Made by a program: the position numbers and the translations under genes
Assembly: GCA_018820315.1 (NCBI GenBank)
Contig: JAHJOQ010000159.1
Coordinates: 1-37,965 of the forward strand
Direction: 5' to 3'
DNA length: 37,965 nucleotides
Source of the DNA: Candidatus Zixiibacteriota bacterium
GTDB taxonomy: Bacteria > Zixibacteria > MSB-5A5 > JAABVY01 > JAHJOQ01
The notes under the pieces: model-generated
Databases searched by the model: none
Seen by the model: only the letters and a program-made list of their open reading frames with translations
What the model was told of the DNA's origin: nothing
Shown: piece by piece, positions 1-37,965 of the stretch
Layout: every line of letters starts with the position of its first letter
How positions within the stretch are numbered: position 1 is the stretch's first letter

Positions 1-379
1 ATTTCGGACGTGAAAGAGCTTGATGAATCGAGTAATCGGAGTTATAATACGCAAGACGCATCTGAAGAAGATGCCAATTGAGACAAGATAGTCCTGTTCC
101 GCGAATTCTGAAATGATTCCACAACTACTGACGGAGCGAAATAGCGCTCGGCAAGCTGACAAACTATCTACGGGTTGCCGCCGGACAGGATAGCGATGGT
201 GGCAAATATGGGAACTCCTGACCGTGTTTCACTGTTTATAGTTGTTGAAACGTGTGACGCGCGCGGAGAAGCCGGGTCTCATCAAGACTTACTTTGCAAC
301 GCCGATACTGTCGATAATATAGCGAAACGATATACCAGAGCAAACGTACACCAACAGAACTGCAGTATGGGATAGGCCG
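1..379. other. No supported gene in the left edge
   Basis: A 66-codon open frame at 175-375 has no recognisable domain, no good ribosome binding site and a composition unlike a protein. I see no repeat, RNA or clear promoter here. The stretch may contain the promoter of the methyltransferase that starts at 380. Confidence 0.4.
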
Positions 380-1120
380 ATGGAGTTCTACGAGAATCTC
401 GCAGACAGATATGATCTAATGACCCGTTTCGATCAGCGGATCGTGAAGGATGGGAATGTCCTCCATGCCTGGATCGAGAAGCACGGCATCAAGTCGGCGA
501 TTGATGTCGCGTGCGGCACAGGGCTGCATTCGATACTGCTGGCTAAGATGGGTGTCCAGACTGTCGGTACCGATATTTCCAAACCGATGCTCGATCGCGC
601 GAAAGAGAATGCTGCTCGGCAGGATGTCGTTGTCGATTTCCGGCAGGTCTCGATGGAGCATCTCGGTGAGTCGGTCGATCAGCGTTTCGATGCACTCTTC
701 TGTCTCGGCAATTCTCTTCCGCACATTCTCAATGTCTCTGATCTGGCGACGGTTGTCAGATCGTTCTCAGAGAGTGTTGTTCCGGGTGGTATCGCCGTGC
801 TGCAGCTTATTAATTACCATCGTGTGCTCGAAAACAAGAAACGGCTTGTCGGCATCCACAAGGTCGGCGAAACGGAATTCATCCGATACTACGACTTCTT
901 CCCGGATCACCTGCGATTCAACATTCTGATGATCGATTCACGCAACGGATCTCAGCTGCGCGAACTCGAGAGCACGAATCTCTATCCATACACAAAAGCC
1001 GAGCTCGAACCACACATTCTGAAATCAGGCTTCCGGTCGATTGAATGCTACGGTGACATGATCTTCACGCCCTACGATCCCGAATCCTCGACCGACCTCG
1101 TCATCTGCGCCAGAAGGTAG
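380..1120 (+). CDS. Class I SAM-dependent methyltransferase
   Basis: A 246-residue cytoplasmic protein. Residues 40-49 (AIDVACGTGL) are the glycine-rich SAM-binding motif I. A following acidic residue after a beta strand (VGTDIS) fits motif II, and FDALFCLGNSLPHIL around residue 110 fits the post-motif region of glycine/sarcosine N-methyltransferase-like enzymes. The N-terminus (FYENLADRYDLM) is also typical of that subgroup. The length is normal for a single-domain enzyme, so the gene looks complete. The substrate cannot be read from the sequence. The start has only a weak upstream purine stretch. The stop codon is directly followed by a REP-like palindrome at 1121, so the repeat may also shape the 3' end of the transcript. 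The fold is secure; the substrate assignment is not. Confidence 0.85.
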   Translation: MEFYENLADRYDLMTRFDQRIVKDGNVLHAWIEKHGIKSAIDVACGTGLHSILLAKMGVQTVGTDISKPMLDRAKENAARQDVVVDFRQVSMEHLGESVDQRFDALFCLGNSLPHILNVSDLATVVRSFSESVVPGGIAVLQLINYHRVLENKKRLVGIHKVGETEFIRYYDFFPDHLRFNILMIDSRNGSQLRELESTNLYPYTKAELEPHILKSGFRSIECYGDMIFTPYDPESSTDLVICARR

Positions 1121-1166
1121 GTCGAAACCCTCGAACGATGCGCGCAGCGCAGAGTGCGGTTTCGAC
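1121..1166. repeat. REP-like imperfect palindrome, upstream copy 1
   Basis: Starts with GTCGAAACCC and ends with GCGGTTTCGAC, with a GC-rich middle, so it can fold as a long hairpin. It begins at the base after the methyltransferase stop codon and shares its ends with the copies at 1184-1206 and 1742-1764. Confidence 0.7.
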
Positions 1167-1183
1167 TCTGTATCCGGCAGTAC

Positions 1184-1206
1184 GTCGAAACCCTTGCGGT
1201 TTCGAT
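1184..1206. repeat. REP-like palindrome, upstream copy 2
   Basis: A 23-base imperfect palindrome (GTCGAAACCC, TTG, CGGTTTCGAT). It is nearly the exact reverse complement of the copy at 1742-1764 and ends 23 bases before the RAYT start codon. Confidence 0.75.
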
Positions 1207-1229
1207 ACTCCAGAGTTATACTCTGCCTC

Positions 1230-1733
1230 ATGACGAACATCCGTCGCTATTTTAAGGAAGGGCAGCTGTACTTCACCACGCATGTTACATACGAACGGCT
1301 GCCAATCCTTGTAGATTATGCTGGCGACCTACTCCGTGCATTTGAATACGCAAACGGTACGCTGCCGCACGAGATGCTCGCCTGGGTCATCTTGCCGGAT
1401 CACTTTCACGCCATAATTGATCCAAAGGGCTCAAGCCTGTCCGCAATCATAAAACTCGCGAAACTGAAGTTTTCGGGCAGCTACAGAAGCGCTAAACACT
1501 TGAAGTCAGGCCGCGTCTGGCAATATCGGTTTTGGGATCACGTCATTCGCAGTGAATCGGATTTGAGTGCACATATCGATTACATTCATTACAATCCCGT
1601 CAAACACGGCATTACACGTAAACCCGCGGATCACAAGTTTTCGACAGTTCACAAATTTCTGGAGCTTGGAAATTACTCTAAGGATTGGGGTGTTCATGAT
1701 GATCCTACGCATGGTGCGAATATCGGTGAATGA
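1230..1733 (+). CDS. REP-associated tyrosine transposase (RAYT, Y1/HUH type)
   Basis: A 167-residue protein of the IS200/IS605-like Y1 transposase superfamily. RAYTs nick and rejoin single-stranded REP hairpins and are thought to spread these repeats in the genome. The HUH metal site is seen as ILPDHFHAII (His58 and His60), and the tyrosine-bearing helix as HIDYIHYNPVKHGI (residues 115-128), both diagnostic for RAYTs. The length is that of an intact family member. I use the ATG at 1230 rather than an in-frame ATG at 1194, because the family begins close to RRYFKEGQLYFTT and 1194-1206 lies inside a REP palindrome. Matching palindromes sit on both sides (1121-1206 and 1742-1764), as expected for a domesticated RAYT with its cognate REPs. 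No frameshift or stop is seen, so it may be active. Confidence 0.9.
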   Translation: MTNIRRYFKEGQLYFTTHVTYERLPILVDYAGDLLRAFEYANGTLPHEMLAWVILPDHFHAIIDPKGSSLSAIIKLAKLKFSGSYRSAKHLKSGRVWQYRFWDHVIRSESDLSAHIDYIHYNPVKHGITRKPADHKFSTVHKFLELGNYSKDWGVHDDPTHGANIGE

Positions 1734-1741
1734 TTGAAGAT

Positions 1742-1764
1742 GTCGAAACCGCAAGGGTTTCGAC
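1742..1764. repeat. REP-like palindrome, downstream copy
   Basis: A 23-base palindrome, GTCGAAACC, GCAAG, GGTTTCGAC. It is the inverted counterpart of 1184-1206 with one base difference, so the transposase gene lies between inverted REP copies. Confidence 0.75.
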
Positions 1765-1904
1765 CTACAAACTTAGGATTGCTTCTCCCTCCATAATGAT
1801 TGACTTTGCTTAGTGCGCATTGTACTTTTGCATTCAGTAGCCGATTCTCGAAAAGCTGCATCAAAGGGCTTGACAGACTCCAGAGCCGAAAGGAGCAGAA
1901 GATA

Positions 1905-2666
1905 ATGGATGAAGTGCGGAGATTCATACGGTTCGTCTTGCCAGGTGTCGTATGCATAACGGAGCTAACATTGATGCTTCTAATTTCTGACTACTGCAAG
2001 ACTGCAGGCTTCCTTGAGCAAATAGCCGACTACAACGTGGGCACCGCCTTTGCTCTCTTCCTCGGCAGCGGCGCATTAGGCTACATATTTGCTCAATTCT
2101 ATTGGGCATTTGTGTCTGTAACGGATCTCAATGTCGACCTGCGACAGGCAATTCGCGGTCTGAATAGGAGATTCGTCTTGATTCTAACGCAGGAGGCGAC
2201 CGATCAAGGGTATCGCGAGCTCAATGATGGGGAAGTCGACAAACTGAGCAAGTGGGAAGTTGGGTCCCTTGTCTCGTCATATTGGGCTTCCATTCCCAGC
2301 AAGAGCGGAAAGACAAGAGACGATGATCATCCCCTACCAATGCGATTGGTAGATGTGATGCATGGTCTTGGAACAACGCTCGTAGGCACAACCTTTTCGT
2401 TCTTAGTTTGGTTCGTGCTGCATTTTTATGTTTTGATACTACGTCCATTGGACTTAGCAAACACACTCTTGCCATTCTTGATTTGGGCGATGCTGTGGTG
2501 CGTGTTTGGTTGTGCTTTCAAATCCACTCTGCACAAATATACTGTGGTCAATTGCTCACTTGTCACCACAGCCATTATGAAGGATTGTGACCGTGGTTAC
2601 GGCGAACCTGTGCAACTATATCTATATCTGACAGACCGGTTGCTGCATAGGCGCAGACGTCATTAG
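1905..2666 (+). CDS. Hypothetical four-helix membrane protein
   Basis: About 253 residues; I do not recognise the family. Hydrophobic segments lie near residues 8-28 (a VLPGVVCITELTLMLLI run), 38-62, 155-180 and 185-205, which suggests four transmembrane helices. A charged soluble stretch of roughly 90 residues lies between helices 2 and 3. The start chosen is the ATG at 1905, which follows an AAAGGAG ribosome binding site at 1889-1895. An upstream in-frame start at 1800 has no such site and would add a low-complexity leader. The gene stands between RAYT-associated REP copies (1742-1764 and 2674-2696). It may therefore have been moved or bordered by repeat activity, though its codon use is not strikingly foreign. 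The function is unknown. Confidence 0.7.
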   Translation: MDEVRRFIRFVLPGVVCITELTLMLLISDYCKTAGFLEQIADYNVGTAFALFLGSGALGYIFAQFYWAFVSVTDLNVDLRQAIRGLNRRFVLILTQEATDQGYRELNDGEVDKLSKWEVGSLVSSYWASIPSKSGKTRDDDHPLPMRLVDVMHGLGTTLVGTTFSFLVWFVLHFYVLILRPLDLANTLLPFLIWAMLWCVFGCAFKSTLHKYTVVNCSLVTTAIMKDCDRGYGEPVQLYLYLTDRLLHRRRRH

Positions 2667-2673
2667 CGAATTG

Positions 2674-2696
2674 TCGAAACCGCGCGGATTCTGACG
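2674..2696. repeat. Degenerate copy of the GTCGAAACC REP family
   Basis: Begins GTCGAAACCGCGCGG and ends TTCTGAC. The left arm matches the RAYT-flanking palindromes exactly; the right arm has decayed. Confidence 0.5.
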
Positions 2697-2708
2697 TTTA
2701 GGACTCGG

Positions 2709-2992
2709 GCAGATGTGGACATCTGCCGCGCACAGAACACAAATCCGTCATCGCGAGGAGCTAAGCGACGTGGCGATCTCTATGTCGCATCAAAGTGCAC
2801 ACAGGAGCTCTGCTCCTGTGACTATCGCATAGAAGAGCGCAGAGGCACAGCCTCTGCTTTCACATTTGAGGGTCGCGGAGATTGCCACGCTTCGCTCGCA
2901 ATGACGCGATTCGAGGTTTATCTATAAACCAGGCAGACGGAATACAGAGAGTAGGCAGAACCACTCCGCTTCGCTTCGGGATTCTGCCCTAC
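2709..2992. repeat. Cluster of hairpin repeats (REP-like mosaic)
   Basis: No gene is supported between 2667 and 3108; the stretch is a run of hairpins. They are: GGCAGATG/CATCTGCC at 2709-2728; CACAGGAGC/GCTCCTGTG at 2801-2821; GCAGAGGC/GCCTCTGC at 2840-2858; and an imperfect stem with arms GTAGGCAGAA and TTCTGCCCTAC at about 2951-2992. The middle pair lies inside a larger inverted pair, 2747-2781 and 2878-2908, that carries the CGTCATxGCGAG...GCGACGTGGC-type repeat. That same repeat recurs at 37583-37619. A 70-codon open frame across the cluster is repeat sequence, not a gene. Confidence 0.75.
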
Positions 2993-3108
2993 CGAAGTTT
3001 GCCCGCAATCATAAATTGCAGACACAACGAAACGAATTCACCTTGACCTTGGTTGATTCTATACATATTCTATCGGATTATGAACATTAACTGACGGAGG
3101 GATATTCG

Positions 3109-5706
3109 ATGTATAGATTCTTGATAGTTGTCGTTTCGATTCTGGCATTGTCCACAAACCTCTACGGCGACCTTGCGCCATCGCCGACCGAGACATTCAC
3201 GCTCGATAACGGCATGACCATTATTCTCAAAGAGAACCACTCGTCGCCGATGATCACGTCGATAGTGTTCGTCAATGCCGGTGCGCGCTACGAAACCGAC
3301 TACAACAACGGCGTCACGCATTTCCTCGAGCATCTTATGTTCGACGGCACCAAGAGCCGCAACCGCGAGGAGCTCAACGAGACCGCCGAGATGTATGGTG
3401 GTTATATCAACGCTTTCACGCGCGAAGATCTGACAGCGTACATGATCCTGATGCCGAAAGAAAATATCGATATCGGTCTTGATATCCAATCGGACCAGCT
3501 TTTCAATTCGATCATCCCGGAGGAGGAGCTTCCCAAAGAGCGAAAGATCGTAATCGAAGAGATGAAGATGAGTATCGACAACCCCGACTATCAGGCTGAG
3601 GCATTCACACGCAATACAGTCTACCATGGAACACCGTACGTGCGACCTGTGCTCGGTTACGAAAACATCATCTCGACCATTCCGCGCGAACGGATAATGG
3701 AATACTATAAGACCTATTACATGCCGAACAATATGACCGCGCTGGTGATCGGTGATTTCGAAACTGCCGATATGCTTGCCAAGTTCGAGAAATACTATGG
3801 CATGCAGACCGCGCAGCCGCTGCCGGAATTCGACAAGGTGGAACTCTCAATTCCAGCGGGTAAGAAGATCAAGCGTGCTGAGCTTGAGACTACCGACACG
3901 AAAATCGATATTGCGATGAACGCGCCGCATTTCACCGATCCCGATTATTTCGCATACTATCTGCTGGCTGAATATCTCGGGTCGGGAGACATGTCGCCTT
4001 TAGACAAGACTTTCACCGAAGGCGAAAACCCGTTTGCGCAGTCGGTCAGCGCGTCGCTTCAGACTCAGCGCGATTTCTCGCTCCTTCACATTTCAGCGAC
4101 GACCGATATGCCGGAGAATGCCGACAAGATTCTGAGCGGCATCGATGATCTGTTTGCGAACATTGATAATGTCATTCCATCTGAGAAAGACCTTCACGGT
4201 CTCGTTGTCTCTCTCAAAACGAATGACATCTATCTCCGCGAAAAGCTCCACTACTATGGCATTATTGTCGCTCCAATGATGGTTTCTACGGGATATGAGT
4301 TTTTGGAGAATCTTATTCCGAACCTCGAAAAAGTGACTCGCAGTGATTTGAAACGCGTCGCAGCCAAGTACTTCACACCCCTTTCCTACACCGGAACGGT
4401 CGTGACTCCGAAAAGCGAAGCCAAAACGGAAACAGCGACTGCATCCAATACCGAATACAAGAAGGAAGTGCTGCCGAACGGCCTGACCGTTGTGATCAAG
4501 AGCAATCCCGACAGCAGAGTATTCGCGGTGAACATCATCGGCAAGAATCGATCCGCTATGGAGCCGGAAGGCAAGGATGGCATCACCGATTTTGTAAATC
4601 GTGTGATGACAGAGGCAACATCGACATACGACAGCGATCAACTCGCCTCAGAGCTGGCATCAATTGGCGCGAATCTGACGGTCACGGATAATCCGTATAT
4701 CCCCTACGATGATTTCTACACAACGAACCAGTATGCTTTTGTGAAATTCGAGACTATCGATGAGTTCTCCGACAAAGGCATGGCGCTGCTGTCCGACATG
4801 ATCAGGAATGCGGTGTTCACCGAGGAAGATGTCGAACAGACGCGCAGGCAGATGATGGGATTTCTAGGCAGGTCATCCGGTTCGCCGCGAGAACAATGCC
4901 GTAATGCGTTCAACGAGTCTCTCTTCCCGAACAGCGCTTACTCGAAACCAATCATGGGCTCGCAAAGAACGATTGCCGGCATCACGAGAGATGATCTGCT
5001 GGCCTATTACAAAACGTTCTACTCACCCGGAAACATGATTCTGAGCGTCTGCACAAATGGTTCAATCGATGATGCAATGGCGAAGTTAGTTAAGTACTTC
5101 GGCGACATGGAACCGGTAGAGAGTCCTGCGATCATAGTCGGCGAACCGATTCAACCATCTTCTGTTCTCGCAAAGAACGTCCCGATGGATAAGGAGCAGG
5201 TCTACATCTACATCGGCGGCCCCACACCCGGAATTCAGAGCGAAGATGCGCCGGCATTGAAGGTCGCCGGAGCCATTCTCTCCGACCGGATGTCACTCGA
5301 ACTGCGCGAGAAACAAGGCCTGGCGTATAGCGTCGGAGCTTCGGCATCATTTGACAAGGATTTCGGATGGTACGTTGCGGTTATGGGAACCGGCATAGAT
5401 AATTACGAAACGGCAAAAGATGGCATGCTTGCGGAGATAAAGAAACTCCAGGAGGGAGCAATCGATCCTGATGAGTTGACGAAGGCTAAGAACTCGCTCT
5501 GGGGATCATCACTCACGAGAAATTTGTCGAGAGTCAATCAGGCTTACTACATGGGCGTGAACGAATACCTGGGTGTCGGCTACGCCTTCAGCGATAACTG
5601 GATTGTCGATCTTCGAAAGGTCACCGCCGATGACGTTCAGCGTGTGGCTAAGAAGTACTTCTCGACTGAGAAGTACGTGATTGCAACGGCGGGACTGCCG
5701 GAGTAG
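3109..5706 (+). CDS. Secreted double-domain M16 zinc metallopeptidase
   Basis: An 865-residue protein with a signal peptide (MYRFLIVVVSILALSTNLYG), so it probably acts in the periplasm, likely on peptides. M16 enzymes cut short or unfolded peptides inside a clam-shell made of two homologous halves. The first half has the inverted zinc site HFLEH at 71-75 and the downstream Glu in KIVIEEMKMSIDNPD (about 150-151). The second half starts near residue 450 (KKEVLPNGLTVVIKS) and keeps the fold but not the site: the equivalent position reads DFVNR (494-498). It ends with the usual REKQGLAYSVGA substrate-binding segment. This is the common arrangement of one catalytic and one structural half. A GACGGAGG ribosome binding site precedes the ATG. 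The gene converges with the pdxJ-like gene, the two stops being only 5 bases apart, with no terminator hairpin visible between them. Confidence 0.92.
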   Translation: MYRFLIVVVSILALSTNLYGDLAPSPTETFTLDNGMTIILKENHSSPMITSIVFVNAGARYETDYNNGVTHFLEHLMFDGTKSRNREELNETAEMYGGYINAFTREDLTAYMILMPKENIDIGLDIQSDQLFNSIIPEEELPKERKIVIEEMKMSIDNPDYQAEAFTRNTVYHGTPYVRPVLGYENIISTIPRERIMEYYKTYYMPNNMTALVIGDFETADMLAKFEKYYGMQTAQPLPEFDKVELSIPAGKKIKRAELETTDTKIDIAMNAPHFTDPDYFAYYLLAEYLGSGDMSPLDKTFTEGENPFAQSVSASLQTQRDFSLLHISATTDMPENADKILSGIDDLFANIDNVIPSEKDLHGLVVSLKTNDIYLREKLHYYGIIVAPMMVSTGYEFLENLIPNLEKVTRSDLKRVAAKYFTPLSYTGTVVTPKSEAKTETATASNTEYKKEVLPNGLTVVIKSNPDSRVFAVNIIGKNRSAMEPEGKDGITDFVNRVMTEATSTYDSDQLASELASIGANLTVTDNPYIPYDDFYTTNQYAFVKFETIDEFSDKGMALLSDMIRNAVFTEEDVEQTRRQMMGFLGRSSGSPREQCRNAFNESLFPNSAYSKPIMGSQRTIAGITRDDLLAYYKTFYSPGNMILSVCTNGSIDDAMAKLVKYFGDMEPVESPAIIVGEPIQPSSVLAKNVPMDKEQVYIYIGGPTPGIQSEDAPALKVAGAILSDRMSLELREKQGLAYSVGASASFDKDFGWYVAVMGTGIDNYETAKDGMLAEIKKLQEGAIDPDELTKAKNSLWGSSLTRNLSRVNQAYYMGVNEYLGVGYAFSDNWIVDLRKVTADDVQRVAKKYFSTEKYVIATAGLPE

Positions 5707-5711
5707 CAGTA

Positions 5712-6431
5712 TCAGAAGAATTTGACGATTTCGACCATTTCTCTGACGGCCTTGTCGAAACCGGTCATAACTGCGCGCGAAGTAATATTGTGACCAACAA
5801 CATATTCTGTGATCGCGGTCTCTGAGAGCACGGGCACGATGTTGGCGTAACCGAGGCCGCCGCTCGCCCTTACCATGAGTTCCGCCTTTTTCGCGGCATC
5901 TGCAGTCTTTGCAATCCTGCCAAGCTCCGCTTCGACATTCTCCTGGGATTTCGCTTCAGTATAGTGATTCGCGAATATCTCGATCCCATCAAGTCCGAGT
6001 TTCACGGCATGTTTTACCGAATCAGCCTCAGGCTCAACGACCGCAAATACCCGGCACCCAGCAGCCTGAAGTTGCTCGACCACGCCTCGAACTTCGTCAC
6101 CGTGTTCATGCAAATCGAGACCTTGTTCGGTTGTCAGCTCACCGGGGCGCTCAGCTACAAGCGTCACTTCGGCAGGCTTGACCTCCAGCGCGCGAGCGAC
6201 CAAATCCGTGTTCGGCGCTATGTAGAGGTTTAGTTTGGTTTTGACCGTTTCACGCAAAATGTAGAGATCACGCTCGCGAATGTGTTTCTTGTCCATCCTC
6301 AAATGAATCGCTATCCCATCGGCGCCGGCAAGTTCGGCCACTGATGCTGCCGCAACGGGATCGGGTTCTCGTTCTTTGCGACCTTCGCGAATCGCAGCAA
6401 TGGCGTCCATACTCACTATCAATCTGCGCAT
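5712..6431 (-). CDS. PdxJ-like protein with altered catalytic residues
   Basis: A 239-residue TIM-barrel protein clearly homologous to pyridoxine 5'-phosphate synthase, which condenses 3-amino-2-oxopropyl phosphate with deoxyxylulose 5-phosphate. Family signatures are EPDPVAAASVAELAGADGI, IHLRMDKKHI (His43, His50), VTLVAERPGELTTEQGLDL and VVGHNITSRAVMTG. Several positions known to matter in E. coli PdxJ differ. The N-terminal NIDH reads SMDA (7-10). The catalytic Glu of NLEMA is Tyr70 (NLYIA). The His of AGHGL is Gly191 (ASGGLGY). EIHTG reads EIFAN. These alignments are from memory. The start chosen is the ATG at 6431, behind a GGGAGAG site; an ATG at 6452 is possible. It is the last gene of a long minus-strand run, 96 bases after two lipoprotein genes. 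It may be a divergent PdxJ or a paralogue with another substrate, so I give no gene symbol. Confidence 0.8.
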   Translation of the reverse strand: MRRLIVSMDAIAAIREGRKEREPDPVAAASVAELAGADGIAIHLRMDKKHIRERDLYILRETVKTKLNLYIAPNTDLVARALEVKPAEVTLVAERPGELTTEQGLDLHEHGDEVRGVVEQLQAAGCRVFAVVEPEADSVKHAVKLGLDGIEIFANHYTEAKSQENVEAELGRIAKTADAAKKAELMVRASGGLGYANIVPVLSETAITEYVVGHNITSRAVMTGFDKAVREMVEIVKFF

Positions 6432-6527
6432 TTGTCTCTCTCCCGTGGTCATGTCAGTCTGCTTCCAGTTCCATGTTGTACGAACTGAGCATCCAAAAGT
6501 TCAGAAACAGTGACAAAGGGACTGATG

Positions 6528-7073
6528 TCAGATGGCCGACCGATCCTCCCAGGATACCATTCTCCAGAGATTGTCCTTCTTCGACTGTCGGAATGTGAAC
6601 TCTGCAATGCCGACTGCCTCGAAGCTCTCGCCTCCGAAGTCGCCGTCGATGTCTCGAACGGATAGCTGAAAATAGACTCCATAGACCTGCCACGTTTCCG
6701 ACCCTGAATGCTCGAACCTGTCGAAAAAGGGCATCCATGTCTCCAGCTTGATTTCATCAAAGAACTCGAATAACCGACGAGTTCGATTGAGATCACCCGA
6801 TGGGCCGTCTCGTGGAATGACTATTGTCTCTATTTCACCGGCAAGATTCTGATCGGTATAGCTAAAGATGAAATTGGGATCCAGGCAATTCTCATAAACA
6901 TCAATATCATTGTGCTCGTATGCGTACCTAAAATTGTGCAGGACAGAATCGGGTGCCGTCTGCCTCACAATCGGCTTGATTCCCGACGGATCTACCGATG
7001 CGGGTGAGAAGGGATTGACGCATGACAACCCGGCAAATGTTGTGACCAGAATAATGATGACAGACCATCTCAT
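6528..7073 (-). CDS. Hypothetical lipoprotein, NTF2-like, sister of next gene
   Basis: About 181 residues. The lipoprotein signal is MRWSVIIILVTTFAGLSC with the modified Cys at 18, so the product is membrane-anchored in the periplasm. After the lipobox it reads NPFSPASVDPSG, then an APDSVLHNFRYAYEHNDID helix and CLDPNFIFSY. This pattern resembles small NTF2/SnoaL-like alpha+beta barrels (inference). The C-terminus (WRMVSWEDRS) is the usual final strand. The upstream neighbour has the same build (SCTNPFS, VLVNLEASYNEKI, CLDTLFAYRY, WRLRRWTDN), so the two arose by tandem duplication. I chose the ATG at 7073, 1 base beyond the upstream stop, because it yields a clean signal peptide; a start at 7127 would overlap that gene. 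Translation is probably coupled. The function is unknown. Confidence 0.78.
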   Translation of the reverse strand: MRWSVIIILVTTFAGLSCVNPFSPASVDPSGIKPIVRQTAPDSVLHNFRYAYEHNDIDVYENCLDPNFIFSYTDQNLAGEIETIVIPRDGPSGDLNRTRRLFEFFDEIKLETWMPFFDRFEHSGSETWQVYGVYFQLSVRDIDGDFGGESFEAVGIAEFTFRQSKKDNLWRMVSWEDRSAI

Positions 7074-7074
7074 G

Positions 7075-7662
7075 CTATCTGTACCCGTTCTTGAAATCTG
7101 ACCAGGCCGTGTCATTGGGCGACGCATGATTGTCCGTCCAGCGGCGCAGTCTCCACAGATTAACCCCGGTCTCGATCAGCTCAAATGACGCTGTGCCCCT
7201 GTAGAATGTCGTATCCGGCATTGCAATGTCGATATCAGATATGCTTATAAGTTCATATTCTCTATGGATCGTTGCGGTCGTGTCGTCTTCAAGATCAGGG
7301 AGTGATTCAATCGGTGCGAGCGACAGCGAAAGTGAAATCGACTCAGAACTTGATCGGAATGCGGCAAAAATCTTGTCGGTGAGAGATATTTCCGAATTGT
7401 ATCCCCAGCCCGAATCGGGTCCCTGAAACTGCAGGAAGTCATACCGGTAGGCAAACAACGTGTCAAGACACTGCATGTAGTTGGTGATTATCTTCTCGTT
7501 GTATGATGCCTCGAGATTGACGAGCACAAGCTGTGGTTCGACCGGCGTGATGTACGTTCCTTCATTCTCGGACGGTGGCTCCGATTCCCTTGCTGAGAAC
7601 GGGTTCGTGCATGAAATCGTCAAGATCATGAATAATAACGCGTATGAAATCGTCTTTTGCAC
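7075..7662 (-). CDS. Hypothetical lipoprotein, NTF2-like, first of pair
   Basis: 195 residues with a lipoprotein signal MQKTISYALLFMILTISC (Cys18) followed by TNPFSARESEPPSENEG, a disordered linker. The body has a helix (PQLVLVNLEASYNEKIITNYMQCLD), then beta-rich sequence ending in YRGTASFELIETGVNLWRLRRWTD, as in NTF2-like domains. The start codon is GTG, and it overlaps the stop of the upstream beta-barrel gene by one base (TAGTG), which signals translational coupling. This suggests that barrel and lipoproteins are made together, perhaps as an outer-membrane assembly. The SC-x-NPFS motif after the lipobox is shared with the next gene. I do not recognise a specific function. Confidence 0.78.
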   Translation of the reverse strand: MQKTISYALLFMILTISCTNPFSARESEPPSENEGTYITPVEPQLVLVNLEASYNEKIITNYMQCLDTLFAYRYDFLQFQGPDSGWGYNSEISLTDKIFAAFRSSSESISLSLSLAPIESLPDLEDDTTATIHREYELISISDIDIAMPDTTFYRGTASFELIETGVNLWRLRRWTDNHASPNDTAWSDFKNGYR

Positions 7663-9488
7663 TAAAATACCCTGTGCACGTTGACCACGAACTGGTTTGT
7701 CTTATCGTCACCGAACAAGTTGCTCTCCTGCACTCTGCGTTGAACCTTCACGCCGATGCTTGTATTGGCGCTGGGAGTATAGTCAAGGCCGAAGCTGACC
7801 ATCGTCCGCTCGAAAGTCTCCTTCTCGACTCTCTCAATAGCGCCATCGTCACCCAGAACGAACTCCCACGATTTCCTGCGCTCATAGGTCAGCGCCGGAG
7901 TCAGCCTTATACTATACCACATTCGATAGAATACCTCAAGCGCGGGCAAGCTTGTACGACGATCCCAGTTAGTCTTCTGCGCCCACTGGTCACGCCAGAG
8001 CAGTTGCCCGAAATCCTCATATCTGTATGTAAAAGACGGACGTATCCTGAGTCTGTGTGAGACAATAAGTTCGTACTCACTCTTCCACTGAGCTCTCCTG
8101 AAGAGAGTATTGCGCTCGGATGATACTGTCCTCTCATGATCGTACCAAACATAATTGGCATGCAGCAGAAATTTGTTGGATATCGTAAGCCATGCGGCAG
8201 GTTGCCAGTCGACAACCGGAGTCAGCACATAAGTCTTGTCGTGGTTGTTGTTGGCGGAAAGAGATCCCGAGATGAATGTCTGATGAAAGTCCCGATATGA
8301 ACCATCTATGCGCAGGCTCATTGCGCGACTAAACCGATGCATTGCACCTGAGGAGTAGAGCTGCATTCCCCTGTCCCTGTCAGAAAAGAATGAGCTTTCG
8401 CGATCTGAAATGTAGCTGGTTAGAGAGAATATTGCTTCAGCCCACAGCGAATCATTGATTCCGGGATGCACTCTGAAACCGAATCGAACCTCACCGGATT
8501 TGGTCTTCTGATTTGCAGCAAGCGAGCTATAATCCTCATCCGTCTCCCGGTATTGATAATGCGTCTCGAATACGACGCGCTTCAACAAAGTCCTGTCAGC
8601 AGCTATCTTGTAATCGAACGACCGGGAACTGTTATCCGAACCGAGCAGGCCTATCGAATTCGCCGTGCCATCGGTGCCGAAGTGCTTGTACCTGAACTGC
8701 CGATAATCGAAATTCGACAGCAGTTTGACGCGTGTTCCGAGGATTGGCTTCAAGCTGACAGCCAACCGAGTGCTTGTAGCCGCCTTCCGCTGCCTGGAAA
8801 TCGACTCATATGATCGCGTGCTGGTGAAATAGCGGCTGTTCTGGTACTCTCCCGACAGTGACAGCCTGACCGAATCATCAAGCCCATGGCTGAAGAATGA
8901 TGCCTGACTGTTGAAACCCGATACGGGAATTTCCGGTATTATCTTCAGATCCTGAGTGTAGCCGATGTCTATTGCGCTGGAACGCGAGAATCGGTGATTA
9001 TAGTGTGCCGATGAGATGTTGTGGAATCCATTTGCCCGGTGCTGATTACCGGAGTTGTTCCGGGCAGCGGTAATAAACGAGCCTGTGTTTTCCAGAGTCA
9101 AGCCAGCCGATGGCTGGAGCCAGGCGGCCAGGCCAACGCTGTTCTCCACGACTATTCGCTCCTCGAAAGAGCTGTAATCATTTTCGAATACGGATGACAA
9201 GCGGAATCTGCTATCTTGATTGAATCGCCATTCCAATCGCGTTCGATAGTCCTCCTGCCAACGGTCTCGTCTGTCGAGCAGAATCGATTCTTTGAAAAGG
9301 GTCGTCGCGGATGAATTCGTAAATAGAAGCTGATTCCTGTTGCCGAATGACGGCTGCCATACAAGAGAGTCACCCCACTGGTATATCTCGCGGTTCTGAG
9401 AGAAATCGAAAAACAGCTCCTGCGCAAGACCAGATGCAGGCATCGCCACCAATAGACACAACAGACATGCAATCTTCAGCTTATGCAT
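7662..9488 (-). CDS. Predicted outer-membrane beta-barrel protein
   Basis: 608 residues with a signal peptide (MHKLKIACLLCLLVAMPASGLAQ). The rest is a long series of alternating polar and aromatic strands (for example TRLEWRFNQDSRFRLSS, VVFETHYQYRETDEDY, TPALTYERRKSWEFVL) and it ends in VNVHRVF. A terminal Phe is the classic signal for BAM-dependent insertion. No plug, TonB box or POTRA domain is visible, so it is a simple large barrel or a self-contained secretin-like porin of unknown cargo. It sits between ksgA, with which it overlaps by 8 bases, and two lipoprotein genes, the first overlapping by one base. The run is therefore a single transcription and translation unit. The topology is confident; the function is not known. 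Confidence 0.75.
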   Translation of the reverse strand: MHKLKIACLLCLLVAMPASGLAQELFFDFSQNREIYQWGDSLVWQPSFGNRNQLLFTNSSATTLFKESILLDRRDRWQEDYRTRLEWRFNQDSRFRLSSVFENDYSSFEERIVVENSVGLAAWLQPSAGLTLENTGSFITAARNNSGNQHRANGFHNISSAHYNHRFSRSSAIDIGYTQDLKIIPEIPVSGFNSQASFFSHGLDDSVRLSLSGEYQNSRYFTSTRSYESISRQRKAATSTRLAVSLKPILGTRVKLLSNFDYRQFRYKHFGTDGTANSIGLLGSDNSSRSFDYKIAADRTLLKRVVFETHYQYRETDEDYSSLAANQKTKSGEVRFGFRVHPGINDSLWAEAIFSLTSYISDRESSFFSDRDRGMQLYSSGAMHRFSRAMSLRIDGSYRDFHQTFISGSLSANNNHDKTYVLTPVVDWQPAAWLTISNKFLLHANYVWYDHERTVSSERNTLFRRAQWKSEYELIVSHRLRIRPSFTYRYEDFGQLLWRDQWAQKTNWDRRTSLPALEVFYRMWYSIRLTPALTYERRKSWEFVLGDDGAIERVEKETFERTMVSFGLDYTPSANTSIGVKVQRRVQESNLFGDDKTNQFVVNVHRVF

Positions 9489-10284
9489 CCTTTACCTCAT
9501 CGAGAGCATTGAAAAGGGAGACAAATCGGTCGAGCGAAACATTCTGTGGGCGCACCGAATCATCGATCTCACTGTTTTCGAGTACAGATTCCAATCGATC
9601 ACGGCTTAAAGACGTCGCAAATGTCAGGCTGTTCAGAATTGTCTTTCGACGGTGGGCAAATATCGACTGGACAAATCGGCTGAATGCTTCGCGTCGTTCA
9701 CCTGCAATCGGGATGGAGTCTCTGAATGTCAGTCTCACGACTGCAGAACTGACCTTTGGCGGCGGGTAGAACGATCCCGGCTTGAGAGTGAACAGTTTCT
9801 CAGAACGGCTGTAAGTCTCAGTGAATACAGTCAGGGATGAATAGTCGCGTGAGCCGAGATGGGCTGTCATGCGATCGGCCACTTCTTTCTGGACAGTGAA
9901 AACCGCCAGGGGAAACAGATCATGATTCTCGAATGCCTTCTTCAGAATCTGCGAGCTGAGGTTATACGGCAGATTCCCGACAAGCTTGCACCTGTTGTCT
10001 CCGACAATTGACCGGATGTTGATGTCGAGAATGCTCTCATTGATGATTGTCATGTTATCAGCCGATTTGAACCGTTCTCGCAGTTCGACAACGAACCGCT
10101 GATCGACTTCGACCGCAATAAGCTGAATCGGCAACTCAGCCATTATGCCGGTAAGCACACCGCGACCGGGGCCGATCTCCAATACCGAATCTCCTCTTTC
10201 GATCCCGAGAGATTCGACTATTCTGCGTGCGGCGCCAATGTTCTGCAGTATGTGCTGACCAAGGCTTTTTTTATAAACCGTCAT
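9481..10284 (-). CDS. rsmA: 16S rRNA (adenine1518/1519-N6)-dimethyltransferase
   Basis: A 267-residue enzyme (RsmA/KsgA) that dimethylates two adjacent adenines in the 3'-terminal helix of 16S rRNA late in 30S assembly. It has the expected N-terminus KKSLGQHILQN. SAM motif I is VLEIGPGRGVLTG (34-46), the acidic ribose ligand is in IAVEVDQRF, and the catalytic motif is NLPYNLSSQIL (104-114). The C-terminal helical domain has AHRRKTILNSL. The length is normal and all motifs are intact. Its start lies 14 bases inside the end of tatD. The order metG-tatD-rsmA is conserved in many bacteria, including Bacillus subtilis, which supports the call. Confidence 0.96.
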   Translation of the reverse strand: MTVYKKSLGQHILQNIGAARRIVESLGIERGDSVLEIGPGRGVLTGIMAELPIQLIAVEVDQRFVVELRERFKSADNMTIINESILDINIRSIVGDNRCKLVGNLPYNLSSQILKKAFENHDLFPLAVFTVQKEVADRMTAHLGSRDYSSLTVFTETYSRSEKLFTLKPGSFYPPPKVSSAVVRLTFRDSIPIAGERREAFSRFVQSIFAHRRKTILNSLTFATSLSRDRLESVLENSEIDDSVRPQNVSLDRFVSLFNALDEVKDA

Positions 10285-11044
10285 CAGCTATATTAAACAG
10301 GCGACGGGCGTTTTCATCAACTGTTTTCTCTATTGTGGAAAGAGGAAGATTCCGGATTGACGCGAGCGCCTTGTAGGCATAGCGAACATAGGCCGGTTCA
10401 TTGCGCTTACCCCTGAACGGTTCCGGCGTCATAAATGGGCAGTCGGTTTCGAGTATTATGTTTTCTATCGGGACCTCAGCGGCCGCTGCCGCAGACCGTG
10501 ACTTCTTGAATGTCAGCGATCCACCGAATGAAACCAGCAGGTTCATATCAGTAGCTTTCTGAGCATCCTCCGCCGTTCCCGGAAAACAGTGAAGCACCCC
10601 ACCGACGAGATAGGCCTTCTGCTCCCTGAGAATCCTGAGTGCATCAGGCATTGCATCGCGAATGTGAACCACCATCGGCAGCTCGAAATTCCGCGCCATG
10701 ATAATCTGTTCGGCAAACACCTGCTGCTGAATATCGCGCGGAGAATGGTCGCGGTAGTAGTCGAGTCCAATCTCGCCTATTGCGACGACTTTGGGATGCT
10801 GCGCAAGTCGTTCAATCGTCTGCTTGTCTTCTCTGGTAAACTTCCCGGAATCGTGGGGATGACACCCGACAACTGCATAGATTCGCTTGTTGTTCTCAGC
10901 CAATTCGACGCTGGCCCGTGATGTTTCGACGTCGACTCCGACATTTATTATCGCGCTCAGACCAACATCGAATGCAGACTTGATGACCTTGTTGCGGTCG
11001 TCGTCAAAATTGGGAAAATCGATATGTGCGTGTGTATCTATCAC
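10271..11044 (-). CDS. tatD: TatD family metal-dependent deoxyribonuclease
   Basis: A 257-residue TIM-barrel hydrolase. Metal ligands are seen in MIDTHAHIDF (His5, His7), the Glu of AIGEIGLDYYRDHS, the His of MVVHIRDA, the His of LHCFPG, and the Asp of ETDCPFMTP. The C-terminal EPFRGKRNEPAYVRY is a TatD signature. Family members act as 3'-5' DNA exonucleases or on D-aminoacyl/RNA ends; the exact substrate here is inferred. The start codon is GTG at 11044. The gene follows metG by 51 bases and overlaps rsmA by 14 bases, in the same order as metS-yabD in Bacillus. Confidence 0.93.
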   Translation of the reverse strand: MIDTHAHIDFPNFDDDRNKVIKSAFDVGLSAIINVGVDVETSRASVELAENNKRIYAVVGCHPHDSGKFTREDKQTIERLAQHPKVVAIGEIGLDYYRDHSPRDIQQQVFAEQIIMARNFELPMVVHIRDAMPDALRILREQKAYLVGGVLHCFPGTAEDAQKATDMNLLVSFGGSLTFKKSRSAAAAAEVPIENIILETDCPFMTPEPFRGKRNEPAYVRYAYKALASIRNLPLSTIEKTVDENARRLFNIADDGL

Positions 11045-11095
11045 CTAAATTACGCCTGGGACAATGGAGTGGGGTCGCCAGTTTGTCACGAGATA

Positions 11096-13018
11096 TCAGC
11101 TAATAGTCGCACCCGAGGGCAGATCGGTCTCAATGGTCAGCAATGTAAGTTTCTTGCCCTTCTTCGCAGCAAGGAGCATCCCCTGGCTTTCGATACCCCG
11201 AAGTTTGGCGGGCTTCAGATTTGCCACCACAATTATCTTCTTGCCGATGAGATCCTCAGCCTTGTAATGCTCAGCAATGCCGGCGACGATCTGCAGCTTA
11301 TTCTCGCCTATAGCAACTTGTAATCTGAGAAGCTTGTCGGTCTTCGGGACAGGCTCTGCTTCGAGCACCTCAGCGACTCTCAACTGCACTCTTGCAAAAT
11401 CCTCGATTGAGATTAGATTGTCATCGGATGGCGGTGCTGAATCGACTGCCTCCTTGACGGCCTCGTCAGGAAGCTCAAGTCTCGGGAATAGTGCCTTGTC
11501 CAGTTTCAACTCAGCCCCCTCGACAAGGAATTCGAGCGATTCCGCTTCCCCAATAGACTTGGGATCAGGAACACATCCCAGAGTCTCGCGAAGGGTCCGG
11601 CATTTCTCCGGGAGAAATGGATACGCCATTACCGAAACGCATCTGATGCCTTCAAGAGTCGTGCGAAGGACCGTTGCGAGTCGTTCCGGCTTACCCTCTT
11701 TGGCTAGCGCCCATGGCTTCTGAGCGTCGAAGTATCGGTTCAGCTCTCTGCATACACTCATGAAAGCATTGGCAGCGCCATTAGGGTTGATAGCCTCTAT
11801 CTGCTGTTTGCATCGGTCGGCTGCGGATTTGACAAATTGAAGCAGATCCTTCTCGTCATCAGTCGGCGTGCCGGCAGGGGGTATCTTGCCTTTGAAATTG
11901 CCCCTGGTCAGCTTGATCGTGCGCGATACCAAATTCCCAAGATCATTCGCGAGATCAGAATTATACTTCCTGAAGAAGTCATCGAGGCGAATGTTTCCGT
12001 CGGTACCGAACGGAAACATGTTCAACAGAAGATACCGTGCTGAATCGACTCCGAACAGCTCGACCAAAGTTTCATTCGATATCACATTGCCGAGGGACTT
12101 CGACATTTTCTGACCGTCTACGGTGAAATAGCCATGTATGAAGATCGTATCGGGAGTCTTCTCTCCTGCGGCAATGAGGATTGCAGGCCAGAAAATAGCA
12201 TGGAATTTCAGGATGTCTTTTCCGATCAGGTGGACAATCTCGCTGCCCTTCCACCACCGATCGAATGACGTACGATCATCACCATATCCAATCGCAGTTA
12301 TGTAGTTCGAGAGAGCGTCAACCCAGACATACGCTTTCTGGGAGGGATCGAATGGCAGAGGTATGCCCCACTGCACCTTCTCGCGGGATATCGAGAAATC
12401 GTCGAGACCGTGCCGCAGGAGTCCGAGCACCTCGTTCTTCCTCTCCTTCGGCAATATCTTGAGTTTCCCGGATTCAATCAGATCTCTGACTTGATCGAGA
12501 TACGATGTGAGCCTGAAGAAGTAGTTCTTTTCCGATAGAAGCTCCGGCTTCACGAGATGATCGGGGCACAGGCCATCCTCGGTGAGATCTTTCTCCGTAA
12601 GAAACTTCTCACATCCGATACAATAAAGTCCTTTGTACTCTCCCTCATAAATCACAGATTTGCCGTCGGGAGTAGTAGTCTCATGGAGCTTTGTAACCAG
12701 CTTCTTCACAGCCTCTTCATGCCGCGCGTCGGTGGTTCTGACAAAGTAGTCATTCTGAATATCAAGCATCTTCCATGAGTCCTTGAAAGACTGTGCATGG
12801 TCATCGACTAGCTGCTGCGGAGTCACTCCGGAAGCTTCCGCTGCTTTCTCTATTTTCGAGCCGTGCTCATCTGTTCCGGTCAGGAAATACGAATCGGAGC
12901 CGAGGAGCCTGAGGTATCTGGACAGGACGTCAGCCGCAACGGTGCAGTAGCCGTGACCGATGTGTGGGCGGTCGTTGACATAGTAGATCGGCGTGGTGAC
13001 ATAAAATGATCGTGACAA
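11096..13018 (-). CDS. metG: Methionyl-tRNA synthetase
   Basis: About 640 residues. It charges tRNA-Met with methionine. The class I signature HIGH is at about residues 19-22 and the KMSKS loop (GQKMSKSLGNV) lies near residue 300. A single zinc knuckle (YCIGCEKF...LCPDH) marks the MetG1, Thermus-like type. The C-terminal 100 residues (SIEDFARVQLRVAEVLEAE...) form an EMAP/Trbp111-type tRNA-binding domain that usually drives dimerisation. I place the start at a TTG (13018) because it sits 9 bases after a GGAGG and gives the family N-terminus SRSFYVTTPIYYVND. An upstream in-frame ATG at 13096 would run into ricT and add an Arg-rich, non-family leader. It is separated from ricT by only 4 bases. 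Confidence 0.96.
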   Translation of the reverse strand: MSRSFYVTTPIYYVNDRPHIGHGYCTVAADVLSRYLRLLGSDSYFLTGTDEHGSKIEKAAEASGVTPQQLVDDHAQSFKDSWKMLDIQNDYFVRTTDARHEEAVKKLVTKLHETTTPDGKSVIYEGEYKGLYCIGCEKFLTEKDLTEDGLCPDHLVKPELLSEKNYFFRLTSYLDQVRDLIESGKLKILPKERKNEVLGLLRHGLDDFSISREKVQWGIPLPFDPSQKAYVWVDALSNYITAIGYGDDRTSFDRWWKGSEIVHLIGKDILKFHAIFWPAILIAAGEKTPDTIFIHGYFTVDGQKMSKSLGNVISNETLVELFGVDSARYLLLNMFPFGTDGNIRLDDFFRKYNSDLANDLGNLVSRTIKLTRGNFKGKIPPAGTPTDDEKDLLQFVKSAADRCKQQIEAINPNGAANAFMSVCRELNRYFDAQKPWALAKEGKPERLATVLRTTLEGIRCVSVMAYPFLPEKCRTLRETLGCVPDPKSIGEAESLEFLVEGAELKLDKALFPRLELPDEAVKEAVDSAPPSDDNLISIEDFARVQLRVAEVLEAEPVPKTDKLLRLQVAIGENKLQIVAGIAEHYKAEDLIGKKIIVVANLKPAKLRGIESQGMLLAAKKGKKLTLLTIETDLPSGATIS

Positions 13019-13022
13019 GCTG

Positions 13023-13877
13023 CTAATCCTCCGTCTCCTCACTCCTGTCGGTGATTTTCCGGAAAAACGACGATTTGCGCCTGTTCCTCCGTTCAACCTC
13101 GCGGAGCTTCACAATCTGGTTGTCGGCACCTTCATGCCTGAGAAGCATTTCTTCCGTGAAAATGTTGATCTTGTCGACAGTCCCCGTACCGACATCAGTC
13201 TTGTATCGTGAACCCAGTTCAGGGAATTTCCTGAGCGTCTCCTGGTAATGGAATCTCTCATACTGAAGGCAGCAGAGAAGCCTGCCGCAGTTTCCGGAAA
13301 TCTTCTGCGGGTTTAACGAAAGATTCTGCTCCCGCGCCAGGGTGGTGGTTATGGGTGCAAATTCCAGCAACCACTGCGAGCAACACTGCCTGAGCCCGCA
13401 TATCCCGAATCCGCCCAGCCGCTTCGCCTCGTCCCTGACACCTATCTGTCGCAATTCGATTCGAGTTTTGTAAACTGCGGCAAGTTCCTTAACGAGCTCG
13501 CGGAAGTCCACCCGCTGGTCGGCGGTGAAGAAGAAGGTGAGCTTGTTCCCATCGAGCTGATATTCGACATCCACAAGTTTCATGTCGAGGCTGTGCTGCT
13601 TCACCAAGCTCTGACATTGGTTCAGGGCTTCCTTCTCCTTGACACGATTGTCTTTGCTCCGTTCAAGATCATTCTCGGAGGCGAGCCGAATGATAGCCAT
13701 TGGCGCCCCCTTGATCTTGATTCCGCCTGACACCTTGCATCTTGCCTGGCCGATATCTTCGCCGCGCTCCGCAGCGACTACCACGTGGTCGTTCACGCTG
13801 AACTCCACGTCGTTGCAGTTGTAGTAGTAATTAAGGCGGCGTGCCTTAAATTCAACTTCCCATATATCTGAATCCAA
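13023..13877 (-). CDS. ricT: PSP1-domain protein, RicT (YaaT)-like
   Basis: 284 residues. In Bacillus, RicT (YaaT) is part of the RicA-RicF-RicT complex, which carries iron-sulfur clusters and adjusts mRNA maturation and sporulation. PSP1 proteins elsewhere act in related signalling. The PSP1 core is visible as VEFSVNDHVVV, LVDVEYQLDGNKLTFFFTAD and VDFRELVKELAAVYKTRIELRQIGVRDE. The family cysteines are intact: FGICGLRQCC (Cys160, 165, 166) and GNCGRLLCC (Cys197, 202, 203). The start is a TTG at 13877, 8 bases after GGAGG. The C-terminus is extended and charged. Position just before metG matches the yaaT region of Firmicutes. I see no yabA or ricA/ricF partner in the window. Confidence 0.88.
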   Translation of the reverse strand: MDSDIWEVEFKARRLNYYYNCNDVEFSVNDHVVVAAERGEDIGQARCKVSGGIKIKGAPMAIIRLASENDLERSKDNRVKEKEALNQCQSLVKQHSLDMKLVDVEYQLDGNKLTFFFTADQRVDFRELVKELAAVYKTRIELRQIGVRDEAKRLGGFGICGLRQCCSQWLLEFAPITTTLAREQNLSLNPQKISGNCGRLLCCLQYERFHYQETLRKFPELGSRYKTDVGTGTVDKINIFTEEMLLRHEGADNQIVKLREVERRNRRKSSFFRKITDRSEETED

Positions 13878-14045
13878 AACGATTACCTCCAGAATTTGTT
13901 ATATATACACAATTTATACGATCCTTGTCAAGATTCCGCACACTTTGTGTTCTCATATATGTCAATCGGCGATGTGGAAAATCTGTCAGTTCGGCTGGCG
14001 AGAAAGGTCCTTTGCGCGCCGAGACACCCAACCAGAAGTGCAGGT

Positions 14046-14981
14046 TCACATTCGGAGGATCAGTCGCCCGCGAGAAATCGGTGCATCAGAACCTTCAAGA
14101 TACAACTCGAGGTTCTCGCCTATGCTCTTCACACGGCCGGTGGCGATGACATCGGGGAGCGGTTTGTCGTCATCGGCACAGATAACGACTTCTCTGCCGA
14201 TAATGGCTGATCTGTCTCGATATTGATCGAGCAACTGCCGGTAATCGCCATTCTCGAGTAACTGGTAATTTCTGTCCAGATTGTGTATCAGGCTGTCGAG
14301 CACCAGCCTGAGGTTGCAGAGATTGATATCATCGACATAATCGCTGAGACAGGCGACGTCCGGTACGAATTCGTTCAACTCGACCTCCGGCGGTGCTTCG
14401 ACATTCACACCGATCCCAAGCACCGCACCCGTCACCTCCGGTCCCATCGCCTGCGTATAAGTAAGCACACCGCCGACTTTGGCATTTCCAACGAGAATGT
14501 CATTCACCCACTTCAGCGACGATCTGCCATTGAGCCCTTCGATTGAGTCGATTGCGTCAATCACAGAAACTGCGGGCAACGCCATGAATCCCGGTCCGAA
14601 CTGATGGATCTCTTTGTTGGGCGCGAAGAATGCAGTCAGGTATATATTGCCGGGCGGACTCTCCCACGCCCGGTCCCGCTGACCGTGGAATCCGCTGCCG
14701 GAGCCCGCCAGCAGGAGGATACCGTGCGGGAGTTCTGCATTTTGTTTGCAGAGATCAATAATGAAGTCGTATTGCGAACTCGAAGAATGCTCTGAAATGA
14801 AGAGATAATCGAAGCAGTGCGATGATGTGATCTCAGCCTGATGAACAGCCTGCCAATCGAAAACATAACCAGCGATTTCAGTCAATCTGCCGCCAACCGA
14901 ACGGAAGTCAGCCTCACCCCACTGAAGGTCATCTAACATGACCATCTCTGCAAACTGCTTGCTGTCAGAAAATATGATCAT
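14046..14981 (-). CDS. BirA/LplA-family biotin--protein ligase
   Basis: 311 residues. The family attaches biotin to the carboxyl-carrier domain of biotin enzymes through biotinyl-AMP. Matches to BirA are: SEHSSSSQYDFI for the substrate loop (TSTNxYL), GQRDRAWESPPGNIYLT (100-116) for the GRRGRxW adenylate loop, SLKWVNDILVGNAKVGGVL (156-173, with the conserved Lys168), GAVLGIGVNVE (186-195), and a small C-terminal SH3-like domain. There is no N-terminal helix-turn-helix, so it is not a repressor. About 60 extra residues precede the catalytic core and are not recognisable. The adenylate loop is less basic than in BirA (GQRDRAW instead of GRRGRKW). A 168-base gap separates it from ricT, so it may have its own transcript. 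Confidence 0.85.
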   Translation of the reverse strand: MIIFSDSKQFAEMVMLDDLQWGEADFRSVGGRLTEIAGYVFDWQAVHQAEITSSHCFDYLFISEHSSSSQYDFIIDLCKQNAELPHGILLLAGSGSGFHGQRDRAWESPPGNIYLTAFFAPNKEIHQFGPGFMALPAVSVIDAIDSIEGLNGRSSLKWVNDILVGNAKVGGVLTYTQAMGPEVTGAVLGIGVNVEAPPEVELNEFVPDVACLSDYVDDINLCNLRLVLDSLIHNLDRNYQLLENGDYRQLLDQYRDRSAIIGREVVICADDDKPLPDVIATGRVKSIGENLELYLEGSDAPISRGRLILRM

Positions 14982-15188
14982 TGCACAATCCCGAAATTAG
15001 CCGGTTGTCCCAGGCGAATATTCGCTTGAAATATATAATAGACTCGGACCGTACTTCGCAACCGGATAATTCGAGATAAACGTCGCGGTCAGAAGTCATT
15101 AAATGCTTGCGAAGTGATTTGAGTCATTCTATTCTTCAGTAACAATCTTATGTCGGATGAATGTCGTTTGACCATCTGACGGAGTATG

Positions 15189-15428
15189 ATGATGCCTCAA
15201 CAAAGTTCGTCGGGGTCGGGACCAGGCGCAAAAGTCATCTTTCTGGTGATCGTCTTCGTTCTGCTGATCGTAGTACTGTTGCAGAACACTCATCGCGTAG
15301 GGTTTAATCTGCTCCTGTGGACAATCGGCATGTCTCAGGCGCTGTTGACCCTGATCTCGGTCATGACCGGATTCGTTGCCGGACTGGTCGCGTACGCGAT
15401 CCTAGGGCGCAAGAAGCCTGGCAAATAG
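15189..15428 (+). CDS. LapA-family (DUF1049) small membrane protein
   Basis: About 79 residues with two transmembrane helices (AKVIFLVIVFVLLIVVLLQNT and LLTLISVMTGFVAGLVAYAIL) and a short basic tail (GRKKPGK). The VVLLQNTHRVGFNLLLW stretch after helix 1 is the hallmark of LapA-type proteins, which in E. coli work with LapB to control LPS synthesis. Three ATG codons in a row occur at 15186, 15189 and 15192. The GGAG at 15181 is spaced best for the second or third, so the 15189 start is an informed guess. No lapB neighbour is present here. The family call is good; a role in LPS control is only by analogy. Confidence 0.8.
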   Translation: MMPQQSSSGSGPGAKVIFLVIVFVLLIVVLLQNTHRVGFNLLLWTIGMSQALLTLISVMTGFVAGLVAYAILGRKKPGK

Positions 15429-15573
15429 TTTCGGGGAAACTCCTTACGAAGCGCTGAGAAGTATGTTATAATTACAGGACATCTGTCTCATAAGGTTCGT
15501 AATAACACACTTTGAGCTGGACCACATCTAATGGGCAGAGATCGTTTCAACACTTCATCAAGGTCAGCATATA

Positions 15574-16293
15574 ATGAATTATGAAATGGACTCATTTTCT
15601 TTTTCTATACCAGAGGAGTTTGATATATTAAAAGAATCCTCAGATTATTTAGAACTTCCGTCCGCAGAAACATCGAAGGCAATACGCGCCAATTTGCGAT
15701 CCAAGTTGCTTCTTTTGGGCCTTGCTTTATTAGGCGCCTTGTTTATATCATCTTCCAAAAGAGTACCCTTTCTCTCTGACACCACCACATTAGTAAGATC
15801 CTTTTTTTCTCAGGCTCACAATGTTGCAGAAATGGTTCTATTGGTTGCATCAATACTAACGTGGATCTGCGCATTAGTATTTTTTATATTTGCATTTCGC
15901 GCTGTTTTGATGTTAGTAAATCCACCTAAAGCAAGTGTAACGTCAATATTAAGTCTCGAATACTTCTTTCGTGGGGCGATGTCTGAATTCGGAAATCAAC
16001 CGAGGGCATGGTGCTGTATGACCCAATTTGCCAAGAACAAATTCAATTGTTATAGAGATTTTATTGACCAATGGAGAATGTTTATGGCAAATAAGAGTAC
16101 TAATATCATAAATCAAAAGGAACATACGGAACCGTATTCGATTGAATCTATTAGGGAACTAAAATCTAATGATGAGTTTAGTATTGTTGAAGCAACGATG
16201 ACCAATAAATCATCTCAATGGATTGAGGTAAGGACTCTCGTTAAAATCGGACATTGTTGGTACCTTATTGATGGAGAACCTCATTATTCTTAA
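15574..16293 (+). CDS. AT-rich hypothetical membrane protein
   Basis: 239 residues; I recognise no family. Two hydrophobic helices are clear: KLLLLGLALLGALFISS (about 46-62) and MVLLVASILTWICALVFFIFAF (about 87-108). A soluble C-terminal domain of about 130 residues follows (WRMFMANKSTNII ... IEVRTLVKIGHCWYLIDGEPHY). The N-terminal 40 residues are acidic and cytoplasmic by charge. Codon use is much richer in A and T (many TTA, ATA, AAA, AAT codons) than in the neighbouring genes, which suggests horizontal transfer. The ribosome binding site is weak (AAGGTCAGC upstream). It is followed by a small Cys/His protein and a dead transposase, so this may be a small acquired patch. The final WYLIDGEPHYS resembles the last strand of a DUF4878/NTF2-like domain, but this is weak. 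Confidence 0.7.
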   Translation: MNYEMDSFSFSIPEEFDILKESSDYLELPSAETSKAIRANLRSKLLLLGLALLGALFISSSKRVPFLSDTTTLVRSFFSQAHNVAEMVLLVASILTWICALVFFIFAFRAVLMLVNPPKASVTSILSLEYFFRGAMSEFGNQPRAWCCMTQFAKNKFNCYRDFIDQWRMFMANKSTNIINQKEHTEPYSIESIRELKSNDEFSIVEATMTNKSSQWIEVRTLVKIGHCWYLIDGEPHYS

Positions 16294-16422
16294 TTGTACT
16301 CCCCAATATTCATCGAGAAATGAGTGAAAACGCTCACTTTCCTGACTAGTAACTGACAGGTTCTGACAGTTAGCGTCTGTATCTTTCCAGTGATGAAGTG
16401 TAACTAATTCTGGGGGGAACAT

Positions 16423-16614
16423 ATGTCAGCCGTCAAGTCATGGCATTCGGTCAAGGAGGATTGCTATCACAACAATGAACAGTGTACCAGAGGCTGGATG
16501 ATCTCCAAGCTGGATCGACTCGAAGGAACTGGTGACAAATCACAGTGCGTAGTCTGCAGGGTGTTGAATGAGAGGGCGAGGGAGTTGTCGAAGCAGAATG
16601 ACGAGACGGGCTGA
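16423..16614 (+). CDS. Small Cys/His-rich protein of a conserved short family
   Basis: 63 residues. It contains VKEDCYHNNEQCTRGWMI and a later SQCVVCRVLNERA. The H-N-N-x-x-C followed by C-x-x-C layout recalls a family of small proteins with a YHNNxxC...C-x-x-C layout that I know from other bacteria. Two Cys-rich clusters could hold one zinc ion (inference). A GGGGGG purine run 6-9 bases ahead of the ATG supports the start. It lies 129 bases after the AT-rich gene and just before the IS remnant. The role is unknown. Confidence 0.6.
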   Translation: MSAVKSWHSVKEDCYHNNEQCTRGWMISKLDRLEGTGDKSQCVVCRVLNERARELSKQNDETG

Positions 16615-16643
16615 CGCCCGACTGTCGCCCAACAAAGGATGGG

Positions 16644-16790
16644 ATGTCTCAATTGAAATGTGAATCTCAACAGAACGAGTTCGAGTTGAAGTTTGAGGCT
16701 GTGAAAGACTATCTAAAGCAACAGATGGAGAATGAACTGAAATTCCTTATGCAGAAGGAGAGGATGGCGCACTCCCAGTCTGTTTTGCCA
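16644..16790 (+). pseudogene. Possible short gene cut by the IS remnant
   Basis: An ATG behind a weak AAGGATGGG opens a charged, helix-like sequence (SQLKCESQQNEFELKFEAVK ... NELKFLMQKERM) of about 45 residues. After that the frame continues only as antisense of the transposase remnant. It may be the stub of a coiled-coil gene interrupted by insertion, or a chance frame. Confidence 0.25.
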
Positions 16791-17260
16791 CACAGATTCT
16801 GCTGTCGCCTCATCTGCATGGTCTTCTGCTTGATTCTGTGTCTCTCTGCCAGGATCTGTCTGATCTTCCTGCATAGACATCAGCCGGTGTCAGATTGTTT
16901 AGTGATTCGTGGTATCTGTGGTTGTTGTACTACTCTACGAACTCTCCGATCTCCCGCTGAAGTTCACTTGGGAGGTAGTAGTTCTGGAGCTTGATAACGT
17001 TCTTCATGGAGTGGTGATACCGCTCGATTTTCCCCTGAGTCATCGGATGGATGATACGGTGCTCCCTTCGTATGCTCGATACCGTGCCTCTCAAGGTACT
17101 TCTTAAGCTCTCCTGATACATAACACGACCCGTTGTCTGATAGAAGCCTCGGCCTGTGTCTGATGTCCGACAATGGCTCGCAGCCGACGCCACTTAGATT
17201 CATGAAGGCCTGCTCCAGCCTGCAGATCAACCAAGCCTTCACCAGTTGCAACAACCTGAA
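16782..17260 (-). pseudogene. Decayed IS3-type transposase (integrase core remnant)
   Basis: On the minus strand the reading reassembles the DDE integrase C-terminal half: RHRPRLLSDNGSCYVSGEL, LERHGIEHTKGAPYHP, then after a frame shift MTQGKIERYHHSMKNVIKLQ and YYLPSELQREIGEFVE. A stop codon (TAG, at about 16928) and YNNHRYHESLNNLTPADVYA follow, and after a second shift QILAERHRIKQKTM. This matches the end of common IS3-family OrfB proteins. At least two frameshifts and one nonsense codon make it non-functional. The N-terminal half with the first catalytic Asp is missing. No convincing terminal inverted repeats are seen. Confidence 0.85.
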
Positions 17261-17321
17261 AGGGAACGCCGACACGAGACAGCTACCTACGGTGTCGGTA
17301 TCCTGCCTCGTCAGATTGCAG

Positions 17322-17344
17322 GGCAGGTTTCCAAGAAACCTGCC
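17322..17344. repeat. Perfect 10-bp hairpin
   Basis: GGCAGGTTTC, loop CAA, GAAACCTGCC. It is a perfect stem with a three-base loop. No T-run follows on either strand, so it is more like a REP unit than a terminator. It sits between the IS remnant and the secreted-protein gene. Confidence 0.7.
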
Positions 17345-17516
17345 TCTTGCTTAAGAGAAGGTATAAGTTCGGTGAAATCCTGGAGCGATTCAAGATAGCA
17401 ACTCTGAAGCTTCGAAGACTTCAGCCCAAGGCCGTATCGCCGCTGTGTTCGGACCGAGTCCAGGTAAACGCCACAAATGGTGGAAGTGGAGCATACCAGA
17501 AATACAATTCAAGCTG

Positions 17517-18260
17517 TCAATCGTCGTCTGGCCGTTGATACCAGACATTACCATCCCAGTTCTCGTTGCTTCTGACAACTGATTCTGCGAAGCGTGCCAT
17601 GGCGCCTGTGATATTCTCCGCGATTTCGCTAAGTTCGTCAGCCGCACCCATGCATTCTTCACGATAAACTGATCCACGAAAAGGTATACCATCCCTATTC
17701 CAGAGACAGATGTTTCCGTCCAATCCAATTTGGATTGAGAACGTGTAAGCGGGCGAGCAATCGGAAGCAATGATGCTGACGGCAATCCTGATTTGCGGAT
17801 CCCCGGAAGCTGATGGAGATTCTGGCATTTCTGCGCCAACTACCTTGACCCCACACTCTGCTAGACTGGATGCGACTATCGAAATCAATTGTGCGGTCGA
17901 AATGCTATCGCCTCTGTGATCGCGCAGTCGCCAACAATTGTTCGAAGCACAGATTGGCCATTTGACAAAGTCTGCGGCGTGCAGTCTAGTGTGCTGTGCG
18001 AGCTCAACAGTGTCCCTAACATCAATTCCCGGAGTCATTATTCTGAGTCTTACTGCGATTCCTACTTCGGTTAGCCCGTAAAGCGGTGCATCTTCAGGCA
18101 CTACAGCTGTCGATTCGTCCTCGCGGTTCCACACGTAAACAGTTCCCGCGAAATCTCCTTCATCAACCAATTCAGAAACGTAGGTCTCAGCCGTGGCAGG
18201 ACAAATTTCGGTTATAGTAAAGAGCGCCAGCAACAAATAACATCTCCCAATCTTGTTCAT
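17517..18260 (-). CDS. Hypothetical secreted protein
   Basis: 247 residues with a signal peptide (MNKIGRCYLLLALFTITEICPATA), so it is exported. Six cysteines in the mature part (CASNNCW, CGVK, SDCSP, ICLW, EECM) suggest disulfides. The sequence is a mix of short strands and ends with a helix (AADELSEIAENITGAMARFAESVVRS) and an acidic tail. I see no catalytic motif and do not know the family. A GAGAGGAGA ribosome binding site supports the ATG. A 333-base gap with a terminator-like hairpin lies upstream. Confidence 0.7.
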   Translation of the reverse strand: MNKIGRCYLLLALFTITEICPATAETYVSELVDEGDFAGTVYVWNREDESTAVVPEDAPLYGLTEVGIAVRLRIMTPGIDVRDTVELAQHTRLHAADFVKWPICASNNCWRLRDHRGDSISTAQLISIVASSLAECGVKVVGAEMPESPSASGDPQIRIAVSIIASDCSPAYTFSIQIGLDGNICLWNRDGIPFRGSVYREECMGAADELSEIAENITGAMARFAESVVRSNENWDGNVWYQRPDDD

Positions 18261-18516
18261 GGAGTGTCTCCTCTCATAATACCATTTGTCATTTAGTCAT
18301 CCTCCCTCGGGCAGAAGTGTGTCGGATTGTTGGCGTGCGCCGTCTCACGGCTGGCCTGCCGCAAATCTACCGAGGAATCAGAATTCGACAATTGTTCTTA
18401 CTGTGTCAGCATACAATATAGTACGATCTAGTAGTTACGTCAACAGCACACCAATTTCAGAAGTTACGGGATTACTTCTGTTTCTCGGCATTAATGCCAC
18501 TGACTACAGACAAGCA

Positions 18517-18543
18517 AAGGCACGAGCATATCGCTCGTGCCTT
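18517..18543 (-). terminator. Hairpin terminator after the dockerin-repeat gene
   Basis: AAGGCACGAGC, loop ATATC, GCTCGTGCCTT: a perfect 11-bp stem. It lies 51 bases past the stop of the minus-strand gene at 18594 and reads into TTTGCTTG on that strand. The rest of the 18261-18593 gap shows nothing I can name. Confidence 0.7.
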
Positions 18544-18593
18544 ATTCATTGTCGGGTGTCAGGACCACAAGGGTCATGACCTGCAATCTCTCA

Positions 18594-20411
18594 TCAATGC
18601 CCGTTAGGGCAGGGCTGTGGCCCACCTACAAAGATGTATTGAACCAGATACGTAATATCGTCGATATCGACCACATCGGAACAGTTCGCATCACCGAGCT
18701 CCAGCGGTCGAGGTGTCGCGCCGCCGGAGAAGACGTATGCCACAAGGAACACTATGTCGTCTATATCTACAAACCCGCTGCCGTCGGCATCGCCCGATAC
18801 GTGACCGAAGAATGTAAGCTCACCGCTAAATACGCAGCGAACGCCGTTGTAATTGCAGGAGACCATAAACGGGTGAATGCTGAGATCCCACACCGGAGCA
18901 TAACCATAGATGAAGTTCTTGATCGGGAAGTATGCCTCGATCACCGGTCCGACGAACTCGACATGCGAGTAGATCATCTCAACAGTCTCCGGAACAATCG
19001 AGTCGTTGATTCGAACCGATCCTGGATCGATGTCGTAGAGCGTATTTGGTCCGACCATGTTGCCGAAGTAGACTGTCGCATATCTAGGATCGACAGCGTA
19101 GACGTAATACGTGTGTACTTTGTTTGGATCAATGACAGCCTTCATTGCGGTGCCATCGAGCGTGTTCTTCAGTGCATTTACCGAAAGAAGCGGATCTCCC
19201 CCAAAACTGACGCCGAGTTTCAATACGACCTGCTGACTGTCACCGGAAGCGAACGTCAGTGGTCCCATAGCCATCATGAACCGGCTGTCATTCTGCATCA
19301 CATCCACCCAGCCAGTGCCGGCTACCGGATCACCGGAATACATGAAGGATGTCGGTTGAGAGGTCACAGGATTGATGATCTGACCGCCTATCTGATTCAG
19401 TCCCCTCATGTAGTTGTATGTTTCCTCGGGACTGTTCGGATCAGTTCCGTTAATGTATTCGACATAGGCCGTCATCGGCAGGTTTCTGTAATCCGGCATC
19501 GGCTTGCTGTCGAATACCGCAGTGTCACCGGGTGACGGCTCTACAGGTCCCGAGAGCAGCATCCCGCCCCATGCGGGAGGAATAGCCCCGTAATGATCGT
19601 CATATCCAGAATTGTATGCGAAGAATGCGTTACGCACCGTGTCACACCCGACAAGGTCATCCGGGGCGAAGCCGATATCAGGATCTGCCCAGAAACAGAT
19701 ATAGAAGCTGTCGATGTCGTCAAGCCCCTTGTTGTAAAGCTTGTATCTCACAAACAGGACATCTTCTTCACCAGCCATATCGGAACCCCAGACGGTCATC
19801 TGAACTTCGACACCAAGCGGATCAGTGCTGCCGGGACGGGCAACATGAGCCATCGGATCAGCATCATTGAACACCGCCCATAGTGTCTGCCTGCCCATCA
19901 GAAGAGGTTTGCCGAATTCATCGGAAGGAGCGCCCTGAGCAACCGGCCATTCGTCATAATCGGCATCGCCGGGACCGGACATGCCATCGATCCTGTAAAC
20001 TCTGAACGATGGATCATCAGGCATCGGTCCGCCGCCATCCATCGGCCCCGGAACGTACTCAGCATCATACTCCGCGGTAGCAAGCCGTATGTCACTGCCA
20101 ACCATGCCACCCATCCAGAGACCTGCAGCCCAGACCACAGTCAAACTCCCGGGATCGCCGGGATCACCGGAGTAGGGATAGAAGAACCCCGGACCGACTC
20201 CACCTGAAAACACTCCCGCTGCATCAAACGCTATATTTCCGTCGTTATAGGCCAGCATTAGGATGTTGTTCTTATCGTAGAACGTCTCCTGATCTACAGT
20301 TCTGCTGCCACCCGATGGATTCGGTGGCATATCTGCTGGTGGCATAGCCATAGTCTGCGCGGATGGTAGTATTATGATCATCGCCAGTGCAATTAGTGTA
20401 CTCCGGATCAT
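18594..20411 (-). CDS. Secreted protein with C-terminal dockerin-like repeats
   Basis: 605 residues. A signal peptide (MIRSTLIALAMIIILPSAQTMA) is followed by a large beta-rich region with many Gly, Pro and Asp residues. The C-terminal 67 residues carry two calcium-binding repeats: GDADGSGFVDIDDIVFLVAYVF (from 540) and GDANCSDVVDIDDITYLVQY (from 573). These match type I dockerin loops. In cellulosomes such domains dock to cohesins. In Zixibacteria-like genomes they decorate many secreted proteins without a known cohesin, and none is seen here. The middle part (GGGPMPDDPSFRVYRIDG ... LWMGGMVGSDIRLATAEYD) resembles proteins of that lineage that end up outside the cell. A GGGAGAA site precedes the ATG. 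The exact function is unknown. Confidence 0.85.
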   Translation of the reverse strand: MIRSTLIALAMIIILPSAQTMAMPPADMPPNPSGGSRTVDQETFYDKNNILMLAYNDGNIAFDAAGVFSGGVGPGFFYPYSGDPGDPGSLTVVWAAGLWMGGMVGSDIRLATAEYDAEYVPGPMDGGGPMPDDPSFRVYRIDGMSGPGDADYDEWPVAQGAPSDEFGKPLLMGRQTLWAVFNDADPMAHVARPGSTDPLGVEVQMTVWGSDMAGEEDVLFVRYKLYNKGLDDIDSFYICFWADPDIGFAPDDLVGCDTVRNAFFAYNSGYDDHYGAIPPAWGGMLLSGPVEPSPGDTAVFDSKPMPDYRNLPMTAYVEYINGTDPNSPEETYNYMRGLNQIGGQIINPVTSQPTSFMYSGDPVAGTGWVDVMQNDSRFMMAMGPLTFASGDSQQVVLKLGVSFGGDPLLSVNALKNTLDGTAMKAVIDPNKVHTYYVYAVDPRYATVYFGNMVGPNTLYDIDPGSVRINDSIVPETVEMIYSHVEFVGPVIEAYFPIKNFIYGYAPVWDLSIHPFMVSCNYNGVRCVFSGELTFFGHVSGDADGSGFVDIDDIVFLVAYVFSGGATPRPLELGDANCSDVVDIDDITYLVQYIFVGGPQPCPNGH

Positions 20412-20732
20412 GACTTTCTCCCTTAAAATTTACCCTCTGTGAGATCGACAACATATTTGTATAGAATTCATTTATCACACCAACTCAGGAAATCGCTGCA
20501 AGCCTGCGAGGCAGACCCCTACAAATTGATGATTGCCGGATCGATAGTCGATGAGTACTCTGCTTTTGTTTAATATAGCAAGTCAGATCGTATTGTCAAG
20601 TATCAAAAGGGCGAAAACGACCAGAATATCTTACGTCATAATAAGTTGTGTGGCAGCCCGCGACCGCGCACGTAAAGAAAACCGGCTGACATTGCGTCAA
20701 CCGGTTCCTAATTCAGCAAATTGATCGAATAG
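20412..20732. other. Intergenic gap holding a terminator, no gene
   Basis: Between the divergently ordered ends of the dockerin-repeat gene and the M16 operon there is no supported coding frame. The only clear structure is the hairpin at 20680-20706. The promoter of the dockerin-repeat gene should lie in 20412-20600, which is AT-rich, but I could not place it confidently. Confidence 0.5.
20680..20706 (-). terminator. Rho-independent terminator of the M16 operon
   Basis: On the minus strand AACCGGTTGAC, loop GCAAT, GTCAGCCGGTT, followed by TTCTTT. The stem is 11 bp with one G-T pair. It lies 27 bases past the stop of the gene ending at 20733. Confidence 0.85.
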
Positions 20733-22193
20733 CTATTCGACGTGAGGTTCTTTCAATTCAAGCATCGTAATAGTACCGAACTCATCGAGCGGCGATTCGA
20801 AACCTTCAGAATTGCCCACCACGAGGAATGTCATCTTTTTGGGATCAAGGTACTTTTTCGCAGCAGCAAGCACATCCTGCTTCGTCACGCTCCGCACGTT
20901 ATTAAGATATGTGTCGTAGTAATCGCGCGGCATGCCGTCGAATTCGAGATTCATCAACTGAGCTACAATGCTCGACGGATCGGTGAAATTGAAGACAAAA
21001 CTGTTGATATATGAGTCCTTCGCAGAGTTCAACTCAAAATCGGTGACTTCCGCCTCCTTCATGGAGTTGATCTGCCTGACCATCTCGCTGACAGCCTTGT
21101 AAGTCGTCTCTGTCTTCGTCTGGCAGTATGCGTAGAAGCTGCCAAGATCCGTACTGCCGGTCGAGAATCTCGATCCGACCGAGTATGCCAATCCCATATT
21201 CGACCGGACTTCGGTGGTCATTCTAGAAGTAAATGAACCTCCGCCGAGAATGTAGTTCATAATCGAGATGGCGAATCTGTCCGGACTGTACTGATTCACT
21301 CCGAGCTGTCCAAAGCGTATGTTAGACTGGGTCAGATCCTTGTCAATCAGATAAACACCCGGCTTAGGTGCGGGATTGACCTTCTTCTTTTTGGAGAGGT
21401 CAATTTCAGCCGATTTCCAGCTCTCAAAAGTGCTGGCGACTTTGGCCTTGATTTCATCAATGCTGAAATCTCCCGTAATACCGAGCCAGACATTATTCGG
21501 AACGTAGTATTTCTTGTGGAACGCCAGCATGTCTTCACGAGTGACGTCTCTTACATGCTCCCATTCGAGAATGCTGCCGTATGGATGGTCAGCATAGATC
21601 AGGTGATTGAATTCCCTCCCGCAGATGCTACCGGGTGAATCGTTCCGTCGCCTGATACTCTCTTTCATCTTGTCCTTCTGCAGATCGATCCTTTCCTGAT
21701 TGAATGCCGGATTCATCAGCACATCGGCAAACAGCTCAAGTCCCCTGTCGACATCCTTCGACATGCAATTCAGCCTCGCACTCCCTGACTCATTGTCAAT
21801 GCTTGTCTCGACCGACGCTGCAAGATATTCGAGTTCTTCATTCAGCTTGTCGGGATCGAGCGTTGTAGTTCCGCCAGTCCTCATGACTGTCCCTACGAGA
21901 TCGATGAGTCCCATTCTGTCTTCCGGCATGTAAATCTCACCGGTTCTGATTAGTGACCGGATATTGAATACAGGCAGCCGGTGATCTTCCATCATGAAGA
22001 GGACCATGCCGTTGGGCAGAGTGTCTACCACAACGTCGACGCCCAGCTTAGGAATATTCCAGGAGATATCGCTGAATTCCAGCTGATCAATCAGTTTAGA
22101 CCCCTCGGACCTCGTACTCTGCGCGTAGAGTGGGAGGCTCAATGAGAGGACTACAAAGGCTGCCACAATCGCATATAGGTGTCTGCTTCTCAT
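20733..22193 (-). CDS. Secreted M16-fold subunit without a zinc site
   Basis: 486 residues with a signal peptide (MRSRHLYAIVAAFVVLSLSLPLYAQ). The M16 fold is plain (LPNGMVLFMMEDHRLPVFNI, NNVWLGITGDFSIDEIKAKV, VRSNMGLAYSVGSRFSTG). The inverted zinc motif HxxEH is replaced: the expected GLxHFLEHMLFKGT stretch reads GLIDLVGTVMRTGGT, with D98, G101 and T102 in the metal positions. This is the non-catalytic partner role seen in two-subunit M16 enzymes, as in mitochondrial processing peptidase alpha. Its ATG overlaps the stop of the catalytic gene by 4 bases (ATGA) and has a GGAGG ahead, so the two are co-translated and probably form a heterodimer in the periplasm. Confidence 0.92.
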   Translation of the reverse strand: MRSRHLYAIVAAFVVLSLSLPLYAQSTRSEGSKLIDQLEFSDISWNIPKLGVDVVVDTLPNGMVLFMMEDHRLPVFNIRSLIRTGEIYMPEDRMGLIDLVGTVMRTGGTTTLDPDKLNEELEYLAASVETSIDNESGSARLNCMSKDVDRGLELFADVLMNPAFNQERIDLQKDKMKESIRRRNDSPGSICGREFNHLIYADHPYGSILEWEHVRDVTREDMLAFHKKYYVPNNVWLGITGDFSIDEIKAKVASTFESWKSAEIDLSKKKKVNPAPKPGVYLIDKDLTQSNIRFGQLGVNQYSPDRFAISIMNYILGGGSFTSRMTTEVRSNMGLAYSVGSRFSTGSTDLGSFYAYCQTKTETTYKAVSEMVRQINSMKEAEVTDFELNSAKDSYINSFVFNFTDPSSIVAQLMNLEFDGMPRDYYDTYLNNVRSVTKQDVLAAAKKYLDPKKMTFLVVGNSEGFESPLDEFGTITMLELKEPHVE

Positions 22194-23752
22194 TGTCCAC
22201 CTCCTTCATGTCGAGCGCCCCGGGGTCTGCCACTCATTGGCTCTTCCGTATCTTTCGATTCCGTCTTGACAAGGGTAACGACTGTTCGTTCATCCGGAGA
22301 GAAATACTCGTTTGCCACGCGCATGATGTCTGCCGCGGTCACCTTCTTCATATTCTCATACGATGTTAGCATATACTTCCAGTCACCAGTCATAGCATAG
22401 TAGTGGGCGAGACGCCATCCCATACCGAGATTCGAATCCATACCACGGATGAAGTCGGCATCGAGCTGATTGCGTATTTTCTGCAACTCCCATTCGGAGA
22501 CTGGTTCGATCTTGAGCTTGTCGATCTCGTCATATATCGCCTGTTCCGCCTCTGCGCACGTATGCGGCTGAAGCGGTGTTGCGTACGCTGCGATAAGATC
22601 GGTGTACCGCGACGAAGACGAATAGATACTCGCCCGTGTGGCAAGCTTCTGCTCCTCGACAATCGACTTGTTGAATCTGCTCGTTCTGCCCTGAGACAGT
22701 ATCGAGGTCAGTACGTCGAGTGCCGCGTTATCAGGATGCCCTATCGGCGGACAATGCCACCCGATATTGATAGAGGGGCTTGCGTCAAATTCGACAATCA
22801 CGCGGCGCTCACCTTTCTGTTCCGGCTCGATCGTAGTGATGATCGGCGGCTCGGGTCCGCGAGGAATCTTCCCGAAATACTTTTCGCAGACCGCAAAGAC
22901 CTCATTCGCGTCGACATCGCCAACGACGGACGCTACGAGATTGTTGGGAGAGTAGTAAGTGTGGAAATAGTCCTTGAGGAGATCATGATCCCATGTTTCG
23001 ATATCAGAGGCCCATCCTACAACCGGATGACTGTATCCGGATGCGGTGAACGCAGCCGCACCCATTGCTTCGTCCATTTTGCCGCGAGGCTGGGTGTCGG
23101 TGCGAAGGCGGCGTTCCTCATAAACAACATCCCGCTCAGAATAGAATTCGCGAAAAACCGTGCTCCCGAAACGGTCGCTCTCCAGCAGCGCCCAGAGTTC
23201 CAGCCGGTTCGACGGTAGCGAAACATAAAACTGTGTTCCATCCTGGCCGGTCGACGCATTCAACCTTGATCCGCCGTTCTTCACGTAGGTCTCCCACATC
23301 TCATCTTTGATTATGTACTTAGCTTGCTCCATCTGAATATCTTCGATTTCCTTCCGGTACTTCTGATAGAGCGTCGAATCGAGTGGGAGCAATGGATTAT
23401 GAATCCTGCCCCACTCCGCACGCAATAGCTCTCCGATCGAATCGATTTTGGCCATCAGCGGTCTTTCGGCTTCATAGTCTGACGTTCCGAATGTCTTTGT
23501 CCCCTTGAAAAGCATATGCTCGAGGAAATGCGACAGACCAGTCTGGCCAGCTTTCTCATCAACCGCTCCGACCCGAGCACGGATCATCGCCGAGAATACC
23601 GGCGCATCGTGATTCTCCAAAACGAGAATCTTCATTCCGTTGGAAAGTGTTGTTTCCTTGACGTCGATGTTGATATCCGATGCCACCGCAACGGAAAAGG
23701 ACATCAGCGCAAGGAGTGATGCCGCAAGAAGCAAGGTTTTGGCTTGTGCCAT
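22190..23752 (-). CDS. Secreted catalytic M16 zinc metallopeptidase
   Basis: 520 residues. A signal peptide (AKTLLLAASLLALMSFSVAVAS) leads to an M16 domain with the inverted zinc site HFLEH at 75-79 and a third ligand Glu in VVYEERRL (about 212-213). The distance between them is about 133 residues instead of the usual ~76. A charged, helical insert of about 57 residues (around 98-155) explains this. The substrate-binding arm and C-terminal M16 domain (PSINIGWHCPPIGHPDNAALDVL) are present. The start is the ATG at 23752, behind GAGGAG; an earlier ATG at 23818 would add a Cys/His-rich leader before the signal peptide. It is the first gene of a two-gene operon with its zinc-free partner. It probably degrades peptides in the periplasm. 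Confidence 0.93.
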   Translation of the reverse strand: MAQAKTLLLAASLLALMSFSVAVASDINIDVKETTLSNGMKILVLENHDAPVFSAMIRARVGAVDEKAGQTGLSHFLEHMLFKGTKTFGTSDYEAERPLMAKIDSIGELLRAEWGRIHNPLLPLDSTLYQKYRKEIEDIQMEQAKYIIKDEMWETYVKNGGSRLNASTGQDGTQFYVSLPSNRLELWALLESDRFGSTVFREFYSERDVVYEERRLRTDTQPRGKMDEAMGAAAFTASGYSHPVVGWASDIETWDHDLLKDYFHTYYSPNNLVASVVGDVDANEVFAVCEKYFGKIPRGPEPPIITTIEPEQKGERRVIVEFDASPSINIGWHCPPIGHPDNAALDVLTSILSQGRTSRFNKSIVEEQKLATRASIYSSSSRYTDLIAAYATPLQPHTCAEAEQAIYDEIDKLKIEPVSEWELQKIRNQLDADFIRGMDSNLGMGWRLAHYYAMTGDWKYMLTSYENMKKVTAADIMRVANEYFSPDERTVVTLVKTESKDTEEPMSGRPRGARHEGGGQ

Positions 23753-23863
23753 AACTCCTCCACAAATAATGCAACTGTGATTATGTCCACGCCTTGTAAC
23801 TGTAACTTCGATAAGCACATTAAGTTTCGAATATAAGCAAAAGCTGAGTCCGCCGCAAGTCGG

Positions 23864-23889
23864 CTGGTGACAAATGCTGGTGACAAATG
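23864..23889. repeat. 13-base tandem direct repeat
   Basis: CTGGTGACAAATG occurs twice in a row with no spacer, in the gap between the M16 operon start and the OsmC-like gene. Related CAAGCAGC and CAAGCATC words follow. It could be part of a control region or simple slippage. Confidence 0.5.
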
Positions 23890-24048
23890 CAAGCAGCTAA
23901 CGTAGACCAGCAAGCATCGCCAAATCATGCAAGCAGCATTGCCGATTTATTCGCTCTTGACTGGAGCGCGTTGTTTCTTACATTCGTGCTGGAGAACTGC
24001 AGCACAAACAAGGCAGATTTGCTCTTGGTCAAATAGAGAGGTTCGAAC

Positions 24049-24465
24049 ATGTACGAAGTCAACATCAAATGGGTCGGGAAACAGCAATATGTAGCCGAAG
24101 GGCATGAAGGCCGCCACGCCATAGTGCTCGATATTGCCGAGAAAAACGGTGGAACAGATACCGGCTTGCACGCCACAGAACTGCTCCTGATTGCTGTCGG
24201 CAAATGCTCTGCAGTCGATGTTGTCAGGATAATGCAGAAAAAGCGGACAGATCTTCGCAGCCTCAATGTCACCGTGACGGGCGAGATATCCGCAGACTAT
24301 CCGAAGTACTTCGAAAAAATCCATATCAAGTACGTTGCGTCCGGTGATGGCGTGACTGTCGAGAAAATCGAGCAGGCAGTGCAACTCTCGCATAAGAAGT
24401 ACTGCACAGTTGCTAACTCGCTCACGGACAGATGCAAAATCACAACGTCTGTCGAGGTGGTTTGA
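24049..24465 (+). CDS. OsmC/Ohr-family thiol peroxidase-like protein
   Basis: 138 residues, cytoplasmic. OsmC-fold proteins reduce organic hydroperoxides using two cysteines. The first is in LLLIAVGKCSAVDVV (Cys53), the second in HKKYCTVANSL (Cys119), the two conserved family positions. The length is short and complete, of the YhfA-like subgroup, whose members may act on other thiol substrates. An AGAGG site lies upstream of the ATG. A terminator hairpin follows at 24582. Confidence 0.92.
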   Translation: MYEVNIKWVGKQQYVAEGHEGRHAIVLDIAEKNGGTDTGLHATELLLIAVGKCSAVDVVRIMQKKRTDLRSLNVTVTGEISADYPKYFEKIHIKYVASGDGVTVEKIEQAVQLSHKKYCTVANSLTDRCKITTSVEVV

Positions 24466-24488
24466 TATCTCCGGTATACATGGAATAA

Positions 24489-24512
24489 GCCCTCGGCCAT
24501 GTGAACGAGGGC
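24489..24512. repeat. Hairpin after the OsmC-like gene
   Basis: GCCCTCG, ten-base loop, CGAGGGC. It is the first of four consecutive hairpins in 24489-24656; others are CGGGAG/CTCCCG (24541-24556) and GATTCCC/GGGAATC (24627-24656). No T-run follows this one. Confidence 0.5.
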
Positions 24513-24581
24513 ACGGACACATTGCAGGAGAAGTCTTCGGCGGGAGCAAACTCCCGACGAGATGACTCGCCAGACATAATT

Positions 24582-24607
24582 GCCGTCAGGAATGGGTTCC
24601 TGACGGC
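24582..24607 (+). terminator. Rho-independent terminator for the OsmC-like gene
   Basis: GCCGTCAGGAA, loop TGGG, TTCCTGACGGC, then GTATTTCTTT on the plus strand. It is a perfect 11-bp stem, placed between convergent genes, and could also serve the minus-strand gene ending at 24710. Confidence 0.75.
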
Positions 24608-24709
24608 GTATTTCTTTGCGCGGTGAGATTCCCTCCGAATAGCGCGGGCGGGAATCCCTTTCTGCCCGAATTCACAAGCCAATCCTCACCGAATGGGCGG
24701 GCCGACTAT

Positions 24710-25204
24710 CTACTTCTTCTCCATCTTCGTCTCTTCGGCAGCTTCGAACTTGGCCATTTCATCATTGGTGCGCTTCGCCCAGGCCTGGATCTCAGCTACT
24801 ACCGCCGGATCATCCGATGTCATCATGTGGACATCACCATGCTTCGTCTGCACCATCTCGGCCTTCAGCCCCTTGGCGAAGCAGGTTCCCATGGCGGTAC
24901 ACATCTGGCAGAGTTCCACCTTTTCGCCCGTCTCGAATTTCTTACCAACCTCACCCATCTTGGCGCGTGCCATCTCGTATTGCGGCATGAAAGCGGGATC
25001 GACGGTGGTGATCGAAATGACCCCGTTGGAGATATTATGATGTTCCCAGGTCGTGTGCTCCAGCAGCCCGGGCTGCTCCATCAGAGGTCTGCACATATCG
25101 CATTTCTGCATGTCCATCCATGGAGCATCCTCTGCAACACCGGCAGCCGCAAACAGCAGCGCCAGCCCCAAAGCTACCAATGCACTCAAATGAAGATTCT
25201 TCAT
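24710..25204 (-). CDS. Secreted CxxC protein, possible metal-binding
   Basis: 164 residues with a signal peptide (MKNLHLSALVALGLALLFAAAGVA). The mature part has CDMC (35, 38), a His-rich TTWEHH stretch (51-56), CQMC (99, 102) with another Cys at 108, and Met-rich segments (PQYEMARAKM, VHMMTS). The repeated C-x-M-C motif and Met/His content fit binding of copper, zinc or heme (inference); I know no characterised family. The C-terminus is a charged helix ending KMEKK. A GAGGAGAGCAGA site supports the ATG. Confidence 0.75.
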   Translation of the reverse strand: MKNLHLSALVALGLALLFAAAGVAEDAPWMDMQKCDMCRPLMEQPGLLEHTTWEHHNISNGVISITTVDPAFMPQYEMARAKMGEVGKKFETGEKVELCQMCTAMGTCFAKGLKAEMVQTKHGDVHMMTSDDPAVVAEIQAWAKRTNDEMAKFEAAEETKMEKK

Positions 25205-25524
25205 TCTGCTCTCCTCACTGTGGTTAAATACTGTTCGACGCGCCGGAGATTCGGTGTCTCCTGTCGTTCATCTCTCGGTCCGCGTACTGTGATGTATTTA
25301 TACATGAAACACATCTCACATGTCAATTAGTTCCTTCCATCACTCACTTAAGTCAATGTAGCGTTTATAGATAGACTAGTAGGACAATACTGGGTCTGGA
25401 CCTGGATTCTGAGCAGAATTCTGAGGTGATTTCTCGCGAGACTATCGATCTGCCTGAGAATGATGGAACAGAAAAAAAGATCTCCCGTAGAACATGGTAG
25501 AATGAACAACAATGGAGGACTGAT
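25205..25524. promoter_or_regulatory. Divergent promoter region with an inverted repeat
   Basis: This 320-base gap separates the minus-strand CxxC gene from the plus-strand PDZ gene and must hold both promoters. ATGTATTTATACAT at 25292-25305 is a 6-2-6 inverted repeat that could be an operator or a coincidence. No gene is visible. Confidence 0.35.
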
Positions 25525-26490
25525 ATGAACCGGCACAAACCGCTCAAAACAACCGCAATCATCGGGCTTGCAGCCGTTATTGTCGCTGCGCTGATTCTTT
25601 CACCTGCCTATGCGGGAAAATACTCAAAATCAAAGAGCTCCGCGGCATGGCTCGGAGTCTACATGCAGGACATTGACAGCGAGCTGGCTGAGGCATTCGA
25701 CCTGAAGACTGAGGACGGCGTCTTGATCGATGACGTGGTCGACGACTCACCAGCAGAAGATGCCGGCATCAGGCGGGGCGATGTTATCGTGAAATTCGAT
25801 GGCGCGGATATCAAGAGTTCGGAAGAACTCTCCAAGGCAGTAGCTGGACATGAACCCGGCGACGAAGTTCAGGTGGTCGTGCTCAGGGATGGCGAGGAGA
25901 AGACTTTCGATGTCGATCTCGACAAGAGCCGCTCCATGCGCGACGTCTATACTCATAATGCTCCATCCGCTAACTGGTTCGGGCACTCCGACGACAACTC
26001 ATGGACTTTCTTCTCGGATGAAGGAGGCTATCTCGGTGTCTCGACAGTCGAGTTGTCGGAGCAACTCGCAGACTACTTCGGCGCCAAGACGGGTGTGCTT
26101 GTCAGCGAGGTCTCAGAGGACTCGCCCGCAGCCTCTGCCGGATTGAAGGCTGGCGATATCATCGTCAAAGTCGAAGATGACTATGTCGATACGCCTTCGG
26201 AATTGCGCGATGTTATCAGGGATTACGACAAGGGGGACACGGTCAAGATTGAAGTGCTGCGTAAAGGCAACACGGAGATGCTTACTGCCGAACTGGATGA
26301 GACTTCAGGGTCTCAGACTTGGGGCGGAGTCGATCCGATGATTATGAATATTCCGAATATCCCGAACATCCCCGGAATTCATCACTTTGATGATGACAGC
26401 GGCAATCTGAATGAGGATATGGATCAGCTTCGTGAGGAGCTGAAGGAGCTAAAGAAAGAACTCGGAGATTTGAAAGAGAAGTTGAAATAG
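25525..26490 (+). CDS. Double-PDZ secreted protein without protease domain
   Basis: 321 residues. A signal peptide or anchor (TTAIIGLAAVIVAALILSPAYA) is followed by two PDZ domains. PDZ1 (about 42-133) has WLGVYMQDIDSELAEAF and SPAEDAGIRRGDVIVKFDG. PDZ2 (about 168-257) has GYLGVSTVELSEQLADYF and SPAASAGLKAGDIIVKVED. These look like the PDZ pair of HtrA/DegP, but the trypsin-like domain is absent. A NIPNIPNIPGIHHF linker (275-288) and a Leu-rich coiled coil (REELKELKKELGDLKEKLK) end the protein. It may be a periplasmic adaptor that holds C-termini of unfolded proteins or forms oligomers through the coiled coil (inference). The start has GGAGG 6 bases upstream. A strong terminator follows. Confidence 0.9.
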   Translation: MNRHKPLKTTAIIGLAAVIVAALILSPAYAGKYSKSKSSAAWLGVYMQDIDSELAEAFDLKTEDGVLIDDVVDDSPAEDAGIRRGDVIVKFDGADIKSSEELSKAVAGHEPGDEVQVVVLRDGEEKTFDVDLDKSRSMRDVYTHNAPSANWFGHSDDNSWTFFSDEGGYLGVSTVELSEQLADYFGAKTGVLVSEVSEDSPAASAGLKAGDIIVKVEDDYVDTPSELRDVIRDYDKGDTVKIEVLRKGNTEMLTAELDETSGSQTWGGVDPMIMNIPNIPNIPGIHHFDDDSGNLNEDMDQLREELKELKKELGDLKEKLK

Positions 26491-26518
26491 GCTATCTCCT
26501 CCTCGGATCATATAGATG

Positions 26519-26552
26519 AAACCTCCCGGATTATCCGTGGGGTTTTGTTTTT
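26519..26552 (+). terminator. Rho-independent terminator of the PDZ gene
   Basis: AAACCTCCCGGA, loop TTA, TCCGTGGGGTTT, followed by TGTTTTT. The stem is 12 bp with one mismatch and one G-T pair. It lies 28 bases after the stop codon. Confidence 0.9.
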
Positions 26553-26720
26553 GGTTGGTGTAGATCACAACCCCAGCGGCTTTGACAACTTATGCGCAGA
26601 TCCCGTCATCTATAGCAATGACGACAATTGGCATCTGCACAATTCCGGGACTGTTGCGATAATCACCTTTAGGATTTGACAAACCAGCCTCGCGAGTATA
26701 TTTTCCTGCAGACCGAATAG

Positions 26721-26790
26721 GTAGGTCAGGATCCTTGCCTGCTGACGCGAAGCGGAAGCAGGTCCGAACGAAAGAGAGGAGATCCTGACT
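26721..26790. repeat. 70-base palindromic repeat, copy A
   Basis: Starts GTAGGTCAGGATCCTTGCCT and ends GGAGATCCTGACT, so its ends are inverted repeats (GTCAGGATC/GATCCTGAC). A related copy is at 37852-37922. The rest of 26553-26807 has no supported gene. Confidence 0.75.
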
Positions 26791-26807
26791 ACTCCGAGGT
26801 GAAACCC

Positions 26808-26892
26808 GGAGGAGTGGCTGAGTGGTCGAAAGCGGCGGTCTTGAAAACCGTTGTACCGCAAGGTACCGTGGGTTCGAATCCTACCTCCTCCG
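26808..26892 (+). tRNA. tRNA-Ser (anticodon UGA)
   Basis: An 85-base gene. The acceptor arms GGAGGAG and CTCCTCC pair fully, with G as the discriminator base. The D-arm has GTGGCTGAGTGG. The anticodon loop CTTGAAA gives UGA, reading UCA and other UCN serine codons. A long variable arm (TTGTACCGCAAGGTACC) marks a serine-type tRNA, and the T-arm reads GTGGGTTCGAATCCTAC. CCA is not encoded. No partner tRNA lies next to it. The 3' end shares a 14-base match with repeats further downstream. Confidence 0.96.
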
Positions 26893-26982
26893 TCTTAGAA
26901 GTCTGATACTTCAGGCAGCGAGCTGATGTTGTCGACTGGTAGTCCACGGAATCTAAGTTGCTACGCTATCTGTGGCCCCAGC

Positions 26983-27106
26983 GGTTTTACATATATCATG
27001 TCCACCGCCTTCATCAATGGTTATGTGGGTTGATTCCGCTTCCAGGTTTAACTCATCTGTTCACGATAAGAGTTCTATACATGTCCCATATTCTCCGCTT
27101 TTATAG
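26983..27106. repeat. Degenerate tandem repeats downstream of tRNA-Ser
   Basis: Copies D (26983-27013) and C (27070-27106) begin about 87 bases apart. Aligned from CCGC to GATTC they share about 24 of 32 positions. They resemble copies A (28032-28065) and B (28175-28206). The whole 26893-27225 gap shows no gene. Confidence 0.5.
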
Positions 27107-27225
27107 ATGGCTTTGCGGGATGATTCTAGTTTTCACCTCAGTTCACTGCTCATGACCCGCGTAACTCTTTTTGTCATTGGTGCCTTAAGATGCACATCCT
27201 TGACATGGATAACGTAAGTTTCGGA

Positions 27226-27828
27226 TTACTCGTGGGTGTCTCCGTAGCTCTTGTACACAATGACTATCGCCTGACAGTAGTAATCCACCATAGCTTCTCG
27301 AAGCTTATCGTTCTCAATCTTTTCGCTTGATTCGCGGCATTGCGTGATGTTCTGGGTGACTCTGTATAACTCCTCTTCCGATCGCGAGCTCAGTCGAATG
27401 TAGTCAGGGTTGCCCGACACAAATGAAAACTCGTCTTTTCCCTCCAACCGTTTGAGAAACACGAGCACTATCTCTCCTACAGCAGGCGTTGGATCGGGTA
27501 TGCCTCCTGTACTCCAACATTCCAGACCGTCTATGATCGTGGGATTGTCGTGGTTCGTAGAATAGAATACATTGGCTTGCCGATCTTCACACGTATCCTG
27601 GTCCGGTACATTCACATCAGTCTTCAGCACCTTGATGATATCGACACCAACCCTGCGGTTGAAATGTCCCACATCAATGACCGTATCGATCTCTGTCGCT
27701 CTCCCAATGGCGATCACGTCGGCCTCCGCCTTCCATTCCTCAATCAACCACGGTGGCGGAATCGCGTGTGCGACTTGAATCAACAAGAACGAGATACAAA
27801 GGCTCAACAGTAGGATACGCCAATTCAT
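27226..27828 (-). CDS. Hypothetical secreted protein
   Basis: 200 residues. The start is the ATG at 27828, which follows an AAGAGGAGGAGCC ribosome binding site and opens a signal peptide (MNWRILLLSLCISFLLIQVAHA). A frame opening earlier, at 28008, would add 60 residues without a family look. The mature part has EADVIAIGRATEIDTVID, a VGVDIIKVLKTD strand pair and GEIVLVFLKRL. This recalls small beta-barrel secreted proteins of the type 'ADVIxxGxV...VxKVLKG...GExVLVF'. Such proteins occur widely but have no settled function. Four Cys (CEDRQ, ECWS, QCRES, YYCQ) may form disulfides. It lies between two repeat blocks. Confidence 0.75.
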   Translation of the reverse strand: MNWRILLLSLCISFLLIQVAHAIPPPWLIEEWKAEADVIAIGRATEIDTVIDVGHFNRRVGVDIIKVLKTDVNVPDQDTCEDRQANVFYSTNHDNPTIIDGLECWSTGGIPDPTPAVGEIVLVFLKRLEGKDEFSFVSGNPDYIRLSSRSEEELYRVTQNITQCRESSEKIENDKLREAMVDYYCQAIVIVYKSYGDTHE

Positions 27829-28031
27829 CTTGGCTCCTCCTCTTTTTGTCACTCTTTCCATGAGCTCTTGAGGCTCAACATTGCTCATGCGTACTGTCTG
27901 AGTCAACGAACGTAGACTGTCTCTCTTTGTACGAGATTCTCCGTACAGAGGTTCCAGAGTGTTTCCCTTCAGCCTAATCTGGACACGAAGGTTTTGAAAT
28001 TTAGCCATGGTTTATTAGATTTGGCATATCA

Positions 28032-28223
28032 GAGTTCTATAGACGTCCCATATCCTCCGTCTTAGAGCCTGTTAGAGCGAAGCGAAAGGCGCTGGTGCCC
28101 CACCCATCGCGTGGGATTCGCGAGAAGATGCGATACAAGAAACCCACCCAGAGGGTGGGCCACCCGGCGAGACAAGTCCATACACGTCCCATATCCCCCG
28201 TCTCAGAGCCTGTTAGAGCGAAG
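28032..28223. repeat. 39-base direct repeat and palindromes (tRNA-like copies A and B)
   Basis: CGTCCCATATCCTCCGTC...GCGAAG occurs at 28044-28082 and 28185-28223, 39 bases with 2 differences. Between them is a CCCACCC/GGGTGGG hairpin (about 28144-28160) and a second GC-rich stem. The 27829-28292 gap has no other supported gene. Confidence 0.7.
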
Positions 28224-28292
28224 GGTGGTCGAATTGCATCTGAAGGTCATAGATCTACACTGATTTTGCAGCATGATTGAAGGGGGAAGACG

Positions 28293-28606
28293 ATGAAGGC
28301 TGAAAAGGACTTTAATCCGCCATGTTGGCGACTCTACATTCTGAGATGCTCCGGTGGTTCGTTCTATACCGGTATTACCACGGACATAGCGAAACGTATA
28401 AAGGTTCACAATTCAGGGAAAGAGCAAAATATACGCGGAGACGAACACCCGTGGAGCTGGTGTACTTCGAAGATTGTGAGTCAGAGACTCGTGCGAGGCG
28501 GAGGGAATTGGAACTGAAAGGTTGGCGTCGCGACAAGAAGGAGGCACTGATACATGGGTTTCCTTCGTCAGTCCTGAGGGTTTTCCTCAGGATCTCCGGG
28601 CAGTAG
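28293..28606 (+). pseudogene. GIY-YIG nuclease-like gene with a frameshift
   Basis: The first frame gives CWRLYILRCSGGSFYTGITT and DIAKRIKVHNSGK, the GIY-YIG core with the Arg of motif 2. The matching second half, AKYTRRRTPVELVYFEDCES and ETRARRRELELKGWRRDKKE, lies in the next frame, so one base seems missing at about 28417-28425. Together they would make a YhbQ-like (UPF0213) protein of about 100 residues. It may be a true pseudogene, programmed slippage, or an assembly error. The ribosome binding site is AGGGGGAAG. Confidence 0.8.
28572..28592. repeat. Hairpin at the end of the GIY-YIG gene
   Basis: TCCTGAGG, loop GTTTT, CCTCAGGA: a perfect 8-bp stem without a T-run, placed between two convergent genes, so a terminator role is weak. 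Confidence 0.45.
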
Positions 28607-28618
28607 CCCTTCGACGAA

Positions 28619-29008
28619 TCAGGCGTCGACCTGAGTCGCATACTCCGGTTTGTATTCGCGGAAGCCAACAATATAGCCATCGGGATCATTCACGAAGAAG
28701 TATAGGCCAAACTCATAGTCCTTGATTCCGCCTATAGGATTGATGCCGAGCTTGCGGAACCTCTGAGCCATCGCTTCGGCATCAGATATCTCGAAGTTGA
28801 TTGAGATACCGAGTGTTGCGAGCGCGTCCTGCTTCTCCAGCAACTCAGGTGTCTTTCTATGCAGAGCGAGGTGCACATCTCCAAGCACAAACTCTGCCCA
28901 GCCGGGACTCTTGAATTTCAGCGACATCCCGACTATGTGGCTGTAGAACCACACCGATGCGTCGACATCCTGCACCAGCAGTATAATCGTATCGACTCTT
29001 TTCAGCAA
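28619..29008 (-). CDS. VOC-fold (glyoxalase/dioxygenase-like) protein
   Basis: About 129 residues. Two beta-alpha-beta-beta units of the VOC superfamily are visible: KRVDTIILLVQDVDASVWFY, then WAEFVLGDVHLALHRK, NFEISDAEAMAQRF and GLYFFVNDPDGYIVGFREY. Possible metal ligands are a His and a Glu (DVHLALH, GFREY), but the usual set is incomplete to my eye, so activity is uncertain. I use a TTG at 29008 because GGAGGG sits 4 bases ahead; an ATG at 29035 is the alternative. The substrate is unknown, and members include glyoxalases and antibiotic-resistance proteins. Confidence 0.82.
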   Translation of the reverse strand: MLKRVDTIILLVQDVDASVWFYSHIVGMSLKFKSPGWAEFVLGDVHLALHRKTPELLEKQDALATLGISINFEISDAEAMAQRFRKLGINPIGGIKDYEFGLYFFVNDPDGYIVGFREYKPEYATQVDA

Positions 29009-29142
29009 AGATCCCTCCGATGTTGCACCCCTCATTATCATTGACGGAATTCCGGCAGATAACTTTAGAAAGGAAAAGCAACTCGCAACATCATTCTGGA
29101 GTAAATCACGCGGCAAATTGGGTTACAGGTTCCGACCCGAAC

Positions 29143-29172
29143 AAAAAAAGCGGCTCCCTATTAACGGAGCCG
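29143..29172 (-). terminator. Rho-independent terminator of the lipoprotein pair
   Basis: On the minus strand CGGCTCC, loop, GGGAGCCG, followed by CTTTTTTT. It lies 30 bases past the stop at 29202. Confidence 0.9.
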
Positions 29173-29201
29173 TATATATCGTCAGATTCGGACTTTCCAA
29201 A

Positions 29202-30350
29202 TCAGAATATCAGATCGTCTTCACTCTGGCCGGTGTCCCTGGCACGTTTAAATTCGACAGTCCACGTCCCATCTACAAATTTGCCCCTGGCAAAAAGATC
29301 AGCCGCAGATTTGGTCGGGTATGTCGCAATCGCTCCCGGAATGGTTGATCCAAACAGCCACGCCGGATTGGTCAGTTCGTATCCCTTCACCTCCCACTCG
29401 TCCATAGGATTGGAAGCGCTGGCGTTCGGGTCTTCCTTGTGTTGATAGATCGGAACACGAGTCGGAAAGGTGGTGCGATTCATGACGTTCTCTATGTAGA
29501 CCGGCTGTCCATCATCTGTCAAGTAACCGGTCAGACCACCTACCGATGCACTCTGAACGAAGGCATCCTTTCCATAGCCGTGCGGATTGGTTGTGACCGA
29601 TCCCCACTCCCATGCGTCGAGCCTGGTAGTGTCGATAACGGTAAACATTCCAGTCGCCTGATCAGCGTGACACGCTATTCCGCAACCATCGGTCTCCCAA
29701 CCGACAATATCCTCGAAACGTCCCCGCATGAACCAGAATATGGATACTCGGTCGTCGATCTGAACAGCATCCCTGGCCATGACAGTATCCAGAATGGTGC
29801 TCGATCCCTGGGCACGCAGCGTGTCCCTGAATGTCCACATCCGGTAAGCGTCATTTGCGCCGATTGCAAACGGAACAGGGCCGTCGCTGGCTACCTCATC
29901 CCACTGAACCTGTAGATAAATATAATCCTTGTCGTATGCTGCACGCATTCTCGCGTTGACAATGAAATTGTCTCTGCTGCCTGTACGGCCGAGCACTATG
30001 TCTGCCAGTGGCACATTCCAGACATTTTCGCCGTCATCAATGCCGTCGATAATTGGCGGAACCTCGACACTATCCATAATAACCGTGTTGCCGTCCAGGT
30101 CGGCGTCCTGATCGGATGTCATTAGCACAGTCGCGTTGCCATTATGAGCGTCACCGCGGCCGTTGAAAACCGCCACGGAGAAAATCCTGTCTTCGGGCAC
30201 AGGAATCGAATAGTCGTTTCCGGGATCTCCGGGATCACCATCATCGCCTGTCAGTCCGGCAGGTCCCTGGTTTCCCTCGCAACCGAGGAGAATCAAAATG
30301 ATTCCCAGACACAGGAGGCTCACAAGGCTGAATATCAGTTTAGCTTTCAT
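29202..30350 (-). CDS. Lipoprotein: collagen-like linker plus EB_dh-type domain with CxxxCH
   Basis: 382 residues. The lipobox is ILILLGC (Cys24). It is followed at once by Gly-X-Y triplets (GNQGPAGLTGDDGDPGDPG, about 26-46) and then a beta-sandwich domain. The domain opens with VPPIIDGIDDGENVWNVPL, goes on with MRAAYDKDYIYLQVQWDE, and ends with WTVEFKRARDTGQSEDDLIF. This layout matches the heme-binding subunit of ethylbenzene dehydrogenase-like enzymes (EB_dh; heme b held by Met and Lys in the known case). A motif CGIACH (223-228) is a CxxxCH, one residue longer than a heme-c site, and could bind heme or metal (inference). It is the second of two genes, 12 bases after its sister, and probably sits on the periplasmic face of a membrane. 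A terminator follows. Confidence 0.8.
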   Translation of the reverse strand: MKAKLIFSLVSLLCLGIILILLGCEGNQGPAGLTGDDGDPGDPGNDYSIPVPEDRIFSVAVFNGRGDAHNGNATVLMTSDQDADLDGNTVIMDSVEVPPIIDGIDDGENVWNVPLADIVLGRTGSRDNFIVNARMRAAYDKDYIYLQVQWDEVASDGPVPFAIGANDAYRMWTFRDTLRAQGSSTILDTVMARDAVQIDDRVSIFWFMRGRFEDIVGWETDGCGIACHADQATGMFTVIDTTRLDAWEWGSVTTNPHGYGKDAFVQSASVGGLTGYLTDDGQPVYIENVMNRTTFPTRVPIYQHKEDPNASASNPMDEWEVKGYELTNPAWLFGSTIPGAIATYPTKSAADLFARGKFVDGTWTVEFKRARDTGQSEDDLIF

Positions 30351-30362
30351 TTCAACCTCCTG

Positions 30363-31457
30363 TTAGAACTTGACGTCGTCGCCGTGACCGGTATTGCGGA
30401 GTCTTCTGAATTCCATCGTCCATCTGTCGCCTGCTCCCGGATTCCATGAATCTTTGCCGCTACATTCGATATCCGCACGACCGCCGGTCGGCATCACAGA
30501 AACAAAGCCGATGATGGTTGCATTGTTGGGCCACTTCAGGCTCACATTGAAGGGAACTGTATTCCAGAGCTGGAACGGAGGAGATATGTCTTCTCCGGCC
30601 GCGAGTATGCCGTCTTTGTGCATCCACCTCGGTAGTGAGTCGAAAACGTTATCAACATAACCCGCACTTCCGTGATCGTCCTGAACACTGGGCGTTGCGC
30701 CTGTAATGTACTCGTCATCAAAATACCCGATGAGACCTGTTCGTCCAGCCTTCCAGTGCCATACATCGACAAGTCCTGAACCTGACAGGTATAGGGTGCT
30801 ATCATCATCGTGGTAGAGGAGGTCAGAGCCGTTAGCCGCCCACCCGTCAACTCCGGAGATATCCCAGAACAAGTACATCTGGTCTTCAGTCACCGGCTGA
30901 CGTGACCATGTACTATCACGGCCAATGACTTGAAGTCTCCATCTGCCGGGGAACCAGTCGGCAGTGGCCGCAAGACCCTGACTGGCATCCACGATCTCTT
31001 GCCATGAGACCATAAAGTAGATGTATTTGTCGTCATAGCCAGCTCTTATGTCAGCAAACGAAATCCGATTATCAATTCCGCGCAAATTCGTGAGCGGTAT
31101 CGAGGAGATCGTAAACTCGTCGCTGCCCCAGTCTTCAATACCCTGATCCTGACCGTCGATTACCGGTGGTTTGTCGAGTTTGTAGCAAACCACAACGTCT
31201 TCAGAGGGCTCTGCGCTCTGATCGAACGTGAGCCTTATCTTGGTGTTCCCATTCTGGTTAAACTCAGAGTTATTGGTAATGGCTAGACCGAAGATCATGT
31301 CGCCGGGCGGATCAGTGGAAGCATCTCTTCCGTCCGCGCCGTCATCACCCTGAGCACCCTGCGATCCCTGCGGACCTTGATCTCCTTCACATCCAAGGAA
31401 GCTCAACATAAGAAGAGCCATAAGCAGGCTCAGTGCTGTTCCGAAAACTCTGGACAT
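30363..31457 (-). CDS. Lipoprotein: collagen-like linker plus EB_dh-type domain
   Basis: 364 residues. The lipobox is LSFLGC (Cys23). The linker GDQGPQGSQGAQGDDGADGR (25-44) is a Gly-X-Y run, as in bacterial collagen-like proteins. The domain has KPPVIDGQDQGIEDWGSDEF, a YDDKYIYFMVSWQEI strand set, and a WTMEFRRLRNTGHGDDVKF end that aligns with its sister gene. Unlike the sister it has no CxxxCH, so the pair may split roles. It begins a two-gene operon, with 12 bases to the sister gene. It may be a periplasmic heme- or redox-ligand protein; no enzyme partner is seen here. Confidence 0.78.
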   Translation of the reverse strand: MSRVFGTALSLLMALLMLSFLGCEGDQGPQGSQGAQGDDGADGRDASTDPPGDMIFGLAITNNSEFNQNGNTKIRLTFDQSAEPSEDVVVCYKLDKPPVIDGQDQGIEDWGSDEFTISSIPLTNLRGIDNRISFADIRAGYDDKYIYFMVSWQEIVDASQGLAATADWFPGRWRLQVIGRDSTWSRQPVTEDQMYLFWDISGVDGWAANGSDLLYHDDDSTLYLSGSGLVDVWHWKAGRTGLIGYFDDEYITGATPSVQDDHGSAGYVDNVFDSLPRWMHKDGILAAGEDISPPFQLWNTVPFNVSLKWPNNATIIGFVSVMPTGGRADIECSGKDSWNPGAGDRWTMEFRRLRNTGHGDDVKF

Positions 31458-31976
31458 CGTTTTCCTCCCTAAACATCCAATATGTACTGTATTCCCTCCA
31501 AGATCATTTAATCAGATTGGCAGAGGCTCCACACGCCGCCACTTCCCGACAAAATAATTGGGAGTATAGACAAAGCTCCTGGAAAAATCAAGCGAATTTT
31601 TCCCGATTTTCGCTGCTCAATTGGTGTCACCACACTCTCAATGACGCGCTGATAACACATTTGCTTAATGGGTTTCTAGCCAATTACAAAACCTGCAGGA
31701 CATGCGAGCGAAGCATAGCGATCAAGCCGCTAACGCTCAGCGATGATACTGGCGAGCAGCGTGGCATTGACTTCGCGTAGCCTGACCCCGAAATCCAAGG
31801 CGCACAGCACATGTGCACACCTGCATTTGAAGATTGTCTGGCACCTGATTCACCGTAACTGGTAAATCCGTGTCACCATGCACTTCGCACACAAGGGGAC
31901 TAAGACAATCCGGACAATAAAGCCTCGCGACGAAGATTGTGTCTACAATTTGAAAACTCTAGAAAGAGCGACTGAA
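31458..31976. other. 519-base gap, no gene seen
   Basis: A 115-codon frame here lacks a start site and family. The stretch contains the perfect palindrome GCACATGTGC (31807-31816), and the promoter for the lipoprotein pair should lie just above 31457. Confidence 0.4.
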
Positions 31977-32222
31977 TCACTCGGGACTGAATCCGCCGTT
32001 GCCTCCATCGTCGCCATTCCCCTCAGCAAATCTCAAATTGATCGCCTTGAAGCCCCTGTAGCCCCGTTCCAGGTCGAATTCGACAATAGTACCAATCTTG
32101 ACATCGCGGAATTTGATCGCTCTCAGCCAGCGCTGGTGGAAAAATGCTTCTGTGCCATCCTGCGTCTGAATGAAACCGAACCCGTGCATTCGCTCAACGC
32201 GAACCACAACTCCCTTAGCCAT
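31977..32222 (-). CDS. Cold-shock-domain protein, CspA-like
   Basis: 81 residues. The RNP1-like GFGFI and the RNP2-like EAFFHQRWL are present, with KGVVVRVERMHGFGFIQ at the start and GTIVEFDLERGYRGFKAINL closing the barrel. Cold-shock proteins bind single-stranded RNA and DNA and act as chaperones. Unlike CspA, the RNP2 segment is FFHQRW rather than VFVHFS, and a Gly/Asp-rich tail (GNGDDGGNGGFSPE) follows. The first Lys-Gly of the family is kept. A GAGG site sits before the ATG. It has its own gap on both sides, so it is probably monocistronic. Confidence 0.92.
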   Translation of the reverse strand: MAKGVVVRVERMHGFGFIQTQDGTEAFFHQRWLRAIKFRDVKIGTIVEFDLERGYRGFKAINLRFAEGNGDDGGNGGFSPE

Positions 32223-32487
32223 CGAAACCTCTGGGACGAGTTATATCAACATTCCCTTGAACCGACATTTTAACTAATGTGGCGTGATTCATCAAGAGAA
32301 AAGTGCCGGATATGTCCATTTGTTCGGGTGAAACGAAGATTGAATCCCCTGCGACTTCAACGTGGTCGTCGCCTGTTTGTGGAATTCAGATAAAATCTCT
32401 TGTGGTTTCATCTCCCTGACGGCATGATCAGCGTGTCGACACCAAGAGCATTTCAATCTCCAGCATACGGATATCTGGGAGTAAGGA

Positions 32488-32937
32488 TCAGAATAGTCGG
32501 AACGAGAATATCTTCCACTGATCGTCGATGCGATGTACACCCATCTTATTATAGTACTGTTTTACAGGCACCGATTCCTTGTCGATAAACGACACCTCGA
32601 CTGTCGCAGTATCTCCAAGAGTAGCAACACTTCCGACAATTATCTGATTCTTCAGCCATTTCTCTCGCACACTCCCCCCCTCCTGAAGGAGACTTACAAG
32701 AAGCACCTTATTTTCCGCAGCATAAAGCGAAGAATCATAATTGTAGATCGAGTTTTCCTTTACCAGTTCATCGAGATCGAGCAACTGGCTCAGATAGTCG
32801 TAGCTTGTTGTATCCTGACGGAGAGATTGCAGAAAGTGCATTACAGTCTGGCGTGGTTCGGGATCGTCGGAGCAGGATGCCGCTGCAATCGTCAGCAGAA
32901 TGAGTAGCAGGAGACCTGTGACTGTCCGCCGAGTCAT
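32488..32937 (-). CDS. Small lipoprotein with DUF4878-like fold
   Basis: 149 residues. The lipobox is LTIAAASC (Cys22), followed by SDDPEPRQTVMHFLQSLRQD, a typical first helix of NTF2-like DUF4878 lipoproteins. The last segment VSFIDKESVPVKQYYNKMGV and DDQWKIFSFRLF is the usual terminal strand. No active-site residues are evident. It lies 9 bases after the PorV-like gene, so it is likely in the same operon and may be an outer-membrane companion. Confidence 0.75.
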   Translation of the reverse strand: MTRRTVTGLLLLILLTIAAASCSDDPEPRQTVMHFLQSLRQDTTSYDYLSQLLDLDELVKENSIYNYDSSLYAAENKVLLVSLLQEGGSVREKWLKNQIIVGSVATLGDTATVEVSFIDKESVPVKQYYNKMGVHRIDDQWKIFSFRLF

Positions 32938-32946
32938 CGTTTTGCC

Positions 32947-33963
32947 TTACCAGCGGCTTGATATTGCGATACGATGGCTGCTGCCAATGTCCGCATATGG
33001 AATGAATGCATAATCGAATACTAACTTCTTGAGTAGTATCCCGAGCCCAAAAGAGAGTCCTGCCCAGTTGTCCTTGTCTGAATCGGTCTTGTAATTCTTG
33101 CCAATTGTCGAATAACCAGCCCGGACAGAGAGCGGTTGAAACTGCACAAGATTCAGGCCCGCAGACAGGTAGATATCATTATCAAACGGCTTTACAACAT
33201 CGGCAGAGACAATCAGCGGCGCAGCCTTCAGCTGATGACCTATTCCAGCTCTCAATATTGCGGGAAGCGCATCCTTGTGCTCCTGCGACAGCGATCGCAT
33301 TTGGAATCCGAGATTGCTGGCTGAGACTCCAAGGCGGGTTCGATTGTCACTGAGGCCGTGAACAAGCCCAAGATCGACAGCCAGCGCGTCCGAGTTGTAC
33401 TCATCAAGGCTCTCATAAATGAACTTCCCAGTCAATCCAAGACTTAATCCGCTCCACTGCCGGGGGACACCGTTATCATCATACTGATTGCCTTCGTTGT
33501 CATAGCCATTCTCGGAATCGCCAGGCCATCTCCAGGCTGCGGTGACAGATAGAGCTATGTCACTTCCAGAGAAATCACCTTGAATTTCAGCATCGACATC
33601 AGTTCTGGTTATGGAACCGTAGTCAACATAATTAATGGCAAATCCGAGTTTCGCTCTCTTGCCCCAGGGAGCTATGTAGCTGAGAAACCCACCCTGAATA
33701 CCGGCGACATAGTTGTTGTAGCTCGCGGATACTGCAGATCCGGGGATCTGCGTGATTCCGGCAGGGTTATAGTAGAGCGCAGATTCATCATCGGAGAGTC
33801 CCGTATATGCTCCGCCCATCGCGGGAGCTTTGGCTCCGACAGGGACCTTCAGAAAGGAATAGGCGTAGGTGCCTGCCTTCGAATTGATCGCAGAGGCATC
33901 CGAATGACAGGCTGCCAGCAGCAATATGCACATCAAAACTACAATCATTTTCCGTTCAGTCAT
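32947..33963 (-). CDS. PorV/PorQ-family outer-membrane protein
   Basis: 338 residues. An export signal (MIVVLMCILLLAACHSDASA) precedes the opening motif SFLKVPVGAKAPAMGGAYTG, and LSDDESALYYNPAGI follows, both diagnostic of the PorV/PorQ group. The remainder is a 14-strand-like barrel (KLGFAINYVDYG, WSGLSLGLTGKFIYE, LSVRAGYST, HRIAISSRW) with a terminal Trp. Such proteins are outer-membrane barrels in the type IX secretion field, but many members occur without T9SS genes. None are in this window. A possible lipobox (LLAAC) within the signal could lipidate the N-terminus. Confidence 0.88.
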   Translation of the reverse strand: MTERKMIVVLMCILLLAACHSDASAINSKAGTYAYSFLKVPVGAKAPAMGGAYTGLSDDESALYYNPAGITQIPGSAVSASYNNYVAGIQGGFLSYIAPWGKRAKLGFAINYVDYGSITRTDVDAEIQGDFSGSDIALSVTAAWRWPGDSENGYDNEGNQYDDNGVPRQWSGLSLGLTGKFIYESLDEYNSDALAVDLGLVHGLSDNRTRLGVSASNLGFQMRSLSQEHKDALPAILRAGIGHQLKAAPLIVSADVVKPFDNDIYLSAGLNLVQFQPLSVRAGYSTIGKNYKTDSDKDNWAGLSFGLGILLKKLVFDYAFIPYADIGSSHRIAISSRW

Positions 33964-34008
33964 TTTCTCATCCTGTTTTCAAAGAGGTCTATTTAAGCAC
34001 CAATCATC

Positions 34009-34506
34009 TCACCAGTCTCTTATTGTGAGATTAACAATATCTTCAGCCGCTTTCGCTATCGCTCTGATCTTGCCATCCTCCTCAGTCTCACTATCGGCAC
34101 TATATATACCATACGCATTCAGGGCAGCTTCTTCCCAGACAATTGTGCCATCGGTTTTGGACAAGTTGACATTCACCGTGATATTAACCTTGTATTCCTG
34201 TACCTGATCGTTCTCATCGTAAGTATATGCGACACGGTCATATCGTGTTATCGTCCCGTTGAGAATTGCGTCGGCGTTCGACTTCGGTATCACCTTCAGC
34301 GTGTTGTCAGACACAAACTCGTCAATGACACCCGATGTAAGCTCCTCTGCAATACCGAATTCGACAGACTTATTCTCGAAAACCGGGACGGCGATAGTCT
34401 CAATACCGGACCTCATGGAACCGGAGAAAGAGTAGATGCCGCATCCGGCAAGCACAAGTGCCAGTATAATCACTAAAATGGAATTTTTCACCTTCAAAAG
34501 CACCAT
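34009..34506 (-). CDS. lptE: LptE-family LPS-assembly lipoprotein
   Basis: 165 residues. The lipobox is LVLAGC and is followed by GIYSFSGSMRSGIETIAVPVFENKSVEFGIAEEL, the standard opening of this family. LptE plugs the LptD barrel and helps deliver LPS to the outer surface. The C-terminal half (VKVNITVNVNLSKTDGTIVWEE) is beta-rich. The presence of lptE is consistent with a Gram-negative outer membrane. It lies between hutI (47 bases upstream) and the PorV-like gene (45 bases downstream), so a shared transcript is possible. Confidence 0.88.
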   Translation of the reverse strand: MVLLKVKNSILVIILALVLAGCGIYSFSGSMRSGIETIAVPVFENKSVEFGIAEELTSGVIDEFVSDNTLKVIPKSNADAILNGTITRYDRVAYTYDENDQVQEYKVNITVNVNLSKTDGTIVWEEAALNAYGIYSADSETEEDGKIRAIAKAAEDIVNLTIRDW

Positions 34507-34553
34507 TGGTTAAACATCCGAGCGGGCTAATGGTTGCATCCTTACAGCATTTT

Positions 34554-35810
34554 TCAACTAACCGGCTTCCCTTTCTTTATGACCTGATCAGCCAGGTTGA
34601 TTCCATAGAAATATGGCAACTGCCTGTAATTGTCAGCACTCCAGACCACAAAATCAGCCTGCTTGCCGACTTCAATCGATCCGACCATGTCGTCCATCAA
34701 AAGTGCACAGGCGGAATTGATTGTGACACAATTGATAATCTCGGCAGCCGTCATTTTCAGCATCGCCGCCCCAAAATTCATAATTATCTGAAGAGATGGC
34801 GTTGCCGAACTGCCTGGGTTGAAATCAGTTGCCAATGAGATCGGTACACCCGCTTCAATCATCTTTCTTGCCGGAGGACGGGCTTTCAGGTCGAGAAAAT
34901 GCACTGTCCCCGGCAGCAATACTCCGATGGTGCCCGATTTTGCCATCTCAGCGATGCCGTTGTCTGAGATCACGTCAAGATGATCCGCTGACACAGCTCC
35001 GAGTCGCGCCGCGAGCTCCGCACCACCGATTCCGACGATCTCATCGGCGTGAAACTTGAGTTTCAGGCCGTGGTCTCTTGCGGCAGTCTGAATTCGCTCG
35101 GAATCCTCAATCTCGAAGACATTCTTCTCGCAGAAAATGTCCGAGAAAACTGCCAGCTTTCCCTTCACAACTTCCGGGATCATCTCATCGATCAACAGCC
35201 TGATATAGCCTTCGCGATCTTCGCGGTATTCATCGGGGATTTCATGCGCACCGAGGAATGTCGGGACAATATCGACTGCATGATTCTCTGCGAGTTTTCT
35301 AATAACTTCAAGCTGCTTGATTTCAGATTCGGTCGACAGCCCATATCCCGACTTCGCCTCAATCGTAGTAGTACCATGCTGCAGCATCAGATCGAGATAT
35401 CGAATCGCATTGTCGAATAACTTCTCCGCCGGCGCCTCGCGCAGCTTCCTGACAGAATTGCGTATTCCGCCCCCGGCCTCGGCTATTTCCATGTATGACT
35501 TTCCCAGGTTGCGCATCTCGAACTCATCTTCACGAGTCGCTGCAAAAACCGGGTGCGTGTGGGCATCGACAAGACCGGGAGTCACAACCTGATCCGTGGC
35601 ATCGATAACTTCACCCGAATAAGCAAGTTCAATTCGTCGCTCAACGTCACTGGTGGTGCCAACGGCAACGATCTTGCCATCGAACGATGCAACAGCGCCA
35701 TTTTCTATGATCTCAAGATGATTGAGATCGCCACCCGTAACGGGACCCGGTTTGCTTCGACGGCATGTAACGAGCTGCCTGATGTTCTTTATTATGAGAT
35801 CTGCCTGCAT
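34554..35810 (-). CDS. hutI: Imidazolonepropionase
   Basis: 418 residues. HutI hydrolyses 4-imidazolone-5-propanoate to N-formimidoyl-glutamate, the third step of histidine breakdown. It is a metal-dependent amidohydrolase: HTH ligands in VDAHTHPVF (84, 86), AGGGIRNSV in the substrate loop, LGAHEIP and KFHADEI for further ligands, and the Asp in ATDFNPGSS. All motifs are intact and the length is standard. It starts 2 bases after hutU stops, so the two are one operon. The end of hutU carries the ribosome binding site (GATGAAG). No hutH or hutG is seen in this window. Confidence 0.97.
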   Translation of the reverse strand: MQADLIIKNIRQLVTCRRSKPGPVTGGDLNHLEIIENGAVASFDGKIVAVGTTSDVERRIELAYSGEVIDATDQVVTPGLVDAHTHPVFAATREDEFEMRNLGKSYMEIAEAGGGIRNSVRKLREAPAEKLFDNAIRYLDLMLQHGTTTIEAKSGYGLSTESEIKQLEVIRKLAENHAVDIVPTFLGAHEIPDEYREDREGYIRLLIDEMIPEVVKGKLAVFSDIFCEKNVFEIEDSERIQTAARDHGLKLKFHADEIVGIGGAELAARLGAVSADHLDVISDNGIAEMAKSGTIGVLLPGTVHFLDLKARPPARKMIEAGVPISLATDFNPGSSATPSLQIIMNFGAAMLKMTAAEIINCVTINSACALLMDDMVGSIEVGKQADFVVWSADNYRQLPYFYGINLADQVIKKGKPVS

Positions 35811-35812
35811 AG

Positions 35813-37492
35813 TTACTTCATCATCGGTATTTTGACGCCCTTCTCCTTAGCAAATTTGATTGCGTCATCATAACCGGCGTCGGCGTGACGCATGACTCCG
35901 GTTCCGGGGTCGGTCGTCAGAACGCGCAAAAGACGCTCATCCATTTCTTTCGAACCATCGCACACAACAACCATTCCGGCGTGTATCGCATATCCGATTC
36001 CGACTCCGCCACCGTGGTGGATCGATACCCATGATGCTCCTGAGCAGATATTCAGCATAGCGTTCAGCAGCGGCCAGTCGGCGATTGCATCGGAGCCATC
36101 TTTCATCGATTCGGTCTCGCGATTTGGCGAGGCCACCGATCCGCAGTCGAGATGGTCGCGGCCAATCACGATAGGCGCTTTGAGCTTGCCGTTGCGAACC
36201 ATTTCGTTGATAATCAACCCGAATTTAGCTCTCTCGCCGTAACCGAGCCAGCATATCCTCGATGGCAGCCCCTGGAACTGCACTTTCTCGTGAGCCATCT
36301 TGATCCAGTCGCAGAGGGGTTTGTTGTATGCGAACTCTTTGAGGATTACCTCGTCGGTGGTGTATATATCCTGCGGATCGCCCGAAAGCGCCGCCCAGCG
36401 GAAAGGACCTTTGCCTTCGCAGAACAACGGTCGGATATATGCCGGAACGAATCCGGGGAAATCGAAAGCGTTCTTCAATCCAGCTTTCTCAGCCTGCCCG
36501 CGGAGATTATTGCCGTAGTCGAATACGATTGAACCGGCTTTCTTGAGGTCGAGCATAGCCTGAGTATGGATCACCATAGATTCGTATGCACGCTTGATAT
36601 ATTCATCAGGATCGCTCTTACGCAGCTTCATGGCCTCTTCAAGGGTCAATGTGTGCGGGACGTATCCGTTAAGTTCATCATGCGCCGATGTCTGGTCGGT
36701 CACGATATCGGGCGTCACGCCCATCTTCACGAGCTTGGGGAGTATATCCGCGCAGTTGCCGACAAGCCCGACCGACAGCGGCTGTTTCTTCGCGCATGCA
36801 TCTTTGATCCATTCCAGCGCCTCATCGAGACTGCGCGTTTTCTTGTCGCAGTAGGCATTCTGAAGTCTCTTATCGATTCGCGCCTCATCGACCTCGACAC
36901 AGAGCATCACCGCACCAGCCATTGTCGCTGCAAGAGGCTGGGCGCCACCCATGCCCCCCATTCCGCCTGTCAGGATGAATTTCCCGCTCAGATCGCCGCC
37001 GAAGTGTTTGTTACCGCATGCGATGAATGTCTCGTATGTGCCCTGCAGAATCCCCTGCGAACCGATATATATCCACGATCCGGCGGTCATCTGGCCGAAC
37101 ATGATCAGGCCGAGTTTTTCGAGTTCGCGGAATTTCTCCCATGTCGCCCAATGCGGCACGAGATGAGAATTTGCTATTAACACGCGGGGGCAGTGTTCGA
37201 ATGTCTTGAATATGCCGACCGGTTTGCCCGATTGCACGAGCAGAGTCTCATCTTTTTCGAGATCTTTGAGAGATTTCACGATCGCGTGGTAACAATCCCA
37301 GTTGCGCGCAGCCTTTCCGGAGCCACCGTAGACGATCAGCTCTTCCGGCTTCTCGCCGACTTCGGGATCAAGATTATTCTTCAGCATGCGCATCGCAGCT
37401 TCGGCATGCCATGTTTTGCATGACCTCGCGTTGCCACGATCAGCATGGATCGGCTCGGACGGCGCTTTCGATTTGACATCTATTTCAGACAT
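35813..37492 (-). CDS. hutU: Urocanate hydratase (urocanase)
   Basis: 559 residues. HutU adds water to urocanate using tightly bound NAD+, the second step of histidine degradation. Family features are [18 protein letters not shown] near the start, [34 protein letters not shown] for the NAD loop, [10 protein letters not shown] (Cys414, matching the active-site Cys410 of the Pseudomonas enzyme), and [18 protein letters not shown] followed by [13 protein letters not shown] use the ATG at 37492 with GGAGTG ahead; an earlier ATG at 37561 would add 23 non-family residues. It heads the operon with hutI. Confidence 0.97.
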
Positions 37493-37582
37493 AACACACT
37501 CCCGCGATGATTGATACGATTCATCAGCCTGCAAGAAACAGGTTGACCGGCCATTCGTCAATAAGGTTTTGAACGCTTATGT

Positions 37583-37619
37583 GAGATCGGCACGTCGCTT
37601 CGCTCCTCGCGATGACGCG
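37583..37619. repeat. Second copy of the GTCATCGCGAGGAGC-type repeat
   Basis: GAGATCGGCACGTCGC, then TTCGCTCCTCGCGATGACGCG, the reverse complement of the 2747-2781 unit with few changes. It lies just above the hutU start, in the gap before the microprotein. Confidence 0.75.
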
Positions 37620-37726
37620 TTCCGCTGCATCGAGACTTCTCTATCGAACCCCTATTCGGGAACGGTTAAGCGCAGATTCTGTTACTGACCTGAAGATTAA
37701 TGATGTTTGAAGGATAGAATCTGGAC

Positions 37727-37846
37727 ATGACAAAGACTACTGTGAAACGACATATTAAGCGACTCGGAGTCGCGGGGTTTGTGTTTTTCACCCTCAAAGG
37801 CCTCCTCTGGCTGCTGATCCCATTATTCTTCGTGAAGAGCTGCTGA
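37727..37846 (+). CDS. 39-residue membrane microprotein
   Basis: A short frame, ATG to TGA. MTKTTVKRHIKRLGVAGF is a basic stretch, and VFFTLKGLLWLLIPLFFVK is one transmembrane helix; a single Cys precedes the stop. The pattern 'RHIKRLGxAGFxFFxLKGLLWL' is familiar from many small membrane proteins of about 40 residues in other bacteria, which argues for a real gene. An AAGGAT lies about 13 bases upstream, a little far for a ribosome binding site. The function is unknown. Confidence 0.65.
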   Translation: MTKTTVKRHIKRLGVAGFVFFTLKGLLWLLIPLFFVKSC

Positions 37847-37851
37847 TACCT

Positions 37852-37922
37852 GTAGGTCAGCGATCCTTGCCTGATCGAGCAGAGCGAAGAGAAGGTGCGA
37901 ACGTCAGTGAGCAGATCCTGAC
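37852..37922. repeat. 70-base palindromic repeat, copy B
   Basis: Begins GTAGGTCAGCGATCCTTGCC and ends CAGATCCTGAC, the same family as 26721-26790. It lies directly after the microprotein stop. Confidence 0.7.
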
Positions 37923-37965
37923 AATTGTCTGGAAAAACATAACGAAGAAATAGGCAGGATCATTC

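Follow-up and report, generated by a model that had tools for sequence, protein, structure and literature searches.

The window analysed here (the whole stretch of 37,965 nucleotides from a Candidatus Zixiibacteriota bacterium) contains two adjacent genes for sister lipoproteins, in each of which a lipobox cysteine is followed by a short collagen-like stub and an EB_dh domain. The EB_dh domain is circularly permuted: the β-hairpin that is C-terminal in canonical members is now N-terminal, just past the collagen stub, a feature that was overlooked in the first-pass annotation of this DNA. A heme ligand signature is present in one member of the pair only. The design, with its permutation, c-type signature, lipidation and collagen stub, is real, conserved and moderately surprising, but it is no wholly new system. 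Its best reading, which we hold to be somewhat probable, is that a monoheme-c electron carrier with a lipid anchor is accompanied by a partner lacking heme.

The gene pair and its neighbourhood

The upstream gene (type 1; 30363..31457, minus strand; 364 aa) and the downstream gene (type 2; 29202..30350, minus strand; 382 aa) are separated by 12 nt, and each is preceded by a strong AGGAGG-like ribosome site. An intrinsic-terminator-like hairpin (29151..29172, minus strand; CGGCTCC...GGAGCCG) lies 3' of the downstream gene and is followed by a T-run (CTTTTTTTG), closing the two-gene operon that had been proposed. Sigma-70 promoter matches near the pair are at chance level only. Sequence identity between the two proteins, which are paralogs, is 30% (E = 2e-41).

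The query P0001 turned up homologs in 16 of 58 relatives, and the query P0002 did so in 30 of the phylum's 133 genomes, many of the weaker matches being other EB_dh proteins or proteins with the stub only. The pair is found in the same order in every searched genome of family f1 (four) and of its sister family f2 (four), that is, in 8/8 searched genomes of the order; in three genomes of a further Zixibacteria family, f6, three genes stand in tandem instead, ordered type 1 - type 3 - type 2. The conservation that had been named as support for the pair is thus present. Types 1, 2 and 3 form a single Zixibacteria clade (SH-aLRT 99), and the copies therefore arose by duplication within the phylum.

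The widely kept gene order is HutI - LptE - outer-membrane protein - small lipoprotein - EB_dh pair - glyoxalase - HAD - ComM-like ATPase. In the window, the genes for LptE, the outer-membrane-protein-like product and the small lipoprotein occupy 32491-34506, and their order beside the pair is kept in two Zixibacteria families and in f6; the outer-membrane-protein-like product is PorV-like by eye and has no Pfam match. A functional link of the pair to these neighbours (HutI, LptE, the PorV-like protein, glyoxalase, HAD, ComM-like ATPase) was considered and rejected. Their order is conserved but they show no redox theme, and the conserved order is therefore treated as old synteny. A redox gene was found beside the pair in none of the Zixibacteria genomes examined. 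As the first-pass annotation had it, no molybdo-enzyme adjoins the pair: none is encoded among the 22 window proteins scanned, and no genes for molybdo- or FeS subunits occur in the window or in the conserved neighbourhoods. Molybdopterin oxidoreductases are present in the same genome, away from the window.

Lipid anchor and collagen-like stub

The lipobox cysteine is Cys24 in the downstream protein (30279..30281, minus strand), where it is invariant in 11/11 orthologs, and Cys23 in the upstream protein (31389..31391, minus strand), as read from the sequence and the alignment. In both proteins a conserved cysteine ends an LLGC/FLGC motif after a hydrophobic helix, and both may be classed as lipoproteins with predicted acylation. 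Shortly behind it stand seven consecutive, uninterrupted Gly-X-Y triplets, at residues 26-46 of the downstream protein (30213..30275, minus strand; GNQ GPA GLT GDD GDP GDP GND, with invariant Gly columns) and at residues 25-45 of the upstream protein (31323..31385, minus strand; GDQ GPQ GSQ GAQ GDD GAD GRD). The lipobox and triplets noted earlier in both proteins are thus borne out.

The Pfam Collagen scores of 16 and 17 bits lie below the cut-off of 27.2, so that neither protein has the long Gly-X-Y tract of a Pfam collagen member. The stub is nevertheless not a chance occurrence, because an unbroken run of 6, 7 or 8 triplets is present in 24/24 readable homologs, in which Pro accounts for 28% of the X and 22% of the Y positions. 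The stem is short, and its seven triplets would span approximately 6 nm if a triple helix forms. Bacterial collagen-like proteins such as Scl and Lcl share the Gly-X-Y repeats (weak matches), but with 6-8 triplets the pair and its homologs fall short of the Pfam and NCBIfam cut-offs, and they have another anchor and head domain.

Within the genome of the window a clear Gly-X-Y stub is confined to this pair. A marginal third match (E = 0.17) was seen at G000:C59:32543-32632 (L095), in a 207-aa frame directly upstream of a multiheme cluster on contig C59.

In a profile search against the PDB, the N-terminal stub region weakly matched MtrC and MtrF, decaheme outer-membrane surface cytochromes in which a lipobox is likewise followed by a Gly-X-Y-like stub; these differ from the pair, whose EB_dh fold would hold one heme at most, in carrying ten hemes in other folds. 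In a sister Zixibacteria genome the same stub is carried by L062, a multiheme cytochrome that has an MtrC/F-like domain. The pair is therefore not alone in joining a collagen-like stub to a redox lipoprotein, and for this feature there is precedent. In the available literature, of which coverage was partial, no paper was found that relates EB_dh to collagen-like proteins or lipoproteins in the way seen here.

Fold and circular permutation of the EB_dh domain

The known role of EB_dh is that of b-heme subunit in molybdo-enzymes. Both proteins match the profile PF09459 well above its curated cut-off of 33.3 bits (59.4 bits downstream, 55.8 bits upstream), and the EB_dh-like domain described previously is thereby substantiated. 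The core comprises residues 99-382 of the downstream protein (29205..30056, minus strand), as delimited by the profile match, an AlphaFold2 model and Foldseek, and residues 95-364 of the upstream protein (30366..31175, minus strand), as delimited by the profile match. The AlphaFold2 model built for the downstream protein has a pLDDT of 80.9 and contains no heme; its top Foldseek matches are EbdC of ethylbenzene dehydrogenase (2ivf_C) and NxrC of Kuenenia nitrite oxidoreductase (7b04_C), both with probability 1.00. NxrC was also matched at 2.6e-7 in the profile search against the PDB; phmmer matches of single sequences to the PDB were too weak to use. The pair shares with EbdC and NxrC the beta-sandwich, the W-x-W region and the terminal WTVE..R..T...D motif. 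Unlike these subunits, the Zixibacteria proteins are permuted, lipid anchored and without adjoining molybdo-enzyme subunits.

The permuted hairpin comprises residues 53-78 of the downstream protein (30117..30194, minus strand) and approximately residues 52-78 of the upstream protein (31224..31304, minus strand; from alignment and a rotation test), and corresponds to the hairpin found C-terminally in canonical EB_dh and in NxrC. In the profile alignment residues 53-78 fall on NxrC 285-310, which in NxrC come after the rest of the match, and an HMM of the unpermuted C-terminal hairpin falls on residues 52-77 in 11/11 type 2 proteins. When the hairpin is rotated to the C-terminus, the domain score exceeds those of all ten shuffled controls in 11/11 type 2 proteins and in 7/7 testable type 1 proteins of f1 and f2; in type 1 proteins of f6 a gain over the shuffled controls was not seen. 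The PF09459 match ends at about 206-218 of 236 in permuted proteins, as against 227-235 in most canonical ones, an exception being a canonical EB_dh paralog of the same genome with a match ending at 218. In the pair it ends at 208-215, so that the canonical strand order, in which the profile is matched through its end, is not found.

The models agree with the alignments. The hairpin strands are at 55-62 and 68-78 in the downstream model, as against 324-333 and 344-352 in that of the unpermuted paralog from the same genome. The latter model (pLDDT 70.9) aligns to EbdC with a TM by target of 0.63, as against 0.40 for the permuted downstream model; the poorer alignment of the more confident model is to be expected, because the permutation disturbs sequential alignment.

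Permuted EB_dh lipoproteins without collagen occur in Coatesbacteria, in 13/14 of the genomes that have EB_dh, and the permutation needs one change on the tree. These proteins (L091, L108-L119) resemble the pair in being lipoproteins with the same permutation, CX3CH and the hairpin His, but they lack the Gly-X-Y stub and are mostly single-copy, with no pair. No description of an EB_dh permutation was found in a partial literature search that was not aimed at permutation.

Candidate heme ligands, proposed function and alternatives

The downstream protein contains the motif CGIACH (CX3CH; residues 223-228; 29667..29684, minus strand), a candidate site of covalent heme c attachment with His228 as candidate proximal ligand. 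The motif is invariant in 11/11 type 2 orthologs and absent from types 1 and 3, which agrees with the earlier assignment of a CxxxCH to one protein only. His69 (30144..30146, minus strand), on the permuted hairpin, is likewise invariant in 11/11 type 2 proteins and is the candidate distal ligand. Model confidence is low at residues 229-233, adjoining the motif. The Cys..CysHis motif of c-type cytochromes with a distal ligand is thus present in type 2, with atypical spacing, and not in type 1. Neither CX3CH nor the His is present in types 1 and 3, except that two type 1 proteins of f1 keep the His alone, and the upstream protein and the third paralog are, judged by their sequences, probably heme-free.

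CX3CH is a non-canonical heme attachment motif, and it has been described as such in ImcH and some CymA homologs (PMC6295460). Among 61 readable EB_dh rows from several phyla (the His of L122 being counted within three columns), the hairpin His accompanies CX3CH in 42/42 rows, as against 3/19 rows without CX3CH. Fisher's test, based on 3/18 rows without CX3CH and ignoring relatedness, gives 1.5e-11. The tree-aware test points in the same direction but is not significant (2.8 concordant pairs versus 0, p = 0.25), and with only about 3-5 independent changes it has little power. The first-pass annotation had taken the motif for an extra; across the aligned sequences it instead characterises a broad, c-type-like subfamily of EB_dh as a whole. 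The unpermuted members of this subfamily (in Zixibacteria, KSB1, Calditrichota, Bacteroidetes and others, including the own-genome paralog L003/L077) share CX3CH, the hairpin His and the fold with the pair, and several are also lipoproteins; they differ in their canonical strand order, in the lack of a collagen stub and, in some, in fusion to b561, multiheme or T9SS-tail domains.

Several members are linked to cytochromes by fusion or position. In a Zixibacteria relative (L016) a Pfam-confirmed cytochrome b561 domain is fused to a CX3CH EB_dh, in Calditrichota a multiheme cytochrome c is fused to one (L122; L123 also has many CXXCH motifs), and in a KSB1 genome a CX3CH EB_dh gene adjoins genes for Rieske, cytochrome b and cytochrome c proteins. 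L122 and L123 combine multi-CXXCH cytochrome c, CX3CH EB_dh and a type IX secretion tail. DOMON and EB_dh presumably belong to one superfamily. L016, L017 and L018, all b561-CX3CH EB_dh fusions from Zixibacteria relatives, have a layout resembling that of the eukaryotic CYBDOM proteins, which consist of cytochrome b561 and DOMON (PMC10784552). CYBDOM proteins are alike in this pairing of domains and in having a DOMON-type heme beta-sandwich at the cell exterior, but their heme is b-type and they have no collagen stub. We know of no permutation in CYBDOM proteins.

The host encodes the means of heme c maturation (three matches to PF01578, cytochrome c assembly), as well as multiheme cytochromes and a heme-copper oxidase (C155). 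In the C59 cluster (L146:3384-10037) cytochromes with 11 and 9 CXXCH motifs and a cytochrome b occur together with a 531-aa protein that has no Pfam match and is probably an outer-membrane barrel, and with a lipoprotein that has 5 CXXCH motifs and weakly matches an MtrC/F domain; the cluster looks like a porin-cytochrome conduit. On C143 (L147:1155-4372) adjacent proteins with 16 and 26 CXXCH motifs lie near a 728-aa protein without Pfam match. The C59 cluster, the C143 multiheme proteins, which are very large, and the C155 oxidase are candidate exchange partners of the pair.

A c-type, probably bis-His, heme accounts best for the downstream protein because of CX3CH together with His69, their co-occurrence, the cytochrome fusions and neighbours, the precedent of the motif in ImcH and CymA homologs and the assembly proteins of the host; its cofactor is thus likely, on these residues, to be a covalent c-type heme with two His ligands. 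Heme ligation of the ethylbenzene dehydrogenase type is not supported. The b-heme of NxrC is ligated by Met155 and Lys305 (PMC8387239) and that of EbdC likewise by Met and Lys (PMC8840923). That both proteins carry b-type heme in this manner would accord with the common fold family and with Met235 of the downstream protein (29646..29648, minus strand), which aligns at or near the axial Met of EbdC and NxrC and is kept in type 2 of f1 and f2. Position 235, however, is Met in 8/11 and His in 3/11 type 2 orthologs, the His being that of f6, and types 1 and 3 have no Met there; the position of Lys305 falls in the relocated hairpin, where Ala/Thr or other residues stand in the Zixibacteria proteins. 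The Met/Lys pair is thus conserved in neither protein, and in the downstream one CX3CH and His take its place. Moreover, b-type rows with Met/Lys (L104, L125, L129) are without CX3CH, the two classes being mutually exclusive in the sample. A b-type pair is accordingly considered very unlikely. Met235 was also set aside as a general distal ligand, many CX3CH rows having no Met and all having the hairpin His.

The main rival is a heme-free pair of CBM9/DOMON-like surface lipoproteins binding sugar or polymer, with CX3CH as a disulfide or metal site. EB_dh and CBM9 share a fold (weak CBM9 matches), redox neighbours are absent, and types 1 and 3 keep the fold without the ligands, which implies another use for the scaffold. 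But EbdC and NxrC outscore CBM9 in both profile and structure searches, and the exact C-x3-C-H spacing with its co-occurring His across several phyla, as well as the fusions of CX3CH EB_dh to cytochrome domains, speak for heme; the heme-free reading is judged unlikely. A heme-based gas or redox sensor on a stalk would suit a low-redundancy pair of lipoproteins with one heme domain and no enzyme partner. No conserved signalling gene was found beside the pair in the neighbourhoods compared, however, and the predicted six-coordinate His/His heme fits electron transfer better than gas binding, which makes a sensor most improbable.

According to the monoheme-carrier reading, duplication inside Zixibacteria would have given two outer-membrane-type lipoproteins in one operon, each with a lipidated Cys, a rigid short Gly-X-Y spacer of 6-8 triplets and a permuted EB_dh beta-sandwich. 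In the downstream protein CX3CH would attach a single heme covalently, His228 and His69 would be its proximal and distal axial ligands, and the protein would serve as a monoheme c-type carrier or relay, raised above the membrane by a few nanometres. The upstream sister would have lost the ligands and act as a heme-less docking or scaffold partner. Tethering at the surface is plausible by analogy with the lipobox and stub of MtrC and MtrF. A single heme is a poor long-range conduit, which counts against an electron carrier. Of the two heme carriers originally envisaged, one probable carrier is left: the downstream protein has the CX3CH and His signature, and the upstream protein has no plausible heme ligands.

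The survey points to a large separate EB_dh branch in little-known phyla, marked by a c-type heme signature, lipid anchoring and the absence of a molybdo-enzyme; in one part of this branch the chain order is rearranged. Should heme binding be confirmed, this would be a new cytochrome type for Zixibacteria, Coatesbacteria and relatives, and CX3CH with the hairpin His would be a simple annotation signature separating heme-c, heme-b and heme-less EB_dh.

A wider proposal, quite unlikely in its entirety, is that covalent bis-His c-type permuted EB_dh proteins exist in at least two candidate phyla and that in Zixibacteria they form a surface electron relay on a hetero-oligomeric collagen stem with heme-less sister chains. 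The stem would consist of one heme-bearing chain and one or two heme-less ones, from two genes in f1 and f2 and three in f6. The stubs of type 1 and type 2 are acidic (net charge -1 to -3), and those of type 3 in f6 (L072, L073, L074) are Lys/Arg-rich (net charge -1 to +1); such differing stub charges in f6 might suit a hetero-oligomeric stem.
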